From: Microlunatus parietis
Lineage (GTDB): Bacteria > Actinomycetota > Actinomycetes > Propionibacteriales > Propionibacteriaceae
Direction of reading: 5' to 3'
Length of the DNA: 64,000 nt
Assembly: GCF_013407955.1 (NCBI RefSeq)
Contig: NZ_JACCBU010000001.1
Span: 3,224,001 to 3,288,000, forward strand
The notes under the pieces were generated by a model, which had not been told where the DNA came from, searched no databases, and saw only the letters and a list, made by a program, of their open reading frames with translations. The position numbers were made by a program, and so were the translations under genes. This document shows positions 1 through 64,000 of this stretch, in pieces (position 1 is the first letter of the stretch; the number at the start of each line of letters is the position of its first letter).

Positions 1-144
1 GCCGGTGCCGTCGACGACAGTGGCCCAGATCGGTTCGGCCGATTCGGTCGCCGCATAGGCGACACCGGAAACGGTCGCGATCGCGATCCCGGCTCCGGCG
101 AGTACGGCAGCGATGGTCAGTCGGCGCTTGGCTGGTGCAGTCAT
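1..144 (-). CDS. Secreted protein, N-terminal fragment (runs off left edge)
   Basis: Only the first 48 codons are in the window. They read MTAPAKRRLTIAAV..., a short basic stretch, then a hydrophobic Ala/Val/Gly-rich core, then AYAAT, which is a classical Sec signal peptide with a likely cleavage site near residues 30-32. The start ATG is at 144-142. It is transcribed divergently from the response regulator at 297, so the shared 150-bp gap probably carries both promoters and this protein may be a target of that two-component system. The mature function cannot be judged from what is visible. Confidence 0.7.
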   Translation of the reverse strand, partial: MTAPAKRRLTIAAVLAGAGIAIATVSGVAYAATESAEPIWATVVDGTG

Positions 145-296
145 GAGGTCAGTCGTTCCTTCCGTCGTACGGCGCCGCGGTGGTGCGGGCCTGCTTCAAG
201 ATCAGCACGCAGGGCCGAAAGCCTCCGGAAGTGCAGCCGAAAATCGAGCGAAAGAAGGAGCAGCGGGATTTTCGCGGTACGTCTAGCTTTGACCTC

Positions 297-998
297 ATGC
301 GCGTGCTGATCGTGGAAGACGAAGCGGGGCTCGCCAGCGCCCTCCGGGTCGGCCTCGCCCATCAGGGGTACGCGGTCGACGTCGCCCTCACCTGCGCCGA
401 GGCGCGCTTCAAGCTCGGCACCGCCGAGTACGACCTGCTGGTGCTCGACGCGAACCTGCCGGACGGCGACGGCTTCTCGCTCGCCGAGGCGATCCGGCAC
501 GGCCGGGTCGAGTGCATGTCCGGCTCCGACGTCCGGATCCTGATGCTGACCGCCCGGACCCAGCTGCAGGACCGGGTCCGCGGGCTCGACGTCGGCGCCG
601 ACGACTACCTGGTGAAGCCGTTCGCGCTGGCCGAGCTGACCGCGCGGATCCGAGCCCTGTTCCGCCGCGAGGTCCGTGGCGACACGGCCGTGCTCAGCCA
701 CGGCCCGGTCCGGCTGGACACGGCCCGGCAGCTGGCGCACCGCGGCGAGCGCGAGCTGCGGCTGACCCGTAAGGAGTTCGGCGTTCTCCGTTATCTGCTG
801 ACGAAACCGGAGGCGGTCGTCTCGGCCGAGGAACTGCTGCAGCACGTCTGGGACGAGAACGCGGACCCGTTCAGCCAGACGGTCCGGGTCACGGTCGGCA
901 CGCTGCGCCGCAAGCTCACCGTCGACGGGGAGCCGCAACTTCTGGAGACGCTGGTCGGGCGCGGCTACCGGCTCCGTGATCACGATTTCGAGGAATGA
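297..998 (+). CDS. OmpR/PhoB-type response regulator
   Basis: A 233-aa two-component response regulator. The receiver domain (about residues 1-120) has the acidic pocket E7-D8-E9, phospho-acceptor Asp51 (LVLDAN), the switch Thr in LTART and Lys108 (YLVKPF). The C-terminal part is an OmpR winged helix (LTRKEFGVLRYLL, ending in VGRGYRL). The ATG at 297 is chosen because MRVLIVEDE is the canonical family start; an in-frame upstream extension has no homologous look. Its stop overlaps the histidine kinase start by 4 bp (ATGA), so the pair is translationally coupled. The signal sensed is unknown; the divergent secreted protein at 1-144 is a candidate target. Confidence 0.93.
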   Translation: MRVLIVEDEAGLASALRVGLAHQGYAVDVALTCAEARFKLGTAEYDLLVLDANLPDGDGFSLAEAIRHGRVECMSGSDVRILMLTARTQLQDRVRGLDVGADDYLVKPFALAELTARIRALFRREVRGDTAVLSHGPVRLDTARQLAHRGERELRLTRKEFGVLRYLLTKPEAVVSAEELLQHVWDENADPFSQTVRVTVGTLRRKLTVDGEPQLLETLVGRGYRLRDHDFEE

Positions 999-2293
999 TC
1001 ATGGCCGATCAGCTCGTCGTACCACGGACCCCGGCCGGACGGTTGCTGCGCCGAGCCTGGTTGCGACTGCCGGACGGGGCGCGGACGATCCGGGTCCGGC
1101 TGACGCTGACGTACTCGGCGCTGTTGTTCGGGATCACCGCGTTGATCTTGGTCTGTCTCTACGTCGCGCTGTCCCAGACGATCGTCGCCGAGCCGCTGGA
1201 CCCGGTGACGGTCAAGCGGTTCGAGAAGAACTCCGACGGCACGATCGTGTACCGGCCCGGCGAGCAGTTCCAGGCCGCGGACCTGGCCAGCGTCCAGAAA
1301 GCGGTCAACTTCGCGGTGCTGCAGACGGTCCGCGACTACTCCGTGCTGGCGTTGGTGATCATGTTCGGGCTCAGCCTGGTGATCGGCTGGTGGGTGGCCG
1401 GCCGCGCGCTGCGACCGGTGAAGCGGATCACCACGGCGACCCGGGAGATCACCGCGACCGACCTGTCCCGGAGGATCGGCGCGAGCGGGCCGCCGGACGA
1501 ACTGCGTACGCTCGCGGACACGATCGACGACATGCTGAACCGGCTGGACACCGCGTTCCGCGCCGAGCGGACTCTGGTCGAGGACGTCTCGCACGAGCTG
1601 CGCAACCCGGTCGCCGTGGTCCAGGCGAACGTGGAAGCCGTGCTGGGCAACGAATCCGCGACGATCGCGGAGCGCCGCGAGGCGACGGCCGTGGTGACCC
1701 ACGCGACCGCGCGGATGACCCGGCTGCTGGAGGATCTGCTGGCGACCGCCCGGAAGCGCTCGGCGGCGTTCGTCGATCGGGAACTTGATCTTGCCCGGCT
1801 GGGCCGCAACGTCGCCGACGCGTACCGGCTGGTCGCCGACGAACGTTCGATCCGTCTTGATCTTCGCGGCCATGACGGGCCGATCGTGTACGGCGACGCG
1901 GAGTCGCTGGAGCGCGCCGTGTCCAACCTGCTGTCCAACGCCGTCCGGCTGGCACCCGAGGGCAGCACGATCATGATCGCCTCCGGCAGCCGGGACGGCT
2001 GGGCCTGGATCGCCGTCCGCGACCAGGGCCCCGGAATCGCCGTGGAGGAACAGGAACGCGTCTTCGACCGGTTCCACCGGGGCAGCGACCCGTCCACCCG
2101 GTCGACGCCCGGCTCCGGCCTCGGCCTGGCCATCGCGCGCCAGATCGCCGAGAGCCACGAGGGCCGGCTCGTGCTGTTCAGCCGGCCCGGGATCGGCAGC
2201 ACCTTCGTCCTCTGGCTCCCCGACCGCTCCCTCGCCCCCGACCGGACCGCCGCGCCACCCGAGACCGATCCCCTGGACGGGCGATCGCGGTGA
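995..2293 (+). CDS. Membrane sensor histidine kinase
   Basis: A 432-aa partner kinase of the preceding regulator. Two membrane spans at about residues 38-60 and 115-135 flank a short extracytoplasmic loop of about 55 residues. A HAMP segment follows, then HisKA with phospho-acceptor His200 (DVSHELRNP), then a HATPase_c domain with an N box (NLLSNAV), a G1 box (DQGPGI) and a G2 box (GSGLGLAIARQ). Starts at 995 (overlapping the upstream stop) or at ATG 1001 are both possible. The small sensing loop resembles the generic MtrB/CssS-like class, so the stimulus is not predictable. Confidence 0.92.
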   Translation: MIMADQLVVPRTPAGRLLRRAWLRLPDGARTIRVRLTLTYSALLFGITALILVCLYVALSQTIVAEPLDPVTVKRFEKNSDGTIVYRPGEQFQAADLASVQKAVNFAVLQTVRDYSVLALVIMFGLSLVIGWWVAGRALRPVKRITTATREITATDLSRRIGASGPPDELRTLADTIDDMLNRLDTAFRAERTLVEDVSHELRNPVAVVQANVEAVLGNESATIAERREATAVVTHATARMTRLLEDLLATARKRSAAFVDRELDLARLGRNVADAYRLVADERSIRLDLRGHDGPIVYGDAESLERAVSNLLSNAVRLAPEGSTIMIASGSRDGWAWIAVRDQGPGIAVEEQERVFDRFHRGSDPSTRSTPGSGLGLAIARQIAESHEGRLVLFSRPGIGSTFVLWLPDRSLAPDRTAAPPETDPLDGRSR

Positions 2294-2318
2294 TCGGCCG
2301 GGACCGGAATCCCGGACG

Positions 2319-2723
2319 TCAGGTTCGCTGCGCGGCCTCGTACTCGGCGTCACTGACCGGCTCCAGCCAGGTCGTGCCGTTGCTGCTCTCGGTGCCCTCG
2401 AACATCGCCAGGTGACACATCAGCCGGTCGGCCGTCGCCCCGTGCCAGTGTTCCTCACCCGGCGGTGTCCACACCGTGTCACCGGGGCGTAGCCGGATCA
2501 CCGTGCCGTCGCGGTTCACCACCAGGCCCGAACCGTCGGTCACGTGCAGGGTCTGCCCGACCGCATGGGAATGCCAGTTCGTCCGCGCACCCGGTGTGAA
2601 CCGGACGGCGCTGACGTTCAACCGCGACGGCTCGGCCGCCTCCTTGATCGGATCCACGTACACGTCGCCGACAAAGGTCTCCGCCGGTCCCTTCGCCGTC
2701 GGCACAGCGGGAATCAACTCCAT
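2319..2723 (-). CDS. Small cupin-domain protein
   Basis: A 134-aa single-domain cupin of the YlbA/quercetinase-like type. Metal-ligand histidines are visible in NWHSHAVGQ (motif 1) and PPGEEHWHGAT (motif 2). The ATG at 2723 is preferred because GAGGAGG lies about 8 bases upstream; an upstream ATG at 2747 has no such site. It follows malG on the same strand after a 113-bp gap, so it may be read with the sugar-transport operon or separately. Homologues are often annotated as carboxymuconolactone decarboxylase-associated or auxin-binding-like cupins, but the substrate cannot be inferred. Confidence 0.82.
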   Translation of the reverse strand: MELIPAVPTAKGPAETFVGDVYVDPIKEAAEPSRLNVSAVRFTPGARTNWHSHAVGQTLHVTDGSGLVVNRDGTVIRLRPGDTVWTPPGEEHWHGATADRLMCHLAMFEGTESSNGTTWLEPVSDAEYEAAQRT

Positions 2724-2836
2724 AGCCAGGTCCTCCTCGCGCGTCATGGTCACCTTCAGCCAACCCGATGCTGTGCCCGCGCGGGAGGCCCTGCCGATAG
2801 AGGTACTGACAGGGCACCCCAGCGCACCCGGGACAG

Positions 2837-3730
2837 TCAGCCCTTGACTGCGCCGGCGGTCAGGCCGGAGACGATGTAGCGCTGCAGGACCAGGAACAGC
2901 ACCACCACGGGGATCGCGGTGATCACGGCGCCGGCGGCGAACAGACCCCAGCGGGCCGAGTTCTGCTCGGAGACGAACTGGAACAGGCCGACGGCGACGG
3001 TCCATTTGCTCTCGTCGGTGAGGATGATCCCGGCCAGCAGGTAGTCGGAGAAGGTGCCGATGAAGCCGAGCAGGCCCACCACGGCGAGGATCGGCGCGAC
3101 CAGGCGCAGGATGATCACGAAGAAGATCTGCAGGTGGCTGGCGCCGTCCACCTTGGCGGCCTCGTCCAGTTCCTTCGGCACCGTGTTGAAGAAGCCGTAC
3201 ATGAGGAACGTGTTCATGCCGAGCGCGCCGCCGAGGTAGACCATGATCAACGCGATCCGGCTGTTCAGGCCGAGCAGCGGGTGCAGGTCGCCGAGCGCGG
3301 TGAGCAGCAGGAAGATCGCGACGAACGTGAGCAGCTGCGGGAACATCTGCACGATCAGCAGCGTCATCAGACCGGCCCGGCGGCCGGAGAACCGGAACCT
3401 CGAGAAGGCGTACGCGGCCGCGGCGCCCATCAGCACCGAGCCGATGCTGGTCACCGCGCCGATCCAGAGGCTGTTGCCGATCCAGGACCAGAACTGGGTC
3501 TCGTTCAGGGCTTGGAAGTTCGCCGTCGAGAACGAGCTGAACAGCCGGCTGCTGCCGACCAGGCTGCCGGTCGCGTTGACCGACGCGGAGATCACGAAGA
3601 CGATCGGGAAGATCGCGTACCCGATGACGATCACACCGATGACGTGCCGCCAGCCGATCTCCCGCCACCAGCGGGTGCCGGTCAGCTTGTCGCCCTCCGA
3701 CAGGCTCGGGGAACGTCGGGTCTCGATCAT
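2837..3730 (-). CDS. malG: Maltose-type ABC transporter permease MalG
   Basis: A 297-aa inner-membrane permease of a CUT1 carbohydrate importer. Six hydrophobic spans are apparent, and the cytoplasmic EAA loop that contacts the ATPase is clear (ELDEAAKVDGASHLQIF). The sequence ends in the MalG-typical GLTAGAVKG. The ATG at 3730 overlaps the malF stop by one base (TGATG), which indicates coupled translation. No ATPase gene is present, so the complex probably uses a shared MsmK/MalK-type ATPase encoded elsewhere, as is common in Actinobacteria. Exact sugar (maltose, maltodextrin or another oligosaccharide) is not proven. Confidence 0.9.
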   Translation of the reverse strand: MIETRRSPSLSEGDKLTGTRWWREIGWRHVIGVIVIGYAIFPIVFVISASVNATGSLVGSSRLFSSFSTANFQALNETQFWSWIGNSLWIGAVTSIGSVLMGAAAAYAFSRFRFSGRRAGLMTLLIVQMFPQLLTFVAIFLLLTALGDLHPLLGLNSRIALIMVYLGGALGMNTFLMYGFFNTVPKELDEAAKVDGASHLQIFFVIILRLVAPILAVVGLLGFIGTFSDYLLAGIILTDESKWTVAVGLFQFVSEQNSARWGLFAAGAVITAIPVVVLFLVLQRYIVSGLTAGAVKG

Positions 3731-5265
3731 CAGTTGATCTCCTCCAGCCGCCGGGTCTGCCGGAAGCTGATCAAGGAGATCGCCCCGACGATCAGGAAGA
3801 TGATGATCGACAGCGAGCTGGCCAGGCCGTACTGACGGGTGCCGCCCTGCCCGGCCAGGCCGGAGATCTGGTACACCATCGAGATCAGGATGTCGGTCTG
3901 GCCGACCGCGACCGGAGCACCGGGGAACGGCGGCCCACCCCGGGTCAGCAGATAGATGATGTTGAAGTTGTTGAAGTTGAACGCGAACGAGGCGATCAAC
4001 AGCGGGGCCACCGAGACCAGCAGCAGCGGCAGCGTGATCAGCCGCCAGATCTGCAGTGCGGAGGCGCCGTCGATCCGGGCCGATTCGATCAACTCCGCCG
4101 GGATCGACTGCAGGGCGCCGGTACAGATCAGGAACATGTACGGGAAGCCGAGCCACAGGTTGACCAGCACAACGGACAGCTTGGCCAGCCAGGGGTCGGT
4201 CAGCCAGGGAATCGACGCGCCGCCGAAGAACGTCTGGTTGATGAACCCGAAGTCGGTATTGAGCATGCCGGACCAGAGCAGCGCCGACATGAACGGCGGG
4301 AACGCGTACGGGACGATGAAGAAGGACCGGTAGAGGCGCTGGCCCCGGACCCGGCGGTCGTTCATGGTGATCGCCAGGCCGAGTCCGACCAGGAACGTGG
4401 TCGCCACGGTCACGATCGAGAAGACCACGGTCCAGAGCAGGACCTGGCCCATGATCGTCGAGTAGCGGGTGTCGGTGAACGGCCGGGTGAAGTTCTCCGT
4501 ACCGACCGGGACGGCCCAGCCGGTGCCGAGCTCCTGGCCGTCGGCGGCGGCGAAGCTGCCCCGCTCGTTCGGCCGGTAGACGGTGCCCGACTCGGTGTCG
4601 GTGAGCGTGTCGGCGGCCGGATCGTAGATCAGGAAGGACTTGTAGAGGTAGGCGTGCGACCCGTCGGTGGTCCGGTACGCACCGTCCTCCGCGTCGGCCG
4701 AGGCCGGCACCCGCAGCGCGTTGATCTGGTCCTGGATCGGCAGCAGGTCGGTCAGGGTCAGCACCTGCCAGCCGGGCACGGCGGTGATCTTGGTCCCGGT
4801 GATCGTCGCGGCCGGCTCGGGGCGCGGCGGCTGGCCGGCGGTGCCGAGCTGCACCTGCCCGTCGATGATCACCGCGAGCCCGTACTCGCTGGGATTCTGC
4901 AGGTTGCGGATCACCGAGGCCGGCAGTTGCGCCGAGCCTTCCACCCGCTTCTCGTTCTGGGCCAACAGCGAGTCGATCGCCTCGGCCTTGGTGACCAGAT
5001 GACCGTCGCCGTAGTTGGTGAACGCGACGTAGCCGGTGTAGCCCATGCTGAACACCTGGAACACCAGCAGGAAGATCAACCCGGGCAGCAGGTAGCGCAG
5101 CGGCAGCGCCCGGCGGGCGAAGTAGACGATGTCGGCGATGATCACCAGCACGACGCAGACACCGGCGATCACCGGGTGATCGGTGGCGATCGCCCGAGCC
5201 ACCAGATAGACGCCGAACGCGTTGACCAGCGCGATCAGCAGCAGCTTGATCAGGAACCCGGGCAT
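3730..5265 (-). CDS. malF: Maltose-type ABC transporter permease MalF
   Basis: A 511-aa permease, close to the length of enterobacterial MalF. Two N-terminal hydrophobic spans are followed by a third (YLLPGLIFLLVFQVFSMGYT). Then comes a large periplasmic loop of about 150 residues that corresponds to the MalF P2 loop which docks the binding protein. The remaining spans carry the EAA motif ELIESARIDGASALQIW. It overlaps the binding-protein stop by one base at 5265 and malG by one base at 3730. The P2 loop supports maltose/maltodextrin-type transport rather than a short MalF of other CUT1 systems. Confidence 0.9.
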   Translation of the reverse strand: MPGFLIKLLLIALVNAFGVYLVARAIATDHPVIAGVCVVLVIIADIVYFARRALPLRYLLPGLIFLLVFQVFSMGYTGYVAFTNYGDGHLVTKAEAIDSLLAQNEKRVEGSAQLPASVIRNLQNPSEYGLAVIIDGQVQLGTAGQPPRPEPAATITGTKITAVPGWQVLTLTDLLPIQDQINALRVPASADAEDGAYRTTDGSHAYLYKSFLIYDPAADTLTDTESGTVYRPNERGSFAAADGQELGTGWAVPVGTENFTRPFTDTRYSTIMGQVLLWTVVFSIVTVATTFLVGLGLAITMNDRRVRGQRLYRSFFIVPYAFPPFMSALLWSGMLNTDFGFINQTFFGGASIPWLTDPWLAKLSVVLVNLWLGFPYMFLICTGALQSIPAELIESARIDGASALQIWRLITLPLLLVSVAPLLIASFAFNFNNFNIIYLLTRGGPPFPGAPVAVGQTDILISMVYQISGLAGQGGTRQYGLASSLSIIIFLIVGAISLISFRQTRRLEEIN

Positions 5266-6524
5266 CAGCCGGCCTTCTTGATCGCCGCCTCGATGTTCTT
5301 GGCCATCGTGGTCCAGGTCTGTTCCGGCTCGGCGCCACCGACGATCGCGGCCTCGGCACCGCCCCAGAACGTCCAGACCTGGGCCATCGGCGGGATCGAC
5401 GGCATCGGGAGGCCGTCCTGGCCGGCCTCCGCGTACCCCTGCACCAGCGGGTTGCCGGTGACGGTCGCGTCCTCGGCGGCCTCGGTGAGGGCGGGCACCC
5501 GGTCGCCCTGCTCGAACAGCTTGAGCTGGACCTCCTTGGTGCCCAGGTAGTTGACCAGGAACTCGGTGGCCAGCAACGCGTTCTTGCTCCGTGCCGACAG
5601 GATGAAGCCCTGCACGCCGACGAACGGCCGGGCCGGCTGGCCGCCGGCCGACGGGATCGGCATCACGGTGACGTCCAGCTTCTTCTTCTCGAAGTCGGGT
5701 GTGTTCCAGGGACCGGTGATGAAGAACGGCGAGTTCTGGTTGAGGAACTGTTCCTTCGCGATGTCGCCGGTCAGCGACGTGTCCAGGACCTTGTTTCCCT
5801 TCTTTCCTTGGCTTCCCAGCCAGGTGGCGAACTTCAGCCCGGTCTCGTCGCCGATGGTCAGCGTGTCGGAGAAGGTGCCGTCGTCGTTCATCCGGAACAC
5901 CGTGTTGCCGAACGAGGACTGCAACGGGAACGTGTGGTACGGATCGCCGCCCTCGCCGACGCCGAGCAGCAGCGGGTACTTCTTCCCGGCCTCCTTGCCG
6001 GCCGTGATCAAGTCCTCCCAGGTCTGCGGGACGTCCTTGCTCAGGGCGTTGTTGCGGACCAGCCCGATGTTCTCGATCGAGTACGGCAGCCCGTAGCACT
6101 GGCCGTCCTGGCTGAACGCCGACACCGCCAGCGGGGTCAGCCGGTTGGCAAGATCACCGAGCTCGATCGGCGCGACGACGCCCGACTTGATGAAGTTGCC
6201 GATCCCGTCGTGCGGCGTGACCGCGATGTCGGGGCCCTTCCCGGACGGCACCTGGGTGGAGAACTGTGGCCCGATGTCGGCGAAGTTCTTGGTCACCACC
6301 TCGATCGTGACGCCGGGGTTGTCGGTGGAGAACTGCTTGCCGATCTCCTTCACCGCTGGCGCCCGCGATCCGTCCACCCAGACCACCAGCTTCGCGCTCT
6401 GGGCGGCCGGCGTCGACGGCGCGCTGCTCGGCGCCGGGCTGCTGACCGTACCGGTGGGCGTGCCGGTGCTGCAGGCCGCCAGGGGCGCGGCGAGTGCGAG
6501 GCCGACGAAGCTGCGTCGCTTCAT
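5265..6524 (-). CDS. malE: Extracellular sugar-binding lipoprotein (MalE-like)
   Basis: A 419-aa solute-binding lipoprotein, first gene of the transporter operon. The signal peptide MKRRSFVGLALAAPLAAC has a lipobox with lipidated Cys18, followed by a Ser/Pro/Thr-rich linker to about residue 42. The body is a family-1 binding protein (KLVVWVDGSRAPAVKEI, GKGPDIAVTPHDGIGNFI, GLPYSIENIGLVRN). The ATG at 6524 is supported by AGGAG eight bases upstream. It captures the ligand outside the membrane and delivers it to MalFG. The clear MalE resemblance plus the long MalF loop make maltose or maltodextrin the most likely ligand. Confidence 0.88.
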   Translation of the reverse strand: MKRRSFVGLALAAPLAACSTGTPTGTVSSPAPSSAPSTPAAQSAKLVVWVDGSRAPAVKEIGKQFSTDNPGVTIEVVTKNFADIGPQFSTQVPSGKGPDIAVTPHDGIGNFIKSGVVAPIELGDLANRLTPLAVSAFSQDGQCYGLPYSIENIGLVRNNALSKDVPQTWEDLITAGKEAGKKYPLLLGVGEGGDPYHTFPLQSSFGNTVFRMNDDGTFSDTLTIGDETGLKFATWLGSQGKKGNKVLDTSLTGDIAKEQFLNQNSPFFITGPWNTPDFEKKKLDVTVMPIPSAGGQPARPFVGVQGFILSARSKNALLATEFLVNYLGTKEVQLKLFEQGDRVPALTEAAEDATVTGNPLVQGYAEAGQDGLPMPSIPPMAQVWTFWGGAEAAIVGGAEPEQTWTTMAKNIEAAIKKAG

Positions 6525-6860
6525 GAGGTGCTCCTCGGAAGGGCCGCACCGGCTGGTGCGGACGGGTGGCCGGACCGTCACTGGTCCACGCAGGACCCTA
6601 TTGCCTCCCGGCGCGCAGCGGGAGGGGCAACACGAAATCGATATCAAGGATTCGCCTTCAGTCGACCGGGACCGCCTGCTCACCTGGTCGTCCCCTGATG
6701 ATCATGTCGCGTTCGCCGACCCGGGTCTGGTCCCGTCGCAGATGATCAACGTCTGGTGTGGCACGTCCACATCCGTTCCGGGCAAGGATTTCTCGTCGTC
6801 ACGGCGGGGTCACTCCTGCTGCCTAGCGTCACCACCAAGACTGCTTGAGGAGTGAACGCC
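6525..6860. promoter_or_regulatory. Divergent intergenic region between malE and phosphoesterase
   Basis: This 336-bp gap has no convincing ORF and must hold the promoters for the mal operon (leftward) and the phosphoesterase (rightward). A less GC-rich patch near 6630-6660 (around AAATCGATATCAAGG) is the most promoter-like part. No sugar regulator is encoded nearby, and I could not identify a clear LacI-type palindrome. A GAGGAG ribosome-binding site for the right-hand gene is at 6847-6852. Confidence 0.4.
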
Positions 6861-8678
6861 ATGACGTCCCGTACCCCGAACAGATCCCGACTCGCAGCGA
6901 TCGGACTGATCCCCCTGATCGGTCTGTCGCTCGGTGCCCCGCTCGCCATCGCCGACCCCGCACCGGCCAAGGCGCCGGCCGAGGTCCTGCCCGACACGTA
7001 CGTCGGCAAGGTCCAGGTCGTCGAAGGCGCCGCCGCCGACCAGAAGGTCCTGGTGGGCTCCGTCTTCGACGACACCGACCAGGACTCCGAACACGACAGC
7101 CGGGAGCGCGGCATCGCCGGCGTCGCCGTCTCCAACGGCCGCGACGTGGTGATCACCGACCGGAGCGGCGGCTACCGGATCCCCGCCTTCGACAACATGA
7201 CCGTCTTCGTCACCCAGCCGGCCGGCTGGACCGTGCCGGTGGACGAGGACAACATTGCCCAGTTCAGTTACAACCACCTGCCCGCAGGATCGCCGAAGCT
7301 CAAGTACGGCGGCATTCCGGCGACCGGGCCGCTGCCGAAGGCGATCAACTTCCCGCTGGTGAAGTCGAAGACGACCGGCGCGAAGCAACAGAACTGCCCG
7401 ATCGCCGCCGACACGCAGCCGTACAACCTGCAGCAGATGGGCTACGCCCGTGACGGTGCCGTGGCCGACCTGGTCGACCGCACCGACTATGGCGGTTGCG
7501 GGGTGCTGCTGCTCGGCGACAACGTCGGCGACGACCTCAGCCTCTACCCGGCTCTGAAGGACATCTACCGCGACGTCAACGGCCCGGTCCGAATGGTGCC
7601 GGGCAACCACGACATGGACTTCGACGCCAATGAATCTGGGCACAGCCTGGACACCTACCGGCACCTGGTCGGGCCTGCCTACTACTCCTACGACGTGGGC
7701 GAGGCACACTTCGTCGTGCTGGACAACATCCTGTATCCGAGGGCGCCAGGCGCCACCGGGTACGAGGAGCAGCTCGACGAGGAACAGCTGGCGTGGCTGG
7801 CCGAGGACCTGAAGCGCGTCAGCAAGGACAAGTTGATCGTGATCGCCGCACACGCGCCGATCGTCGACCACCGGTTCATGATGACCGTCAACGGCACGGC
7901 GCTCTATGACCTGCTGGAGGGCCGCAAGGCGGTGACCATCGGCGGCCACACCCACACCGCGGAGAAGCACCGGCCGGGTGATCGCCGGGCCGAGTGGGCC
8001 AAGGTGGGCATCGAGGAACTGCAGTTCACCCAGCTGGTCGCCGGCGCCGTGTCCGGTGACTGGTACTCCGGTGCGCTGGACGAGAGCGGGCTGCCGTACT
8101 CGCTGATGGCGGAGGGTTCCCGGCCGGGCATTCTGACCCTGGAACTGAACGGCAGCGAGTTCTCCGAGCGCTACACGGTGCGCAACGAGCCGGATTCGGT
8201 ACGGTTCTCGCTCGGCCTGAACTCGCCGCACTGGCGGCAGTGGGCGCCGAAGGCCCTGGCCTGGCGGGACAACGGCAAGGAGGGCCCCGCTCCGGCGCTC
8301 GGCGACGAGCATCTGATCACCCGTGATGATCTTGCCGGCGGGAGCTGGCTGACAGCCAACGTCTACCTCGGCTCGACCGGCACCAAGGTCGAGGTTGCGC
8401 TGGACGGCGGCGACCCGGTGGCCGCCGAGCACACCCAGCCCGCCAAGGGTGAGGCGCTGCGGCAGGGCTGGGAATGGGCCGATCCGTACGGGGCGACCCG
8501 CAACCTGCTCAGCAGCGGTTCGGTACCGCGCAGCACGCCGCACCTGTGGAAGCTGCCGCTGTCGGAGAAGCTCGCCGAGGGGACCCACACCGCGCGGGTC
8601 ACGGTGACCGATGATCATGGTCGGACCTACACGGACACGATCCGGTTCACCGTCGCCGACCGGCGTCCGGCGAGCTGA
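6861..8678 (+). CDS. Secreted calcineurin-like metallophosphoesterase
   Basis: A 605-aa exported protein with three regions. The signal peptide is about residues 1-32 (core LAAIGLIPLIGLSLG, cleavage near AIA-DP). An N-terminal beta domain (about 50-130) has acidic, calcium-site-like repeats (DDTDQDSEHDSRERG). The central calcineurin fold carries GDNVGDD, GNHD, HAPI and GGHTHT, which are the metal-ligand motifs, and a C-terminal beta domain follows. This matches the MetallophosN/Metallophos/MetallophosC arrangement. ATG 6861 is preferred over GTG 6852 because GAGGAG at 6847-6852 would overlap the latter. Likely removes phosphate from extracellular organic phosphates; substrate unknown. Confidence 0.88.
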   Translation: MTSRTPNRSRLAAIGLIPLIGLSLGAPLAIADPAPAKAPAEVLPDTYVGKVQVVEGAAADQKVLVGSVFDDTDQDSEHDSRERGIAGVAVSNGRDVVITDRSGGYRIPAFDNMTVFVTQPAGWTVPVDEDNIAQFSYNHLPAGSPKLKYGGIPATGPLPKAINFPLVKSKTTGAKQQNCPIAADTQPYNLQQMGYARDGAVADLVDRTDYGGCGVLLLGDNVGDDLSLYPALKDIYRDVNGPVRMVPGNHDMDFDANESGHSLDTYRHLVGPAYYSYDVGEAHFVVLDNILYPRAPGATGYEEQLDEEQLAWLAEDLKRVSKDKLIVIAAHAPIVDHRFMMTVNGTALYDLLEGRKAVTIGGHTHTAEKHRPGDRRAEWAKVGIEELQFTQLVAGAVSGDWYSGALDESGLPYSLMAEGSRPGILTLELNGSEFSERYTVRNEPDSVRFSLGLNSPHWRQWAPKALAWRDNGKEGPAPALGDEHLITRDDLAGGSWLTANVYLGSTGTKVEVALDGGDPVAAEHTQPAKGEALRQGWEWADPYGATRNLLSSGSVPRSTPHLWKLPLSEKLAEGTHTARVTVTDDHGRTYTDTIRFTVADRRPAS

Positions 8679-8687
8679 AACTGATCA

Positions 8688-9140
8688 TCACCCTGGGCCC
8701 GCCGGAAGTCCGCTTCCGGCGGGTGCAGGTTCCTGCAGCCGCTCCAGGACGCCGGTCTGGGCAAACAGGGCGAACCGGTCCGGACAGCCCCAGTGCTCGA
8801 CCATCCGGCCGTCCACGACCCGGGCCTGCTCGAAGAGCGCGATGTCGATCATGGCGTGGCTCGGCGGCCCGAAGAAGCCTCCCGTCGCCGTACCGCGGGC
8901 TCGGCCGCGGACCCAGACAATGTCACCCACGGTGATCGAATCCTCCACCGTGTAGACGACGTCCGGCATCAGCGCGTGGACCTGGCGGATGGCGGCCTTG
9001 ACGTTGTTCCGGGCTTGCTCGCCGACTCCGGCGAGACCGAACTGGTGCTCGATCAGATCCGGAGCACACAACTCGTCGACGAGGCCGGCGTTGCCGGTCC
9101 CGAAGCCCTCGGTCAGGATCTCCGTGACCAAGGTTGTCAA
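8688..9140 (-). CDS. SnoaL-like polyketide cyclase-family protein
   Basis: A 150-aa NTF2-fold protein of the SnoaL/ester-cyclase class, with the recognisable LCAPDLIEHQ and IRQVHALMPDVVYTVEDSI segments and a VDGRMVEHWGC strand. Members bind small hydrophobic molecules and only some are enzymes. The first start that keeps the domain whole is TTG at 9140, which overlaps the TTG start of the divergent TetR gene by 7 bp, so TetR control is likely. The C-terminal codons lie inside a hairpin that probably ends transcription from both sides. Confidence 0.75.
   Translation of the reverse strand: MTTLVTEILTEGFGTGNAGLVDELCAPDLIEHQFGLAGVGEQARNNVKAAIRQVHALMPDVVYTVEDSITVGDIVWVRGRARGTATGGFFGPPSHAMIDIALFEQARVVDGRMVEHWGCPDRFALFAQTGVLERLQEPAPAGSGLPAGPG
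8698..8723. terminator. Hairpin between convergent phosphoesterase and SnoaL genes
   Basis: An 11-bp perfect stem, CCCGCCGGAAG (8698-8708) with CTTCCGGCGGG (8713-8723), closed by a 4-base loop. It sits 20 bases after the phosphoesterase stop and overlaps the last codons of the convergent SnoaL gene. There is no T-tract, as is usual in high-GC actinobacteria; use as a bidirectional terminator is inferred. Confidence 0.6.
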
Positions 9141-9718
9141 GAACCTACCGCCAGGAACAGGCGGAGGCGACGCGGCTCCGGATCGCCGACGCCGCCCGCC
9201 GGCTGTTCGCCGAGCAGGGATATGGCGCGACGAGCATCGACGCGATCGCCAAGGAGGCCGGCGTCGCCACCCGTACCGTCTATTCGGCGTTCGGCGCCAA
9301 GCGGGAGATCCTGTCCCTGATCTGCGACCAGTGGCTCCGCGACGCGAACGCGATCGAGCTGGCCCAGCAGGTGCTCGCGCTGGACGACCCCCGGGAGCGG
9401 GTGCGGGGCGCGGCCAACTGGCTCACCACGCTCTATGTCGCCGGGTTCGACGTCGTGTTGATCTTCGAGGCCGCGACCGACGAGAGCGCGGAGACGAAGG
9501 CCCTGCTCCGCTCGAAGCTGGCCGGCCGGAACCAGGTGATGGACAAGATCATCGCCTCGCTCAAAGATCAACTACGGATTCCGCTGCGCCGCGCCCAGGC
9601 CGTCTACCGTGCCCTGGCGGCACCGGGTGTGTACCAGGAACTGGTTGACGAGTCGGGTTGGAAGCCGGCGGAGTTCGAGCAGTTCGTCACCGACTCACTG
9701 GAGCGCCAACTGCTCTGA
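9134..9718 (+). CDS. TetR-family transcriptional regulator
   Basis: A 194-aa repressor-type protein. The N-terminal helix-turn-helix is canonical (RIADAARRLFAEQGYGATS, then IAKEAGVATRTVYSAFGAK). The C-terminal ligand domain is all-helical and of unknown specificity. The start is TTG 9134 (reading MSRTYRQEQ), since no ATG or GTG precedes the domain. The start overlaps head-to-head with the SnoaL gene start, leaving no room for a leader, so both transcripts are probably leaderless or begin inside the other gene. Likely target: the SnoaL gene and itself. Confidence 0.82.
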   Translation: MSRTYRQEQAEATRLRIADAARRLFAEQGYGATSIDAIAKEAGVATRTVYSAFGAKREILSLICDQWLRDANAIELAQQVLALDDPRERVRGAANWLTTLYVAGFDVVLIFEAATDESAETKALLRSKLAGRNQVMDKIIASLKDQLRIPLRRAQAVYRALAAPGVYQELVDESGWKPAEFEQFVTDSLERQLL

Positions 9719-9767
9719 GCCGAAATCCGGTTGAAGCCCGCGACCCAGGCGGGAAGACTCACGGACC

Positions 9768-10637
9768 ATGATCACCGACATCGCGGCCGAGATCCTGCGT
9801 CGGGAGTACGGAGCTCGCGGGCCGGTCACGGTGCACGAGACCTGGGGTGCCTCGATCGTGGTGGAGCGGGACGGCCTGCTGCTTAAGGCGAACGGTGATC
9901 GCAGCACCGTGGCCGAGGCGATCATCGCCCGGCGGGTCCGTGCCGCCGGCGTGCCCGCTCCGGAGATCGTCGGCGAGGGCGTCGTTGATCGACTGCCCGG
10001 CGGCCGCTGGCTGGTGATGCGCCGACTGCCCGGCGTCGGCTTCGATGCCAGCAACGCCTCGCCCGAGCGGCTGGACGCCGTCACCGGCCAGGTCGCCCGG
10101 CTGTTGTCGATCTTGGCCACCCTCAGCGCACCGGGCTGGGGCTGGGTCGGCGACGACGGCCGCGGTACGTCCTCGTCCTGGCGCGAGTGGCTGCGGCAGC
10201 AGGTGACGGAGAGCGCAGCCAAGCTCGGCCCGCGGCTGTCCGCGGACTTCGTCACGAGGGCACACGCGGCCATCGACGAGGACGTACCCGAGCGGTTGCC
10301 GGGCAGCATCCTCAATGGTGATCTTGGACTGTCCCATGTCCTCGTGGATCCCGCGACCGGCGCCGTGACCGGGCTGCTCGACTGGGCCGCGGCGATCATC
10401 GGCGACCCGCTGTTCGACGTCGCGATCTTCTCGATGGGCGGCCCCGCCGACGACCCGATCCACGCCGTCCTGCAACCAAGGATGCTGGCCGCCTACCCGG
10501 GCGAGATCGATCATCGGCGGATCCGCCTCTACCGGATGATCAACCACCTGTTCAACGCCTGCTGGAGCGTCGACAACGACGTCCCGTCCTGGACCCCGGC
10601 CCTCTGCCGCGCCGCCGAGAACCTGGCCTCGACCTGA
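9768..10637 (+). CDS. Aminoglycoside phosphotransferase-family kinase
   Basis: A 289-aa APH-fold phosphotransferase. The Brenner-type catalytic loop reads NGDLGLSHVL, keeping the catalytic Asp but with Asn for the usual His and His for the usual Asn. The metal-binding DFG-like segment is LLDWAAAIIGDPLFDVA. Such proteins phosphorylate small hydroxylated molecules; most chromosomal actinobacterial members are not proven resistance genes. It is followed after 15 bp by a palindromic repeat that probably serves as its terminator. Confidence 0.8.
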   Translation: MITDIAAEILRREYGARGPVTVHETWGASIVVERDGLLLKANGDRSTVAEAIIARRVRAAGVPAPEIVGEGVVDRLPGGRWLVMRRLPGVGFDASNASPERLDAVTGQVARLLSILATLSAPGWGWVGDDGRGTSSSWREWLRQQVTESAAKLGPRLSADFVTRAHAAIDEDVPERLPGSILNGDLGLSHVLVDPATGAVTGLLDWAAAIIGDPLFDVAIFSMGGPADDPIHAVLQPRMLAAYPGEIDHRRIRLYRMINHLFNACWSVDNDVPSWTPALCRAAENLAST

Positions 10638-10652
10638 CCCCACAGCGCAGAT

Positions 10653-10718
10653 GCGCCGAGTGTGAGGTTGCGACCCCGTTCGGGCAGATTTCGGGTACGC
10701 AACCTCACACTCGACGCC
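10653..10718. repeat. Palindromic repeat, left copy
   Basis: Perfect 16-bp arms, CGAGTGTGAGGTTGCG at 10657-10672 and its complement at 10698-10713, separated by 25 bases. The unit lies 15 bp after the phosphotransferase stop. Its reverse complement aligns with the copy at 11680-11744 along the full length, loop included, which shows common descent rather than independent terminators. Confidence 0.85.
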
Positions 10719-10790
10719 CTCGGCGCGCCATCCTGTGGATAACGCGGCTTCGGGATGGCGGAGTTGGGGCGGCGCGTGTTGGGTGGCTGG

Positions 10791-11691
10791 ATGGAACTTC
10801 CGCGTTTGATGACCGTGCGCCACGCCGCGCGGCACGGATTGAGGGCGCGACAGCTCCAGCGGCGATCCCGGTTTCGCCGGCTGGCGCGGGGCGTCTACAC
10901 AACGGGACCGGACGATCCGAACCTGACCGAGCTGGCCGCCGCCGCGCTCCTCGTCCTGCCCAATGGACACCGTGATCACCGGGGTGACGGCTCTGTGGCT
11001 GCACGGGGTCGAGGTCGGCTCGCCAATGCCGATCCGGGCTGCGACCGCCACCAAGACTCAGTCCGTCCGGCCGGAGATCCGGCTGAGCCGCGTCGGGCGG
11101 CTTCCCGAGTGCCGGCGACGCGTCGCGACGCCGTCGGCTGCCTGGCTGGCCGCCTGCACGGAGTTCGATCTGGTGGAGGCCGTGGCCGCTGCGGACTGGC
11201 TGACGCGGCTGGGCCGGACGACACCCGATGGGCTTCAGGCCCTGGCGGCGCAGGCGGCGGGGCGCGGCTGCCGACTGGCCCGCCGCGCCGCTGGCCTGTG
11301 TCGGGCCGGGGCCGAGTCGCCGAAGGAGACCGAGCTGCGGCTCCTGCTGGTCCTGGCGGGCCTGCCGGAGCCCCGCTGCAATCCCCGGATCGGCACCGCC
11401 GCTGCCCCGATCGGACGCATGGACCTGGTCCTCGAGGACTACAAGACGATCATCGAGTACGACGGCGATCAACACCGGACTGACCCATGGCAGTGGAGCC
11501 GCGACATCGCCCGCCACGAGGCGGCCGTCGCCGCCGGCTACCGGATCATCCGCGTCACCAACGGCCGGCTGACCAACCCCCGCGAGATCGCCGAGACCAC
11601 CTACACCGTCCTCACCGAACGCGGCTACTCCGGCCGCCGTCCCACCTACACCCCGCTTTGGCGCTCCCTCTTCGAAGGGCGTCGAGTGTGA
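10791..11691 (+). pseudogene. AbiEi-like wHTH plus DUF559 PD-(D/E)XK nuclease, frameshifted
   Basis: The N-terminal part (from ATG 10791, MELPRLMTVRHAARHG) is an AbiEi-like winged-helix domain with the hallmark LARGVYTTG. The C-terminal part (about 11300-11691) is a Vsr/DUF559 nuclease domain: ESPKETELRLLLVLAGLPEP, then GRMDLVLEDYKTIIEYDGDQH with the metal-binding D and E-x-D, then RDIARHEAAVAAGYRIIRVT. The two parts are in different frames, joined near 10957-10962. Removing one C from the CCC there restores LLVLPMDTVITGVTALWLHG, the expected family sequence. The family is often multicopy in actinobacteria. It is either a true frameshift or a consensus error. The last codons and stop lie in the right palindrome. 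Confidence 0.75.
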
Positions 11692-11744
11692 GGTTGCGTA
11701 CCCGTAATCCGCCGGAACGGGGGTCGCAACCTCACGCTCGGCGC
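11680..11744. repeat. Palindromic repeat, right copy
   Basis: Arms at 11683-11698 (CGAGTGTGAGGTTGCG) and 11725-11740 (complement with one change), 26-base centre. It lies between convergent genes and supplies the stop codons of both: TGA 11689-11691 for the DUF559 gene and TGA 11734-11732 for the kinase gene on the minus strand. It is the inverted counterpart of the repeat at 10653-10718. Confidence 0.85.
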
Positions 11745-12229
11745 CGGACCCGGGCCAGGATCTCGGTGGCCACGTCCGCGATCGGGCGGGTCGCATCGAT
11801 CACGGCGGTTCCCTGACGTTCCGCGTCGACGAGCGCCTGCTCGTTCAGCCGAAGCTGCTCGGCGAGTTCGGCCGGGGCCTTGCCGTTGTCGTTGTTGGTT
11901 CGGGTCCGGAGCCGGTGGCGCAGGGTGTCGTTGTCGATGTGAAGCACGAAGCGGCGGGCGAAGAGGTCCAGTACCTGCTCCTGGTTCAGGGCGCCGCCGC
12001 AGAGGAACACGTGACCATCCGCGACCTCGGCGGCAAACGTACGCAGCCGGTCGAGATCCCAGATCCAGTGGTCACGGATCATGATCTTGGACGGCCGTCC
12101 GGTCGCCGGGTCGCCGTAGTAGCCGAACTCCGCGTCGGCGTCCACAGCGCGGTGTCCGCGCCGGCGCAGTTCGCTGGCCAGGGTCGACTTGCCGGTCCCG
12201 GACAGCCCGTCGATCTGGTACAGCGTCAT
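11732..12229 (-). CDS. P-loop nucleotide kinase-like protein
   Basis: A 165-aa AAA_33/shikimate-kinase-like P-loop protein. The Walker A motif is DGLSGTGKST at residues 8-17, followed by LASELRRRGHRAVDADAEFGY with an acidic substrate-site pair. HVFLCGGALNQEQVLDLF resembles the family's lid region. It is likely an ATP-dependent kinase of a small molecule; similar stand-alone proteins in actinobacteria are unassigned. It starts at ATG 12229, 11 bp after the Cache-domain gene on the same strand, and its stop lies in the shared palindrome. Confidence 0.78.
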   Translation of the reverse strand: MTLYQIDGLSGTGKSTLASELRRRGHRAVDADAEFGYYGDPATGRPSKIMIRDHWIWDLDRLRTFAAEVADGHVFLCGGALNQEQVLDLFARRFVLHIDNDTLRHRLRTRTNNDNGKAPAELAEQLRLNEQALVDAERQGTAVIDATRPIADVATEILARVRRRA

Positions 12230-12240
12230 GCCGGCTCGGA

Positions 12241-12933
12241 TCAGCCGATCAGCAGGGCGAGGGAGCCGCAGGAGTGCCGAATGGCGGAGTCGGCGTTGGC
12301 TCGGCTGATCGGGTCGCCGGCGGCGAGGTTGGGGTCGGTGGAGACGATGATCCGGTCCGCACTGTTGATCAAGGTGGCCCGGTCGGCCTCCTGGCGCAGC
12401 CGTGGCACCAGTTGCCGTTCCACGCTGTCCACCAACAGGTCCAGGGCGGCGACGCCGACGAACCGGCCGCGGATGGTGACCGGGGTGGCGATGGTCATCG
12501 TGTACTCATCGCTGCACAGGTAGTCGACGCTCGGGCCGCTGAGATGCGCCTTGCCGGTGTTCATCGGGACCCGGTACCACTCGAACTCGCTGTAGTCGAG
12601 GTGTTCCTTGTTGATGATCGACCAGGCCAGGGACAGCTTCTCGCGGTCCGGGCCCTGCCACCAGGACAGGTGGCCCCGGGCGTCGCGGAGCAGGCCGATC
12701 GCGGCGATGAAGCCGGCGCCGTAGACCGGGATCCTGGTCTCGCTGAGCGTCTGCGCCGCGTACGGGCGGACCAGGTCGTCCAGCCGGGCCGAGGTCAGCC
12801 GGGTGTCGTCCGTGATCGCCGCCAGTTCAGCGGCCAGGTCGGGTTTCCAGCTCTCCAGGACATCGAAGGCGGTGTCGAAGAAGTCACAGACCAGCCGGGC
12901 CACGGCGGGACGGCGCTGCGTGCGATTTCCCAC
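12241..12933 (-). CDS. Stand-alone Cache (PDC)-like sensor-domain protein
   Basis: A 230-aa protein that looks like an isolated dCache/PDC ligand-binding domain: a long N-terminal helix (VARLVCDFFDTAFDVLESW), then alternating strands with GAGFIAAIGLL, DYLCSDEYTMTIATPVTIRG and FVGVAALDLLVDSVERQL. The last is the classic end of a PDC sensor. There is no signal peptide or membrane span, so it appears cytosolic, unlike usual Cache domains. The start is GTG 12933 with AAGGGGAA upstream. It lies 35 bp downstream of the GntR gene, suggesting it helps sense the pathway substrate or modulates the regulator. Confidence 0.65.
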   Translation of the reverse strand: MGNRTQRRPAVARLVCDFFDTAFDVLESWKPDLAAELAAITDDTRLTSARLDDLVRPYAAQTLSETRIPVYGAGFIAAIGLLRDARGHLSWWQGPDREKLSLAWSIINKEHLDYSEFEWYRVPMNTGKAHLSGPSVDYLCSDEYTMTIATPVTIRGRFVGVAALDLLVDSVERQLVPRLRQEADRATLINSADRIIVSTDPNLAAGDPISRANADSAIRHSCGSLALLIG

Positions 12934-12968
12934 GGTACGGTTCCCCTTCCATGATCACTCCTGTGTGA

Positions 12969-13715
12969 TCACTGCTGTAGATCTTGCTGGATCTCGATCA
13001 GATTCACCAGGTCGGCCTCGGTCGCGGCGGCGAACCGATCGGCCGCCGCCCGCGCCTCGCCCCGCTCGACCGCGGTCAGCACCCGCCGGAACGCCGTCTC
13101 CCTGGCCTTCCGGCGATCCCCGTCGATCAACGCCAACAGCGGCGAGAACTCGGCCTGCAACCGCATCTGCTCGCGGGTCAGCCGGGCCGACTGGCCGAGC
13201 GCGGTCAGTTCGAGCACCGCCTCGTCCAGGTGCCGGGACCATTCATGATCATCATGGGCGGTCGCGGCCGCGAGCCGGCGGCGGATCGCGTCCACCTCCT
13301 CGGCCCGGGCCCGGCGGGCCGCCAGCGCGACACACGCCGAACCGATCGCGGCGTAATGCTGGCCGAGGTCGCGCAACGCGAGCCGGGTCAGGCCGCGCAG
13401 CCGGTCCCGCGCGAAGACCACCGGATCGGCCGCCTCGGTGAGAAAGCTGCCGCCGGACCGGCCTCGCTTCGTCGTGATCAGGCCGCGATCTCTCAACAAC
13501 CCCAGGGCTTCGCGTACGGTGACCGGCGAGACCCGCAGCACCCGGGCCAGCTCGGACTCCGACGGCAGCCGTTCACCGGTCCGGAGCACACCTCCGGTCA
13601 CGGCCTGGATCAGCCGCTGTTCCACCTGCTCGACTCTGCCCTCGTCGCCGACCGGCAACAGAATGGCGCTGCGCATCCGGGACGGCACCAGGCCGCGCGC
13701 ATGCGTCGTGCTCAC
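12969..13715 (-). CDS. GntR/FadR-family transcriptional regulator
   Basis: A 248-aa regulator. The N-terminal winged helix-turn-helix (RLPSESELARVLRVSPVTVREALGLLRDRG) is typical GntR. The C-terminal all-helical FCD domain carries spaced Asp/His residues (HLDEAVLELTALGQSA) that usually bind a metal and an organic acid. GTG 13715 is preferred (GGAG nine bases upstream); GTG 13733 is an alternative. It lies downstream of gabT on the same strand and most likely represses the flanking catabolic operons in response to an acid intermediate. Confidence 0.85.
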   Translation of the reverse strand: MSTTHARGLVPSRMRSAILLPVGDEGRVEQVEQRLIQAVTGGVLRTGERLPSESELARVLRVSPVTVREALGLLRDRGLITTKRGRSGGSFLTEAADPVVFARDRLRGLTRLALRDLGQHYAAIGSACVALAARRARAEEVDAIRRRLAAATAHDDHEWSRHLDEAVLELTALGQSARLTREQMRLQAEFSPLLALIDGDRRKARETAFRRVLTAVERGEARAAADRFAAATEADLVNLIEIQQDLQQ

Positions 13716-13741
13716 CGCGCCATTCTCCACCACGGCGGGAC

Positions 13742-13774
13742 GTCCTATCCGTCCTAGACCGACCTAGACCGACC
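13742..13774. promoter_or_regulatory. Tandem 10-bp repeats upstream of the GntR gene
   Basis: On the plus strand the sequence reads as three near-repeats, CGTCCTATCC, GTCCTAGACC and GACCTAGACC, followed by GACC. Each unit is 10 bp, one helical turn. The array lies between the gabT stop (13764) and the GntR start and covers the last gabT codons. It is a candidate autoregulatory operator or promoter; function is inferred from position and periodicity. Confidence 0.35.
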
Positions 13775-15101
13775 GCACGGCTTCCCTCAACACTGCGAGC
13801 CCTTCGCGCAGCAGGTCGTCCGGGATGGAGAGCGGCGGCAGCAGCCTGATCACGTTCCCGTAGGTGCCGCAGGTCAACAGAACCACGCCCTGAGCGTGCA
13901 CGGCGGCGACGATCCGCGTGGTCAGGTCGGGGTCGGGCCGGCCGCCCTCGCCGACGAACTCGATGCCGATCATGGCCCCACGACCGCGGATCTCGCCGAT
14001 CCGCGGGTCGTCTCGGAGTTCGGACAGCTCGTCGAGGATGATCGCTTCCACGGCCCGAGCCCGTCCGGCCAGGTCCTGTTCGGTGTAGCTGCGCAGCGCC
14101 GCCAGGGCGGCCGCGCAGGCCACCGGGCTGCCGCCGTACGTCCCGCCGAGTCCGCCGGGGTGGGCCGCCGCCATCATCTCGGCCCGGCCGGTGACGGCGG
14201 ACAGCGGCAGGCCGCCGGCGATCCCCTTGGCCGTGGTGATCAGGTCCGGCACGACGTCCTCGTGCTCGCACGCGAAGAGATCACCGGTCCGGGCGAATCC
14301 GGTCTGGATCTCGTCGGCGATGAAGACGACGCCGTGCTCCTTCGCCCAGAAGGCCAACGTGGCCAGGAATCCCGGTGCCGGTACGACGAACCCGCCCTCA
14401 CCCTGGATCGGCTCGATGATCACGGCCGCCAGGTTGTCGACGCCGACCTGCTTCTCGATCTGCCCGATCGCCCGGGCGGCCGCCTGCTCGCCGGACAGGC
14501 CGTCCCGGAGCGGGTACGAGGCCGGCGCCCGGTAGACCTCCGGCGCGAACGGCCCGAACCCGTCCTTGTACGGCATCACCTTCGCCGTCAGCGCCATGGT
14601 CAGGTTGGTCCGGCCGTGGTAGCCGTGGTCGAACGCGACGACGGCCGGGCGGCGAGTGTGCCGCCGGGCGATCTTGATCGCGTTCTCCACCGCCTCCGCG
14701 CCGGAGTTGAACAGCGCCGTGGTCTTGACATGATCACCCGGGGTCAGCCGGTTGAGTTCCTCGGCCACTTCGACGTACGACGCGTACCCGGTGATCATGA
14801 AGCAGGTGTGGGTGAACCGGGCCACCTGCTCGGTGACCGCTGCCACCACCGCCGGCGCGGAGTTGCCGATCGTGGTCACCGCGATCCCGGAGCCGAGGTC
14901 GATCAGGACGTTGTCGTCGACGTCGACCAAGACGCCACCACCGGCCGCCGCGACGAAGACCGGCAGGCTCAGCCCGACCCCGGGCGCGACGGCGGCCACC
15001 TTGCGGTCCAGCAGGGCCCGGGACTTCGGGCCGGGCAGATCGGTGCGGAGCTCGCGCCGTTGCGGGAGGGTCGGCCCGCCCAGCAGCGGGGTGGCGGTCA
15101 T
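13764..15101 (-). CDS. gabT: Class III aminotransferase, 4-aminobutyrate type
   Basis: A 445-aa PLP-dependent omega-aminotransferase. It has the cofactor-anchoring stretch LFNSGAEAVENAIKIARRHT, the Asp/Gln pair in FIADEIQTGFARTG and the Schiff-base lysine in TTAKGIAGGLPLSA. It transfers the amino group of an omega-amino acid (GABA or similar) to 2-oxoglutarate, giving a semialdehyde. The ATG at 15101 overlaps the stop of the adjacent dehydrogenase by 4 bp (ATGA), consistent with a two-step GABA-shunt module. Because the cluster also has hydroxyacid oxidases, the true substrate may be a different amine. Confidence 0.88.
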   Translation of the reverse strand: MTATPLLGGPTLPQRRELRTDLPGPKSRALLDRKVAAVAPGVGLSLPVFVAAAGGGVLVDVDDNVLIDLGSGIAVTTIGNSAPAVVAAVTEQVARFTHTCFMITGYASYVEVAEELNRLTPGDHVKTTALFNSGAEAVENAIKIARRHTRRPAVVAFDHGYHGRTNLTMALTAKVMPYKDGFGPFAPEVYRAPASYPLRDGLSGEQAAARAIGQIEKQVGVDNLAAVIIEPIQGEGGFVVPAPGFLATLAFWAKEHGVVFIADEIQTGFARTGDLFACEHEDVVPDLITTAKGIAGGLPLSAVTGRAEMMAAAHPGGLGGTYGGSPVACAAALAALRSYTEQDLAGRARAVEAIILDELSELRDDPRIGEIRGRGAMIGIEFVGEGGRPDPDLTTRIVAAVHAQGVVLLTCGTYGNVIRLLPPLSIPDDLLREGLAVLREAVRSV

Positions 15102-16510
15102 GATCTTGGCCCTTCGCCAGACTCAGGGTTCGTGGGGGCGATCCTGATCAACTTCTTGTTGACGAACTCGCCGATCCCCAACCGACCCAACTCGCGGCCG
15201 AAGCCGGACCGCTTGACGCCGCCGAAGCTCAGCTCGGCGCTGTCCGCCCCGACCACGTTGACGAAGACCATGCCGGCCTGCAGCCGGTCGGCGACCCGGA
15301 GTGCCTGCTCCTCGTCATTCGAGTAGACGTAGGAACCGAGCCCGTACGGGGTGCCGTTGGCGATCTCCACCGCCTCGTCCTCCGTCGCCGCCCGGTAGAC
15401 CGACGCGACCGGCCCGAAGAACTCCTCGGTGAACGCCTCCGACTCCGGCGTGATCTTGGTCAGCACGGTCGGCGGGAAGAAGTTGCCCTTCCGCTCGCCG
15501 CCGGAGATCAGTTCGGCACCCTGCTCGACGGCGCGGGCCACCTGGTGCTGCAGCCGCTCGGTGGCGGTCGCCGAGGAGAGCGGCCCGAGCGCGGTCTCCG
15601 GGTCGGCCGGATCGCCGGGGCGGACCGCGGTGAACCGCTCGGTGAACTTCTCCAGGAACGCGTCGTACAGGGGATCGAGCACGATGAACCGCTTGGCCGC
15701 GTTGCAGGACTGGCCACTGTTCTCCAGCCGGGCGTCGACCGCGGCTTGCACCGCCGCATCAAGATCATCGGTGGACAGCAGCAGGAACGGGTCCGAGCCG
15801 CCCAGCTCCAGCACCACCTTCTTCAGGTGCTTCCCGGCCGTCGCGGCGACCGCCGAGCCGGCCCGCGCCGAGCCGGTGACCGAGACGCCCTCGACCCGCG
15901 GATCGGCGATCACCGTCTTCACCTGGTCGTTGCTGGCCAGGATGCTGACGTACCCGCCCCGAGGCAGCCCGGCGTCGTCGAACACCTGCTGCAGCGCCGC
16001 CGCCGACTCCGGGCACTGCGGCGCGTGCTTGAGCAGGATCGTGTTGCCAGCAACGAGATTCGGGGCGGCGAACCGGGCCACCTGGTAGTACGGGAAGTTC
16101 CACGGCATGATCCCCAGCAGCACGCCGACCGACGAGTAGCGGACCAGCGCCGAGCCGTCGCCGTCGAGCAGCTCGATCGGCTCGTCGGCAAGGAACCTCT
16201 CCCCGTTGTCGGCATAGTAGCGGTAGATCGCGGCACAGAAGTCGACCTCGCCGAGCGCCTGCTCGACCGGCTTGCCCATCTCCCGCACGATGATCGCCGC
16301 CAGCTGTTCCCGGCGTTCTTCGTGCAGGTCCGCGACCCGGCCGATCACCGCCGCCCGCTCGGCCACCGGCGCCACCGACCAGGACCGGTGCGCCGCCGCC
16401 GCGGCATCGATCGCGGCCCGCAGGTCCGCGTCGGAGATGGTCGGATAGTCGGCGACCCGCTCGCCGGTCGCCGGATTGATCACCGCGTATTCGGATTCGG
16501 CACTCGACAT
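15098..16510 (-). CDS. gabD: NAD(P)-dependent succinate-semialdehyde-type dehydrogenase
   Basis: A 470-aa aldehyde dehydrogenase. The catalytic general-base Glu lies in VVLELGGSDPFLL and the nucleophile Cys in NSGQSCNAAKRF. NFPYYQVARFAAPNL and FGGVKRSGFGRELG are typical of the GabD/SSADH branch. It oxidises the semialdehyde made by the coupled aminotransferase to the acid. ATG 16510 is preceded by GAGGAGG. It is the first gene of the leftward operon, facing the rightward Fe-S/FAD operon across a 102-bp divergent promoter region. Confidence 0.88.
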   Translation of the reverse strand: MSSAESEYAVINPATGERVADYPTISDADLRAAIDAAAAAHRSWSVAPVAERAAVIGRVADLHEERREQLAAIIVREMGKPVEQALGEVDFCAAIYRYYADNGERFLADEPIELLDGDGSALVRYSSVGVLLGIMPWNFPYYQVARFAAPNLVAGNTILLKHAPQCPESAAALQQVFDDAGLPRGGYVSILASNDQVKTVIADPRVEGVSVTGSARAGSAVAATAGKHLKKVVLELGGSDPFLLLSTDDLDAAVQAAVDARLENSGQSCNAAKRFIVLDPLYDAFLEKFTERFTAVRPGDPADPETALGPLSSATATERLQHQVARAVEQGAELISGGERKGNFFPPTVLTKITPESEAFTEEFFGPVASVYRAATEDEAVEIANGTPYGLGSYVYSNDEEQALRVADRLQAGMVFVNVVGADSAELSFGGVKRSGFGRELGRLGIGEFVNKKLIRIAPTNPESGEGPRS

Positions 16511-16612
16511 GTGTCCTCCTCGGCTCCGCGCCCTTGAGACTCCGTTAATCCTATGATCTTATATGTTTTAGCGGAACCCCGTGGTACACGTCACAGTCGA
16601 CGAGGAGGCCTC
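16511..16612. promoter_or_regulatory. Divergent promoter region of the two catabolic operons
   Basis: A 102-bp gap between the gabD and Fe-S protein starts. It contains a strikingly AT-rich island at about 16544-16572 (TTAATCCTATGATCTTATAT and following TGTTTTAG) in otherwise GC-rich DNA, the likely shared promoter and binding site for the GntR regulator. SD sequences (GAGGAGG) flank it on both strands. Confidence 0.5.
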
Positions 16613-18028
16613 GTGACCCAGACCGACCCCAGACCGACGCCCCCCGAGATTCCGGTGCGCGACGACGCACTGGCCCGGCCGTTCACGCCGGGGGCGCCGA
16701 CGAACGACCCGGGACTCGCCGAGTTCCCGGAGACGCTGGCCCGGCCGGAGCCCGTTCCGCTGCCCGACCCGACCACCCGCGCGTTCGTCGAGGAGTGGCG
16801 CAACGCGTCGTACAACTGCTATTCGTCGGGCCACAAGTTCTGCCGCGAGGTCTGCCCGGTGATGCAGGTGACCCGGAACGAATCCTGGACCCCGACCGCC
16901 TTCCACGCCAACGTGATCGCGCTCGAGCAGGGGCAGTTGGACGTCGCCGACATCGCGGCCGACTACGTGAACTGCACCCAGTGCGGCGCCTGCGAGCTGC
17001 GTTGCCCGAACACCTTGTTCACCGGGGATTTCTACCGGTTCCGGACCCGCACCGTGGACGTCGTCAAGGCGGTCCGGGCGCTCGCCGTCGACCAGGGCGT
17101 CCACCAGCCCGGCTGGCAGACCTGGAACGCGCGGACCAACGCGCAGACCCACGAGCCGGTGCTCGGCGAGACGGACGTCAGCCAGGAGACGGTGCGCGAC
17201 TGGGCCGACGGACTGGAGCTGCCGATCGGCGGTGAGACGGTGCTCTTCGTCGACTGCGAGGCCGCCTTCTATCGCACCTCGGTGCCGCGCGCGGTGGCCC
17301 AGTTGTTGATCAAGGCCGGGTACCCGTTCGGGCTGATGGGCGAGCAGTGGTGCTGCGGCGGGCCGGCCGCGGAGATGGGGTACGTGGACCAGGCGAAGCG
17401 GTTCGCCCAGCACAACCTGGACAACTGGCACGCCACCGGGACCAAGCGGGTGCTGGTGCTCGATCCGCACGACTACATCACATTCACCGAGGACTATCCC
17501 AAGTACTTCGGGGATGCGTACGACATCGAGGTGGTGCTGGTGGTCGAGCTGCTGGCCGAGTTGATCAAGGACGGCCGGCTCACCCCGACGGTGCCGGTCG
17601 AGCGGACGATCACGTACCACGATCCTTGTCGGCTGAACAAGCGCAAGGGGATCTGGCAGGAGCCCAGGGCGATCCTGCGCTCGATCCCCGGCCTGACGTT
17701 CAACGACGTGGACCGGGTCACCCAGTGGTCGTACTGCTCCGGCGGCGGTGGCGGCCTGCCGATCGAGAAGCCGGAGCTCACCGCCGCGATCAGCGAGCTC
17801 CGACTGACCAAGGCCGCGGAGACCGGCGCCGATCTGCTGGTCAGCGCCTGCCCCTGGTCGGAACGGCCGCTGTCCGCCGCCGGCGACGCGCACGACATCG
17901 ATGTGATCGACATCCACGAACTGCTGGCGGAGTCGGTCGGGATCGAGGTCGGTGGCAGCCGCGGCGAGGTCGGCGATCGACGGACCGGCGGTTGTGGCGG
18001 CGGCAGCTGCGGTTGCGGGAAGGAGTGA
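16613..18028 (+). CDS. (Fe-S)-binding protein with two CCG domains
   Basis: A 471-aa protein of the GlcF/LutA/HdrD type. An N-terminal ferredoxin-like part has two cysteine clusters: NCYSSGHKFCREVCP at about residue 70, and NCTQCGACELRCPN at about 122. Two C-terminal CCG domains follow (CCGGPAAEMG and CSGGGGGLP with HDPCRLNK). It ends in a Gly/Cys tail (GGCGGGSCGCGKE). Such proteins pass electrons from a flavoprotein dehydrogenase to the quinone pool. GTG 16613 has GAGGAGG upstream. Its partner is the FAD oxidase 2 bp downstream. Confidence 0.88.
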   Translation: MTQTDPRPTPPEIPVRDDALARPFTPGAPTNDPGLAEFPETLARPEPVPLPDPTTRAFVEEWRNASYNCYSSGHKFCREVCPVMQVTRNESWTPTAFHANVIALEQGQLDVADIAADYVNCTQCGACELRCPNTLFTGDFYRFRTRTVDVVKAVRALAVDQGVHQPGWQTWNARTNAQTHEPVLGETDVSQETVRDWADGLELPIGGETVLFVDCEAAFYRTSVPRAVAQLLIKAGYPFGLMGEQWCCGGPAAEMGYVDQAKRFAQHNLDNWHATGTKRVLVLDPHDYITFTEDYPKYFGDAYDIEVVLVVELLAELIKDGRLTPTVPVERTITYHDPCRLNKRKGIWQEPRAILRSIPGLTFNDVDRVTQWSYCSGGGGGLPIEKPELTAAISELRLTKAAETGADLLVSACPWSERPLSAAGDAHDIDVIDIHELLAESVGIEVGGSRGEVGDRRTGGCGGGSCGCGKE

Positions 18029-18030
18029 TC

Positions 18031-19584
18031 ATGACCGTTGTCACCGAACGCCCGGGCCAAGATCAACTCGATCAGATGGTGCAGCGACTGCGAACCGTGC
18101 TGGCCGAGGACCAGATCCTGACCAGCCGCACCGACCGGTACAACCGGGCCCGGGTGCCGGCGCCGTTCCCGGTACACCGGTGGGCCGAACGGGTGCCCGA
18201 CCTCGCCGTGCTGCCGACCTCGACCGAGCAGGTCGCCCAGGTGATCACGATCGCCAACGAACTGAAGGTGCCGATCGTGCCGCGCGATGGCGGGACCGGG
18301 CTGACCGACGGCGCCGTGCCGCTGCGTGGCGGCATCGTGCTCGACGTGAAGCGGATGAACCAGATCCACGAACTCGACCTGGAGAACCGCACCGTCACGG
18401 TCGGCACCGGGATCAACATGCTCAAGCTCAACGAGGAACTCGGCCGGCACGGGTTGATCTACCCCGACGATCCCGCCTCCTATCCGTGCTCGCTGGTCGG
18501 CGGCCGGATCGGCACCTCGGGCTGGTCGTTGATCGGAGCCCGCTACGGGCACACCCGTGATCTGGTGCTCTCGTTCGATCATGTGCTGCCGACCGGTGAG
18601 GTGCTGCACGTCGGTGACGGGTTCGGCCACAAGATCTCCAAGTCCTCGTCGGGCTACCAGCTGAAGCACCTGTTCATGGGGCACCAGGGCACGCTGGGCG
18701 TGGCCACCCGGGCGACGCTGAAGCTCTATCCGAAGCCCGAGGCGGAGCTGTCCCCGTTCTGGGCCTTCGACAACTACGACGACGCGTACCGCTGTGTCGG
18801 GGCGCTGGCCCGGGCCGGCGTCGCCACGTTCGCCGGCGCCGTGCTGTTCGACGAGTGGAAGGTGGCGTACCTGCGGCGGGACGACGAGGCCTACATCCCG
18901 CAGCCGAACGACGTCCGGGCCCTCGTCTGTGCCGTGATGTACGGCTACGAGGACGAGGTCCGGCCGGCCGGGCGGCGGCTGTTCAAGATCGCCAAGGAAC
19001 ACGGCGCCCGCTACCTCGGCGACGAGATCTCCGAGGGTGACTGGGCGGCCCGCCATGATCGTTACGCGACCCCGCTGCACGGCCGGACCCGGACCGGGCA
19101 GGTGGTGCCGATGAGCTGGCACTGCGAGGACGCCGCGATCAACTACACCTTGCTGCCGGCGGTGACGAAGGCCTGGCACGAGATCGTCGCCGAGCTTCGC
19201 CGCAAGACCGACATCTTCGACGACTGGGGCATGTTCGCCTACACGTCCGCCGACACCGGCGTCGACTACCTGACCGAGATCGACATCGGCATCTGGGAAC
19301 AGCAACTGGGCGATGCCGCCTGGGCCGAATGGGTCAAGGCGAAGCGGGACATCGCCGCCGTGGCGCTGGCCAACAACGGGTCGATCAGCGCCTGCCACGG
19401 TTCCTGCCGCGAGGGCGAGGTCGACCTGGTGCCGGACGAGCTCGGCCGCGGCTACCAGGTGATGCTCGACCTGAAGCGGACCCTCGACCCGAACAACATC
19501 ATGAACCCGGGCAAGTACCTGCTGGACGCGGCCTACGCCGGCGATCCGCTGGCCGCCCTGGACGCGCTGAGAGGGCGTGGTTGA
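18031..19584 (+). CDS. FAD-binding oxidase (GlcD/D-lactate dehydrogenase type)
   Basis: A 517-aa PCMH-type flavoprotein. The FAD-binding segment includes PIVPRDGGTGLTDGAVPLRG and CSLVGGRIGTSGWS. The C-terminal cap ends with DPNNIMNPGKYLLD, typical of GlcD, D-2-hydroxyglutarate and D-lactate dehydrogenases. It probably oxidises a D-2-hydroxyacid and hands electrons to the preceding Fe-S protein. The ATG at 18031 is joined to the upstream stop by TGATCATG. The FAD and Fe-S subunits together resemble glycolate oxidase without its third subunit. Confidence 0.87.
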   Translation: MTVVTERPGQDQLDQMVQRLRTVLAEDQILTSRTDRYNRARVPAPFPVHRWAERVPDLAVLPTSTEQVAQVITIANELKVPIVPRDGGTGLTDGAVPLRGGIVLDVKRMNQIHELDLENRTVTVGTGINMLKLNEELGRHGLIYPDDPASYPCSLVGGRIGTSGWSLIGARYGHTRDLVLSFDHVLPTGEVLHVGDGFGHKISKSSSGYQLKHLFMGHQGTLGVATRATLKLYPKPEAELSPFWAFDNYDDAYRCVGALARAGVATFAGAVLFDEWKVAYLRRDDEAYIPQPNDVRALVCAVMYGYEDEVRPAGRRLFKIAKEHGARYLGDEISEGDWAARHDRYATPLHGRTRTGQVVPMSWHCEDAAINYTLLPAVTKAWHEIVAELRRKTDIFDDWGMFAYTSADTGVDYLTEIDIGIWEQQLGDAAWAEWVKAKRDIAAVALANNGSISACHGSCREGEVDLVPDELGRGYQVMLDLKRTLDPNNIMNPGKYLLDAAYAGDPLAALDALRGRG

Positions 19585-19586
19585 TC

Positions 19587-19880
19587 ATGGCCAGACTCGA
19601 TCCTCGTGAACTCGGCTACCGGTACGTCGAGCAGTCCTCGCCGCCGCCGGCCGAGCGGGTCAGCGAGGTCGCCGTCACCACCCATCCGCACCTGTACGAG
19701 GTCGATCCGCGACTGATGGAGCGCTGGGTGCTGCAGCAGACCTTCCCCAACTGGGATTCGCTGCGGATCATGAACGCCCGCCATGATCATCTGGACTGGA
19801 TGCACCGGCACTTCGCCGAGCGAGTGATCACCGGCTCCGAATTGCTGGCCGAGGTGGACGATGACCACCCCGATCGATGA
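19587..19880 (+). CDS. Unrecognised 97-aa protein in the catabolic operon
   Basis: A short hydrophilic protein starting MARLDPRELGYRYVEQSS and containing HPHLYEVDPRLMERWVLQQ and DSLRIMNARHDHLDWMHRH. Five His, several Trp and many acidic residues occur in the second half. It has no membrane span or signal peptide. It begins 2 bp after the FAD oxidase stop and overlaps the permease by 20 bp, so it is almost certainly expressed. I do not recognise a family. It could be a small subunit of the FAD/Fe-S complex or a metal-binding accessory; this is a guess from position. Confidence 0.65.
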   Translation: MARLDPRELGYRYVEQSSPPPAERVSEVAVTTHPHLYEVDPRLMERWVLQQTFPNWDSLRIMNARHDHLDWMHRHFAERVITGSELLAEVDDDHPDR

Positions 19881-21369
19881 CGACGCCCAGCTGGCGGCGC
19901 TCGGCTACCGGTCGGAGTTCAAGCGGGACATGAGTCTGTGGGCGAACTTCGCCCTCGGCTTCACCTACCTGTCCCCCGTCGTCGGCATCTACACGCTGTT
20001 CGCGGTGTCGCTGGCCACCGGCGGGCCGCCGATGTTCTGGTCGCTGGTGATCGTCGGGCTCGGCCAGTTACTGGTGGCGCTGGTGTTCGGCGAGGTCGTC
20101 TCGCAGTATCCGGTGGCCGGCGGCATCTATCCGTGGGCGCGCCGGCTCTGGGGCCGCAAGTGGGCCTGGATGACCGCCTGGGTCTACCTTTTCGCGCTGC
20201 TGGCGACGATCGCCGGCGTCGCGTACGGAGCCGGGCCCTATCTCGGCGCCTTGTTCGACTTCGAGGCGGGCACCGGGACCACGGTGCTGTGCGCGCTGAT
20301 CTTGATCGCGGCGGCGCTGGTGATCAACCTCGGCGGCACCAAGTGGCTGGCGTACGCGGCGATCATCGGCTTCGTCGCCGAGCTGCTCGGTGCGCTGGTG
20401 GTCGGCGGCTGGCTGTTGATCAGCCAGCGGCACCACGGGCTCGAGGTGCTGTTCGACTCGTTCGGCGCCGGGTCCGGCGGCTCCTACGTCGGGGCGTTCC
20501 TGGCGGCCGGCCTGATCGGCATCTTCCAGTACTACGGCTTCGAGGCGTGCGGCGACGTCGCCGAGGAGGTGCCGGACCCGACCCGGCGGATCCCGAAGGC
20601 GATGCGGATGACGATCTACATCGGCGGCGCCGCGGCGATGTTCGTCTGCCTGTCGCTGATCCTGGCCGTGCAGGACTACGCGGCCGTGATCGGCGGCACC
20701 GACCCCGATCCGATCGGCACCATCCTGACCACCGCGTTCGGCCCGGTCGCCAGCTTGATCGTCCTCGGCGTGGTGCTGATCTCGTTCCTGTCCTGCACCC
20801 TGAGCCTGATGGCGGCGGCCTCCCGGTTGATGTATTCGTACGCCCGCGACGACATGATCATCGGTTCCCGTGCCCTGCGGGTCGTGCTACCGAAGCGCCA
20901 CGTGCCGCCGTACGCGATGGTCGTCGCCGCGGCCGTTCCGGCCTTGATCATCCTGGTCTCGATCGCCTCCGCCGAAGCGCTGACCAAGATCATCTCCTTC
21001 GCCACGCTCGGCATCTATCTCGGCTTCCACATGGTCGTCCTCGCCGCCCTGCGCGCCCGGCTCAAGGGCTGGCGCCCGGCCGGTGCGTTCCGGCTCGGCG
21101 GCTGGGGTCTGCCGGTGACCATCGGCGCGCTGGCGTACGGCGTACTGGCCATGATCAACATCGCCTGGCCGCGCACCCCCGACGCGCCCTGGTACGACAA
21201 CTGGATCGTCGTCCTCGGCGCGGTGATCGTGATCGGTCTCGGCGCGGTCTACCTGTTCGGTGCGCGGCCGTACCGGAGCGGCAGCACGCCGTACGGCGAT
21301 GCGATCACCGACTCGACCCTGTTCCCGCAACCCGTACCACCCGTGAACGATCAGGAGGTCTCCCGATGA
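19861..21369 (+). CDS. APC-family amino acid/amine permease
   Basis: A 502-aa integral membrane protein with about 12 hydrophobic spans. The APC signature is seen in GFTYLSPVVGIYTLFAVSLATGG and in ASRLMYSYARDD before the ninth span; YYGFEACGDVAEEVPDPTRRIPKAM is the family's conserved loop. It resembles GABA/choline/putrescine-type permeases (AmtP/GabP-like branch). It probably imports the amine or amino acid that the cluster degrades. It overlaps the 97-aa gene by 20 bp and the LLM gene by 4 bp. Confidence 0.87.
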   Translation: MTTPIDDDAQLAALGYRSEFKRDMSLWANFALGFTYLSPVVGIYTLFAVSLATGGPPMFWSLVIVGLGQLLVALVFGEVVSQYPVAGGIYPWARRLWGRKWAWMTAWVYLFALLATIAGVAYGAGPYLGALFDFEAGTGTTVLCALILIAAALVINLGGTKWLAYAAIIGFVAELLGALVVGGWLLISQRHHGLEVLFDSFGAGSGGSYVGAFLAAGLIGIFQYYGFEACGDVAEEVPDPTRRIPKAMRMTIYIGGAAAMFVCLSLILAVQDYAAVIGGTDPDPIGTILTTAFGPVASLIVLGVVLISFLSCTLSLMAAASRLMYSYARDDMIIGSRALRVVLPKRHVPPYAMVVAAAVPALIILVSIASAEALTKIISFATLGIYLGFHMVVLAALRARLKGWRPAGAFRLGGWGLPVTIGALAYGVLAMINIAWPRTPDAPWYDNWIVVLGAVIVIGLGAVYLFGARPYRSGSTPYGDAITDSTLFPQPVPPVNDQEVSR

Positions 21370-22412
21370 AGTTCAGTTACGTCACCCTGCCCGACTATCC
21401 GGTCGCCGAGTCGCTCGAATCGATCAAACTCGCCGACGAGCTCGGCTTCCACGCGGTCTATGCCGCGGACGAGACCTGGCACAAGGATCTGTGGTTGATC
21501 TTCGCCGCTGCCGCGGACAAGACGAAGCAGATCAGGATGGGACCGAGCGTCTCGACCGTCGCCCTGCGCGAGCCGACCTTGATCGCCCAGGCCGCCGCCA
21601 CCCTGGACGAACTCACCGGCGGCCGGGCCGAGGTCGTCCTCTCCTCCGGCAACTTCGGCCTGCTGGCCCAGTACGGGATCGACTGGTCGACCCAGAAGCC
21701 GCTGTCCCGGACCAAGGAGGGCGCGCACGTGGTGCGGACCCTGCTGGACGACGGCGCGATCACGTTCGGCGGCGAGTTCTACCACTATCAGGGACTGTTC
21801 TCGTTCGCCCGCCCGGTCCAAGATCATCTTCCGGTGAAGCTCGGTGCGATGCGCGGGCCGAAGTCGTTCCAGGTCGCCGCGGAGTTCAGCGACGGCTGCC
21901 ATCACGCACTGAGCTACACCCGCGAGGCCTACGAATACATGTACGAGAACATGAAGATCGGCGCCGACCGGGCCGGCAAGGACGTCGACAGCCTCGACAT
22001 CGGCGCCTGGGTGGTGTTCGCAACCGGCGAGGACTCAGCCGTGGCTAAGGACGCCGCCCGGTCCATGGTCGGCCTCTATGCGTCGGCGATGCCGGCCGAG
22101 CAGCTGCAGCGCAACGGGATCGCGCCGGAGGCGATGGCACCGATCATCGCCAAGCTCGGCGCGGGCGACCTGGCCGGGTCGATCGAGGCCACCACGCCCG
22201 AGATCGGCGACACACTGTCGATCGCCGGCACGCCGGAGGAATGCGTCGCCAAGCTCAAGGACATCGCCGCCGCCGGCGTGAACCACATGATCCTGGCGAT
22301 CACCGATGCCACGCTGGTGAAGACGTTCATGGGCCGCGACATCGAGGGCGTCGCCGACGTGAACACCCAGCTCCGGCTGATTCACGACAAGATCATGCCC
22401 GAGTTCCAGTGA
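21366..22412 (+). CDS. LLM-class flavin-dependent oxidoreductase
   Basis: A 348-aa luciferase-like TIM-barrel enzyme using F420 or FMN. Typical features are ESIKLADELGFHAVYAADE, the GPSVSTVALREPTLIAQAAATLDELTGG region split across strands 3-4, and VKLGAMRGPKSFQVAAEF. ATG 21366 overlaps the permease stop (ATGA). As last gene of the rightward operon it may carry out a redox step on the imported compound. It resembles 5,10-methylene-H4MPT-reductase-like members, but LLM substrate assignment from sequence is unreliable. Confidence 0.83.
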   Translation: MKFSYVTLPDYPVAESLESIKLADELGFHAVYAADETWHKDLWLIFAAAADKTKQIRMGPSVSTVALREPTLIAQAAATLDELTGGRAEVVLSSGNFGLLAQYGIDWSTQKPLSRTKEGAHVVRTLLDDGAITFGGEFYHYQGLFSFARPVQDHLPVKLGAMRGPKSFQVAAEFSDGCHHALSYTREAYEYMYENMKIGADRAGKDVDSLDIGAWVVFATGEDSAVAKDAARSMVGLYASAMPAEQLQRNGIAPEAMAPIIAKLGAGDLAGSIEATTPEIGDTLSIAGTPEECVAKLKDIAAAGVNHMILAITDATLVKTFMGRDIEGVADVNTQLRLIHDKIMPEFQ

Positions 22413-23532
22413 GGTCCGTGATGGTGCCGGCGCCGAGGTAGCGCATCGTGGAGCGCAGCCCGGAGTCGAAGATCTCCAGCGCTCGCCGTACGCCTGCCTC
22501 GCCGCCGGCCATCAACCCGTAGAGGTACGGGCGGCCGATCATCACCGCGTCGGCGCCGAGGGTCAGGGCGGCGGCGAGATCAGCGCCGGAGCGGAAGCCG
22601 CCGTCGACCAAGATCGTCGCCGCCGGGCCGAGCGCGGCCCGGATCCCCGGCAGCAGGTCGATCGTCGTCGCGGCCCGGTCCAGTTGGCGGCCGCCGTGAT
22701 TGCTGATGATCACCCCGTCCGCCCCGGCGTCGATCACCGCACGCGCGTCGTCGGCGTGCTGGATGCCCTTGATCAACAACGGTCCGGCCCAGGCGGAGCG
22801 GAGCCATGCCAGGTCGGCCAGCGTGACCGTCGGGTCGAACAACAGGTTCGGCAGTTCCTCGGTGGTTCCGGTCCAGGCCTTCATCGACGCGAAGCTGAGC
22901 GGCTCGGTGGTGAGGAAGTTGAACCACCAGTGCGGATGCCGGGCGCCGTCGAACAGGGTCCGCGCGGTCAACGCCGGCGGGATGGTCAGCCCGTTGCGGA
23001 CATCACGGAGCCGCAGCCCGCCGACCGCGGTGTCGACGGTGAGCATCAGGGTTCGGTAGCCGGCCCGGCCGGCCCGGTCGACCAGGTCCTCGCTGGCGGC
23101 CCGGTCCCGCCAGAGATACAGCTGGAACCAGCGATCAGCAGCCGGGCACTCGGCGGCGACCTCCTCGATCGACCGGGTTCCCATCGTCGACAGCGTGTAC
23201 GGCAGCCCGGCCGACCAGGCCGCCCGGGCCACCGCCAACTCGCCCTCGTGGTGCATCATCCGGGTGTAACCGGTCGGCGCCAACACCAGCGGCAGCGTGG
23301 CCCGCCGGCCCAGGATCTCTGTGCTGGTGTCGATTCCGGGCGTCGGGCCGAAGGAGTGGGGCCGCAGTTCGACGGACCGCAGCGCCGCCTCCGCCCGGCG
23401 CAGGGTGAGCTCCTCCTCGGCCGCGCCGTCGGTGTAGTCGAACACCGCCCGCGGCGTACGGCGCCGGGCGATCCGGCGCAACTGTTCGATCGAGTCCGCC
23501 GCGGCGACCCGGCGTTCCGTCCTGCTGATCAC
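22393..23532 (-). CDS. lldD: FMN-dependent alpha-hydroxyacid oxidase
   Basis: A 379-aa enzyme of the glycolate oxidase/L-lactate dehydrogenase family. Visible are FDYTDGAAEEE, LVLAPTGYTRMMHHEGELAV, the catalytic lysine in PLLIKGI, the catalytic histidine in IISNHGGRQLD, and ILVDGGFRSGADLA for phosphate binding. It oxidises an L-2-hydroxyacid to the 2-oxoacid. It starts at GTG 23532. Its end overlaps the convergent LLM gene by 20 bp. Together with the D-specific FAD/Fe-S pair, this suggests the cluster handles a hydroxyacid intermediate. Confidence 0.87.
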   Translation of the reverse strand: MISRTERRVAAADSIEQLRRIARRRTPRAVFDYTDGAAEEELTLRRAEAALRSVELRPHSFGPTPGIDTSTEILGRRATLPLVLAPTGYTRMMHHEGELAVARAAWSAGLPYTLSTMGTRSIEEVAAECPAADRWFQLYLWRDRAASEDLVDRAGRAGYRTLMLTVDTAVGGLRLRDVRNGLTIPPALTARTLFDGARHPHWWFNFLTTEPLSFASMKAWTGTTEELPNLLFDPTVTLADLAWLRSAWAGPLLIKGIQHADDARAVIDAGADGVIISNHGGRQLDRAATTIDLLPGIRAALGPAATILVDGGFRSGADLAAALTLGADAVMIGRPYLYGLMAGGEAGVRRALEIFDSGLRSTMRYLGAGTITDLTGTRA

Positions 23533-23589
23533 GGTGCCTCCCGGTTCATGATCATCCCATCTCGCTGGACCGGCACCTAAGGTGGTCGG

Positions 23590-24630
23590 GTGATGATCAC
23601 TGCGCAGGAGTTGCTGGCCGGGCCGCGCGGACGTCGGTGCTGCCTGGAACTGGTCCGCCTGGTCGCGAGCGAGCGGCCGGACGGGGCGGACCTGACCACC
23701 GCGCTGTTCTTCGCTGCGGCGGCTCGGGAGTCCGACGGAGCGCGGCTGATCACTGCGAGCTCCCAGCGCCCGGCGACACCGGAGGAGACCGCGACCCTGA
23801 TCAACGAGGTCCCGCTCGACGAACTCGCGGAGCCGGTGGTCCGGACCGCGTTCGCCGACGCCGTCGCCAGCGCCCGGCCCTGGCAGGAACTCGACGGAGC
23901 GGACGTGCTCGCCGCCGAACCCGCCGTGCTAGCGGCGCTGCGGCGGGTCGCTGCGGCGCTGGTCGTCTCCCCGCACGCGGCGTGGTGGGCGGCGCCGGTC
24001 GACCTGACCGGCCAGTGGTTGGTCGAGCGACCCGGCCGACCGCCGATCACGGGCACGGATGCCGCGGATCGGTTGCACCGTTGGCGTTCCGGGACGCTCG
24101 CCGACGAGGCCCAAGCGGTACGGGAGCGGCCGGCCGATCCCCGCGAGCCGATCAGCGGCACCTGGTGGTCCACCCCGCCGAACGACCTGCCGCGGACCAG
24201 CCGGTGGCTGCCGGCGGGCGGGCCGACCAGCTGGTGGTTGGCCGAGGACGAGGTCCAGCCGGAGACCGCGACCGCCCGCAAGGTCGTGCTCGACCGGGAG
24301 CCACGGGTCCTGGAGCTGCGGACCGCGACGGACTGGGCCGAGGTGTGTGTCCGGCACCCGATCGACGTCACCGCCGACCGCCGGCACGACTGGTACCGGG
24401 CGACCGGCCGGCACGGGCGCTGGTGCCTGCCGGACTGGGCCGAGGTCGCGACCGAGTTCGACGCGGTGCACCTCACCGCCGCGGGCTACCTGAGCGCCGC
24501 CGGAAAGGCGATCGAACTGCCCGACGGGTCCGCGTGCCTGATCGGCGGCTGGGATCCCGACTGCACGTACTGGCTGACCGACGTCATGATCGACAACAGC
24601 CGGCCGCTGATGGCCGAGGGTGACGACTAG
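23590..24630 (+). CDS. Hypothetical protein, 346 aa
   Basis: No recognised family. The protein is cytosolic by appearance, Ala/Arg/Trp-rich, with helical N-terminal two thirds and a C-terminal segment rich in Trp (HDWYRATGRHGRWCLPDWAE, GGWDPDCTYWLTD) that looks like a conserved domain. Start is GTG 23590 or ATG 23593. Its stop and that of the convergent Nudix gene share the palindrome CTAG (24627-24630). Codon use and GC match the surroundings, so it is probably resident, not acquired. Confidence 0.7.
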   Translation: MMITAQELLAGPRGRRCCLELVRLVASERPDGADLTTALFFAAAARESDGARLITASSQRPATPEETATLINEVPLDELAEPVVRTAFADAVASARPWQELDGADVLAAEPAVLAALRRVAAALVVSPHAAWWAAPVDLTGQWLVERPGRPPITGTDAADRLHRWRSGTLADEAQAVRERPADPREPISGTWWSTPPNDLPRTSRWLPAGGPTSWWLAEDEVQPETATARKVVLDREPRVLELRTATDWAEVCVRHPIDVTADRRHDWYRATGRHGRWCLPDWAEVATEFDAVHLTAAGYLSAAGKAIELPDGSACLIGGWDPDCTYWLTDVMIDNSRPLMAEGDD

Positions 24631-25085
24631 GTGGCTTCACGAAGGCGGCGGAAGACGGCAGCATGATCAGGTGTGAGGGGCAGCGGCTCGGCGTCGGGAT
24701 CGATCCAGAAGAAGTCGAACGGAATCCAGTCGTCCGCCCCGGGATCGGAGCCCTCGCCGTGCCGCCACCGATCAGGCAGGCTGGCCGGCGCGATGAGGTG
24801 GAAGAACCAGCGGTCGTGTCGTTCCAGCCGGCCCCGGCGCCGCTCCTGCAGCAGTTGGCGATCGACCAAGCGCTCGACCACGAACCCGGTGAAGCCCGTC
24901 TCTTCCTCGGTCTCGCGCACCGCGGCTGCAGCCGGATCCTCGCCCGGCTCGATCCCTCCGGCCGGCACCTGGATGCCGGCCTCCCGCGACTCGGGATGCG
25001 CGAACACCAGCAATCGGCCGTCCGATCGCGTGACGAAGGCGGAGACCTTGGGCCGCGCCTCTTCACTGAGCATGATCAACATCAT
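24627..25085 (-). CDS. Nudix hydrolase
   Basis: A 152-aa Nudix protein. The Nudix box is complete: GGIEPGEDPAAAAVRETEEE followed by TGF, with the E residues that bind the metal. The preceding strand is GIQVPA, and HRWFFHL-like residues lie downstream. It hydrolyses a nucleoside diphosphate linked to another group; substrate not inferable. Several in-frame starts exist (25085, 25082, 25073) and no strong ribosome-binding site separates them. Its stop overlaps the convergent gene by 4 bases. Confidence 0.85.
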   Translation of the reverse strand: MMLIMLSEEARPKVSAFVTRSDGRLLVFAHPESREAGIQVPAGGIEPGEDPAAAAVRETEEETGFTGFVVERLVDRQLLQERRRGRLERHDRWFFHLIAPASLPDRWRHGEGSDPGADDWIPFDFFWIDPDAEPLPLTPDHAAVFRRLREAT

Positions 25086-25134
25086 GGCAGACCATGAAGA
25101 TCATCGTGGAGGAGGTCGTGAAAGACTGCCGGGC

Positions 25135-25917
25135 ATGGAGAAGCTGACGATCCGGCGGGACGGGGCGGCGATTCCGGTGACCGTGGCCGGGGACGGGCCG
25201 GCGGCGGTGTTCGTGCCGGGTCTCGGCGGGACCCAGGCCCAACTCGGGGCGTTGTTCGAGGGACTCCGGCGCCACCTTCGGCTGGCGACATTCGATCATC
25301 GCGGGCACGGTACGAGCAGCGTCGGCGGGCCGTACGACTACCCGACGTTCGGCGCCGACACGTCCGCCGTCCTGGACGCGCTCGGCGGGCCGGGCTCGCT
25401 GGTGCTGATCGGACACTCGATGGGCGCGGACCTGCTGGTGGATCAGGCCGCCGCGCTGCCGGCGGCCCCGCGCGGATTGATCTTGATCGACGGCGGGACC
25501 CCGCTGTCGTCCTCACTGCTCACCCCGGCGGAGCTGGAGGGGATGCGGCAGGCGATGGGCAGCGAGGAGGCCCTGGAACTCCAGCGCTCGCTGGCCGGGA
25601 CGCCGCACCAGGTCGCGCTGTCGGGCGATGACATCTTCCGGCTGCAGGACGAGATCGACCAGCATCGCCGGACCGCCGCCGAGCGGTTCGACCGGATCGA
25701 CGGGCCGATCACGATGATCATGTCCGAGTTCATGGCCGGGACCGAGAGCGACCGGGCGCGCGAGCTCAACCAGGCCTGGCGCGACGCCGTCGACACCCTG
25801 GCCGCCTCCCGGCCGACGATCACGGTGCGCCGGGTGCCGGCCGGCCATGATCTTGTCGCGACGCATCCCGACGAAGTGCTGGAGCTGATCGTCGCGGCGC
25901 TCGCGGCCGGTCAGTGA
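25135..25917 (+). CDS. Alpha/beta-fold hydrolase
   Basis: A 260-aa alpha/beta hydrolase. Visible elements are the oxyanion segment FVPGLGGTQAQ, DHRGHGTSS, nucleophile Ser in GHSMGADLL and the catalytic His in VPAGHDLVATHP. The acid is probably the Asp in LILIDGG or a later one. ATG 25135 is the conservative start; an in-frame ATG at 25084 would add 17 residues that do not look like family sequence. Substrate unknown. Confidence 0.82.
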   Translation: MEKLTIRRDGAAIPVTVAGDGPAAVFVPGLGGTQAQLGALFEGLRRHLRLATFDHRGHGTSSVGGPYDYPTFGADTSAVLDALGGPGSLVLIGHSMGADLLVDQAAALPAAPRGLILIDGGTPLSSSLLTPAELEGMRQAMGSEEALELQRSLAGTPHQVALSGDDIFRLQDEIDQHRRTAAERFDRIDGPITMIMSEFMAGTESDRARELNQAWRDAVDTLAASRPTITVRRVPAGHDLVATHPDEVLELIVAALAAGQ

Positions 25918-25997
25918 CACGTCAGCGCCACGTCAGTCGCACCTGATCCCCTGGTCCGGACAGCTCATGCGGGGCTGTCCCGGAACGAGGAGGATCG

Positions 25998-26351
25998 ATG
26001 ATCTCGAACATCGGACAACGCGGTGTGTTGCCCTGGCGGGGTTTGGTGACAGCCCTGGTCGCGGTGGCGGCGCTGATGCTGGCCCCGGCGCAGGCGTCGG
26101 CAGCGCCGGTCGGTGCCGGCAGTACGAAGAGCACGACAGCGGCCAGCGTCTGCCCGTTGTGCCAGCCCCCGAACGCACCGCCGCCGAAATGCATCCCCCA
26201 GGGACAACACTCCGGTTCCTACTACTGGGAGTACCTGCGCACGAAGACCTGGACCGGTCCCACCGGCCACGGCTGGCGGGTGCACGAGTACCTCATCTCG
26301 GCCGAGTGGAGCCTGATCAGCCGGAAGGTGACCTGCAAGATCAACTTCTGA
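25998..26351 (+). CDS. Small secreted Cys-containing protein
   Basis: A 117-aa exported protein. A signal peptide of about 36 residues (LVTALVAVAALMLAPAQASA-AP) is followed by a mature chain of about 80 residues with four cysteines (VCPLC, PPPKCIP and VTCKINF near the end) and a Trp/Tyr-rich middle (SGSYYWEYLRTKTWTG). The cysteines could form two disulfides. GAGGAGG precedes the ATG by 6 bases, so expression is likely. No family recognised. It could be a small binding protein, inhibitor or bacteriocin-like peptide. Confidence 0.72.
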   Translation: MISNIGQRGVLPWRGLVTALVAVAALMLAPAQASAAPVGAGSTKSTTAASVCPLCQPPNAPPPKCIPQGQHSGSYYWEYLRTKTWTGPTGHGWRVHEYLISAEWSLISRKVTCKINF

Positions 26352-26362
26352 TCCCCCGAGTT

Positions 26363-26400
26363 GCGCGGTACGGGTCTCCTGGTCGTGGCCCGTGCCGCGC
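26363..26400 (+). terminator. Hairpin terminator after the small secreted protein
   Basis: Twelve-base arms GCGCGGTACGGG (26363-26374) and CCCGTGCCGCGC (26389-26400) with one internal T/G wobble and a 14-base loop, 12 bases past the stop. No T-tract follows. Confidence 0.55.
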
Positions 26401-26451
26401 TCATCCCCGATCAGGACGGGGAACGTCCGGAACCGGGTCTATCGTCGACTC

Positions 26452-27636
26452 ATGACCATGATCACGAGTGACTGGCGCCCGCTCGCCAACGGCTGCACGG
26501 CCTGGTTCGAGGCACCGTCGCCGCCGGCCGGGGTGGAACTGGTGCGGCGGATCGCCGGGCTCAGCCAGGCCACCCGGATGCCCGCGCTGGAGGTGCGACC
26601 GCAGGGGGTACGGGTCACGGTGGCCGCCGCCGAGCCGGACCTCGCGGAGGCGATCTCCGCCGCCGCCCGGGATCTGGACCTCACTGCGGACCCGACCGGA
26701 CTGTCCTCGCTGCGGGTCCAGGTCGCCGCCACCGAGCCCGCCGCGGTCCGCGCCTTCTGGCAGACGGTGTTCGGCTACCGAGCGGACGGCTCCGGGCTGA
26801 TCGACCCGTCCCGGCGCGACCCGATGATCATGGTCGGCGAGCTGACCGAGCCGCGTCCGCTGCGGAACCGGATTCACGTCGACGTGGTCCGCCCGCCCGC
26901 CGCCGTGTCAGCGGTCCGGACCGAACTCCGTCGCGAACCGTACGGTGCCTTCGGGGTCACCCTCGCCGACACCGAGGGCAACGAGATCGACCTGGTGCCC
27001 GGCGGGCGGCTGCCGGCCGGCCCGGACACCGCCGACTGGCACACCGTGTTCGGCGCCATGGTGCACTATCCGGTCACGTCGGCCACGACGGCGGCCGAGC
27101 TCGCGGCGGCAACGGTCGCCCTCGCCCACCACGCAGCGATCCCGCTGCTGATCGACCTCCGCCACGACGGGGTCACGATCGACAGCGGCAAGGACGGCTG
27201 GGAGGAGGACCCCGAGCGGTTCACCGAACTCGCCGGCCAGGTCCAGGACGCGGCGCGACGGCTCGGCCTCACCGCCGATCCGAGCCGGCTCAGGTTCGTC
27301 CAGTTCGGCGTCGACGCGATCGACATCCCCGCTGTGCAAGGGTTCTGGGCCACGACGCTGGGTCTTCAGGCCGATCACCGGGACTGGCTGACCGACCGCT
27401 ACGACCCGCGCCGGCTGCTGCCGGTGATCTTCTTCCAGGACCTCGACCGGGACGACCACGAACGGCGGCGGCAGCGCAACCGGATCCGGCTCGAACTCCA
27501 GGTGCCGCACGACCGGGCCACGGCCCGCCTCGAGACCGCGCTCGGAGCCGGCGGACGCCTGCTGAGCGGCGACGGCGACCGGCACGTCGTCGCCGACCCG
27601 GAGGGCAACGAGTTGATCATCGTCGCTCGTCACTGA
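26452..27636 (+). CDS. Tandem DcoH-like/VOC fusion protein
   Basis: A 394-aa protein built from two similar halves. Each half has a segment resembling pterin-4a-carbinolamine dehydratase (in the second half AATVALAHHAAIPLLIDLRHDGVTI, with ELAGQVQDAARRLGLTADP). Each then has a glyoxalase/VOC domain (LRVQVAATEPAAVRAFWQTVFGY, and LRFVQFGVDAIDIPAVQGFW) ending with the metal-site pattern DTEGNEIDLVPGG or DPEGNELIIVARH. The family is known in actinobacteria but its substrate is not. ATG 26452 is the likely start. It overlaps the convergent MFS gene by 20 bp. Confidence 0.78.
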   Translation: MTMITSDWRPLANGCTAWFEAPSPPAGVELVRRIAGLSQATRMPALEVRPQGVRVTVAAAEPDLAEAISAAARDLDLTADPTGLSSLRVQVAATEPAAVRAFWQTVFGYRADGSGLIDPSRRDPMIMVGELTEPRPLRNRIHVDVVRPPAAVSAVRTELRREPYGAFGVTLADTEGNEIDLVPGGRLPAGPDTADWHTVFGAMVHYPVTSATTAAELAAATVALAHHAAIPLLIDLRHDGVTIDSGKDGWEEDPERFTELAGQVQDAARRLGLTADPSRLRFVQFGVDAIDIPAVQGFWATTLGLQADHRDWLTDRYDPRRLLPVIFFQDLDRDDHERRRQRNRIRLELQVPHDRATARLETALGAGGRLLSGDGDRHVVADPEGNELIIVARH

Positions 27637-28894
27637 TCCGCTCGCCGCGCCCTCCGGTGTCCACCAGGAAACTGATCAGGCCCGCGGCCACGGCCCCGAT
27701 CCCCGCCACGGCGAGCAGGACGGCGACGTCGACGACGGCGGCCAGCACCGCCGCGGTCGTGGCTCCGAGCGTCGCAGCACCGTTGCCCAGCCACAGACTC
27801 GCTGCCGTGGCGCTGCCCCGGTGATCATCGGGCAGGACGGTCTGCTGGTACGTGTCGGACAGCACCTCGTACACGCTCCAGGCGCAGGCATTGATCGCCC
27901 GGCCGGCGACGAGGACCGCGAGGACGGCACCGCCGGGCACCAGCAGACCGAGGGGCAGGGCGATCAGTCCGGCGCCGCGCAGCACTGCGGCTACCTTGAT
28001 CATCACATCGAAGCCGGCCCGGACGCGCAGCCGATGGGCCAGCGCGGCGCCGACGATGCCGCCCAGACTGCCGACCGAGAAGATCACCCCGATCATGACC
28101 GCACTGATCCCGAGCGACTCCCGGAAGAACACCACGACGACGGCGAAACAGACGTCGAAGCAGAACAGATAGGCCGTGTCGGCCAGGGTCAGCCACCGCA
28201 AGGGCCTGATCCGGTGGAGGCAGCGGAAGCCGTCGATCACGCTCCGCCACCACTCGGCGAGCCGGCCCGACCGTCCCTCGCGCCGGGCCCGGGACGGCGC
28301 CGCCGACCCGGGCCGGATGGCGACGGTCGCCCCAGCCGCCGCCCACGAGGTCGCCGTCTGGATCAAGATCGTCCACGCGGAGCCGAGGGTCTGGACCAGA
28401 AACCCGGCGGCGGCTGGTCCGGTGGCGCGCGCGACGGCGTCGGTGCCGGCCATCTTCCCGTTCGCAGCACCGAGTTCCGCCTTGGCCACGATCGTCGGCA
28501 GGAACGTCCGGTAGCCGATGACGAACACGACGCCGAGCAGGCCGACCAGACCGGCAACCAGCCACACCTGCTGCAGCGTCAGGACACCGAGCAGGTAGGC
28601 CGCCGGGATGCTGAGCCAGAGCAGGCCCCGCGCGAGATGGGAGACGACGAGCAGTCGCTTCCGGTTCGCCCGGTCGAACAGTGTCCCGATCACGGGCGCG
28701 ACGAGCCACGGGGCGCTCGACAGGGTGCCGATCAGAGCGACCTGGGACGCGCTGGCCTGCAGCACATCCACGGCCAGCAAGGGAACCGCGACCGAACCGG
28801 TCTGGAGTCCCACCAGCGAGACCGACTGGGCGAACCACAGCCGGTTGATGTTGCGACGGGGGCTGGCAGCAGCCACCCGGGACGAGTTGATCAT
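27617..28894 (-). CDS. MFS transporter (drug-efflux type)
   Basis: A 425-aa major facilitator protein with about 12 hydrophobic spans. The first (LWFAQSVSLVGLQTGSVAVP) and the loop FDRANRKRLLVVSHLARG between spans 2 and 3 fit the MFS_3/enterobactin-exporter-like (EntS) branch. YRTFLPTIVAKAELGAANGKM is highly characteristic of that branch. It probably exports a small molecule; no regulator lies next to it. It is convergent with and overlaps the VOC gene. Confidence 0.85.
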   Translation of the reverse strand: MINSSRVAAASPRRNINRLWFAQSVSLVGLQTGSVAVPLLAVDVLQASASQVALIGTLSSAPWLVAPVIGTLFDRANRKRLLVVSHLARGLLWLSIPAAYLLGVLTLQQVWLVAGLVGLLGVVFVIGYRTFLPTIVAKAELGAANGKMAGTDAVARATGPAAAGFLVQTLGSAWTILIQTATSWAAAGATVAIRPGSAAPSRARREGRSGRLAEWWRSVIDGFRCLHRIRPLRWLTLADTAYLFCFDVCFAVVVVFFRESLGISAVMIGVIFSVGSLGGIVGAALAHRLRVRAGFDVMIKVAAVLRGAGLIALPLGLLVPGGAVLAVLVAGRAINACAWSVYEVLSDTYQQTVLPDDHRGSATAASLWLGNGAATLGATTAAVLAAVVDVAVLLAVAGIGAVAAGLISFLVDTGGRGERISDERR

Positions 28895-28962
28895 GGGCAG
28901 ACCTCACCTGGGTTCGCCCACCTCAGTCCCTGAACATGGTGCTGTGCTGTTGTCGCTTCCCT

Positions 28963-29859
28963 TTATACCCCGTTCGCCGCCATCGCCGCGCGCAGGTAGG
29001 CGATCACGTCGTCGTGACCGGGCTGGCGGGACCAGTCGTTCCGGGTCGCATTGACGGCCCATTCCACCGGGGTTTCGTGACCGGTGTCGGAGCGGGCGGT
29101 CAGGTCGGCGCCGCGCTCGACCAGCTTGCGTACCTGATCAAGATCACCGCGCCAGGCCGCGATGTGCAGGGACGAGGCGGGCCAGGGTGGACGCTCCAGG
29201 GCCTGCTCGAACTCCGCCCTGGTGTGGACGGGTTCGCCGTGGGAGATGATCACCCGCTCGAACGGCAGGTCGAGCATGGCGCGCAGATCGGGCAGGGCAC
29301 GCTCCTCGTGCGTCGGAGACATCCAGACCCGCAGCGCCCCGTCGCGCTCGGTCATCCCGTCGCCGAAGACCAGGGTTCCCTGCTCCGGAAGGAAGAGCGG
29401 CGTCTCGTGCCAGCCCCGGACGTCGCGGAACGGGAGCACGCCGCCCGGCAGTTCCCGGCCCGGAATGATCTGGTTCACCTCGGCGACCGCGGGACCGACG
29501 TTCTCGATCATGTCGGGGTCGAAGGCGTTCGGCCCGAACACGCGGCTGCCGAAACGGTCGGCCAGCACGTCGCTGCTCCACCGGCTCCGGTCGTCCCAGG
29601 TCTCGCGAAGATGATCACCGAGCAGGACCGCGACCGCGGTCGGCGGCCGGGCGGCGAGCCGATCCCAGACCACGGTCGCACTCTCCGGCGGCAGCAGCGG
29701 GTCGATCACCAAGCGTTCCTCGCCGGCGTCGGCGCAGACGCTTGTCACCACCTCCGGCCAGTCGTGGCCCTCGCTCCAGGACGGATGCTCCAGACGCCAG
29801 AGCCACAGCCCCGGCGCCAGATCGACGATCTCCACGTTCGGTGACGTTCGTTGTCCCAT
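28963..29859 (-). CDS. Metallo-hydrolase-like domain fused to ankyrin repeats
   Basis: A 298-aa protein. The N-terminal ~225 residues follow a metallo-beta-lactamase-like pattern (ERLVIDPLLPPES, LLGDHLRETW, GTLVFGDGMTE, ERVIISHGEPVH), though the HxHxDH motif is not intact, so hydrolase activity is doubtful. The C-terminal ~70 residues are ankyrin-like (SLHIAAWRGDLDQVRKLVER, then GADLTARSDTGHETPVEWAV). ATG 29859 is chosen over an upstream start because the fold begins there. The combination suggests a protein-interaction role. Confidence 0.68.
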   Translation of the reverse strand: MGQRTSPNVEIVDLAPGLWLWRLEHPSWSEGHDWPEVVTSVCADAGEERLVIDPLLPPESATVVWDRLAARPPTAVAVLLGDHLRETWDDRSRWSSDVLADRFGSRVFGPNAFDPDMIENVGPAVAEVNQIIPGRELPGGVLPFRDVRGWHETPLFLPEQGTLVFGDGMTERDGALRVWMSPTHEERALPDLRAMLDLPFERVIISHGEPVHTRAEFEQALERPPWPASSLHIAAWRGDLDQVRKLVERGADLTARSDTGHETPVEWAVNATRNDWSRQPGHDDVIAYLRAAMAANGV

Positions 29860-29908
29860 CGGGCCAGTGTGGCAAGGGATACCGGACATCCTCAGTCCGG
29901 TACGAAGA

Positions 29909-30775
29909 TCAGACCGCGACGGCTTCCTTGATCGCCCGGATCAGCGCCGTCGTGGCCGGCGGGTCTGGCGGATCGCCGTAGGTGGCGACGTGGATGTGCC
30001 GGATCGCCTCCGGGATGGCGGTGGCCTGCACGCCGGGCCGGTGATGGGCCTGGAGGGCGTACCCGGGAATGATCGCGACACCGACGCCCGCCGCGACCAG
30101 CGCCTGGACCACCACGATGTCGTCGCTCATCGACTGGATCCGCGGTGTGAACCCCTGCTGCGCGCAGATCGCGGTCAACTCGTTCTGGCAGCGTTCGCAG
30201 CCACCGATCCAGGCCGACTCGCGATGGTTCTCGACGCTGTCGTCGGGCTGCCGGCTGAGCAGGTGAATCTGATCACTGCCGACCGGGACCAGCCGGAACT
30301 CCTCGTCGGCGAGCGGCGAGTGCGCGTGGCGGAAGACGAGCGCGGCGTCGATCTCGCCCTCCCGCAACTGCTGCAACGCCTCGACCGGGTGCCGTTCGAT
30401 CACCTGAAGCTCGAGACCGGGATGGGACTCGGCGAGCACGGCGGCCGCCTTCGGCACGATCGTGCTCAGCACGGAGGCGTTGGCGGCGAGCCGGACCCGG
30501 CCGGTCCGCAGTTCGGCCTGCGCCGCGAGCTCGGTCGCGGCCGCGTCGATCCGGCCGATGATCTCGATCGCGCGGTTCGCCAGCAGTTGCCCCTCCGGTG
30601 TCAGCCGGATTCCGCGGCCGACCCGCTGGACCAGCTTGACCCCGGTGGCCGCCTCCAGCCGGGACAGGTGATGGCTGGCGGAGGGCTGCGAGTAGTGCAG
30701 TTCGCGGGCGGCTTCGGTGACGGAACCGTTCCGCGCCACCGCCGCCAGCACCTTGAGATGAGTCAGGTTGAACAT
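29909..30775 (-). CDS. LysR-family transcriptional regulator
   Basis: A 288-aa LTTR. The N-terminal helix-turn-helix is textbook (LTHLKVLAAVARNGSVTEAA, then LHYSQPSASHHLSRLEAATG). The remainder is the two-lobed effector domain (TGRVRLAANASVLSTIVPKA; SQPDDSVENHRES). The ATG at 30775 begins 2 bases from a palindromic LTTR box, so the mRNA may be leaderless. It is divergent to the DHFR-like/CDO-like gene pair, its probable target. Confidence 0.9.
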   Translation of the reverse strand: MFNLTHLKVLAAVARNGSVTEAARELHYSQPSASHHLSRLEAATGVKLVQRVGRGIRLTPEGQLLANRAIEIIGRIDAAATELAAQAELRTGRVRLAANASVLSTIVPKAAAVLAESHPGLELQVIERHPVEALQQLREGEIDAALVFRHAHSPLADEEFRLVPVGSDQIHLLSRQPDDSVENHRESAWIGGCERCQNELTAICAQQGFTPRIQSMSDDIVVVQALVAAGVGVAIIPGYALQAHHRPGVQATAIPEAIRHIHVATYGDPPDPPATTALIRAIKEAVAV

Positions 30776-30777
30776 AG

Positions 30778-30830
30778 ATCAAAGACCTTGATGAGTTCGT
30801 CGAAGAATAGGCATTAGACGTCATCTTCGA
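30778..30830. promoter_or_regulatory. LysR-type operator and second inverted repeat
   Basis: ATCAA-AGACC-TTGAT (30778-30792) is a perfect 5-bp dyad fitting the LTTR T-N11-A rule. A second dyad, TCGAAGA (30800-30806) with TCTTCGA (30824-30830), lies between it and the rightward gene start. Two sites in a divergent gap is the normal LTTR arrangement (recognition and activation sites). Confidence 0.55.
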
Positions 30831-30890
30831 TCCGGTCGATGCTTTTGGCAAGGGCACCGAACGACGGCGCCGAGGCGTGAGGGGACAACG

Positions 30891-31541
30891 ATGAGCAAGC
30901 TCAGGTGCGACATCTCGATCTCGCTGGACGGCTACGTCGCCGGCCCGGAGCAGAGCGAGCAGGACCCGCTCGGCGTGGGAGGCGAGGAGTTGCACGACTG
31001 GGTCGTGCCACTGGCCGCGTTCCGGGAGGGTCACGACAAGGAGGGCGGAGAGGTAAACGCGAGCACCCCGGTGATGGAGGAGGCGCAGGCGAACATCGGC
31101 GCCAGCATCATGGGCCGGAACATGTTCGGCCCGATCGGCGGTGGGGCCTGGAACGACACCTGGACCGGCTGGTGGGGCGACAACCCGCCCTACCACCACG
31201 ACGTGTACGTGGTCACGCATCACCCGCGGAAGCCGGTCGAGATGGCGGGCGGGACGACGTACCACTTCGTCACCGAGGGCATCGAAGCCGCGCTGGGGCA
31301 GGCGAAGCGGTCCGCCGGCGGGAAGGACGTCAAGCTCTGGGGCGGCGGCCAGATCATCGGCGAGTACCTGGCTGCGGGCCTGCTCGACGAACTCGAGCTC
31401 CATGTCGTCCCGCGGCTGCTCGGCGGCGGTTCCCGGATCTTCGACGCAAACGTCCAGGGCATCGAGCTGGAACAGGTCCGGGCCGTCGAGGCACCGGGCG
31501 TGACCCACCTGAAGTACCGGGTGACCCGGAGCGGATCATGA
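30891..31541 (+). CDS. Dihydrofolate reductase-like (RibD C-terminal) protein
   Basis: A 216-aa RibD_C/DHFR-fold protein. The N-terminal ISISLDGYVAGPEQ, the GRNMFGPIGG substrate loop, VVTHHPRKPVEMAGGTTYHFV, the nucleotide-binding LWGGGQIIGEYLAAGLLDEL and HVVPRLLGGG are all present. These stand-alone reductases are NADPH-dependent but their substrates are mostly unknown. It is the first gene of a pair with the thiol-dioxygenase-like gene (4-bp ATGA overlap) and is divergent from the LysR gene. Confidence 0.85.
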   Translation: MSKLRCDISISLDGYVAGPEQSEQDPLGVGGEELHDWVVPLAAFREGHDKEGGEVNASTPVMEEAQANIGASIMGRNMFGPIGGGAWNDTWTGWWGDNPPYHHDVYVVTHHPRKPVEMAGGTTYHFVTEGIEAALGQAKRSAGGKDVKLWGGGQIIGEYLAAGLLDELELHVVPRLLGGGSRIFDANVQGIELEQVRAVEAPGVTHLKYRVTRSGS

Positions 31542-32104
31542 TCACCAAGCGACTGCGGCGGTTCATCGAGGACGTCGACCGAGTGGTTGCCGACACCGAT
31601 GATCAGTACGAACTCACGGCGCGGATCTCCCCGCTGATGGCCGAACTGCTGACCGACGGCTACCGGCTGCCGGACGAGTGCACCCGGCCGTCGCCGGACC
31701 ACAACATGACCTATCCGCTCTACATCGCACCGGACGACAGCTGGTGCCTGGCCTCGGTGGTCTGGGATGTTGATCAACGCACCCCGGTGCACGGCCACGA
31801 GACCTGGGGCGTCGTCGGCATCTACTCCGGCATCGAGCACGAGGTCCGCTTTCTGAAGCCGTCCGCCACCGCGCCGGCCGCGCCGCTGACGCCGGCCGGC
31901 GAGACCCGCTGGCGGGCCGGCCAGGTGACGATCTGCTGCACCACCGACGACGACGTGCACGCGGTGGTGGCCGAGGGCGACGTACCGACCATCGGGATCC
32001 ATGTCTACGGCGGCAACATCGGGACGATCCAGCGCCGGCGCTACGACCCGGCGACGGGTGCGGTGACCTGGTTCGCCTCCGGCTGGGACCCGGTCCCCGC
32101 CTAG
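31538..32104 (+). CDS. Cysteine dioxygenase-type thiol dioxygenase
   Basis: A 188-aa cupin of the CDO/3-mercaptopropionate dioxygenase type. The first cupin motif contains the iron ligands His-x-His in TPVHGHETWGVVGIYSG, preceded by VVWDVDQR; the third His is likely in DDDVHAVV. It would add O2 to the sulfur of a small thiol to give a sulfinate. The ATG at 31538 overlaps the upstream stop. The Cys-Tyr crosslink residues of animal CDO are not evident, as in most bacterial homologues. Confidence 0.82.
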   Translation: MITKRLRRFIEDVDRVVADTDDQYELTARISPLMAELLTDGYRLPDECTRPSPDHNMTYPLYIAPDDSWCLASVVWDVDQRTPVHGHETWGVVGIYSGIEHEVRFLKPSATAPAAPLTPAGETRWRAGQVTICCTTDDDVHAVVAEGDVPTIGIHVYGGNIGTIQRRRYDPATGAVTWFASGWDPVPA

Positions 32105-32344
32105 TGTCGTACGGCACGGACGTCGGCCTGATCACGAGACGGAGTTCCTGCTCCTCCTCGGCCTCCAGGCCGAAGCCGAGCCGTTCGTACAGCCGGCGGG
32201 CACCGGTGTTGATCTTGTCGACGATGAGGTGCAGCGGCCGTCCGGTCGCCCGGGCCTCCTCGATCAGCTCGATGATCAACGACGTGCCGATCCTCTGGCC
32301 CTGACGGGAAGATCGGCCCGCGTCGCCGTCCGGAGCGTGATCAT
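32105..32344 (-). pseudogene. GNAT acetyltransferase remnant with internal deletion
   Basis: The N-terminus MITLRTATRADLP (from ATG 32344) is a typical GNAT start but runs directly, and out of frame, into RQGQRIGTSLI, the acetyl-CoA loop that normally lies 70-90 residues later. From there the other frame continues with GRPLHLIVDKINTGARRLYERLGF, the usual GNAT C-terminus. About 60-75 codons of the middle are missing. This gene is dead. It lies immediately after the thiol dioxygenase, on the other strand. Confidence 0.7.
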
Positions 32345-32574
32345 GACGCCACCGTGGCAAGCCCATCGCCCGCGCGCAACCAGGTTTCGCACAGTCGTGC
32401 ACCAACCTGCGACGTAGAGTCGGGGCCTGGTTCGAGGGCCACCTGTTGTCGCCGGTTCAGGATCCACCGCAGCTTTTCAACCACCGATGCAGGGTTGAGA
32501 TCTCCTGCCCGCGGCGTGCCGTCCCGACAGTCGGCGAAAGCTTGCAGTTGAGTCGAGGAATCTAGGGTCGTCCC
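32345..32574. other. Intergenic region upstream of MarR gene
   Basis: No supported gene. It should contain the MarR promoter. The least GC-rich part is near 32530-32565 (GCGAAAGCTTGCAGTTGAG), with a small palindrome AAGCTT. No clear two-fold operator was identified. Confidence 0.4.
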
Positions 32575-32997
32575 GTGACCGACCTCCCCGACACGCTCGG
32601 TTTTCACCTGATGCGACTCGGCCGCGCCGCGGGTGACCGGTACGCGGACCGGCTCGCGCGGTTGGGATTACGCCCTCTGCACGTCCGTCTGCTCACGGCG
32701 ATCAGGGTTGCGGAACGCGCGCCCCAGAACGAGTACGCAGCGGATCTTGGCATGACCTCGGGCAGCGTGGTGCGGCTGGCCGACGACCTCGAGCGGCTGG
32801 GGGCGATCGTGCGGGAGAGGGATACCGACGACCGACGCCGGCAGTTCCTGGTCCTCACTCCGATCGGGGAGGCACTGCTGCGCAACGCGGTACAGGCGGC
32901 GATCGAGCTCGACAAGGAACTCACGCGCGACCTCTCCGCGCCGGCGCACGCCCGGCTCGCCAGGACGCTCAAGAGGATCGGAGCCACGCTGACGTAA
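32575..32997 (+). CDS. MarR-family transcriptional regulator
   Basis: A 140-aa MarR regulator. The winged helix-turn-helix is clear: QNEYAADLGMTSGSVVRLADDLERLGAI, followed by the wing RERDTDDRRRQFLVLT. The N- and C-terminal helices form the dimer interface. It starts at GTG 32575. It lies 10 bp upstream of an LLM oxidoreductase on the same strand and may control it in response to a small phenolic or oxidant. Confidence 0.88.
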   Translation: MTDLPDTLGFHLMRLGRAAGDRYADRLARLGLRPLHVRLLTAIRVAERAPQNEYAADLGMTSGSVVRLADDLERLGAIVRERDTDDRRRQFLVLTPIGEALLRNAVQAAIELDKELTRDLSAPAHARLARTLKRIGATLT

Positions 32998-33007
32998 CCT
33001 GCCGGGT

Positions 33008-33832
33008 ATGACGACTCCGCCCAAGATCAACTTCGGGATCTGGCTGCCGCTCTTCGACGCCCTGGCCGACCCGCGGCTGGTGGTCGAGCTCGCCGTCGAG
33101 GCCGAACAGGCCGGCTGGGACGGATTCTTCGTCTGGGACCACACCCATTGGCGGGCTCCGGTGCGGGCCGCCCTCGACCCGTGGATCACGCTGGCCGCCG
33201 TCGCCGCCGCGACCGAGCGGGTCCGGATCGGCCCGATGGTGACGCCGCTGGCGAGACGGCGGCCGACGCTGGTGGCCCGGGAGACCGCGGCCCTCGACCT
33301 GCTCAGCGACGGTCGGCTGATCCTGGGTGTCGGGGTCGGCAGCGACCGCTTCGGCGACGAGTACTCCCGGACCGGCGAGGTGGCCGACGAGCCGACCCGG
33401 GCCGCGATGCTCGACGAGTCGCTGACGATCCTGCGGCGGGCCTGGTCCGGCGAGCGGGTCGTCCACCGCGGTGATCACTACACGGTGGACGAGCTGGACT
33501 TCCTTCCTCGGCCGGTGCAGGGCACCATCCCGGTCTGGGTCGCCGGGTTCCCGGGCAAGGTCCGGCCACGCCGCCGGGCGGCCCGGCACGAGGGGTTCTT
33601 CCCGGTCAATCTGCAGCACCCGGACGAGCTCGGCGAGGCGGTCGGCGCCATCACCGCACTGCGCGAGGACCCGACGACGCCGTACGACTTCGTGGTCTCG
33701 CTCGAGGCCGGCACCGACCCCGCGCCGTACGTCGACGCCGGCGCGACCTGGATCCTCACCGACCAGGACCCGCACCCGCTCGATCTCCAGGCCGTGCGGT
33801 CCCTGGTCCGGGCCGGGCCGCAGCGGCCCTGA
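33008..33832 (+). CDS. LLM-class (F420/FMN) oxidoreductase
   Basis: A 274-aa luciferase-like enzyme, short for the class. Features: INFGIWLPLFDALADPRLVVELA, AEQAGWDGFFVWDH, RVRIGPMVTPLARRRPTLVA, LSDGRLILGVGVGSD and WSGERVVHRGDHY. These fit the F420-dependent branch. It is expressed with the upstream MarR gene. Substrate unknown; the reduced length affects only the C-terminal helices. Confidence 0.85.
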   Translation: MTTPPKINFGIWLPLFDALADPRLVVELAVEAEQAGWDGFFVWDHTHWRAPVRAALDPWITLAAVAAATERVRIGPMVTPLARRRPTLVARETAALDLLSDGRLILGVGVGSDRFGDEYSRTGEVADEPTRAAMLDESLTILRRAWSGERVVHRGDHYTVDELDFLPRPVQGTIPVWVAGFPGKVRPRRRAARHEGFFPVNLQHPDELGEAVGAITALREDPTTPYDFVVSLEAGTDPAPYVDAGATWILTDQDPHPLDLQAVRSLVRAGPQRP

Positions 33833-33897
33833 CCTATCGTCGGCGTATCGAAAACCGCATACGGACCGGCAACAGGACATTGCCTTGACTGGAGGGC

Positions 33898-34599
33898 ATG
33901 CCCTCCAGCAGACCCGCAGAACGTCGTTCCCGAGCGACCGCCCTGGCGCTGGCCTTCGCCGGCGCGGCCCTCCTCGGGACCCTCGGCTGCCAGGCACCGG
34001 CGACCGAGTCGGCCCCGCCCCTTCCGGCCGCCCGGGCCACCTCGGCGACCCCCGGGACCGAGACCAAGCCCACGCCGAAGACGCCACCCAAGGCGCAGAC
34101 GAAGGACCAGCGCCAGCCCCGCGGCCAGGCCCAGGGGAAGGGAAAGCTCGGCATCGCCGACGGTGCCGTACCGGAGGGCACGACGGTCTTCGACGACAAG
34201 GTCCCGGCCGTGGGCAAGCTCGATCCGGCCCTGCTCGAGGCGCTGCGCGAGGCCGCCGGTGACGCCGAGCAGGACGGCGTCGAGTTCGTCGTCAACAGCG
34301 GCTGGCGGTCCACGGCGTACCAGAACCAGCTGCTCCGGGAGGCGATCGAGAAGTACGGCTCGGAGGCGGAAGCCCGTCGCTGGGTAGCGACACCGGAGAA
34401 GTCGCAGCACGTGTCGGGTGACGCTGTTGATCTTGGTCCGGCGAAGGCGACGATGTGGCTGGCCGAGCACGGCGCCGACTACGGGCTGTGCCAGATCTAC
34501 GACAACGAACCGTGGCACTACGAGTTGCGGCCCGACGCCGACGACCGAGGCTGTCCGGCCCGCTACGACGACCCGACGGAAGATCCTCGGATGAACTAG
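33898..34599 (+). CDS. D,D-carboxypeptidase (VanY/Peptidase M15-like) lipoprotein
   Basis: A 233-aa lipoprotein. The signal peptide has lipobox LGTLGC (Cys about residue 31), followed by a Pro/Thr/Lys-rich linker to about residue 85. The catalytic M15 domain contains FVVNSGWRSTAYQNQLL, the zinc motif SQHVSGDAVDLG (S-x-H-x-x-G-x-A-x-D) and EPWHYEL. It trims D-Ala from peptidoglycan stem peptides outside the membrane. The linker length fits reach through the wall. No van genes are near, so this is likely housekeeping cell-wall remodelling. Confidence 0.88.
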   Translation: MPSSRPAERRSRATALALAFAGAALLGTLGCQAPATESAPPLPAARATSATPGTETKPTPKTPPKAQTKDQRQPRGQAQGKGKLGIADGAVPEGTTVFDDKVPAVGKLDPALLEALREAAGDAEQDGVEFVVNSGWRSTAYQNQLLREAIEKYGSEAEARRWVATPEKSQHVSGDAVDLGPAKATMWLAEHGADYGLCQIYDNEPWHYELRPDADDRGCPARYDDPTEDPRMN

Positions 34600-34679
34600 C
34601 GCTCCGGCCGATGAGTCCTGGCCCCGAGCTCGGTCGATAGGGGTAACGACAACGGATTCCCCGACCGAGGAGAATGATC

Positions 34680-34895
34680 ATGTACGGACCGACGACCGGC
34701 CACGAGACGCTGCTGGGTTCCGCGGTGCAGCAGCACCGGCACGCGGAGCTGGCCGAGATCGCCCGGCAGGACCGGCTCGGCCGCAGCATCCTCCGGGAGC
34801 GGCGGCTCGCCCGCCTCGCCGCCCGGCTCACCCGCCGGGGCAAGCGGCCTCAGCCGTTCGTTCCGGGCACGGCAACGCCCCACCCCGCCTTCTGA
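34680..34895 (+). CDS. Small Arg-rich protein, 71 aa
   Basis: Reads MYGPTTGHETLLGSAVQQ, then a helical Arg/Leu/Glu stretch (HRHAELAEIARQDRLGRSIL, RRLARLAARLTRRGKR). ATG 34680 is preferred to 34674 because GAGGAG then lies 8 bases upstream. The 22 bases around the start are nearly identical to the start region of the convergent small gene at 35031, so the two are likely paralogues. Similar short helical proteins occur in many actinobacteria with no known role. Confidence 0.6.
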   Translation: MYGPTTGHETLLGSAVQQHRHAELAEIARQDRLGRSILRERRLARLAARLTRRGKRPQPFVPGTATPHPAF

Positions 34896-35031
34896 GAACA
34901 CCTCGATCCTCGGCGCGCGAGGTCGCCTTACGCTCCCGGCTCAGGCGACGCGCAAGGCGCTCCTGTTCCCTGGTTCGCACCAGCTCCGCGTACAGCTGAA
35001 GGGGCAGGTCCGGGGTCATCAGTTCGAACAT
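34828..35031 (-). CDS. Small Arg-rich protein, 67 aa (convergent paralogue)
   Basis: Reads MFELMTPDLPLQLYAELVRT, REQERLARRLSRERKATSR and an Arg-rich tail. It overlaps the 71-aa gene by 68 bp at its 3' end, and lies inside the last 104 bp of the MFS gene on the same strand but in another frame. The leader CGACCGAGGAGATTGATCAT (just before the start) matches that of the other small gene at all but one position. The shared leader and RLARRL motif argue that it is real; the overlap lowers confidence. Confidence 0.5.
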   Translation of the reverse strand: MFELMTPDLPLQLYAELVRTREQERLARRLSRERKATSRAEDRGVLRRRGGALPCPERTAEAACPGG

Positions 35032-36193
35032 GATCAATCTCCTCGGTCGAGGGTTTCCAGATGAACAGCGCCGCCAGCAGCAGCGCGGGTAGCCCGGCGC
35101 CCAGCCAGGCCAGGGTCGGATAGCTCGTCAGATGCATGACGACGCCGGAGCCGACTCCGCCGAGCGCGGCCGCGAGACCCATGCCGAGCTCGCCCAGGCC
35201 CTCCCGCTGCGGACGTTCCAGCGGCGGTACGTCAGCGGTGAGCAGATCGCTGCCGGCCACGGTGGCAAGATTCCAGCCGATTCCGAGCATGATCATGGCC
35301 CCGCCGAGCGGGACGGGATCGGCACCGGCCAGCGCCGCCCAGGCACCCGCCCCGACCAGCAGCGCCAGGGCGACGAGCACGGCCGGCCGCGCACCCAGGC
35401 GCTCGGTGATCCGGCCGCTGACGACCGCCGGCGCGAACATGCCCGCGATGTGCAGGCTCACCACAAGCCCGATGCCGGCCAGCCCGGTGCCGCCGTGCTC
35501 CAGGTGCAGCGGCGCCATCGTCATCACGCCGACCATCACCAGATTGCTGACTGCCAGGACGACGACGGCGCTGCGAGCCGACGCCGACAACCGGCCGGCC
35601 GGGCGCACCGCCGTCAGGTCCGAACCCGCCGGCCTCGACCCGGTCCGTCCCAGCGCGACGGCCGCGACGACGAAGATCACGCCGGCGACGACGTACCCAC
35701 CGGCCAGGCCGGAAGCACCGATCAGAACCCCGATCGCCGCACTGGGCGCGAGCAGATTGGGACCGACCACCGCACCGACGGTGATCATGACCATCACCGA
35801 GGCGATCGACCGGGCTCGGGCCACGGCGGGCCGCAGGTCGGCGGCGGCGTACCGCGCCAGCATCACCGCCGCGTTGCCCGAGCCGACCAGCAGGCTTCCG
35901 ATCATGACGCCCGGCAGGCCGCCGACGACGACCGCGGCGCAGCCGACGGCCGCCAGGATGCTGCCCAGCCGAAGGGCCGGCAGCCGTCCCCGTCGCCGGG
36001 TGATCCGGGACAACACGACCGCCATGCCCGCGGCGCCCAGGGTCAGCATCGTCGCCGGCAGGCCGGCCATCAGTTCGGTGCCGCCCAGTTCGCGGGCCAG
36101 CAGTCCGCCCGCCGCGCCCGCGAGTGATTGGGCCAGGCCGCCGAGCGCGGCGAATCCCCAGATGCCCCGCAGTCGTCCCCTCGAGTTCGTCAC
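34928..36193 (-). CDS. MFS transporter
   Basis: A 421-aa membrane protein with about 12 spans, starting at GTG 36193 (MTNSRGRLRGIWGFAALGGLAQ). The loop LSRITRRRGRLPALRLGS between spans 2 and 3 and ITERLGARPAVLVALALL in the second half are MFS-like. The last ~35 residues (after ALFIWKPSTEEIDHVRT) are hydrophilic and overlap the 67-aa gene. It is divergent from an Lrp/AsnC regulator 91 bp away, which suggests amino acid or metabolite efflux under Lrp control. Confidence 0.82.
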   Translation of the reverse strand: MTNSRGRLRGIWGFAALGGLAQSLAGAAGGLLARELGGTELMAGLPATMLTLGAAGMAVVLSRITRRRGRLPALRLGSILAAVGCAAVVVGGLPGVMIGSLLVGSGNAAVMLARYAAADLRPAVARARSIASVMVMITVGAVVGPNLLAPSAAIGVLIGASGLAGGYVVAGVIFVVAAVALGRTGSRPAGSDLTAVRPAGRLSASARSAVVVLAVSNLVMVGVMTMAPLHLEHGGTGLAGIGLVVSLHIAGMFAPAVVSGRITERLGARPAVLVALALLVGAGAWAALAGADPVPLGGAMIMLGIGWNLATVAGSDLLTADVPPLERPQREGLGELGMGLAAALGGVGSGVVMHLTSYPTLAWLGAGLPALLLAALFIWKPSTEEIDHVRTDDPGPAPSAVRGAGANQGTGAPCASPEPGA

Positions 36194-36284
36194 GGGAACT
36201 ACGCTAGAAAAGTCAAGCTGCAAAGAGAATGAGACAGTAACGGTGTACCGGGCGCTCCGGATTCCAGTCGAAAGGGATTTCGCG

Positions 36285-36785
36285 ATGAAGACTTTCCAGT
36301 CGACCGAGATGGACGAAACCGACTGGCGCATCCTCGGCGAACTGCAGGCCGACGGGCGGCTGTCGTACAAGGAACTCGGGCGGCGGGTTCACCTGTCCGC
36401 CCCGGCGATCGCCGAACGCGTACGACGCCTCGAGACGGCCGGCGTGATCGCCGGGTACGGCGCCAAGGTCGACCCCGCCAAGGCCGGGCAGCCGCTGCTC
36501 GCGTTCCTGCAACTGCGCTGCCGACCGGCCGACTGCCTGCTGCGCACCACGTCGGCGGAGGACTACCCCGAGGTGGTGGAGGTGCACAAGCTCTCCGGCG
36601 AGCACTGCACCATGCTCAAGGTCCGCGCGTCGTCGCTGGGTGATCTCGAGGGGCTGATCGAGAAGCTGGGCGCCCACGGCGAGATGCGGACCCACATCGT
36701 GTTGTCCACCCAGTACGAGGGACGTCCGGTGGAGCGGCGCGACGACGAGCGGCCGATCACCACGGCCGAGGGCTGGGCGCGGTGA
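36285..36785 (+). CDS. Lrp/AsnC-family regulator
   Basis: A 166-aa regulator. The N-terminal helix-turn-helix (DETDWRILGELQADGRLSYKEL, LSAPAIAERVRRLETAGVIAGYGAKVDP) and the C-terminal RAM domain (LQLRCRPADCLL, KLSGEHCTMLKVRASSLGDLEGL) are clear. ATG 36285 has AAAGGGA seven bases upstream. It is divergent from the MFS transporter gene and may control it in response to an amino acid. Confidence 0.88.
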   Translation: MKTFQSTEMDETDWRILGELQADGRLSYKELGRRVHLSAPAIAERVRRLETAGVIAGYGAKVDPAKAGQPLLAFLQLRCRPADCLLRTTSAEDYPEVVEVHKLSGEHCTMLKVRASSLGDLEGLIEKLGAHGEMRTHIVLSTQYEGRPVERRDDERPITTAEGWAR

Positions 36786-36809
36786 TCCTGGTCCGCGCCG
36801 TCGAGCCCG

Positions 36810-37772
36810 TCAGAGATCGAAGCTGACCCAGGCGGGATCGTGATCGGTGCCGTCCCGGCTCAGCTTCCGCCGCCGGCCGATGAACGCGCCGGTCAGCTTC
36901 GAGGCGAGGGCCGGGCTCAGCCAGATCTGATCGATCAGATCGAACGTGCGCGGCTTGCCGGATTCCTTGTACGTCGAGGTCCAGGCCGGGCTGGCCGGCA
37001 GGTCGACCGTGGTCTTCACCGTCCCGATCTCGATCGGCTCCGCCAGGGCGTTGATCAGGCCGGCCGACGCGATCGGCTGCAGCGGGGCCGAGTCCGGGGT
37101 GTCGTTCATGTCGCCGCAGACCAGGTAACGCTGCCGGCTGTTCGTCCGGGCCGCCACGATCCGGGCGATCATGTCCGCCTGCCGGGTCCGCAGCAGGTCG
37201 TTGCGCCGGTCCGCCGCGACGGGGTCGGGGTCGTCGAAGGGGACGAACTTCGACTTCAGGTGAGTGCCGAAGACCGTCAGCTGGCGCCGGCCGCGCGCGT
37301 CCAGGATCTCGACCTCGATCAGATCGCGGGAGAAGATCGGCCCGGAGGGATCGTCGGGGTGGAACGTCCGCTGCCAGCTGGTCACTCCGCCGAGCGGGCG
37401 CCGGGACAGGATCCCGACATCGATGAACCGGGCCGAGTCGTTCCCGTCGATCACCATCAGATGCCGGTAGGCGCCGGCCAGGTGATCACGGTTGAACTCC
37501 TTCAACGCGTCGGCGTGCTCGACCTCCTGCACGATCCAGACATCGACGTCGGCGGCCAGCAGCCGCTCCGCGACTCGGGCCGTGTCCTCCGGCTTCTTGG
37601 CCAAGATCAACTTGCCGCGGGAGTCCAGCCGGAGCCGCCGCTCCGACTCGCTCGCGAACTCGTACGTCGCCGGAATCTCCTTGCTGCCCTTGGCCAGTGC
37701 CTCGACCGCACCGTCGAAGTTCCACCGGTCGAAGAGGTTGTTCAGATTGAACGTGCCCACCGTGACAGCCAT
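36810..37772 (-). CDS. Endonuclease/exonuclease/phosphatase-family protein
   Basis: A 320-aa EEP-fold protein. Catalytic landmarks: FNLNNLFD, WIVQEVEHADAL (metal-binding Glu), GTHLKSKFV, VCGDMNDTPDSAPLQ (D-x-N) and DGTDHDPAWVSFD (D-H). ATG 37772 is preferred (GGGGAGG seven bases upstream). There is no signal peptide, so it is probably cytosolic. The family includes nucleases and phosphodiesterases. Confidence 0.85.
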   Translation of the reverse strand: MAVTVGTFNLNNLFDRWNFDGAVEALAKGSKEIPATYEFASESERRLRLDSRGKLILAKKPEDTARVAERLLAADVDVWIVQEVEHADALKEFNRDHLAGAYRHLMVIDGNDSARFIDVGILSRRPLGGVTSWQRTFHPDDPSGPIFSRDLIEVEILDARGRRQLTVFGTHLKSKFVPFDDPDPVAADRRNDLLRTRQADMIARIVAARTNSRQRYLVCGDMNDTPDSAPLQPIASAGLINALAEPIEIGTVKTTVDLPASPAWTSTYKESGKPRTFDLIDQIWLSPALASKLTGAFIGRRRKLSRDGTDHDPAWVSFDL

Positions 37773-37854
37773 GGCTGCCTCCCCGCTCTCGTGCCCTGGC
37801 ACCAACGCTACGCGGAGAACCGGGAGGCTGCTGGAAGATCACGAGAACGGTCGG

Positions 37855-38622
37855 TTACCGGCCCAGGAACGCGGTCACCATGGGGAGCACCAGGTCCGGC
37901 CGGATGACCTTCATGTGCTTCGTACCCGGCAGGATCGCCAGCTGCGCGTCCGGCACTGCCTGCTTCATCTCCACGGCGTGCTCGAGCCGGACGAAGTCGG
38001 TGTCGCCGATGATGATCAAGATCGGCATGGTCAGCCCGGCCAACTGCTCGTCGGTCCATCCCTCGTAGTCGTGCACCGCAGCTTGATACTTCGGTACGGA
38101 GCTGAAGAAGCCATCCGGATCCGGCGCCACCTCCTGGTAGGCGCTGATCATGGCCGCACCCTCCTCCTCGGTGGGCATCCGCGGCGACTCCAGGTCCAGC
38201 CCGGTGATCTCGGGGTAGTAGGCCTTGCCGCGGGTCGAACCGAAGTGCGAGGCGGCCAGCACGAGCCGGCCGACCCGTCCGGGCGCCAGGACGGCTACCT
38301 CGGTGGAGACCAGCCCGCCCAGGCTGTAGCCGAAGAAGTCGGCCTGCTCGATACCGAGTTGATCAAGCAACGCGATCACGTCCTCCGCGCACTGCCGGAG
38401 GGAGAACGGCCGATCGCTGTCCGCCGTGTGCCCGTGGCCCTGCAACTCGACGCCGATCACCTTCCGCTCGGCGGTCAGCGCCGGCAGCAGGGCCTCGAAG
38501 CTCAGCCGGAACGTGAGCGCGCCGCCGTGCAGCATGATCAACGGCGGTCCCGGTCGATCCTCGCCGAGGATCTCGTAGTAGAGATCGATGCCGTTCACCG
38601 AGGCGTACGCGCCCTGCGCCAT
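37855..38622 (-). CDS. Alpha/beta hydrolase
   Basis: A 255-aa hydrolase with LIMLHGGALTFRLSFEALLP (oxyanion HG), VELQGHGHTADSDRP, nucleophile Ser in FGYSLGGLVS, Asp in IIGDTDFVRLEHA and His in LPGTKHMKV. This is a canonical catalytic triad spacing for esterases and haloperoxidase-like enzymes. It lies 45 bp downstream of the DHFR-like gene on the same strand. Substrate unknown. Confidence 0.86.
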   Translation of the reverse strand: MAQGAYASVNGIDLYYEILGEDRPGPPLIMLHGGALTFRLSFEALLPALTAERKVIGVELQGHGHTADSDRPFSLRQCAEDVIALLDQLGIEQADFFGYSLGGLVSTEVAVLAPGRVGRLVLAASHFGSTRGKAYYPEITGLDLESPRMPTEEEGAAMISAYQEVAPDPDGFFSSVPKYQAAVHDYEGWTDEQLAGLTMPILIIIGDTDFVRLEHAVEMKQAVPDAQLAILPGTKHMKVIRPDLVLPMVTAFLGR

Positions 38623-38667
38623 GTCGCTACCTTTCGTCTGCCGTGGAAGGGATATCTGGAGTGCAGG

Positions 38668-39210
38668 CTAACCACTCAAGGCGTAGGCCAGCACCACCGT
38701 GCCGTTGCCGAGGTCGGTCACCTTCTTCAACTCGACGGCGGTCGTGGCGAGTCCGGACAACAGCGACTCGCCGGACCCGGCCACGAACGGGGAGACGCTC
38801 AGATGCAGCTCGTCCAGCAGGCCCGCCTCGACCAGCGCCCGGCTGAACGGACCGTTGCCGTACTTGATCAAGGTGCCGTCACCGGCCTCCTTCAGCTTGG
38901 CGACCGCCTCGACCGGATCGCCGGCCAGCACCTCGGCGTTCCAGGTGGTCTCGGTCAGCGTCGTCGACGCTACATGCTTGGGCAGCGAGTTGATCTTGTC
39001 GGCGACCTCTCCGGTCATGGTCGGCCAGGTCTCGGCGAAACCCTCGTACGTCGCCCGGCCCAGCACAAGGCCGACGGCCGAGGACAGCAGCTCGCGCTGG
39101 TAGGCGAAGTGGTTGTCGTTCGGGACGACGTTCTGCTGGCCCGCCCACCAGGCGTCGCCGGACATCTTCCCGTCGATGGAGAGGTGATCGTATTCGACCA
39201 GTTTGCGCAT
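38668..39210 (-). CDS. Dihydrofolate reductase-like (RibD C-terminal) protein
   Basis: A 180-aa RibD_C-type reductase: HLSIDGKMSGDAWWAG, VGLVLGRATYEGFAETWP, KHVASTTLTETTWNAEVL, LIKYGNGPFSRALVEAGLLD and LSVSPFVAGSGE. It is the second of three such proteins within 11 kb. It begins at ATG 39210 and precedes the alpha/beta hydrolase gene, with which it is probably co-transcribed. Likely an NAD(P)H-dependent reductase of unknown substrate. Confidence 0.85.
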   Translation of the reverse strand: MRKLVEYDHLSIDGKMSGDAWWAGQQNVVPNDNHFAYQRELLSSAVGLVLGRATYEGFAETWPTMTGEVADKINSLPKHVASTTLTETTWNAEVLAGDPVEAVAKLKEAGDGTLIKYGNGPFSRALVEAGLLDELHLSVSPFVAGSGESLLSGLATTAVELKKVTDLGNGTVVLAYALSG

Positions 39211-39241
39211 GGGCCGGAGTCAATCACCCGGCTGAGCAGCC

Positions 39242-39300
39242 CGTCTTGTACCGGACCGAAGACTCCGTCCGGTCCGTACCGGACACAGGATGTCTTGTAC
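39242..39300. promoter_or_regulatory. Repeat-rich promoter region between DHFR-like and GNAT genes
   Basis: Two direct repeats of GTCTTGTAC (39243-39251, 39292-39300) and two of GTACCGGAC (39248-39256, 39276-39284) are interleaved here, with GGACCG/CGGTCC dyads between them. The arrangement looks like a multi-site operator in a divergent gap. The right-hand repeat overlaps the first possible start of the GNAT gene, which favours the later ATG 39320. Confidence 0.4.
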
Positions 39301-40084
39301 GACAGCGCAGACTGACCTGATGGCGACGTCGCAGACAGGTCCCTACACCACCCGGGAGCTCTCGGTGCGCACCCTGCCCGACTTCGAGCGGTTCTTCTGG
39401 CAGGTCAACGGGTGCGCCTGCGCGCTGTATCTCTTCGGCCGGCACCTGAGCCCGGCCGAGACCTTGGGCGATCAGGGCCGGCGCTTCACCGGCAAGGACT
39501 GGCGGGCCGGCGAGCTGGCGGCGGTGGCGAAGCTCGTCCGCGAGGGGATTGCGCACGGGATCCTGGTCTACGCGGACGGGGAGCCGGTCGGCTGGTGCCA
39601 CTTCGGCCGGGCGGACGAGGTCCCGGTCCCCCGCGACGACTCCATCCCGCAACGCATGTTCGCCCGCGATCCGTCCTCGGACTGGCGGATCACCTGCCTG
39701 CTCACCCGGATCGATCATCGACGCCGCGGCGTGGCCGGAACCGCCCTCGCGGCGGCGGTGGCGGCGATCAAGAAGCGCGGCGGCGGCTGGATCGAGGCGA
39801 CCCCGGCGGCCTTTCCGCACCGCGACCCGATGCTGACGAAGCTGCGCCGGGCGCACGGTTGGCGATCGCCGGAGATCGCTGCCTATCTCCGTGATCATTG
39901 GCCGACCAAGGACATCCCGGGCATCGGCCGGGTGAACGGCTGCGCAGTCACGACCAAGACCATGGACCACACCGGCATGCTGTCGATGTACGAGAAGCTC
40001 GGCTTCAAGCCGACCGCGCTCGACGAGTTCACCGGTGATCAACGACGTCCCTGGATCCACGTCGTCGTCCGGCTCAAGGTCTGA
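39290..40084 (+). CDS. GNAT-family N-acetyltransferase
   Basis: A 254-264-aa GNAT protein. The acetyl-CoA loop is DHRRRGVAGTALAAAVAAI (R-R-x-G-x-A/G). Other parts are GILVYADGEPVGWCHFGRAD and SMYEKLGFKP. The N-terminal part has two adjacent Cys (NGCACALYLFG). ATG 39290 or 39320 are possible; 39320 (MATSQTG) avoids the operator-like repeats. Unknown acceptor. Confidence 0.8.
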   Translation: MSCTTAQTDLMATSQTGPYTTRELSVRTLPDFERFFWQVNGCACALYLFGRHLSPAETLGDQGRRFTGKDWRAGELAAVAKLVREGIAHGILVYADGEPVGWCHFGRADEVPVPRDDSIPQRMFARDPSSDWRITCLLTRIDHRRRGVAGTALAAAVAAIKKRGGGWIEATPAAFPHRDPMLTKLRRAHGWRSPEIAAYLRDHWPTKDIPGIGRVNGCAVTTKTMDHTGMLSMYEKLGFKPTALDEFTGDQRRPWIHVVVRLKV

Positions 40085-40101
40085 GTCACCGCTTCCTGCG
40101 C

Positions 40102-40152
40102 TTGACACGTCCCGCTCGATTCCCGAATACTTAGTCATATGGCTAAGTATTC
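40102..40152 (+). promoter_or_regulatory. Leaderless promoter and operator of the ArsR gene
   Basis: TTGACA (40102-40107) and AATACT (40126-40131) are spaced 18 bp and would start transcription at about 40138, the ATG itself. A perfect 10-bp inverted repeat, GAATACTTAG (40125-40134) with CTAAGTATTC (40143-40152), covers the -10 element and the start codon. This is a textbook self-repression site for an ArsR dimer and predicts a leaderless mRNA. Confidence 0.75.
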
Positions 40153-40498
40153 GGAGGAGGGCGGCGGAGACGCCGAGCTCGACCGGATGTTCCGGGCGCT
40201 GGCTGACGGCACTCGCCGGGCGATGGTCGCCCGGCTGGTGCACGGGCCGGCCTCGGTCAGCCAGCTCGCCGAGCCGTTCGCCATGGCGTTGCCGACCGTC
40301 GTCCAGCACCTCCGGGTGCTCGAGGAGGCGCGGATCGTGTCGTCGGAGAAGGTCGGCCGAGTGCGGACGTACCAACTCGTGCCCGACGCACTGGTCCCGG
40401 CCAACACCTGGATCGTGGCCCAGCGCCGCCCGCAGGAGAGCCGGCTCGACCGGCTCGGCGACTACCTCACCCGAACATCACAAGATCAGAAGGACTGA
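40139..40498 (+). CDS. ArsR-family transcriptional regulator
   Basis: A 119-aa winged-helix repressor: LDRMFRALADGTRRAMVARL, ASVSQLAEPFAMALPTVVQHLRVLEEARIV, and the wing SSEKVGRVRTYQL. It lacks the Cys motifs of metal sensors. This is the ArsR type usually paired with an SRPBCC (AHSA1) protein, as here, where the partner gene starts 2 bp downstream. Autoregulation through the palindrome over its start codon is likely. Confidence 0.9.
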   Translation: MAKYSEEGGGDAELDRMFRALADGTRRAMVARLVHGPASVSQLAEPFAMALPTVVQHLRVLEEARIVSSEKVGRVRTYQLVPDALVPANTWIVAQRRPQESRLDRLGDYLTRTSQDQKD

Positions 40499-40500
40499 CA

Positions 40501-40984
40501 ATGACCGACCGCACCCAGACCCATGCCACCTTCGTGCTCGAGCGGGAGTACCCGGTTCCGGTCGAGCGCGTGTGGACCGCGTTCGCCGACCCCGAGATCA
40601 AGCAGCAGTGGTTCGGCAGCGACGATTTCGTCTACGTCGAGCGCAGCGACGACTTCCGGGTCGGCGGGCTCGTGATCGATGACGCCCGGCACGGCGAGGA
40701 CGGTCCGCTGTCCCAGTTCCGTGCCACCTACACCGACATCGTGCCGAACGAACGGATCGTCTACAGCTACGACATGTGGCTCGACGGGGCCCCACGCCTC
40801 GACGTCGATCACCACGATCATGTTCGAGCCGATCGATGCGGGGACCCGGCTCACGTTCACCGAGCAGGGCGTCCATCTCGACGGGGTGCACGGGCCCGGG
40901 CCGGATGCCGCCGCCGGCCGCGAGTCCGGCACTTCCGATCTGCTCGACGCGATCGGCAAGCTGCTGGCCGGCCTCGACTCATGA
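40501..40984 (+). pseudogene. SRPBCC (AHSA1-like) protein, frameshifted
   Basis: The first ~96 codons encode an AHSA1-type lipid/hydrophobe-binding fold (FVLEREYPVPVERVWTAFAD, IKQQWFG, RIVYSYDMWLDG). The continuation TTIMFEPIDAGTRLTFTEQG lies in the next frame. The shift is at GGGGCCCC (40786-40793); removing one C restores DGAHASTSITTIMFEP. If the shift is a consensus error the gene is intact (about 161 aa). It would act with the ArsR and DHFR-like genes of the same operon. Confidence 0.8.
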
Positions 40985-41009
40985 TCATGATCAACACAGG
41001 GATCGACCG

Positions 41010-41690
41010 ATGACCGGCAAGGTGTTCTTCAGCGTTGCGATGTCGCTGGACGGCTTCGTCGCACCCGAGGACGTACCCGCCCAAGATCTTTTCGGGCCGC
41101 AGCGGAAACCGGACGATCCGAAGGTGCGGCGCTGGCTGGCCCAGTGGTCGGAGCTGCATCAGGCGACCTTTCCGCAGCGGTTCTTCCGGGAGAACCTGAA
41201 GCTCGGTCAGGGCGGCGAGGAAGGCCTCGACAACGACGTCGCGCGGATGACGCACGAGCGCATCGGCGCGAACGTCATGGGCAAGCGCATGTTCGACGCG
41301 GGCGAGCTGTCCTGGCCCGAGGAAGCGCCGTTCCACACTCCGGTCTTCGTGGTGACGCACGAGCAGCGTGATCCCTGGGAACGTCCGGGCGGGACCACGT
41401 TCCACTTCGTCAACGACGGCATCGAGGCGGCGCTCGTCCAGGCCCGCCAGGTCGCCGGCGATCGCGACGTCCGCATCTCCGGTGGTGGCACGACGATCAT
41501 GGAATATCTGAACGCCGGCCTGGTCGACGAGTTCATGATCACGCTGTCCCCGGTGCTGTTCGGCACCGGAATCCGCTTGTTCGAAGGCGTGGACGCCGAT
41601 CGTCTCGGCCTGGAGCCGGTCAGTGCGGAGGCCTCGCCGAGAGGGGTGACCTACCTGACGTACGCGGTCCGGGAGCGGAACGCAGCGTGA
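41010..41690 (+). CDS. Dihydrofolate reductase-like (RibD C-terminal) protein
   Basis: A 226-aa RibD_C-type reductase and third such paralogue: FFSVAMSLDGFVAPEDV, GANVMGKRMFDAGE, VFVVTHEQRDPWERPGGTTF, RISGGGTTIMEYLNAGLVDE and LSPVLFGTGIRLFEGV. It ends the ArsR-SRPBCC operon. Its last 71 bases overlap the convergent membrane-protein gene. A similar ArsR/SRPBCC/DHFR-like set is common in soil actinobacteria; substrate not known. Confidence 0.86.
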   Translation: MTGKVFFSVAMSLDGFVAPEDVPAQDLFGPQRKPDDPKVRRWLAQWSELHQATFPQRFFRENLKLGQGGEEGLDNDVARMTHERIGANVMGKRMFDAGELSWPEEAPFHTPVFVVTHEQRDPWERPGGTTFHFVNDGIEAALVQARQVAGDRDVRISGGGTTIMEYLNAGLVDEFMITLSPVLFGTGIRLFEGVDADRLGLEPVSAEASPRGVTYLTYAVRERNAA

Positions 41691-42297
41691 CCGCGAATCC
41701 GCCGGCGAGCACACCGATGATCACCAGAAGATCAGGAACTCCCGCAACGATCGAGAACGTCCGGCCGGCCAGGTTGACCTCCGTCACCGACCCGACCGGC
41801 GTCAGCAACATCCACACCGCAACCGGGCTGAGCACGACCGAGATGATCAGCCAGGCAATCCAGGCCAACGCAACCCAGACAGCGGTGGCCAGCGGGGCGC
41901 GCCGACTCAGCCGGCCAACGATCCCACCGGCGGCCACGCCGCCGACGAGATGACCGATCGCGAGCGGAACGAACAGGTCGGTGTACGGCGTCGGTCCGGT
42001 GATCACCTGCTGCAGCAGCTCGATCGCCATACCGATCACCGGCGCCACGGCGCCGATGATCAACAGGCCGAGCAGAGCCCACAGGAGCACCGGCACCGGC
42101 GCCTCCCGCATTCGACGCCAAACCAACGCCGGCGCAGAACGGATCAACTCCCAGCGATACCAACGCCGGGCCGCCGACTCGCCGCGCTCGGCGGCGATCT
42201 CGGAACGCTCCTCGACCAGGTCGCCGAGCATGGCGTCCGCCGTCGCCCGGTCGGAGACCAGGGCCGCGAACGTGGTCTCGGTGATCATGTTCCTCAT
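41620..42297 (-). CDS. Membrane protein downstream of PadR
   Basis: A 225-aa protein. The N-terminal ~60 residues are cytosolic and resemble the permease-prefix domain seen with PadR regulators (FAALVSDRATADAMLGDLVEERSEIAAERG). Four hydrophobic spans follow (VPVLLWALLGLLIIGAVAPV; LFVPLAIGHLVGGVAAGGIV; TAVWVALAWIAWLIISVVL; IVAGVPDLLVIIGVLAGGFA). Its ATG 42297 overlaps the PadR stop (ATGA). Members are thought to be regulated by, or to regulate, envelope stress; function unproven. Confidence 0.75.
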   Translation of the reverse strand: MRNMITETTFAALVSDRATADAMLGDLVEERSEIAAERGESAARRWYRWELIRSAPALVWRRMREAPVPVLLWALLGLLIIGAVAPVIGMAIELLQQVITGPTPYTDLFVPLAIGHLVGGVAAGGIVGRLSRRAPLATAVWVALAWIAWLIISVVLSPVAVWMLLTPVGSVTEVNLAGRTFSIVAGVPDLLVIIGVLAGGFAVTLRSAPGPRTSGRSPLSARPPH

Positions 42298-42629
42298 GTG
42301 AGTTGCTCTCCGATCGTGGGCTGCCACAGCTGTTCGGCGTGCCGCCGGGCGGCGGCCAAGGCTCGACGACCGTCGCCGGTGAGGGTGAACTGGCGACGGG
42401 AGCGGCCGCCTCGGACCGCCAACGGCGCGGAGACGGTCGAGCTGACCCAGCCCTTCTCCTCCAGCCGCGCCAGCGTGGTGTAGATCGCGCCGACCGAGTA
42501 GTCGTGCTCGCAGCGCCGGCTCACCTCGCGCCGGATGCTCAACCCGTACGCCTCCTGCTCGAGCTCCGCCACAGCGAGCAGCGCGACCAACTCGAGCCCG
42601 CCCGGCACCTGGCGTCGTCGTCCAACCAT
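42294..42629 (-). CDS. PadR-family transcriptional regulator
   Basis: A 111-aa PadR protein: LELVALLAVAELEQEAYGLSIRREVS, YSVGAIYTTLARLEEKGWVS (winged helix) and GGRSRRQFTLTGDGRRALAAA. It has the short form without the long C-terminal helical domain. It is co-transcribed with the membrane protein downstream and is probably autoregulated via the dyad just upstream of its start. Confidence 0.88.
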   Translation of the reverse strand: MVGRRRQVPGGLELVALLAVAELEQEAYGLSIRREVSRRCEHDYSVGAIYTTLARLEEKGWVSSTVSAPLAVRGGRSRRQFTLTGDGRRALAAARRHAEQLWQPTIGEQLT

Positions 42630-42631
42630 TC

Positions 42632-42646
42632 TTCTATCTTGTAGAA
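42632..42646. promoter_or_regulatory. Dyad upstream of PadR gene
   Basis: TTCTA-TCTTG-TAGAA, perfect 5-bp arms, 2 bases before the PadR start codon in an AT-rich patch (42630-42652). Its position suggests autorepression; the motif differs from the classical PadR ATGT-N8-ACAT consensus. Confidence 0.45.
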
Positions 42647-42724
42647 CAAATGCTCGCGGCGCAACCCTTCGGGCATGATCGACCCAGTGTTGATCAAGGG
42701 CCCCGGCCCGCCAGGCTGGGCGGC

Positions 42725-43111
42725 ATGAGCGACGCGGAGGATGTTCTGGCCGCGGCCCGGCGGCGGGCCGAAGCCCTGTCGACCGGTGACGCGGACGGGT
42801 TGCGGGCGTCGATGCACGAGGAGTGCCGCTGGACCTCGTTCGCCGGTCTGGTACTGGATCGGGACGACTACATCCGGCGCAACACGACCACGGTCGGCTG
42901 GGCGGCGCAGGAGATCGTGCAGCCGCTGATCCGAGTGATCGGCGACTGCGCCGTGCTGACCGGGACGGTGATCGACATCGTCGCCGGCGCGGGCGGTGAA
43001 CCGGAGGAGTTCCGGCTGTTGATTACCATGACCTGGATCAGGGACTCCGGCCGGTGGCGCCTGCTGGCCGGGCACGCCGGTCCCCGACTCAGGGCTGCCG
43101 CCGAAGACTAG
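42725..43111 (+). CDS. NTF2-like (DUF4440/SnoaL-type) protein
   Basis: A 128-aa single-domain NTF2-fold protein (DVLAAARRRAEALSTGDADG, LRASMHEECRWTSFAGLVLDRDDYIRRN, CAVLTGTVIDIV and FRLLITMTWIRDSGRWRLLAGHAG). It could be a small-molecule binding protein or isomerase. ATG 42725 is chosen to match the domain start. Convergent with the 90-aa gene (4-bp overlap). Confidence 0.78.
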   Translation: MSDAEDVLAAARRRAEALSTGDADGLRASMHEECRWTSFAGLVLDRDDYIRRNTTTVGWAAQEIVQPLIRVIGDCAVLTGTVIDIVAGAGGEPEEFRLLITMTWIRDSGRWRLLAGHAGPRLRAAAED

Positions 43112-43380
43112 ACGTCGGGCGTGGCCGGCGAGTGAACGAGCGTCTGGTTCGCCCGCCAGATTTCGAGCGCCTTCCGACGACGCTTGATCTCGGCCAGGAT
43201 CCGACGCCGGCGAACGGACAGGATCGCGACCTCACGGATCGCCATGTTCTTGTTCCGGCTCCGCGCGACGCCGTCGAGCATGCTGACGGTCCGGATCGCT
43301 TCGTCGGCTTGGCGCAGCTGGGCCTCGAGGTCGCGCAGCGACCAGCCCGAGAGGTCCAGATCCGTGTCACCACCTGACAA
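43108..43380 (-). CDS. Small coiled-coil-like protein, 90 aa
   Basis: Unrecognised. After a short acidic head the chain is almost wholly helical and charged (LRDLEAQLRQADEAIRTVSM, VARSRNKNMAIREVAILSVRRRRILAEIKRR). It starts at TTG 43380 in the absence of a better codon. There is no signal or membrane segment. Could be a DNA- or RNA-binding helical hairpin; support is the intact frame and normal codon use only. Confidence 0.45.
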   Translation of the reverse strand: MSGGDTDLDLSGWSLRDLEAQLRQADEAIRTVSMLDGVARSRNKNMAIREVAILSVRRRRILAEIKRRRKALEIWRANQTLVHSPATPDV

Positions 43381-43462
43381 CTCCGCGCACCCCTGCCTCG
43401 GTCCCGCCGTGGCACCGTGAGGCAGCAGCTTAGTGGTCGCGTAGCCGCGTCGGCCGATTCGA

Positions 43463-44584
43463 TCAGAACGTCGTCGTCAGGTCCTGGGTCTGACCGGTCT
43501 CCGCCGCGCGGTAACCGGACTCGATGATGTCGATCACGTGCCGGGCGTGCTCGGCAGTGACGATCGAGGGCGTACCGTCGCGGACCCAGTCGACGAGCTG
43601 CATCACGTCCTCGTACACGTGCTGCTCCTCGATCTCCCGATGCGGCCCGGTCACGTGCGGCAGCAGCGCCTGGTTGAGCGGCCCGCGGGCCTGCGTCTCG
43701 GCGGGGTTGCGGCCCGGGAAGTCGAACGGCTCGCCGTTGAGCAGCAGCCCGTTGATCGTGCCGTCGGTCCCGTAGAAGGCGCCGCCCATGCCACCGGTCA
43801 TCGTTCCGGCGGCGGTACCGGTCGCCACGCAGAACAGGTTGTCGCCGAAGTCGATCAAGACCGCCGTGTTGTCGTCGGCGTCGGTCTCCACCGAGCGATC
43901 GCCGAACGACCGCGTCGGGACCCGGACGCCGGACATCGCGGTCACCCGCCGGGCCGGTCCGAGGATCCCGGTGACGGTGTGCAGCGAATAGACCGTCATG
44001 TCGTACATCGGGCCGCCGCCGGGTTTGCGGAAGTACCAGGACGGGTCGATGTTGGTCAGGACGTCGCTGCCGCCGCGGACCGACTCGTTCTCGTGGTACG
44101 TCCCGAAGGCGGCACCGCAGCTGACCCAGGACAGTGTCCCGATCGCGCCCTCCGCGATCAGTTCGCGAGTTCGTACGTGATGCGGACGGAGCATCTCGCC
44201 CGGCGACGCGACGATCCGCAGCTGCCGGGCCGCAGCAAGATCGATCAACTCGGTCGCCTCGGCGACGGTGATCGTCATCGTCTTGTTGAAGTGGACATGC
44301 TTGCCCGCTTCGAGCGCCAGTTTCCCTTGCTCGTAATGCAACCCGATCGGCGAGGCGATCGTCACGGCGTCCACGTCACCGGCGGCCAGCAGCTCCTCGT
44401 ACGAGGTGAACGCCTGCTCGACCCCGAACTTCTCGGCTGCCGCCGCGGCCCTGCCCGGCACCGGGTCGCACACTGCGGCCAGCGCGACCCGGTCAGCAAG
44501 ATCAGGTTGAGCGAGATGCGGCAGGATCCCCCGCACCGAGATGCTGCCGGCGCCGACGACTCCGATGCGAACCTGATCAGCCAT
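43463..44584 (-). CDS. Gfo/Idh/MocA-family oxidoreductase
   Basis: A 373-aa NAD(P)-dependent sugar-dehydrogenase-like protein. The Rossmann motif is IGVVGAGSISVRG. The usual EKP motif appears as HVHFNKTMTIT, keeping the Lys but changing its neighbours. The C-terminal GFO_IDH_MocA_C domain includes GGPMYDMTVYSLHTVTGILG, with the catalytic Asp/His region. It probably oxidises a sugar, inositol or derivative. Confidence 0.87.
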   Translation of the reverse strand: MADQVRIGVVGAGSISVRGILPHLAQPDLADRVALAAVCDPVPGRAAAAAEKFGVEQAFTSYEELLAAGDVDAVTIASPIGLHYEQGKLALEAGKHVHFNKTMTITVAEATELIDLAAARQLRIVASPGEMLRPHHVRTRELIAEGAIGTLSWVSCGAAFGTYHENESVRGGSDVLTNIDPSWYFRKPGGGPMYDMTVYSLHTVTGILGPARRVTAMSGVRVPTRSFGDRSVETDADDNTAVLIDFGDNLFCVATGTAAGTMTGGMGGAFYGTDGTINGLLLNGEPFDFPGRNPAETQARGPLNQALLPHVTGPHREIEEQHVYEDVMQLVDWVRDGTPSIVTAEHARHVIDIIESGYRAAETGQTQDLTTTF

Positions 44585-44660
44585 GGCCTCAGTAGATCAG
44601 AATGATCAACTTCGCCGCGAGTGCCCGCACACGATGTGAACACCCCGCGGCGAGCAGTGA

Positions 44661-45644
44661 TCAGGGCAACTGCAGCTTCGGGTTGATCACGTTGCCGATG
44701 CCCCGCAGTGCTTGGTCACACACCTCGGTGCCGGGCTCTGCGCCGTTGCCGATCGTCCGCTGCCCAGACGTTCCGTCGTAGTAGCGACCGTCGGAGACGC
44801 TTCGCTCGACGCGGTTGTCGACGCCGCACACCTCGGTGTCCCTGAACCGCCAGAACGAGGCCATCGCGCGGTGCGGGAACGCAGTCCCCGACCGGGTGAA
44901 CGCGATCTGCTCGAACAGGTTGCGGTGAGTGTCGTGACGCAACCGCACCGGGTCACCGGTGATCCGGGCCATGGTGTTGCGGGCGAAGTGGTTGTCACTG
45001 CTGCCGTTCGCGACATAGGCGGCATGGATACAGCCGGGGCAGCTCGTGTTCACCAGGTCACGGAACACGGAGTCGGTCACGGTGTTGTTCGAGGAGTTGA
45101 GCAGGTGCAGCGCGGCGTAGCCAGGACCGTCGGGCACGAAGGCGTTGCCGAGCTCGGTGAACACCATCCGGTCGATCACGTTGCCGTCGGTGTCGAGCCG
45201 GATGCCGCCGGTGCGGTAGTGCGTGATCACCATGCCACTCACATCGAGGCTGGGCCCGCCGCCGGTGTTCATCCAGTAGTGGGACGTACCGGTGGCTCGG
45301 CTGCCGTCGAACGTCGGAGGGTGCGCCGGATCGGTCGGTCGGAGCGTGACCCGATCCAGGGTGACCTTGCCCCAGGACACGACCGCCGGTTCGTGATAGG
45401 TGCCCGGCGCGATCCAGACCGTGGCCGTTCCGCCCTGGTCCCCCGCCGGCACGTCGGCGAGCAGCTGCGCCGCGCGGGTCAACGACGCCAACGGCGCCTC
45501 GGCAGTACCCGGATTCGTGTCCGAGCCGTCCGTACTGACATGGAGGTGAGTCGGTGCCGCAGCCGAAGCAGGCGTGCCCGCCCCCGCCGGGCCCATGATC
45601 AACAAGCCGACCAGTACCAGCAGAGAACACAACCGCATTGGCAT
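44661..45644 (-). CDS. Secreted right-handed beta-helix protein
   Basis: A 327-aa exported protein: signal peptide of about 28 residues (LLVLVGLLIMGPAGAGTPASA), then LHVSTDGSDTNPGTAEAPLASLTRAAQLL, the typical entry to a pectate-lyase-like beta-helix. Repeated N/V/I-rich coils follow (DVSGMVITHYRTGGIRLD, HLLNSSNNTVTDSVFRDLV, NHFARNTMARITGDP). Cys pairs in SCPGC and elsewhere may form disulfides. Probably binds or cleaves an extracellular polysaccharide; no catalytic set could be assigned. Confidence 0.82.
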   Translation of the reverse strand: MPMRLCSLLVLVGLLIMGPAGAGTPASAAAPTHLHVSTDGSDTNPGTAEAPLASLTRAAQLLADVPAGDQGGTATVWIAPGTYHEPAVVSWGKVTLDRVTLRPTDPAHPPTFDGSRATGTSHYWMNTGGGPSLDVSGMVITHYRTGGIRLDTDGNVIDRMVFTELGNAFVPDGPGYAALHLLNSSNNTVTDSVFRDLVNTSCPGCIHAAYVANGSSDNHFARNTMARITGDPVRLRHDTHRNLFEQIAFTRSGTAFPHRAMASFWRFRDTEVCGVDNRVERSVSDGRYYDGTSGQRTIGNGAEPGTEVCDQALRGIGNVINPKLQLP

Positions 45645-45678
45645 TCCGGACCCCCGTAATGGCGATTTACTGCCTAGC

Positions 45679-46428
45679 TTAATCGCGGGCCCGGACTTCG
45701 GCGAGTCGGTTGGCCCCGAACGGGTCGACCCCGGTGGGATCCCAGCACACGGCCGCCTCCCAGGCGGCCCGCGCCTGCGCGGCGAGGTCGTACGCCTCCT
45801 CGTCGAGGCCGACAGCGTTGTGCGGCAACGCGAGATCAAGATCAGCGACATCGACATGCGACTCGTCCCAGTCGATGAGCGCGACGCGATCGGCGGTCAT
45901 CCGGATGTTGCGCGGATTGGGGTCGCCGTGGACGACGCACCGGGCACCTCCGGCGACGCGCGCCCAGGCCGCCCGGCAGCGCACGACACCCTCGGGCGGC
46001 ATCGCCCCGAGATCGACCCGCGTTCCGGTCTCGGCGTGCAGGAGATCGGTCGATGATCGCCAGCCCGGGCGCTGCGGCCAGTCACGCGTCAGCCGGTGCA
46101 GTTGCCGCAGCGTTTCGCCGACCCGCTGCCAGTCGGCTTCGGTCTCCGGCGGCCCGCCCTCCACGTACGTCATCACCACCAGGCCGTCGGCAAAGCTGCG
46201 GCCGTCCGTGGTCGGGATCGGAACCGGTACGGCCATCCCGCCGCGGTCGAGGTGGCGCAACAGGTCGGTCTCCCAAGCAAGATCAGCGTCGCTGCGCCGG
46301 CCCAGCCGGCCGACCGCCAGGCGCCCGTTCACCCGGACGCTCCACACCTCGTTGACCCCGACCCCGCCGGTCAACGGTTCGATGCGACGGGCGTCGTCAC
46401 CCCACTGCTTCAGCGCCGGCCATCCCAT
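45679..46428 (-). CDS. Aminoglycoside phosphotransferase-family protein
   Basis: A 249-aa APH-fold kinase. The catalytic loop is intact, CVVHGDPNPRNIRMT (H-G-D-x(4)-N), followed by the metal site LIDWDESHVDVADLDLALP. The N-lobe shows IEPLTGGVGVNEVWSVRVNG. ATG 46428 is supported by AGGA 8 bases upstream; ATG 46437 is an alternative. Likely phosphorylates a metabolite or antibiotic; nothing nearby decides. Confidence 0.84.
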   Translation of the reverse strand: MGWPALKQWGDDARRIEPLTGGVGVNEVWSVRVNGRLAVGRLGRRSDADLAWETDLLRHLDRGGMAVPVPIPTTDGRSFADGLVVMTYVEGGPPETEADWQRVGETLRQLHRLTRDWPQRPGWRSSTDLLHAETGTRVDLGAMPPEGVVRCRAAWARVAGGARCVVHGDPNPRNIRMTADRVALIDWDESHVDVADLDLALPHNAVGLDEEAYDLAAQARAAWEAAVCWDPTGVDPFGANRLAEVRARD

Positions 46429-46481
46429 CGGCGACATCCTGGCAGAGGCCCATCCTCCACTCAACGGAGTTACCCGTTCGT

Positions 46482-48023
46482 TCAGGCCATCCGGAACCAG
46501 CGGCAGTCGTGCGGGCCGAGATCGATGCTCGCCGTGCCGTCCGTGACCGGCACCGTGCCGTCGACCAACACGTCGGTCAGATCTCCGTCGAGCCGGCCCA
46601 GCTCGACGGTGACGGCGCGGTCGGCGAGGTTGTGGACGGCGAGCACGGTGCCGCCGTCGATGTCGCAGCGGTGCGCCAGCACGGCGGGGTCGGCGGTGTC
46701 GAGGATCTGGCAGGCGCCCCAGGCCAGCTCCGGGCACTCGCGGTAGCGCTCGATCAGCAGCTTGATCCACTCCAGCAGGGAAGCCGGGTCGCGGCGTTGC
46801 TCGGCCGCGGCGTCCCACCACATCGGAGTCCGTACGGCCTCGCGGCCGGGCACCGACAGGTCCTCGGTCATGCCGACTTCCTCGCCGTAGAACAGCACCG
46901 GCGTGCCGGGCAGCGAGAACAGTAGGCTGTAGACCAGCTTGATCCGCTTGAGGTCACCGCCCAGCATCGACGGCAGCCGCCGCCGCAGACCGCGCCCGTA
47001 CAGCTGCATGTCCTCCTCGGGCCCGAACGCGGCGAACACCTCCTGCCGCTCGGGCACGGTCAGCTTGTCCAGGGTCAGCTCGTCGTGGTTGCGGACGAAG
47101 GTCGCCCAGTGGCAGTCGCGCGGCGGCTCCGGCCGCTCCTTGAGCGCGTGCGCCAGCGGGCTGGCCTCCTGCCGCGCCAGGGACAGGTACAGCTGCTGCA
47201 TGCCGATGAAGTCGAAGCACAGATGCAGTTCGTCGCCCACACCGTCGGCGCCGCCGAAGAACTTCATGGTGTCGGTGTACGGCAGGTTCACCTCGCCCAG
47301 CAGCACCGCTTCGCCGTTGCGCCGGGACAGGAAGGCCCGCAGGTCACCCAGGTAGTCGTGCGGGTCGGGCAGGGCCTCGATCGGGGCCTCCAGCAGGAAC
47401 GGCACCGCGTCGACGCGGAACCCGGACAACCCCAGCGCCATCCAGAACCCCATCACCCGCGCGATCTCGTCCCGCACCGCCGGGTTGGCGACGTTGAGGT
47501 CGGGCTGATGCTTGTAGAACTTGTGCAGGTAGTACTGCTTGGCCTTGCGGTCGTACGTCCACAGCGAGGTCTCCTGATCCGGAAAGATCACGCCCTGATC
47601 GGCTCCGGCGGGTTTCTCGTCGGCCCAGACATACCAGTCGTGCCGCGGGCTGGACGGGTCGCGCGCCTCCTGGAACCAGGGGTGCTGCGCCGAGGTGTGA
47701 TTGACCACCAGGTCCACGATGACCCGCATCCCGCGATCCCGGGCGGTACGGACGAACTCGGCGAAGTCGCCCAGCGTGCCCAGCCGCGGGTCCACGCCGT
47801 AGAAGTCGGTGATGTCGTAGCCGTCGTCGCGGTCCTGCGTCGGGAAGAACGGCATCAGCCACAGGCAGGTCACCCCCAGCCGCTGCAGGTGATCGATCTG
47901 CTGGCTCAGGCCGCGGAAGTCGCCGACGCCGTCACCGTCGGAGTCGTGGAACGTCTCCACGTCCAGGCAGTAGACGACGGCGTTCATCCACCACAGGTCC
48001 GCGGTCCGGGTCAGTCGCATCAC
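46482..48023 (-). CDS. GH13 alpha-amylase-family enzyme (trehalose synthase-like)
   Basis: A 513-aa GH13 protein. WWMNAVVYCLDVETFHDSDGDG at the start and DLVVNHTSAQHPWFQEAR match the GH13_16-like group (trehalose synthase and maltosyltransferase relatives). The nucleophile is Asp in GFRVDAVPF, the acid/base Glu in LLGEVNLPYTD and the third Asp in VRNHDELTLDK. It lacks the C-terminal kinase found in some trehalose synthases. Start GTG 48023 or ATG 48020, joined to the LLM stop. It may isomerise or hydrolyse an alpha-glucoside. Confidence 0.85.
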   Translation of the reverse strand: MMRLTRTADLWWMNAVVYCLDVETFHDSDGDGVGDFRGLSQQIDHLQRLGVTCLWLMPFFPTQDRDDGYDITDFYGVDPRLGTLGDFAEFVRTARDRGMRVIVDLVVNHTSAQHPWFQEARDPSSPRHDWYVWADEKPAGADQGVIFPDQETSLWTYDRKAKQYYLHKFYKHQPDLNVANPAVRDEIARVMGFWMALGLSGFRVDAVPFLLEAPIEALPDPHDYLGDLRAFLSRRNGEAVLLGEVNLPYTDTMKFFGGADGVGDELHLCFDFIGMQQLYLSLARQEASPLAHALKERPEPPRDCHWATFVRNHDELTLDKLTVPERQEVFAAFGPEEDMQLYGRGLRRRLPSMLGGDLKRIKLVYSLLFSLPGTPVLFYGEEVGMTEDLSVPGREAVRTPMWWDAAAEQRRDPASLLEWIKLLIERYRECPELAWGACQILDTADPAVLAHRCDIDGGTVLAVHNLADRAVTVELGRLDGDLTDVLVDGTVPVTDGTASIDLGPHDCRWFRMA

Positions 48024-48976
48024 CGCACCTCCGGCAGGACATGATCACCGAACGCATCGAGGAACGCCCGCTGTTCCTGACCGACGTGGTGCAGGTAGAC
48101 CTCGTCGAACCCGAGCTCGACGTATTCGCGGATGATCTTGGAATGCCAGCCCAGGTCGGCCGAGATGTTCACCACCTGCGCCACCTGCTCCACCGAGACG
48201 TGCTCGGACACCGCATCGAAGGTCTCCGGCAGGTCCAGGTCCCAGCAGGCCGGCGGCGGGAACACGTTGCTCCGCCACTGATCATGCGCGGTCGCCCGCG
48301 CCGCGTCCTCGTCGGGTGCCCAACTCAGGTGCACCTGCAGGTGCAGTTTCCCGCGGCCGCCGGCGTCCCGGTACGCGTCCCGTACCTTGATCAACTTCTC
48401 GGCCGGTGCGTTCACGGTGATCAGGCCGTCCGCCCATTCCGCGCACCACGCTGCCGTCTCGGGACTGACCGCTGCCCCGATCAGCAACGGCGGCTGCTCG
48501 GGCCGGGTCCACACCCGGGCTCGGTCCACCACCACCAATCCCCGGTGGGTGACCTCCTCGCCGCGCAGCAGCGCGCGGATGACCTCCACACACTCGCGAA
48601 GCCGTGCGGCGCGGGTCGCCTTGTCCGGCCAGGCCTCGCCGGTGATGTGCTCATTGCTGGCCTCGCCGGTGCCGAGGGCCACCCAGAATCGCTCCGGGAA
48701 CATGGCCCCCAACGTGCCGATGGCCTGCGCGATGATCGCCGGGTGGTAACGCTGACCGGGAGCCGTGACCACTCCGAACGGCAGCGTCGTCGCCTGCAAC
48801 GCCGCCCCGAGCCACGACCACGCGAACGCGCTTTGTCCCTGCCGGTGACTCCAGGGCGAGAAGTGATCCGAACTCATCGCCGCGTCGAAGCCGACCTGCT
48901 CCGCCCGCCGGACCGCGTCCAGCAGCGCGGTGGGGTGGATCTGTTCGTGGGAGGCGTGGATGCCGATGACCGTCAC
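48020..48976 (-). CDS. LLM-class flavin oxidoreductase paired with GH13 gene
   Basis: A 318-aa luciferase-like protein: GIHASHEQIHPTALLDAVRRAE, FDAAMSSDHFSPW, LPFGVVTAPGQRYHPAIIAQ, LGTGEASNEHITGE. These match the family annotated as probable non-F420 (FMN-using) LLM oxidoreductases, which I recall often occurs next to amylase-family genes. GTG 48976 is preferred; a TTG at 48994 adds 6 residues. Overlap with the GH13 gene start indicates co-translation; the shared role is unknown. Confidence 0.82.
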   Translation of the reverse strand: MTVIGIHASHEQIHPTALLDAVRRAEQVGFDAAMSSDHFSPWSHRQGQSAFAWSWLGAALQATTLPFGVVTAPGQRYHPAIIAQAIGTLGAMFPERFWVALGTGEASNEHITGEAWPDKATRAARLRECVEVIRALLRGEEVTHRGLVVVDRARVWTRPEQPPLLIGAAVSPETAAWCAEWADGLITVNAPAEKLIKVRDAYRDAGGRGKLHLQVHLSWAPDEDAARATAHDQWRSNVFPPPACWDLDLPETFDAVSEHVSVEQVAQVVNISADLGWHSKIIREYVELGFDEVYLHHVGQEQRAFLDAFGDHVLPEVR

Positions 48977-49031
48977 CTCGTGCCACGTACCCAACGGTCG
49001 GGAGGGTTACGCGCTGCGCCATCGGTTCAAC

Positions 49032-49081
49032 TGGCGCGCCCGGCAGGATTCGAACCTGCAACCTTCTGATCCGTAGTCCGA
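49032..49081 (-). other. 3' half of tRNA-Arg(ACG): probable attachment-site remnant
   Basis: On the minus strand: anticodon loop CTACGGA (anticodon ACG), 3' anticodon stem TCAGA, variable AGGTT, T-arm GCAGG-TTCGAAT-CCTGC, acceptor strand CGGGCGC, discriminator G and encoded CCA (49034-49032). Above 49081 there is no D-arm or 5' acceptor strand. The homology therefore stops in the anticodon arm, as left by a tyrosine integrase that uses a tRNA gene as attB. The complete tRNA should lie at the other end of the island, beyond this window or lost. Confidence 0.75.
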
Positions 49082-49316
49082 AGTTGCCCGCTAGCTGGCG
49101 TGTAATACCTAGTCAGAGGACTACTCCGCGGCGGCATGTCTGTCATCTTTGCCATGGGCAGTCTCGATTTCATGGGCATGGCCATGGGAAGCAACTCAGG
49201 TGCTGTAACTTATTCGAACAGTCTCGGGCTTGGTCGCCCAGGAGGCGTCTCACTGTTCGAGATCCGGCATGCATCGAGTGCCCTCGGGGCCAACCACCCG
49301 TCCAGCAACGCGAGGT
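49082..49316. other. Island-edge intergenic region
   Basis: About 235 bp after the tRNA remnant without a supported gene. A 62-codon rightward reading frame (49136-49324) is Met/Gly-rich and overlaps the flavodoxin gene end; it was not accepted. Confidence 0.4.
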
Positions 49317-49958
49317 TCAGTTGAGGAGTCTGCGTTCGCGAAGCCAGGTCTCGACGTCGCCGCGGTGTTGGGGGACTTCTTCGCCTTGGACGGCCAGGCC
49401 GGGGCTGATCTGGGCTCCGGTGCAGGCGGTCGTGTAGACATCTTCGGTACTGCCGAGTCCGCTGACGGCGTAGGTGACGAAGGGGTGGACGGTGAGGCCG
49501 GTGAAGTCGTGGGCGTCGGCGAAGGTGGTCATGATCATCGGTGGCCGTTGATTCCAGATCGGGCTGCCGAGCAGGACGTGATCGTAGTCGGTGATCGAGG
49601 CGAGCGGGTTGGCGATCGCCGGCCGGGCGTCGGCGTCTTGTTCAGTGGTGTTGCGTTGTACGGTGGCGTCGTAGCTGTCGGGATACGGGTCGGCGGCCTC
49701 GATGCGGTAGGTGTCGCAGTCGATCAGTTCCGCGATCATGGTGGCGAGGACTTCGGTGTTGCCGACAGTCAGGTTGCGCCGGTCACCGTAGTAGTAGTTC
49801 TCGCCGGCGCGGGAGAAGTAGGCCAGCAGCACCCGCCCGGACCGACCGGCCGGCGGCGACGAAGGGGGCTGGTCGTCGGGGGCGGGGCGGGTGCAGTTGG
49901 CGGCGCCGAGGGCGAGGCCGCCGAGCAGGAGGGTCCGGCGCGGCAGAGGTGCGGTCAT
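49317..49958 (-). CDS. Flavodoxin-like lipoprotein
   Basis: A 213-aa protein. The signal peptide has lipobox LGAANC (Cys about 22), then a Pro/Ser linker, then a long-chain flavodoxin fold: VLLAYFSRAGENYYYGDRRN (FMN phosphate-binding loop), EVLATMIAELIDCD, DYDHVLLGSPIWNQRPPMIM and TYAVSGLGSTEDVY. Secreted or surface flavodoxins are usual neighbours of aldo/keto reductases in stress-response modules, as here, where the AKR gene is 5 bp upstream. Likely electron carrier or quinone reductase-like. Confidence 0.82.
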   Translation of the reverse strand: MTAPLPRRTLLLGGLALGAANCTRPAPDDQPPSSPPAGRSGRVLLAYFSRAGENYYYGDRRNLTVGNTEVLATMIAELIDCDTYRIEAADPYPDSYDATVQRNTTEQDADARPAIANPLASITDYDHVLLGSPIWNQRPPMIMTTFADAHDFTGLTVHPFVTYAVSGLGSTEDVYTTACTGAQISPGLAVQGEEVPQHRGDVETWLRERRLLN

Positions 49959-49963
49959 CGGGG

Positions 49964-51957
<1,994 letters not shown>

Positions 51958-52087
51958 GGTGACGTTCTGCCCTTCTGTTCGATGTGTCTCCATCAAACGC
52001 GTCGGCCACCTGCCGAACCAGTGACTGCCGTGCCATGTATTGCCAGTACCTGGTGCGGCCCCGGCCAGTGCCCGTACCGTCGGAATC

Positions 52088-52984
52088 GTGGACCGCCGCA
52101 AGGACATCCAGGAATTCCTGACCAGCCGCCGCTCCCGGCTGACCCCGGAACAGGCCGGCCTGCCCACATTCGGCGACCGGCGCCGGGTCCACGGCCTGCG
52201 CCGCGAAGAAGTCGCCATGCTCGCCGGCGTCAGTGTTGACTACTACGCCCGCCTCGAACGCGGTCACCTCGCCGGAGCCTCCGACACCGTGCTCGAAGCC
52301 GTCGCCCGCGCCCTGAAGCTCGACGAAGCCGAGTACCAGCACCTCCTCGACCTCGCCCGCACCACCCCAGCCGCTCCAGCAGCTCGCCGGTCCACCCGAC
52401 CGAAACAGTCCGGACTCCGGCCGGCCGTGCGCACCATCATTGACGGGCTCACCGGTATCCCGGCCTACGTCCGCACCCCCACCATGGACATCCTCGCCGC
52501 CAACGAACTCTGCCAGGCCCTCTACGACGGCGCCCTCGACAACGACAAACTTCCCGTCAACCTGGCCCGGTTCCTGTTCCTCGACCCCCACGCCCGAGAC
52601 ATCTACCTCGAATGGGAGCAAGTCGCCGACGACCTCGCCGGCTCACTCCGAACCCAAGCCGGCCGCGACCCGCGCAACCGCGCCCTCAGCGACCTCGTCG
52701 GCGAGCTGTCCACCCGCAGCGACGACTTCGCAACCCGCTGGGCCAAACAGAACGTCCGCCTCCACCGCACCGCCCGAAAGACCCTGCACAACCGCATCGT
52801 CGGCGACATCCAATTCACCGGCAACGCCCTCGATCTAGCCGGGGACGACCTTGTGCTCGTCGCCTACACCGCCGACCCCGGAAGCAACGCCGAAGATCAA
52901 CTCCAACTCCTCATCAGCTGGATCGCAACGCGCAGGGCGGTGCCGCACGCCAGCACGTCGACAGACATCTCGGCCGGCGGATAA
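52088..52984 (+). CDS. XRE-family regulator with MmyB-like ligand domain
   Basis: A 298-aa regulator. The XRE helix-turn-helix is RRVHGLRREEVAMLAGVSVDYYARLERG, followed by an MmyB-like (PAS-related) ligand-binding domain (IPAYVRTPTMDILAANELCQAL, FLFLDPHARDIYLEWE, ALDLAGDDLVLVAYTADPGS). GTG 52088 begins at the conserved MDRRKDIQEFL. Members control divergent oxidoreductase operons, so it probably regulates the two AKR genes. It ends at the boundary with the next accessory segment. Confidence 0.86.
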   Translation: MDRRKDIQEFLTSRRSRLTPEQAGLPTFGDRRRVHGLRREEVAMLAGVSVDYYARLERGHLAGASDTVLEAVARALKLDEAEYQHLLDLARTTPAAPAARRSTRPKQSGLRPAVRTIIDGLTGIPAYVRTPTMDILAANELCQALYDGALDNDKLPVNLARFLFLDPHARDIYLEWEQVADDLAGSLRTQAGRDPRNRALSDLVGELSTRSDDFATRWAKQNVRLHRTARKTLHNRIVGDIQFTGNALDLAGDDLVLVAYTADPGSNAEDQLQLLISWIATRRAVPHASTSTDISAGG

Positions 52985-53140
52985 CTCAAGCCGTCCCGAC
53001 CGCCACCTCGAATGACTTTGCCGGATGCGGGCACAGCCTCCTACCTCTGGCAAATCGCGGTCGGCTCCCGCGACGACCCCAACATCTACGTCACGGCGCC
53101 AGGTTGCAAGCGCACCGAGACTTTCAAACATCAACTCTGA

Positions 53141-53192
53141 ACCAGTGGGCCCGTGGACTCGAAACCTACAATCCGCGGATTAAAAGTCCGAG
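53141..53192 (-). other. tRNA-Lys(TTT)-like 3' remnant
   Basis: On the minus strand an anticodon stem-loop TCGGA-CTTTTAA-TCCGC (anticodon TTT) is followed by a degraded T-arm (GTAGG-TTTCGAG-TCCAC) and a degraded acceptor end. It has the same orientation as the remnants at 49032 and 56932. It is best explained as a decayed attachment site. Identity as Lys rests only on the anticodon arm. Confidence 0.5.
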
Positions 53193-53786
53193 GGCTGGCG
53201 CAGTGCCACTTGTCTCAGGCGGGAACCGCGACCTGTTGGGTGCCTTGAGTGTCAGATTCGGCATGGCTTGCTGGCTGTTGATGGACAGAGTGATGGACAG
53301 ATGATCATGAAGACTCCGAGGTCCTGTGTTACGGTCCATCCCCGCGATGCAGGCCTGCCGGTTACCCTGCGCCACACGTGTACGACCACACCGTCCGCGC
53401 ACTGCTCGATCGAGAAGATGCTCAGGCACGGCCCAGGCCAGCACCTGCCAGCCCTCCGGGATTTGGGCGGTGGCCGGGTGCACCGGGCCTCCCGATAGGT
53501 CGCGGCAGTGCCTTCGACCACCGATGCACCTATTCAGATCCGCAACCCAGCACGGACGGAAAGTACCGGCCCGCTCCCCGCAACAAGAAGCGTTCTGAGT
53601 CCCACAGTCGATTCCACGGATGAGCCCACTTTCCCGGCAAGCTTCCACAACGGGTGAGATCATGAACGAGGTGATTCAACCAGCCTCATGAGTTCCCGGA
53701 GGGATCGGCGGCCGGGGGAGCTTCGTGCCCGGCGCAAGCCGGGGGTCGAAGTCCCGACCCAACCGTCCAGCGAAGGGAGCACCACC
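53193..53786. other. Non-coding stretch with possible integrase relic and structured leader
   Basis: About 590 bp with no supported intact gene. Around 53357-53440 a plus-strand frame reads VTLRHTCTT ... IEKMLRHG, which resembles the LRHT...LGH end of a tyrosine integrase with deletions; this is weak. The last 90 bases hold the hairpins described at 53728-53760. Confidence 0.3.
53728..53760 (+). other. Two adjacent strong hairpins (candidate structured leader RNA)
   Basis: Hairpin A is CCCGGC-GCAA-GCCGGG (53728-53743), capped by a GNRA-type tetraloop. Hairpin B is GGGTCG-AAGTCC-CGACCC (53743-53760), sharing one base with A. They lie 27 bases before the ATG of the 55-aa membrane protein and just ahead of its ribosome-binding site AAGGGAG (53773-53779). 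A cis-acting RNA structure or small-RNA end is possible; no known riboswitch class was recognised. Confidence 0.4.
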
Positions 53787-53954
53787 ATGTGGGTTGCAAC
53801 TTGGATGGCCGTGGTCGTGCTCATTGCCTTAGCTTTGATCCGGCTCGCGGCAATTGTTGTTTCACTCTGGGGCGTTCCGCCCAAGGATCGCAGTAGGGTA
53901 CTACGAGCTCTCTCGAAGTGCTTTAAGTTTTGGCAGAACCGGCGGCGGAAGTAG
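53787..53954 (+). CDS. Small single-span membrane protein, 55 aa
   Basis: Reads MWVATWMAVVVLIALALIRL, AAIVVSLWGVPPKDRSRVLR, then a basic tail rich in Lys/Arg/Trp. One hydrophobic span with a positively charged C-terminus. ATG 53787 has AAGGGAG 7 bases upstream. A longer in-frame start at 53688 would cover the hairpins and is rejected. It is convergent to the retron RT across a strong hairpin. It could be a small toxin or effector; no family recognised. Confidence 0.55.
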   Translation: MWVATWMAVVVLIALALIRLAAIVVSLWGVPPKDRSRVLRALSKCFKFWQNRRRK

Positions 53955-53960
53955 CACCAG

Positions 53961-53991
53961 GGTGTGGCCCTCTCGACGAGAGGGCCACACC
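53961..53991. terminator. Strong palindromic terminator between small membrane protein and retron RT
   Basis: GGTGTGGCCCTCTCG (53961-53975) is perfectly complementary to CGAGAGGGCCACACC (53977-53991), effectively a 13-bp stem with a CGACG loop. It stands 6 bases after the 55-aa gene and 76 bases after the RT stop, which is suited to end both transcripts. Confidence 0.7.
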
Positions 53992-54067
53992 AATCCAACC
54001 CCGGAGTTCAGGCCCACACCTAGGGACGTCAGCCTGACCCGTGCCAGACCCGCGGGGCTGAATATCT

Positions 54068-55030
54068 CTAGAAGTCGATACCGATGTCCTCCCAGAACAG
54101 TTCCAGGCCGTCCTCGGGACTCTCATCGTCCGGCCTCCCGACCAACAAGCCTGCGGATCGGATGGCGTCGTGCAGCTCCAGGCCAAGGTCGTAATCTACA
54201 TGCTTGACATGATTTATATGGCCCAGGAGCTTACGCTTCCCGAGGACTGACGCCCCAAAGCCCGATCGCACTACGTGGTGGACTTCAAGTCGCAGGAACC
54301 GCTTCATATTTCGCGGTATATGCGGGCCGTTGGGGTCGTTCACCGACAGGCCGGTCACGTACTGCGCGTGGCCGGCACGCATGAAGCGTGTCTTGCGGTC
54401 TTGTATCTCCCAGCCCTGGCTCCTCAGAACTCCTTCAATCTCCAACCTAATCTGATCATCGAGGTGCTCTCCCGAGAATGACAAGTCGTCGACGTACCGA
54501 GTGTAGCTCAGGGAGTATGATTTGGCACAGTCACCGAGAAGCGCATCAGTGCCATCGAAGATCATATTCGCGAGTAGCGGGCTCGTACTGAACCCCACAG
54601 GGAGAAATCCACCTAGAGTCGTACACCGTGCAACAAGCGCGCTTGATTCAGGATCAGCTTCTGACGTCCGAAGCGCATCTTCGACTTGGCTGACCGAAAT
54701 CGACTCGAAGAATCGACGAATATCGATCCGGAGAACTACCTTTTTCCCCACATGCGCGCGCGCATTCGTCAATATGCCGCGCTGCTTTACACATCCATGA
54801 ACACAGTCGCGCGGAACGAAACTTAGTTGAGCTTCAAGACTTCGCCGAATGCCCTTTATGATTGAGTCGAGCGTGGTCGTGAGGCGAACCACGCGACGAA
54901 ATCTCCCTCGCCTTGAAGGGATCCTCAGTATCGTGAATCCTGTTTCCGCCTCAAGAATCCGAGCAGTCTTGTCAAGCGTTCCTGGCGGAACGCCCATCAT
55001 GCGTTCGATTTGATCAACCGTGACTGCCAT
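54068..55030 (-). CDS. Retron reverse transcriptase
   Basis: A 320-aa reverse transcriptase. Retron signatures are present: NARAH (NAxxH motif of region X) in ILTNARAHVGKK, and VTG (region Y) in QYVTGLSVNDP. The RT core shows LRIDIRRFFESIS, LPVGFSTSPLLANMIFDG and the active site YTRYVDDLSFSG (YVDD). It lacks maturase and integrase domains, so is not a group II intron. It would make msDNA from a cognate ncRNA. ATG 55030 lies 104 bp after the DUF3800 gene, a gap that contains a candidate a1/a2 stem. GC is visibly lower than in the chromosome, indicating recent transfer. Confidence 0.9.
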   Translation of the reverse strand: MAVTVDQIERMMGVPPGTLDKTARILEAETGFTILRIPSRRGRFRRVVRLTTTLDSIIKGIRRSLEAQLSFVPRDCVHGCVKQRGILTNARAHVGKKVVLRIDIRRFFESISVSQVEDALRTSEADPESSALVARCTTLGGFLPVGFSTSPLLANMIFDGTDALLGDCAKSYSLSYTRYVDDLSFSGEHLDDQIRLEIEGVLRSQGWEIQDRKTRFMRAGHAQYVTGLSVNDPNGPHIPRNMKRFLRLEVHHVVRSGFGASVLGKRKLLGHINHVKHVDYDLGLELHDAIRSAGLLVGRPDDESPEDGLELFWEDIGIDF

Positions 55031-55134
55031 TTCGAATTCCAGACTAAAGGATGGAGGTGAGCCGAAGTGCCTGATCTAACTTCCTGTCGCATGCGTCCTA
55101 GCACGCCCAAGGCGTCACCCCCATCCGCGCGATA
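55031..55134 (-). ncRNA. Candidate retron ncRNA region upstream of the RT
   Basis: In transcript sense, GGATGGGGGTGA (55126-55115) and TCACCTCCATCC (55060-55049) form a 12-bp stem with one G-U pair, enclosing 54 bases that include the hairpin ACGCC-TTG-GGCGT (55115-55103). Long complementary ends just 5' of the RT are the hallmark of retron a1/a2. The enclosed length (78 nt in all) is short for msr plus msd, so the true RNA may start inside the DUF3800 gene, or this stem may serve another role. Confidence 0.4.
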
Positions 55135-55871
55135 TCATATCATAGGACTAAAGGGCAGGTCCCGTCGAGAGAAAGTATGGCCGCCATCATCTATCGAACG
55201 TATTAGCGAGATTGACCGTCGAAGCACATTCAGGTTGCGCCAAGTGAAGTCACTTGGCGACTGAGTCATCGCCTCACACTGCCTGTACCCCTTGTACCAA
55301 CGAGAGAAGGTGAGCATCGTATAGTCACACACTGACAGGAGATGCGGCTGCATCTTTGGCGTTATATTCACTTCGACGAGCGGCTTGCGCCTGCCCAGGG
55401 ATCGCAGACAGTGCCTCACAACTGGGTCAAAGTAGGGCTGGAGCTCGTCATTCTGTTCGAAATACATCTTTATAACGCGCCTCCCCCGATACCGGCGCAG
55501 TACTGTTCTTATCAGTTCGCGATAGAGAAGTAGAGTCGTTCTAACTTTTCCTAGCGGACCGCCTCAGAAAAGAAGAGATAAGAATTGAACCCCAACGTGT
55601 GGCCAAGGAATGGAACGAATCGACCAGCGACATCGGCCGAGTCATTCGACATGTGAAATCCGTCAGACTTGAAACGCTGGAAGGAATCCAATTCGTCCAG
55701 CCAGCTATATCCAGTGAGCTCCTCATACAGTCGCTGGATCGAATCATTAATCGTCGCAAAATCGGACTCCGCGACCGTGGCCCCAACGCAAACCATCGGG
55801 TCAAATGACTCATCGAGCGCGACATGAATGATTCCATCTGCGTCTGCCTCATCCTCTTGCGACTGAGTCAC
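55135..55871 (-). pseudogene. DUF3800 protein (retron accessory), frameshifted
   Basis: The N-terminal part has the DUF3800 start IIHVALDESFD with the acidic DE, then VCVGATVAESDFATINDSI, ending SEAVR at a stop at 55551. The C-terminal part in another frame continues GKVRTTLLLYRELIRTVLRR ... EVNITPKMQPHLLSVCDYTM, with the conserved late Asp. One added base near 55552 joins them. DUF3800 is an RNase H-like nuclease-type domain known as an accessory of one retron class (type VII as I recall). A programmed shift, real mutation or consensus error are all possible. Confidence 0.75.
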
Positions 55872-55913
55872 AGACTCGATTGTAACACCAGATCAACCGT
55901 TGCCGAAGATCGG

Positions 55914-56834
55914 TCAGAATATCCACTTCCAGTCAAGGATTGGGCCGATGCGCCAGTTCCTGACGAACGGTTCGGCTCGCGTCGAGACACTGCTTCGCAC
56001 ATCAGATGCTAGCCAGCCGACCCTGTTGTCACTCCAATTACCCTCTTTGCGGATCACATTCTCTGCCCGAAGCGAGGCGTCGATAGCCTTCGCGTGCAGG
56101 CCAAGAGCAATCCCCGCATCGCGGCCTTCAAATTTGGATCTGCTGAAGGCGAACGGGCCCGCTTGGCCCGCGGTGTCTATTTCAACTCCGTTGCACATGA
56201 GTCGACCGCGGTCGAATATGACCCGGTCCGGCGCGGAGAATCGAACCCGTAAGATAACATCGCGAGGACCGTGCCGGATCGTTAAAGTCGAGCCAATAAA
56301 CTCTGCGTCCCAGTGTCGCGTCTTGAAGCGTAGTTCATTGTCATCCAGCAACAGTTGCACCTGGTTAGCCAGATCGAGAACAACAGCCGACACAAGATGA
56401 CGACCAGACTCGACACGAGTCGAGAACAGAGGGATTCCGTGAACAACGACCCCAACGAACCTCTTCATCCCGCGCTTAAGCGTGAATTCCGTTGTCCCGA
56501 TCTCCACAGTAATCGCGTTATCGCCATATGCCATTGCATATCCTGGCGTGGATGCGGCCTGGAGGTTCGCGGGTCTGCAATCTGCCAGCTCGACTAACTT
56601 CTCCGGCAAGAATCCTCTGGTCTTCTCGCTGTGATGATTGGGGCACAGGAGGGTGATCTCTTCTGCGACATGCCGCCGCGTTGTTGACCAGCCTCCAGCC
56701 ATGTGGTCATACTCGACGATGGGATTCCCACATATCACGCAACCGTAGCCGCACCTTTGACGCACAATGCGCTTTACCGCATTTGGAATGTTCGAACGGT
56801 CGCTCACATCCGGCCTCGTCGAGTGCTCGACCAC
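55914..56834 (-). CDS. HNH endonuclease with long C-terminal domain
   Basis: A 306-aa protein. The HNH module is near the N-terminus: RIVRQRCGYGCVICGNPIVEYDHM, then EEITLLCPNHHSEKTRG, with two CxxC-type zinc pairs, the catalytic D-H and the final N-H-H. The C-terminal ~200 residues are beta-rich (AITVEIGTTEFTLKRGMKRF, LTIRHGPRDVILRVRFSAPD) and unrecognised. It starts at GTG 56834. It lies 42 bp upstream of DUF3800 and the retron RT on the same strand, with matching low GC, so it may be a third component of the retron system. Confidence 0.82.
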   Translation of the reverse strand: MVEHSTRPDVSDRSNIPNAVKRIVRQRCGYGCVICGNPIVEYDHMAGGWSTTRRHVAEEITLLCPNHHSEKTRGFLPEKLVELADCRPANLQAASTPGYAMAYGDNAITVEIGTTEFTLKRGMKRFVGVVVHGIPLFSTRVESGRHLVSAVVLDLANQVQLLLDDNELRFKTRHWDAEFIGSTLTIRHGPRDVILRVRFSAPDRVIFDRGRLMCNGVEIDTAGQAGPFAFSRSKFEGRDAGIALGLHAKAIDASLRAENVIRKEGNWSDNRVGWLASDVRSSVSTRAEPFVRNWRIGPILDWKWIF

Positions 56835-56931
56835 GACGCCCCAAGCGGAACGCCACGCAGGAACCCCAACATGCTGATCAAGTTACAGGACCTTTTGCGC
56901 TGCGGGGCTAGTTTTGGGACCTTGCCACCAG

Positions 56932-56985
56932 TGGTAGGGCCGTGGAACTCGAACCCACCCCACGGACTAAATGATCTTGAGGCAT
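56932..56985 (-). other. tRNA-like 3' remnant bounding the retron block
   Basis: On the minus strand the T-arm GTGGG-TTCGAGT-TCCAC and an acceptor end ending in ACCA (56935-56932) are recognisable; the anticodon part (around CTCAAGATCATTTAG) is too degraded to assign. Same orientation as the remnants at 49032 and 53141, with partial similarity to the latter (ACCAGTGG, CCGTGGA, ACTCGAA shared on the plus strand). Confidence 0.45.
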
Positions 56986-57027
56986 GAGCCCCGCCAGGCT
57001 GACAGAGGTCCTTGCGAGGATGTGCTC

Positions 57028-57480
57028 ATGGGGCTCGTACCGGATCTGCCGTCGCGACACGTTTGGGTGCACACCCACGGCAGCTACGCCGCGCCGTCAC
57101 CCGGAATCGTAGCCCTCTGGCTCCCACAACCCGGAACCGAGACCTGGCGGTGCCTGGTTGCCGTGCAGCGGACCCCCGCATCGGTCAGCGTCGTCTGGGT
57201 CCCGGCCGAGCTACTGGACCCGATCCCAGACCCGACGCCGGCTGGCTCTTGGACGGGCCGGCGGGGCACCCGCCACGCATGGCGAGGCCCGCTCTACGAC
57301 GGAGGCAGGCCCTCGCCCGCGTTAGTGCTCGACACCCGACGTGATGGCGGAAAATGGCAGGCCCAGATTGCAGCTGTCGACACTCACCAGGGCGACGTCT
57401 TGATTCGGTGGGAATCCCCCGACCAGATTCGACCCGTCACCGACGACACCGCGCCGCGGCGAACCCCCGGATCGGTGTAG
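57028..57480 (+). CDS. Hypothetical protein, 150 aa
   Basis: Unrecognised. Mainly beta by appearance (HVWVHTHGSYAAPSPGIVAL, WRCLVAVQRTPASVSVVWVP, GKWQAQIAAVDTHQGDVLIR), Pro/Trp-rich, no signal or membrane span. GC is again high, so it lies outside the AT-rich retron block. Start ATG 57028 or GTG 57022. Proteins of this look are frequent in actinobacterial integrative elements. It is followed by the 132-aa gene, 38 bp away. Confidence 0.5.
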   Translation: MGLVPDLPSRHVWVHTHGSYAAPSPGIVALWLPQPGTETWRCLVAVQRTPASVSVVWVPAELLDPIPDPTPAGSWTGRRGTRHAWRGPLYDGGRPSPALVLDTRRDGGKWQAQIAAVDTHQGDVLIRWESPDQIRPVTDDTAPRRTPGSV

Positions 57481-57518
57481 CTCTGGGAATTGTCAGTCCG
57501 TCGTGCGATCGTTGAATC

Positions 57519-57917
57519 ATGGATGTGCGCGCTGAGGACATCGAGAGGATCCCCCGTGGGAATCTCCGGGTGCCGCGTGCCGCGTTCGCGGAAGTCTGGC
57601 GTGCAGCGGAACTCCTCGGCAAGACTGAAGAGTACGCAACTGGTGTCTGTCTGATGTGCAGGTGGATTGCGTGCGCCACTGTCACATTCAACGGCCGGCC
57701 GGAACCAGCCCGAGCGCCAATCACCCACACCACCCGGCGCGCACACGAGGAGTTGCTGGAGCGCGAACATCTCGCGGCAGACAAGAAGGCTATCCGGGTC
57801 GCTGGCACTGACGATCCTCGGCGGCTGATCGTCGAGGGCGCAGCCGCGACGTTGAGATGGGCATGGAAGGGGCAGGGCCGGCCCCCACTGGACCTGCCAG
57901 CGGCCCAAGCGAGTTGA
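57519..57917 (+). CDS. Hypothetical protein, 132 aa
   Basis: Unrecognised. Starts MDVRAEDIERIPRGNLRVPR and contains a hydrophobic helix with two Cys (YATGVCLMCRWIACATVTFN), then TTRRAHEELLEREHLAADKK. Such sequences are found in actinobacterial plasmids and ICEs with no assigned role. Possibly co-transcribed with the 150-aa gene. It converges on the truncated methyltransferase gene. Confidence 0.5.
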   Translation: MDVRAEDIERIPRGNLRVPRAAFAEVWRAAELLGKTEEYATGVCLMCRWIACATVTFNGRPEPARAPITHTTRRAHEELLEREHLAADKKAIRVAGTDDPRRLIVEGAAATLRWAWKGQGRPPLDLPAAQAS

Positions 57918-57947
57918 GTCCACTCCACCCCATCGGGGTTGGATTTC

Positions 57948-59477
57948 TTAGAGGGCTTGAATGATGCGTCCGCCGATCCAGCGGGCGACGTTGACCGCGA
58001 CCGCGTTCCCGGCCTGCATCTGCTGCTCGCCGTTGTTGCCGTGGATCGTGTAGGCGGATGGGAATCGTTGGGCGTTGGCGGCTTCGCGGGGCTTGAGCAT
58101 CCGGAAGTAGCAGTCCTCGACAGCAACGCCGGCCTGGAGGAGTCCGTGAGCTTCGCGGGTCGCGACCGTCGACAGCGGCTGATCGGTCCGGTGGGGCTTA
58201 GCGCCCTTTCGGTATGGGATCACCAGGGTCGGCGCGGACTGCGCTACCGCCGCGGGAAGGGGCTCGGTGACGGGTTTGACGGCGTTCCGGTCGACGAGCC
58301 GGCCGCCGTACTGCTTCATGATCATCGCGCTCGGCGGCACGGTCAGGTAGTGGTGCCGGGCGGTAGCGAAGGTGTCGAGCGGCTGGCCCATCGGGGTCGG
58401 TCCGGCGTGGTTGCGGAGCATCGTCACGAACGGTCCCGGACTGACCAGGCCCTCGCGCTTCACGGTCGCGGTCGGCATGGGCTGCTGGTCCGGGTCGAAG
58501 GGTCGACCGTTGGATCCGCCGTGGTTGACGCCCATCACGAACTGCGGGGTCGCCGCGATCGCGTTTTGCGCGGTGGTGACCTGCGCCGGGGTCGGGCTGC
58601 CGTCGACCGGCCACGCCCTCAGGTAGGAGTTCGGGGCGCCGGACGCGCTGTCGTAGGTGTTCCCGCCAGCAGCGACCAGGGCCGGGTTCCCGATCGCGCG
58701 GAGTCCGTACTCGACCCGCCGCAACGTGTTGGCGCCGAGCGGGCGCATGCCGTGCTGTTCCCGGTCCCCGATCCGCACCCCGATATCGGTGAAGTCGATC
58801 GCCGCCGCGGCCGGTGCGGTGAAGGGCTCGATCACGCCGTGGTCACCGACCGGGCACACGTACAGGTACTGGGTTCCGTACTTGCCGATCGTGCGCCCAA
58901 GGAATGTCTGTTGGCCCTTGCGCGGCTTCCACCACTGCACGGCTTCCACGACCTGGTCGCAACGCGGGCAATAGGCCAAGGGACGCGGTGACATGTCGGG
59001 CTGCTTGATGCCGGTACGGGTGAAGATCCCGTAGATCCTGTCCCGCCACTGGGGCGCGGGGTCGTTGCCCTGCAAGTCGAACGCGTGGGCGGCGGAGATC
59101 GAAATGAACTGCTGCTGGTAGCCGAGCGCGGCCATGCCTGCCAGCCACACGTCGAACAGTTCCCAGTCGGCCGCCTCGACGACGTTCTCGATCACCACGA
59201 ACGGGTAGCGGTGCAGCTCGGCGGCCCGGATCACCTCCCAGAACGTCACCCTGGTCCGTTCGAACGCCGCAGTCGGCACGTGGCCGTGGTCCTCGAACAG
59301 GTCGAGCTGGTGGCCCTTCTTCCGCCGGCCGCCGGCCGGTGACAGCTCGGTGCAGATCGGCGAGGCCCACAGCACCAACGTCCGCGGCAGATACCGCAGA
59401 TCGATCTGGGACACGTCCGCGCACAGGTGCTCGGTGTCGGGGTGGTTCGCCGAGTGGGTCTCGCACTGTTGACTGCA
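57948..59477 (-). pseudogene. C5-cytosine DNA methyltransferase, N-terminally truncated
   Basis: The readable part starts at GTG 59414 (488 codons). It retains the catalytic Cys motif (WASPICTELSPAGG), the ENV motif (FVVIENVVEAADW), a long target-recognition region with a CPRC ... CPVG zinc-like pair, and motif X (MQAGNAVAVNVARWIGG). Homologous coding extends about 18 codons further upstream (ETHSANHPDTEHLCADVSQ) to a TAG at 59480-59478. The expected first ~35 residues with the SAM-binding motif (DLFxGxGG) are missing. The break lies 50 bp before the recombinase gene, so a rearrangement there removed the N-terminus. The product should be inactive. Confidence 0.75.
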
Positions 59478-59526
59478 CTATCTCTGGTCCTGATCTTGTG
59501 GGCCACACACGTGGAGGTAGTTGCAG

Positions 59527-60723
59527 GTGGAGCTTCGGCAGGCCGTGCTGGAGGGGCGGGTTCGCATGCCCCAGCTTGGTGACGTGACAGTGACCGGGGA
59601 TCCCCGGCTTCCGTATTGGGTGGTCGATGGGGACGGTGTCCCGCTCGGCTACATCAGTGCTTTCCTCCGCGAGCTCGTGCTCGGCGACGGGAGTCCGCTG
59701 ACCTGCCGGTCTTACGGTCACGACCTGTTGCGGTGGTGGCGATTGCTGACGCTGCTTGAGGTCGAATGGGACCGGGCTACCAGGGTTGAGATCGAGTTGC
59801 TGATCAGCTGGATGCGGTCGGCGCCGAATCCGCAGCGGCGGCGCACCCGGACTGATGCGGAGTCGCCCGGTTCGGTGAACCTGAAGACGGGCAAGCCTAG
59901 CCTGGCCGCGGGTTATGCGAAGACGACGATCAATCATGCGCTGTCGTCGCTGTCGTCGTTCTACGCCTTCCATTTGCGCAATGGGGACGGGCCGCTGGTC
60001 AACCCGGTGCCGGAGTCTGCCGAGCGCCGCGCGTTGCTGGCGCACCGGAGCCCGATCGCGGCGCGGCCGGTGACTCGCCGGGCGCCGCTGCGCCAGCGGG
60101 TTGCCGATCGAGCGCCCCGCTCAATTCCGGAGCCGTTGTGGGAGGAGTTGTTCGGCGCGCTCCGCACGAACCGGGACCGGGCGCTGTTCGAGTGCTACGT
60201 GTCCAGCGGCGGCCGCGCCGAGGAGCTGCTGGGAATGCTCGGCCGGCACATCGATTGGGCTGGGCAACGGATCTGGGTCGTGTCCAAGGGGACTCGCGTG
60301 CTGGAGGCAGTGCCCGCCTCACCGGCCGCTTTCCGTTACCTGGCTTGGTATTTCGACGAGCACGGCGCACCTGGTCCGGACGATCCGGTCTGGCGAACGA
60401 TCCGCGGTCCGGTCCGGCCGCTGACTTATTGGGCGGCCCGGCGGGTGTTGCAGCGCGTCGATGAACGGTTGGGCACGAACTGGACGTTGCATGATCTGCG
60501 GCACACGGCTGCCTACCGGATGGCCGCCGATCCGAACATGTCGTTGGTCGAGGTGCAGACGGTGCTGCGGCACCGGCAGCTTTCCACGACCGAGCGGTAT
60601 CTGCAGCCGCGGACGGAGGAACTGTTCGACAAGCTCGCCGAGCACTTCGCGCGCCCGGTCGCCGCTCCGCAGTTCGCAGTCGGCTACGCCGCCGACGACG
60701 TGAAGACGGTGTTCGGTGGCTAG
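59527..60723 (+). CDS. Tyrosine recombinase, TnpA-like
   Basis: A 398-aa integrase-family protein. The N-terminal core-binding domain is about residues 40-150. Catalytic residues: Arg in YVSSGGRAEELLGM, Lys in VVSKGTRVLEAVP, His/Arg in LHDLRHTAAYRMA, His in VLRHRQLSTTERYLQP and nucleophile Tyr at the end of that string. GTG 59527 or TTG 59521 start. It overlaps the second recombinase by 8 bp. The paired arrangement resembles Tn554 tnpA/tnpB rather than a phage integrase. Confidence 0.88.
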   Translation: MELRQAVLEGRVRMPQLGDVTVTGDPRLPYWVVDGDGVPLGYISAFLRELVLGDGSPLTCRSYGHDLLRWWRLLTLLEVEWDRATRVEIELLISWMRSAPNPQRRRTRTDAESPGSVNLKTGKPSLAAGYAKTTINHALSSLSSFYAFHLRNGDGPLVNPVPESAERRALLAHRSPIAARPVTRRAPLRQRVADRAPRSIPEPLWEELFGALRTNRDRALFECYVSSGGRAEELLGMLGRHIDWAGQRIWVVSKGTRVLEAVPASPAAFRYLAWYFDEHGAPGPDDPVWRTIRGPVRPLTYWAARRVLQRVDERLGTNWTLHDLRHTAAYRMAADPNMSLVEVQTVLRHRQLSTTERYLQPRTEELFDKLAEHFARPVAAPQFAVGYAADDVKTVFGG

Positions 60724-63145
60724 GACTCTGACCCGTCCGCACACGCGGCCCGCCCGGCCGGACGTCACCCGGACGAAGTTCACCACGCCCGCGGTCGTTC
60801 CCGCCCCGGCCCCGGCGCCGGCGGATCCGCCCCGTCCACGCGGCCGGCTGGACACCGCCGACATCGACACCATCTGCCGCATCGCCCAAGAAACCTGGTC
60901 GGCCACCGATGCGCCCAGCCGGACACGAACCCGCGACGCCGGCCTGCGCAACCTCCTGACGCACCTGCTTGAGCAGCCCGGCCAGACCTGGCAGGAACGG
61001 TTCGACACGGCCGGGCTCAACGTCCGCGGCAGGCCGGTCCGGGACCTGGCCGTCGGCGAGGGACCGCGGGCCTGGATGACCCAGGCACTCGAAGCACTGC
61101 TGAGCTTGCGCATCATTCAGCCCACGCTGGAAGCGTTCCGCTCGAACCTCTTCCGCGACTACCCGCTGAGTTTCCGGACCGCGCAACGGGATCCCGAGCT
61201 GGACAAGTTCTTCGCCGCGGTCGAGGACCGGGTGATCTCCAGGCATTGGAAGCGTCGGGCCGTGTTCGACGTGTCGGCCGCGCTGACCATCCAAGGGATC
61301 GCCCTCGCCGACCTCACGCCGGAGGCATTCCTGCACTACGCCCGCACCACCCGCGATGCCGGCCTGGCGTCCTACTCCTACTCCACCTACGTCGGCCACC
61401 TGGCCTGGGAAATCCTGCACGAGATGGGCCAGTTCCCGGGCTCGGTTCCGAGCACGCTGCGCGCCGCGCTGCGGACGCCACAGCTGACCTGCCAAGAGCT
61501 GGTCGACCGCCATCAGCTACGCCAGCGCGATGTCTCCGATCTGCTGGTGCAGTATCTCGAGCGGCGCCGCCACGATCTCGATTACAGCTCGGTGCAGGGC
61601 CTGGCCCACTCGCTCGTGCTTCTGTTCTGGAAATCGGTAGAGACCCTCGCCCCTGAGCAGACCGACCTGCGGCTCGCGCCGGGCGTTTACCAGCGGTGGC
61701 GCGAAGCAGTAGGAGTCAGGGCCGACGGCAAGCCACGACGCAACGTCGACGCGGTGTTGACCTCGGTCCGCGCGTTCTACTTCGACATCCAGGCCTGGTC
61801 GGCGCACGAGCCGGAACGCTGGGCGCACTGGTCGGCCCACTGCCCGATCCCGCACCGGGAGATCAGGGAGGGTGCCCGCCGGCGTCGGCGGACCCGAGAG
61901 GCCAAGGCAGACCAGACCCGCCGGCTGCAGCCCCTGCTGCCGGTCCTGGCCCGCTACGTCGAGGAGACGCACCAAGACCTCAACACCCTGCTCGCCGCAG
62001 CGGACACCCCGGTCGGTGAGATCGTCGCGGTTGGGTCCCGGGCCTACCGGCGGCTGTTCACCCTCGCCGACCAGCGCCGAGCTCGAGCGCACGGCGACGC
62101 CAATGTCAGGTTCCAGGAGGAGGCCACAGGACGAGCCGTCAACGTTAGCCTCGCCGAAGACACCGCCTTCTGGCAGTGGGCCATCGTCGAAACTCTTCGA
62201 CACACCGGCGTCCGGATCGAGGAACTGCTGGAACTGTCCCAGCTGAGCATCCGCCAATACCTGCGACGCAACGGCGAAGTGGTCGCACTACTGGTCATCG
62301 CCCCATCCAAGACCGACCGCGAGCGGGTCATCCCCGTCTCGGCCGAACTGTTCCACGTCCTGGCCCGCATCATCCGCCGGCTCACCCGCGATGGCCATTC
62401 CACAGTCCCGCTGGCAACCCGCTACGACACCCACGAGCGGATCACGACCGAACCACAGCCATTCCTGTTTCAGCGACGAATCGGCCAGCGCAACGAGGTC
62501 ATGACGCCCGGAGCTGTCGGGAACATGCTTACCCGGGTCTGCACCCAGCTGGCCGAGACCGACCTGCGGTTCGACGGAGTGAAGTTCGCGCCGCACGACT
62601 TCCGCCGGCTGTTCGCGACTGACCTGGTCAACAACGGACTGCCCATCCACATTGGTGCCGCGCTGCTCGGCCATCTCAACCTAGAAACCACACGCGGCTA
62701 CGTCGCGATCTTCGAAGAGGAAGTCGTCCGGCACTACCAGAGCCACCTCGCCCGGCGGCGATCCATGCGCCCGCTCGAGGAGTACCGGCCGGTCACCGAC
62801 ACCGAGTGGCAGGAGTTCGAAGATCACTTCGACAAGCGCAAGCTCGAACTCGGCAACTGCGGCCGACCCTACGCAACCCCCTGCAGCCACGAGCACGCCT
62901 GCATCCGCTGCCCCATGCTCCGTGTTGATCCGAGAATGCTCGACCGGCTGGATGAGATCGAAGCTGATCTTCACACTCGCCGACAGCGTGCCCAGGACGA
63001 GGGATGGCTCGGCGAGATCGACGGCATCAACCTGACCCTGAGCTTCCTAGCCGGCAAGCGCGAGGAAGCCCTCCGAGTGAACCGCCTGGCCGTTGTTGAC
63101 CTCGGGATGCCGACGGCTCCCTCGATGGGGCCGAGGAACGCGTAA
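60716..63145 (+). CDS. Large tyrosine recombinase, TnpB-like
   Basis: An 809-aa integrase-family protein. The C-terminal catalytic domain has Arg in RHTGVRIEELLEL, Lys in APSKTDRERVIPV, His/Arg in FAPHDFRRLFATDL, His in LLGHLNLETTRGYVAIF and Tyr in the same string. After it comes a Cys/His cluster, CGRPYATPCSHEHACIRCP, a probable zinc site also seen in TnpB-type recombinases. The long N-terminus (about 400 aa) contains the core-binding part. It starts at GTG 60716. No small tnpC gene follows. Confidence 0.87.
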   Translation: MARTLTRPHTRPARPDVTRTKFTTPAVVPAPAPAPADPPRPRGRLDTADIDTICRIAQETWSATDAPSRTRTRDAGLRNLLTHLLEQPGQTWQERFDTAGLNVRGRPVRDLAVGEGPRAWMTQALEALLSLRIIQPTLEAFRSNLFRDYPLSFRTAQRDPELDKFFAAVEDRVISRHWKRRAVFDVSAALTIQGIALADLTPEAFLHYARTTRDAGLASYSYSTYVGHLAWEILHEMGQFPGSVPSTLRAALRTPQLTCQELVDRHQLRQRDVSDLLVQYLERRRHDLDYSSVQGLAHSLVLLFWKSVETLAPEQTDLRLAPGVYQRWREAVGVRADGKPRRNVDAVLTSVRAFYFDIQAWSAHEPERWAHWSAHCPIPHREIREGARRRRRTREAKADQTRRLQPLLPVLARYVEETHQDLNTLLAAADTPVGEIVAVGSRAYRRLFTLADQRRARAHGDANVRFQEEATGRAVNVSLAEDTAFWQWAIVETLRHTGVRIEELLELSQLSIRQYLRRNGEVVALLVIAPSKTDRERVIPVSAELFHVLARIIRRLTRDGHSTVPLATRYDTHERITTEPQPFLFQRRIGQRNEVMTPGAVGNMLTRVCTQLAETDLRFDGVKFAPHDFRRLFATDLVNNGLPIHIGAALLGHLNLETTRGYVAIFEEEVVRHYQSHLARRRSMRPLEEYRPVTDTEWQEFEDHFDKRKLELGNCGRPYATPCSHEHACIRCPMLRVDPRMLDRLDEIEADLHTRRQRAQDEGWLGEIDGINLTLSFLAGKREEALRVNRLAVVDLGMPTAPSMGPRNA

Positions 63146-63180
63146 TGATCATGAGATTGATGGCCCAGGAAGAGAGGCGA

Positions 63181-64000
63181 TCAGAGTGCGAGCTGGTCGA
63201 GCCATCGCTTCCAGTGCAGGGACTCCTGGGGATCGTGGTCGCCAATCCATTCGGCGCACTGCATCAGATCCGAGAGCATGAGATTGGCCTCTGGCGAAGT
63301 GACAATGTTCGACAACCGGGCGAGCACGCCGGCGAGAAGGTCAAGGTGCTCTCCTGTCCCGGGCGGAGACAGATCTTCAGCCGGATCACTGACCTCTCCA
63401 GCGAGATAGTGCAGGTCCCACGTGAAAGCACCAGTCGCGACGCAGGAAAAGTCCCAGAGCCCGGTCACGGCACCACATCGGCCGTCGAGCACCATGTTGC
63501 CCAAGTGGAAATCACCGTGGAGCACGATCGCCCCACCGTGGGCGAGATCACGTTCATAGAGGGCGCTGTATTCGGTCAAAAGATTCTCGATCGCAGGCCG
63601 CATAGCCGGGGGAAAGCTGGCGAGACTAGACGTCAGCTGACCCACATACGGAACCCCGCCGATCGAGGTGACACCCAGACTGGAGACGTCGGCACCAGTG
63701 AGCGCCTCCCGCCAAGCGATGAGCAGGTCAGCCAGCGAATCGGTCAGCTTCCGACGGTCCACATCGCTTGCCGCATGCCAGTCCTTCGGCGTGAACTCCG
63801 TGCCAATGATCTTGGGATAGGCCATGCAGCAGGTGTGTTCCCCGGTCCAAGCCACCTCTGGGGTCTCAACCGGCAGGCGTCCACTGACATACGCAAGCAC
63901 GGCAAGCTCGGTCGCGAAACGGGCATGATCACGGTGACGCGGGAATCGGATGATCCAATCGCGGGTCTCGACAACCACGCTCTCCCAGCCCTCACGTCGC
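63181..64000 (-). CDS. Phosphotransferase-family protein, partial at right edge
   Basis: The reading frame is open to the end of the window (upstream codons read RREGWESVVVETRDWIIRFPR, typical of APH-fold N-lobes), so the true start lies outside. The catalytic loop IVLHGDFHLGNMVLDG and metal site GLWDFSCVATGAFTWDLHYL are intact. Probably an aminoglycoside/macrolide phosphotransferase-family kinase; whether it confers resistance cannot be told. It is convergent with the recombinase gene, 35 bp apart. Confidence 0.83.
   Translation of the reverse strand, partial: RREGWESVVVETRDWIIRFPRHRDHARFATELAVLAYVSGRLPVETPEVAWTGEHTCCMAYPKIIGTEFTPKDWHAASDVDRRKLTDSLADLLIAWREALTGADVSSLGVTSIGGVPYVGQLTSSLASFPPAMRPAIENLLTEYSALYERDLAHGGAIVLHGDFHLGNMVLDGRCGAVTGLWDFSCVATGAFTWDLHYLAGEVSDPAEDLSPPGTGEHLDLLAGVLARLSNIVTSPEANLMLSDLMQCAEWIGDHDPQESLHWKRWLDQLAL

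Follow-up and report, generated by a model that had tools for sequence, protein, structure and literature searches.

A nuclease gene with a palindrome on each side makes up a unit of about 1.1 kb within the window, the whole 64-kb stretch of Microlunatus DNA that was analysed. The left palindrome lies at positions 10653-10717 (arm score 17, loop of 25) and the right one at 11678-11745 (arm score 15, loop of 26), with no strand assigned to either. Their arms have the form GAGTGTGAGGTTGCG-N25/26-CGCAACCTCACACTC, and they rank as the top two among the four palindromes with a score of at least 14 in the 64 kb. A covariance model of this palindrome (R1, described below) matched them at 10656-10714 and 11682-11741. 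We observed that the two are inverted copies of each other, with 94% identity over 47 bp that include much of the loops, 96% over the outer 25 bp in the inverted alignment and 93% over about 69 bp in a longer alignment. An earlier sequence-only reading had described a nuclease gene flanked by two inverted, near-identical palindromes, and both were located as claimed. The strict pattern GTGAGGTTGCG-N10-40-CGCAACCTCAC was present in the 7.24-Mb genome only at the two places in the window, and at none in 95 relatives.

The gene between the palindromes had a match to the Pfam domain DUF559 (E 4.3e-6), as that reading had proposed, with the correction that the window copy is frame-broken. One frame gave a profile match at 10767-10964 and another at 10957-11688; the copy is therefore a pseudogene or the product of an assembly error. 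The first part of the gene (10791-10964, plus strand), with its start codon at 10791 picked via alignment with relatives, is AbiEi-like by comparison with these relatives and differs in frame from the rest. The second part (10963-11691, plus strand, 242 aa) contains the DUF559 match (PF04480; 11419-11613, plus strand), an EDxHD-like nuclease domain, and its TGA stop codon falls within the arm of the right palindrome. This part retains E122, D154, E165, H171 and D181 (own numbering), which correspond to E178, D210 (90% or more), E221, H227 and D237, residues that vary little or not at all among 55 relatives. The window copy itself is probably inactive, and its palindromes may be served by a paralogue at genome position 2390729, which is 74% identical to the window piece and is adjoined by the same palindrome family.

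A DnaA-box-like motif, TTATCCACA, was found on the minus strand between the left palindrome and the gene start (10734-10742). Among relatives (L092-L171), such a motif (TTRTNCACA) near the start codon was present upstream of the gene in 13 of 75 and in none of 525 control intervals. The looser motif TYCACA was seen in 36 of the 75 relatives compared to 52 of 1073 controls.

The predicted fold of the enzyme appears to join an AbiEi-like part to a nuclease of the I-Bth0305I/Vsr (EDxHD) kind. The AlphaFold2 model was made for a relative from Microlunatus speluncae that shares 69% identity with the second part of the window gene, with an alignment of proteins from 55 of the 80 loci described below, and had a mean pLDDT of 94.9. 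The top Foldseek match, covering the N-terminal and middle fold, was the AbiEi antitoxin 6y8q (E 1.7e-3, probability 1.0). The catalytic domain of the homing endonuclease I-Bth0305I (3r3p; E 0.11-0.14, probability 1.0, TM by target 0.75-0.76) and Vsr (1vsr; E 0.54, probability 0.92) were also matched, in a list where mitoribosomal proteins rank between these entries and every E value is above 0.001. Among the 55 relatives, 46 matched DUF559 and 50 matched MTES_1575 (Pfam families, E 0.01), while 22 matched one PADLOC AbiEi profile. The AbiEi-like domain named in the earlier reading is backed by the fold and by the PADLOC matches of relatives, whereas the window copy itself had no Pfam hit for this domain. 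The match to an EDxHD profile was weak (E 0.087); we read the conserved E, D, E, H and D residues as an EDxHD-like motif.

According to PMC3943268, the target on which I-Bth0305I forms a dimer is nearly 60 bp long, and PMC3985639 describes the binding of AbiEi to TGTTGCTTTTA-N27-TAAAAGCAACA. By analogy with these two precedents, the palindrome would be the dimer site of the protein.

Palindromes beside nuclease genes in relatives

The scan for relatives returned at least 546 of them, and the best 80 named loci were kept. Palindromes with an arm score of at least 13 were counted at these loci, with gene starts taken mechanically and with 976 intervals from the same loci as controls. Palindromes were present on both sides of the nuclease gene at 20 of the 80 loci, compared to 1 of the 976 control intervals. 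The counts were 40 of 80 versus 33 of 976 for the upstream side and 36 of 80 versus 39 of 976 for the downstream side. The upstream flank aligned with the reverse-complemented downstream flank at a score of at least 20 at 37 of 79 loci and in one of the 976 controls. At 60 of the 80 loci, palindromes were not seen on both sides, and 24 had one on neither side.

The loci fell into 38 orthology groups, of which 29 included at least one palindrome-bearing locus, 15 included a locus with palindromes on both sides and 9 had no palindrome. When one random locus was drawn per group, the means were 25.9 (palindrome) and 9.7 (both sides) of 38. The association of palindrome and nuclease holds across relatives of several actinobacterial families, and the palindrome sequence varies from nuclease gene to nuclease gene. 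A palindrome pair arising by chance is ruled out by the inverted match in the window, the rarity of the strict pattern and the excess of 20/80 over 1/976.

In a set of 119 loci (39 from the window's genus and the 80 named ones), scored at a slightly lower threshold, 31 loci had a palindrome on each side. The two palindromes matched each other (score of at least 23) in 24 cases and did not in 7. The outer span of the bracketed units was 1.06-1.17 kb in 23 of the 31, with a range of 0.99-1.55 kb. Of the 24 matched pairs, 15 aligned better in inverted and 9 in direct orientation, many by a difference of 1-3 points; for all 31 pairs, the numbers were 17 inverted, 12 direct and 2 tied. This mixture rules out a fixed inverted orientation as a defining feature. 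The picture of a transposon defined by terminal inverted repeats is not supported, as inverted ends are not a general rule across the 119 loci.

DUF559 matches were detected in 20 of the 20 genomes of the window's genus that were searched, with 11 such matches (Pfam) in the window's own genome. Other DUF559 genes of this genome are bracketed by different palindromes: L003 has TGTCACAAATCTGCAAYGCAACG on both sides and L006 has TGTCGCGATT-type arms on both sides. Among the six strongest window-type nuclease genes of the genome, two are directly adjoined by the window palindrome family. As a separate observation, L004 carries two long copies of a GAGTGGCACAGAATTGCAG palindrome (1883-1967 and 2184-2268), 300 bp apart and both downstream of a DUF559 gene.

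In Mycobacterium species, the nuclease gene was found inverted in place with respect to conserved neighbours (L137 compared to L144 and L127; L124 compared to L155). Palindrome-sized indels were sought in eight comparisons between named orthologous loci. Four showed no palindrome insertion. In the remaining four, each with L144 as one partner, the differences agree with the lack of a downstream palindrome, as judged by program in one case and by eye in three. Carriage by phages was considered and set aside; the viral contigs scanned held at least four weak relatives.

One site with many units in Herbiconiux

The clearest comparison of orthologous sites came from Herbiconiux, where the sequences of L110 and L161 are 95% identical on either side of the unit. 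Homology of the two ends at position 4322 of L110 and restarts at 5443, while the L110 palindromes occupy 4326-4385 and 5377-5440. On the L161 side, homology ends 28 bp before the palindromes and restarts 11 bp after them. The flanking genes, as judged from their translations, look like gltA and dapD.

We searched for this site in 16 Herbiconiux genomes, 12 of which spanned it fully. In 11 of the 12, the site holds an insert of 1136-1280 bp that includes a nuclease gene of the window-gene family. Ten of these inserts had a palindrome on each side, while G106 had only the upstream one at the threshold used; the palindromes were at most about 80 bp from the flanks. The twelfth genome, G103, has an empty site of 40 bp with no unit, so that the search for empty sites in close strains, proposed with the sequence-only reading, yielded one. 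Outside the 12, the intervals were 1712, 1661 and 1463 bp in G101, G112 and G114, respectively, and the left flank was not found in G108.

All that Cryobacterium lactosi has at the equivalent site is a solo palindrome of 61 bp. The gltA site of C. arcticum is 599 bp long, with no recognised unit, and the interval in C. cryoconiti is about 2.8 kb. At this one site, then, alignments place different units in sister species, no unit in one of them and only a solo palindrome in a species of another genus. The palindromes of L110 also had matches elsewhere, at least 46 in G096 and at least 43 in G097 (40 candidates scored, with flanks and both strands included in the counts). No such match was among those listed for three Cryobacterium genomes.

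For the 11 Herbiconiux units, nuclease identity correlated with palindrome similarity (Pearson 0.70, reached in 0 of 5000 permutations; Spearman 0.52, p 0.0004), and the nearest nuclease was also the nearest palindrome in 9 of the 11. No correlation was seen between the similarity of palindromes and that of host flanks (r -0.07, p 0.68). Such co-variation shows, at the level of sequence, that nuclease and palindrome travel or evolve together; it speaks to no binding of one by the other. Along with the association in relatives, the empty site and the differing units at orthologous sites, it lends good support to the earlier suggestion that the nuclease gene, together with the palindromes beside it, constitutes one unit.

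Identity at fourfold silent sites averaged 0.40 for the nuclease (0.34 expected at saturation) compared to 0.67 for gltA (saturation 0.45), and the value for gltA was the higher one in 54 of 55 pairs. For example, in the pair L286/L287 it was 0.85 for gltA and 0.30 for the nuclease (saturation 0.34). In the pair L292/L299, which has a common palindrome type, the values were 0.71 and 0.73. Since the nuclease approaches saturation at its silent sites and the neighbouring gltA does not, an effect that selection on the protein would not produce, the likeliest reading is that the units were replaced, with local hypermutation as a less likely alternative. One tree of 63 sequences (support values left aside) grouped the 11 nucleases of the site in a clade of their own, and therefore none of the other sampled sites was the source of these units. 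The pool of units seems to be tied to the Herbiconiux site, with exchange limited to it, and this exchange could proceed by ordinary homologous recombination through the flanks.

The turnover of specificity at one site would also be expected of a defence or conflict system, in which the nuclease would cut invading DNA, the chromosomal palindromes would act as self-markers or decoys and the fast exchange would reflect an arms race. The PADLOC matches of 22 of the 55 relatives point the same way. Still, the AbiEi match is to a DNA-binding antitoxin and not to a toxin, the palindromes bracket the nuclease gene itself, and a unit of about 1.1 kb leaves little room beyond that gene. We regard a defence role as very improbable.

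Solo palindromes in Microlunatus and Cryobacterium

For a looser search, the covariance model R1 was built from 16 copies, and 150 candidates were scored per genome. Strand matches numbered at least 62 in the window's genome, at least 99 in M. speluncae (G004), at least 20 in G058, 4 in G003 and 1 each in G001 and G011, with none among the 150 candidates scored in each of 15 other genomes. At least four matches were found in 4 of the 6 genomes whose best window-type nuclease had an E value of 1e-60 or below, compared to 0 of the 15 others (the threshold was picked post hoc); in 2 of the 6 the palindrome was absent or nearly so.

The matches listed for the window's genome (the best 150 of 1661 candidates scored) made up at least 31 palindrome sites. 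Two of the 31 are in the window, one is beside the gene at 2390729, and for the other 28 the nearest listed DUF559-type gene is 16 kb or more away. On the condition that the sequence-only reading had named as refuting it, a genome-wide palindrome unlinked to DUF559 genes, the outcome is mixed: the palindrome is found throughout the genome, yet palindromes are strongly tied to nuclease genes. Of the four strongest nuclease paralogues in M. speluncae, three have neighbouring palindromes similar, by eye, to three subfamilies of the solo copies in that genome.

The C. lactosi palindrome was present in 22 exact-arm copies of 61 bp across the genome. There were no copies in the sister species C. arcticum and C. 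cryoconiti, and no copies of a reversed control pattern. In C. arcticum (400 kb and two loci), both flanks were recoverable for 3 of the 22 sites, and the palindrome was in none of these. No nuclease of the window-gene family was recognised within the approximately 1.5 kb examined beside the 22 copies. A blastx hit beside one copy (L321) was rejected; it matches a neighbour gene in a run-on reading frame of L089 and not the nuclease. Two of the copies are 1.4 kb apart, and the gene between them is not the nuclease; to our eye it is presumably an acyltransferase gene. Likewise, no nuclease was recognisable between a further pair of copies about 1 kb apart (2623914/2624950).

All 22 C. lactosi copies were located from -60 to 100 bp of an ORF 3' end, compared to 104 of 368 random places, and visual inspection of the one at the gltA site suggests a terminator for both directions. 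Such positions would suit a purely regulatory role, with the upstream palindrome as an AbiEi-type operator, the downstream one as a terminator, solo copies as terminators or binding sites, and the Herbiconiux variation as ordinary allelic exchange. The inverted repeat bound by AbiEi in PMC3985639 has a similar geometry. Regulation alone would leave unexplained the matched specific ends, the unit boundaries at the palindromes and the species-specific amplification, and we find it distinctly unlikely. In its narrowest form, that of a generic terminator and nothing else, it is ruled out by the species-specific families and the matched ends.

The 16 copies from the window's genome (the 60-bp solo ones of the 31) have arms conserved as sequence. 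Pairing of arms within a copy showed no excess over pairing between copies in any of the four ranges (p of at least 0.86), and within-copy arm pairing was rejected for this genome. In 17 copies from M. speluncae, pairing at positions 10-22 was 0.84 within and 0.64 between copies, as expected because subfamilies were mixed; one subfamily of 10 copies gave p values of 0.049 and 0.995 for two ranges.

These data bear on RAYT-like transposition, by which a hairpin or cruciform formed by the palindrome would be the substrate of the protein, which would move solo palindromes, and sometimes the whole unit, without homing repair. The architecture of dispersed palindromes and a bracketed enzyme gene resembles REP/RAYT, the solo copies are uniform in length (61 bp in 22 of 22 in C. 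lactosi), and amplification is lineage-specific. Nevertheless, the enzyme has a Vsr/EDxHD fold rather than that of an HUH tyrosine transposase, the within-copy pairing signal is absent from the window's genome (the one in M. speluncae coming with mixed subfamilies), and by eye we noticed no target-site duplication in the flanks of solo copies or of the Herbiconiux site. Altogether, we take such transposition to be unlikely.

A clean empty site for the window unit was sought in M. speluncae and rejected: the APH gene next to it has a counterpart of 83% identity without the unit, but the downstream side is non-syntenic. Two solo palindromes of this species (L284 and L285) are identical in sequence and in their 12-bp flanks, perhaps as a result of a larger duplication.

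Other repeats came to light in the same searches. A dispersed palindrome of the CCTGAGCCTGTCGAAGG type had four copies in the 200 kb sampled of the window's genome (L024:8223-8279, L027:1506-1563, L029:2135-2192 and L029:14582-14637), with matches near sites of M. speluncae, too. The palindromes at L027:10578-10638 and L023:5723-5787 have a common loop, gcgacacgccg...aacgcctgctt, which suggests a further dispersed family. Long palindromes at L029:3922-3993 and L263:1851-1918, with related arms of 29-31 nt and a gcaaca-type loop, represent another repeat family.

Proposed homing-like cycle and known systems

Across the genomes compared, nuclease genes are bracketed by palindromes beyond chance, the two ends mostly match, the palindromes are specific to the gene, and solo copies are dispersed in several genomes. 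Palindrome-bracketed nuclease genes look like an undescribed kind of mobile DNA. We lean, by a little, towards reading the unit in the window as the decayed form of a small selfish cassette, one of a homing-like class whose nuclease, we infer, binds and cuts its own palindrome. The AbiEi-like part would bind both palindrome arms as a dimer, as AbiEi does on its inverted repeat with 27 bp between the arms, and the EDxHD nuclease would cut within or beside the palindrome. Repair from cassette-bearing DNA would then copy the cassette in, with the palindromes or the outer flanks as homology. The palindrome would be operator, target and boundary together, and solo palindromes would be targets or remnants.

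A broader proposal, to which we give rather less than even weight, is that of a new class of mobile elements. Here, an AbiEi-EDxHD nuclease would use a palindrome of about 60 bp as operator, target and boundary, solo palindromes would be the target population, and specificity would change by a joint swap of nuclease and palindrome. The function of DUF559 is given as unknown in Pfam. Linking DUF559 nucleases to cognate dispersed palindromes would provide a second, unrelated answer to the spread of REP-like palindromes in bacteria. The cassettes would also offer a natural set of nuclease-target pairs open to direct testing, since each gene carries its predicted site on either side. The parts of the open-access literature covered contained no account of cognate palindromes for DUF559 or Vsr-like nucleases.

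As for known systems, the DUF559/MTES_1575 nucleases of Pfam are the families to which most of the relatives belong, as counted above. Insertion sequences and transposons with terminal inverted repeats differ in orientation, since the matched ends here include 9 direct pairs beside the 15 inverted. The AbiEi antitoxin of type IV toxin-antitoxin systems has the same N-terminal and middle fold and the same inverted-repeat geometry of the operator. Here, however, the AbiEi-like part is fused to a nuclease, the palindromes are dispersed, and there is no room for an AbiEii toxin gene between the window palindromes.

Similarity to the EDxHD homing endonuclease I-Bth0305I extends to the catalytic fold, the conserved E, D, H and D residues, and an allelic site at which the gene is either present or absent (of the 12 spanned Herbiconiux genomes, 11 have a unit and one is empty). 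In contrast to I-Bth0305I, the gene is intergenic and not in an intron or intein, its DNA-binding part is AbiEi-like, and each end of the gene carries a copy of the presumed target.

The REP/RAYT-like geometry pointed out by the sequence-only reading holds for the arrangement but not for the enzyme. As in REPtrons, short palindromes are dispersed between genes (at least 31 in the window's own genome and 22 in C. lactosi, each of the latter near an ORF end), and an enzyme gene is bracketed by the same family. REPtrons, as described in PMC3733652, have tyrosine transposases, while CGTC-tagged REPs seem, according to the same source, to be without a dedicated transposase. Here, an AbiEi-EDxHD nuclease takes the place of the HUH tyrosine transposase, and the palindromes are about 57-65 bp long with no terminal GTAG (copy ends were read by eye). 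In its working, the element somewhat resembles both REP/RAYT and a homing endonuclease gene, but it lacks a defining feature of the former and differs from the latter in context.
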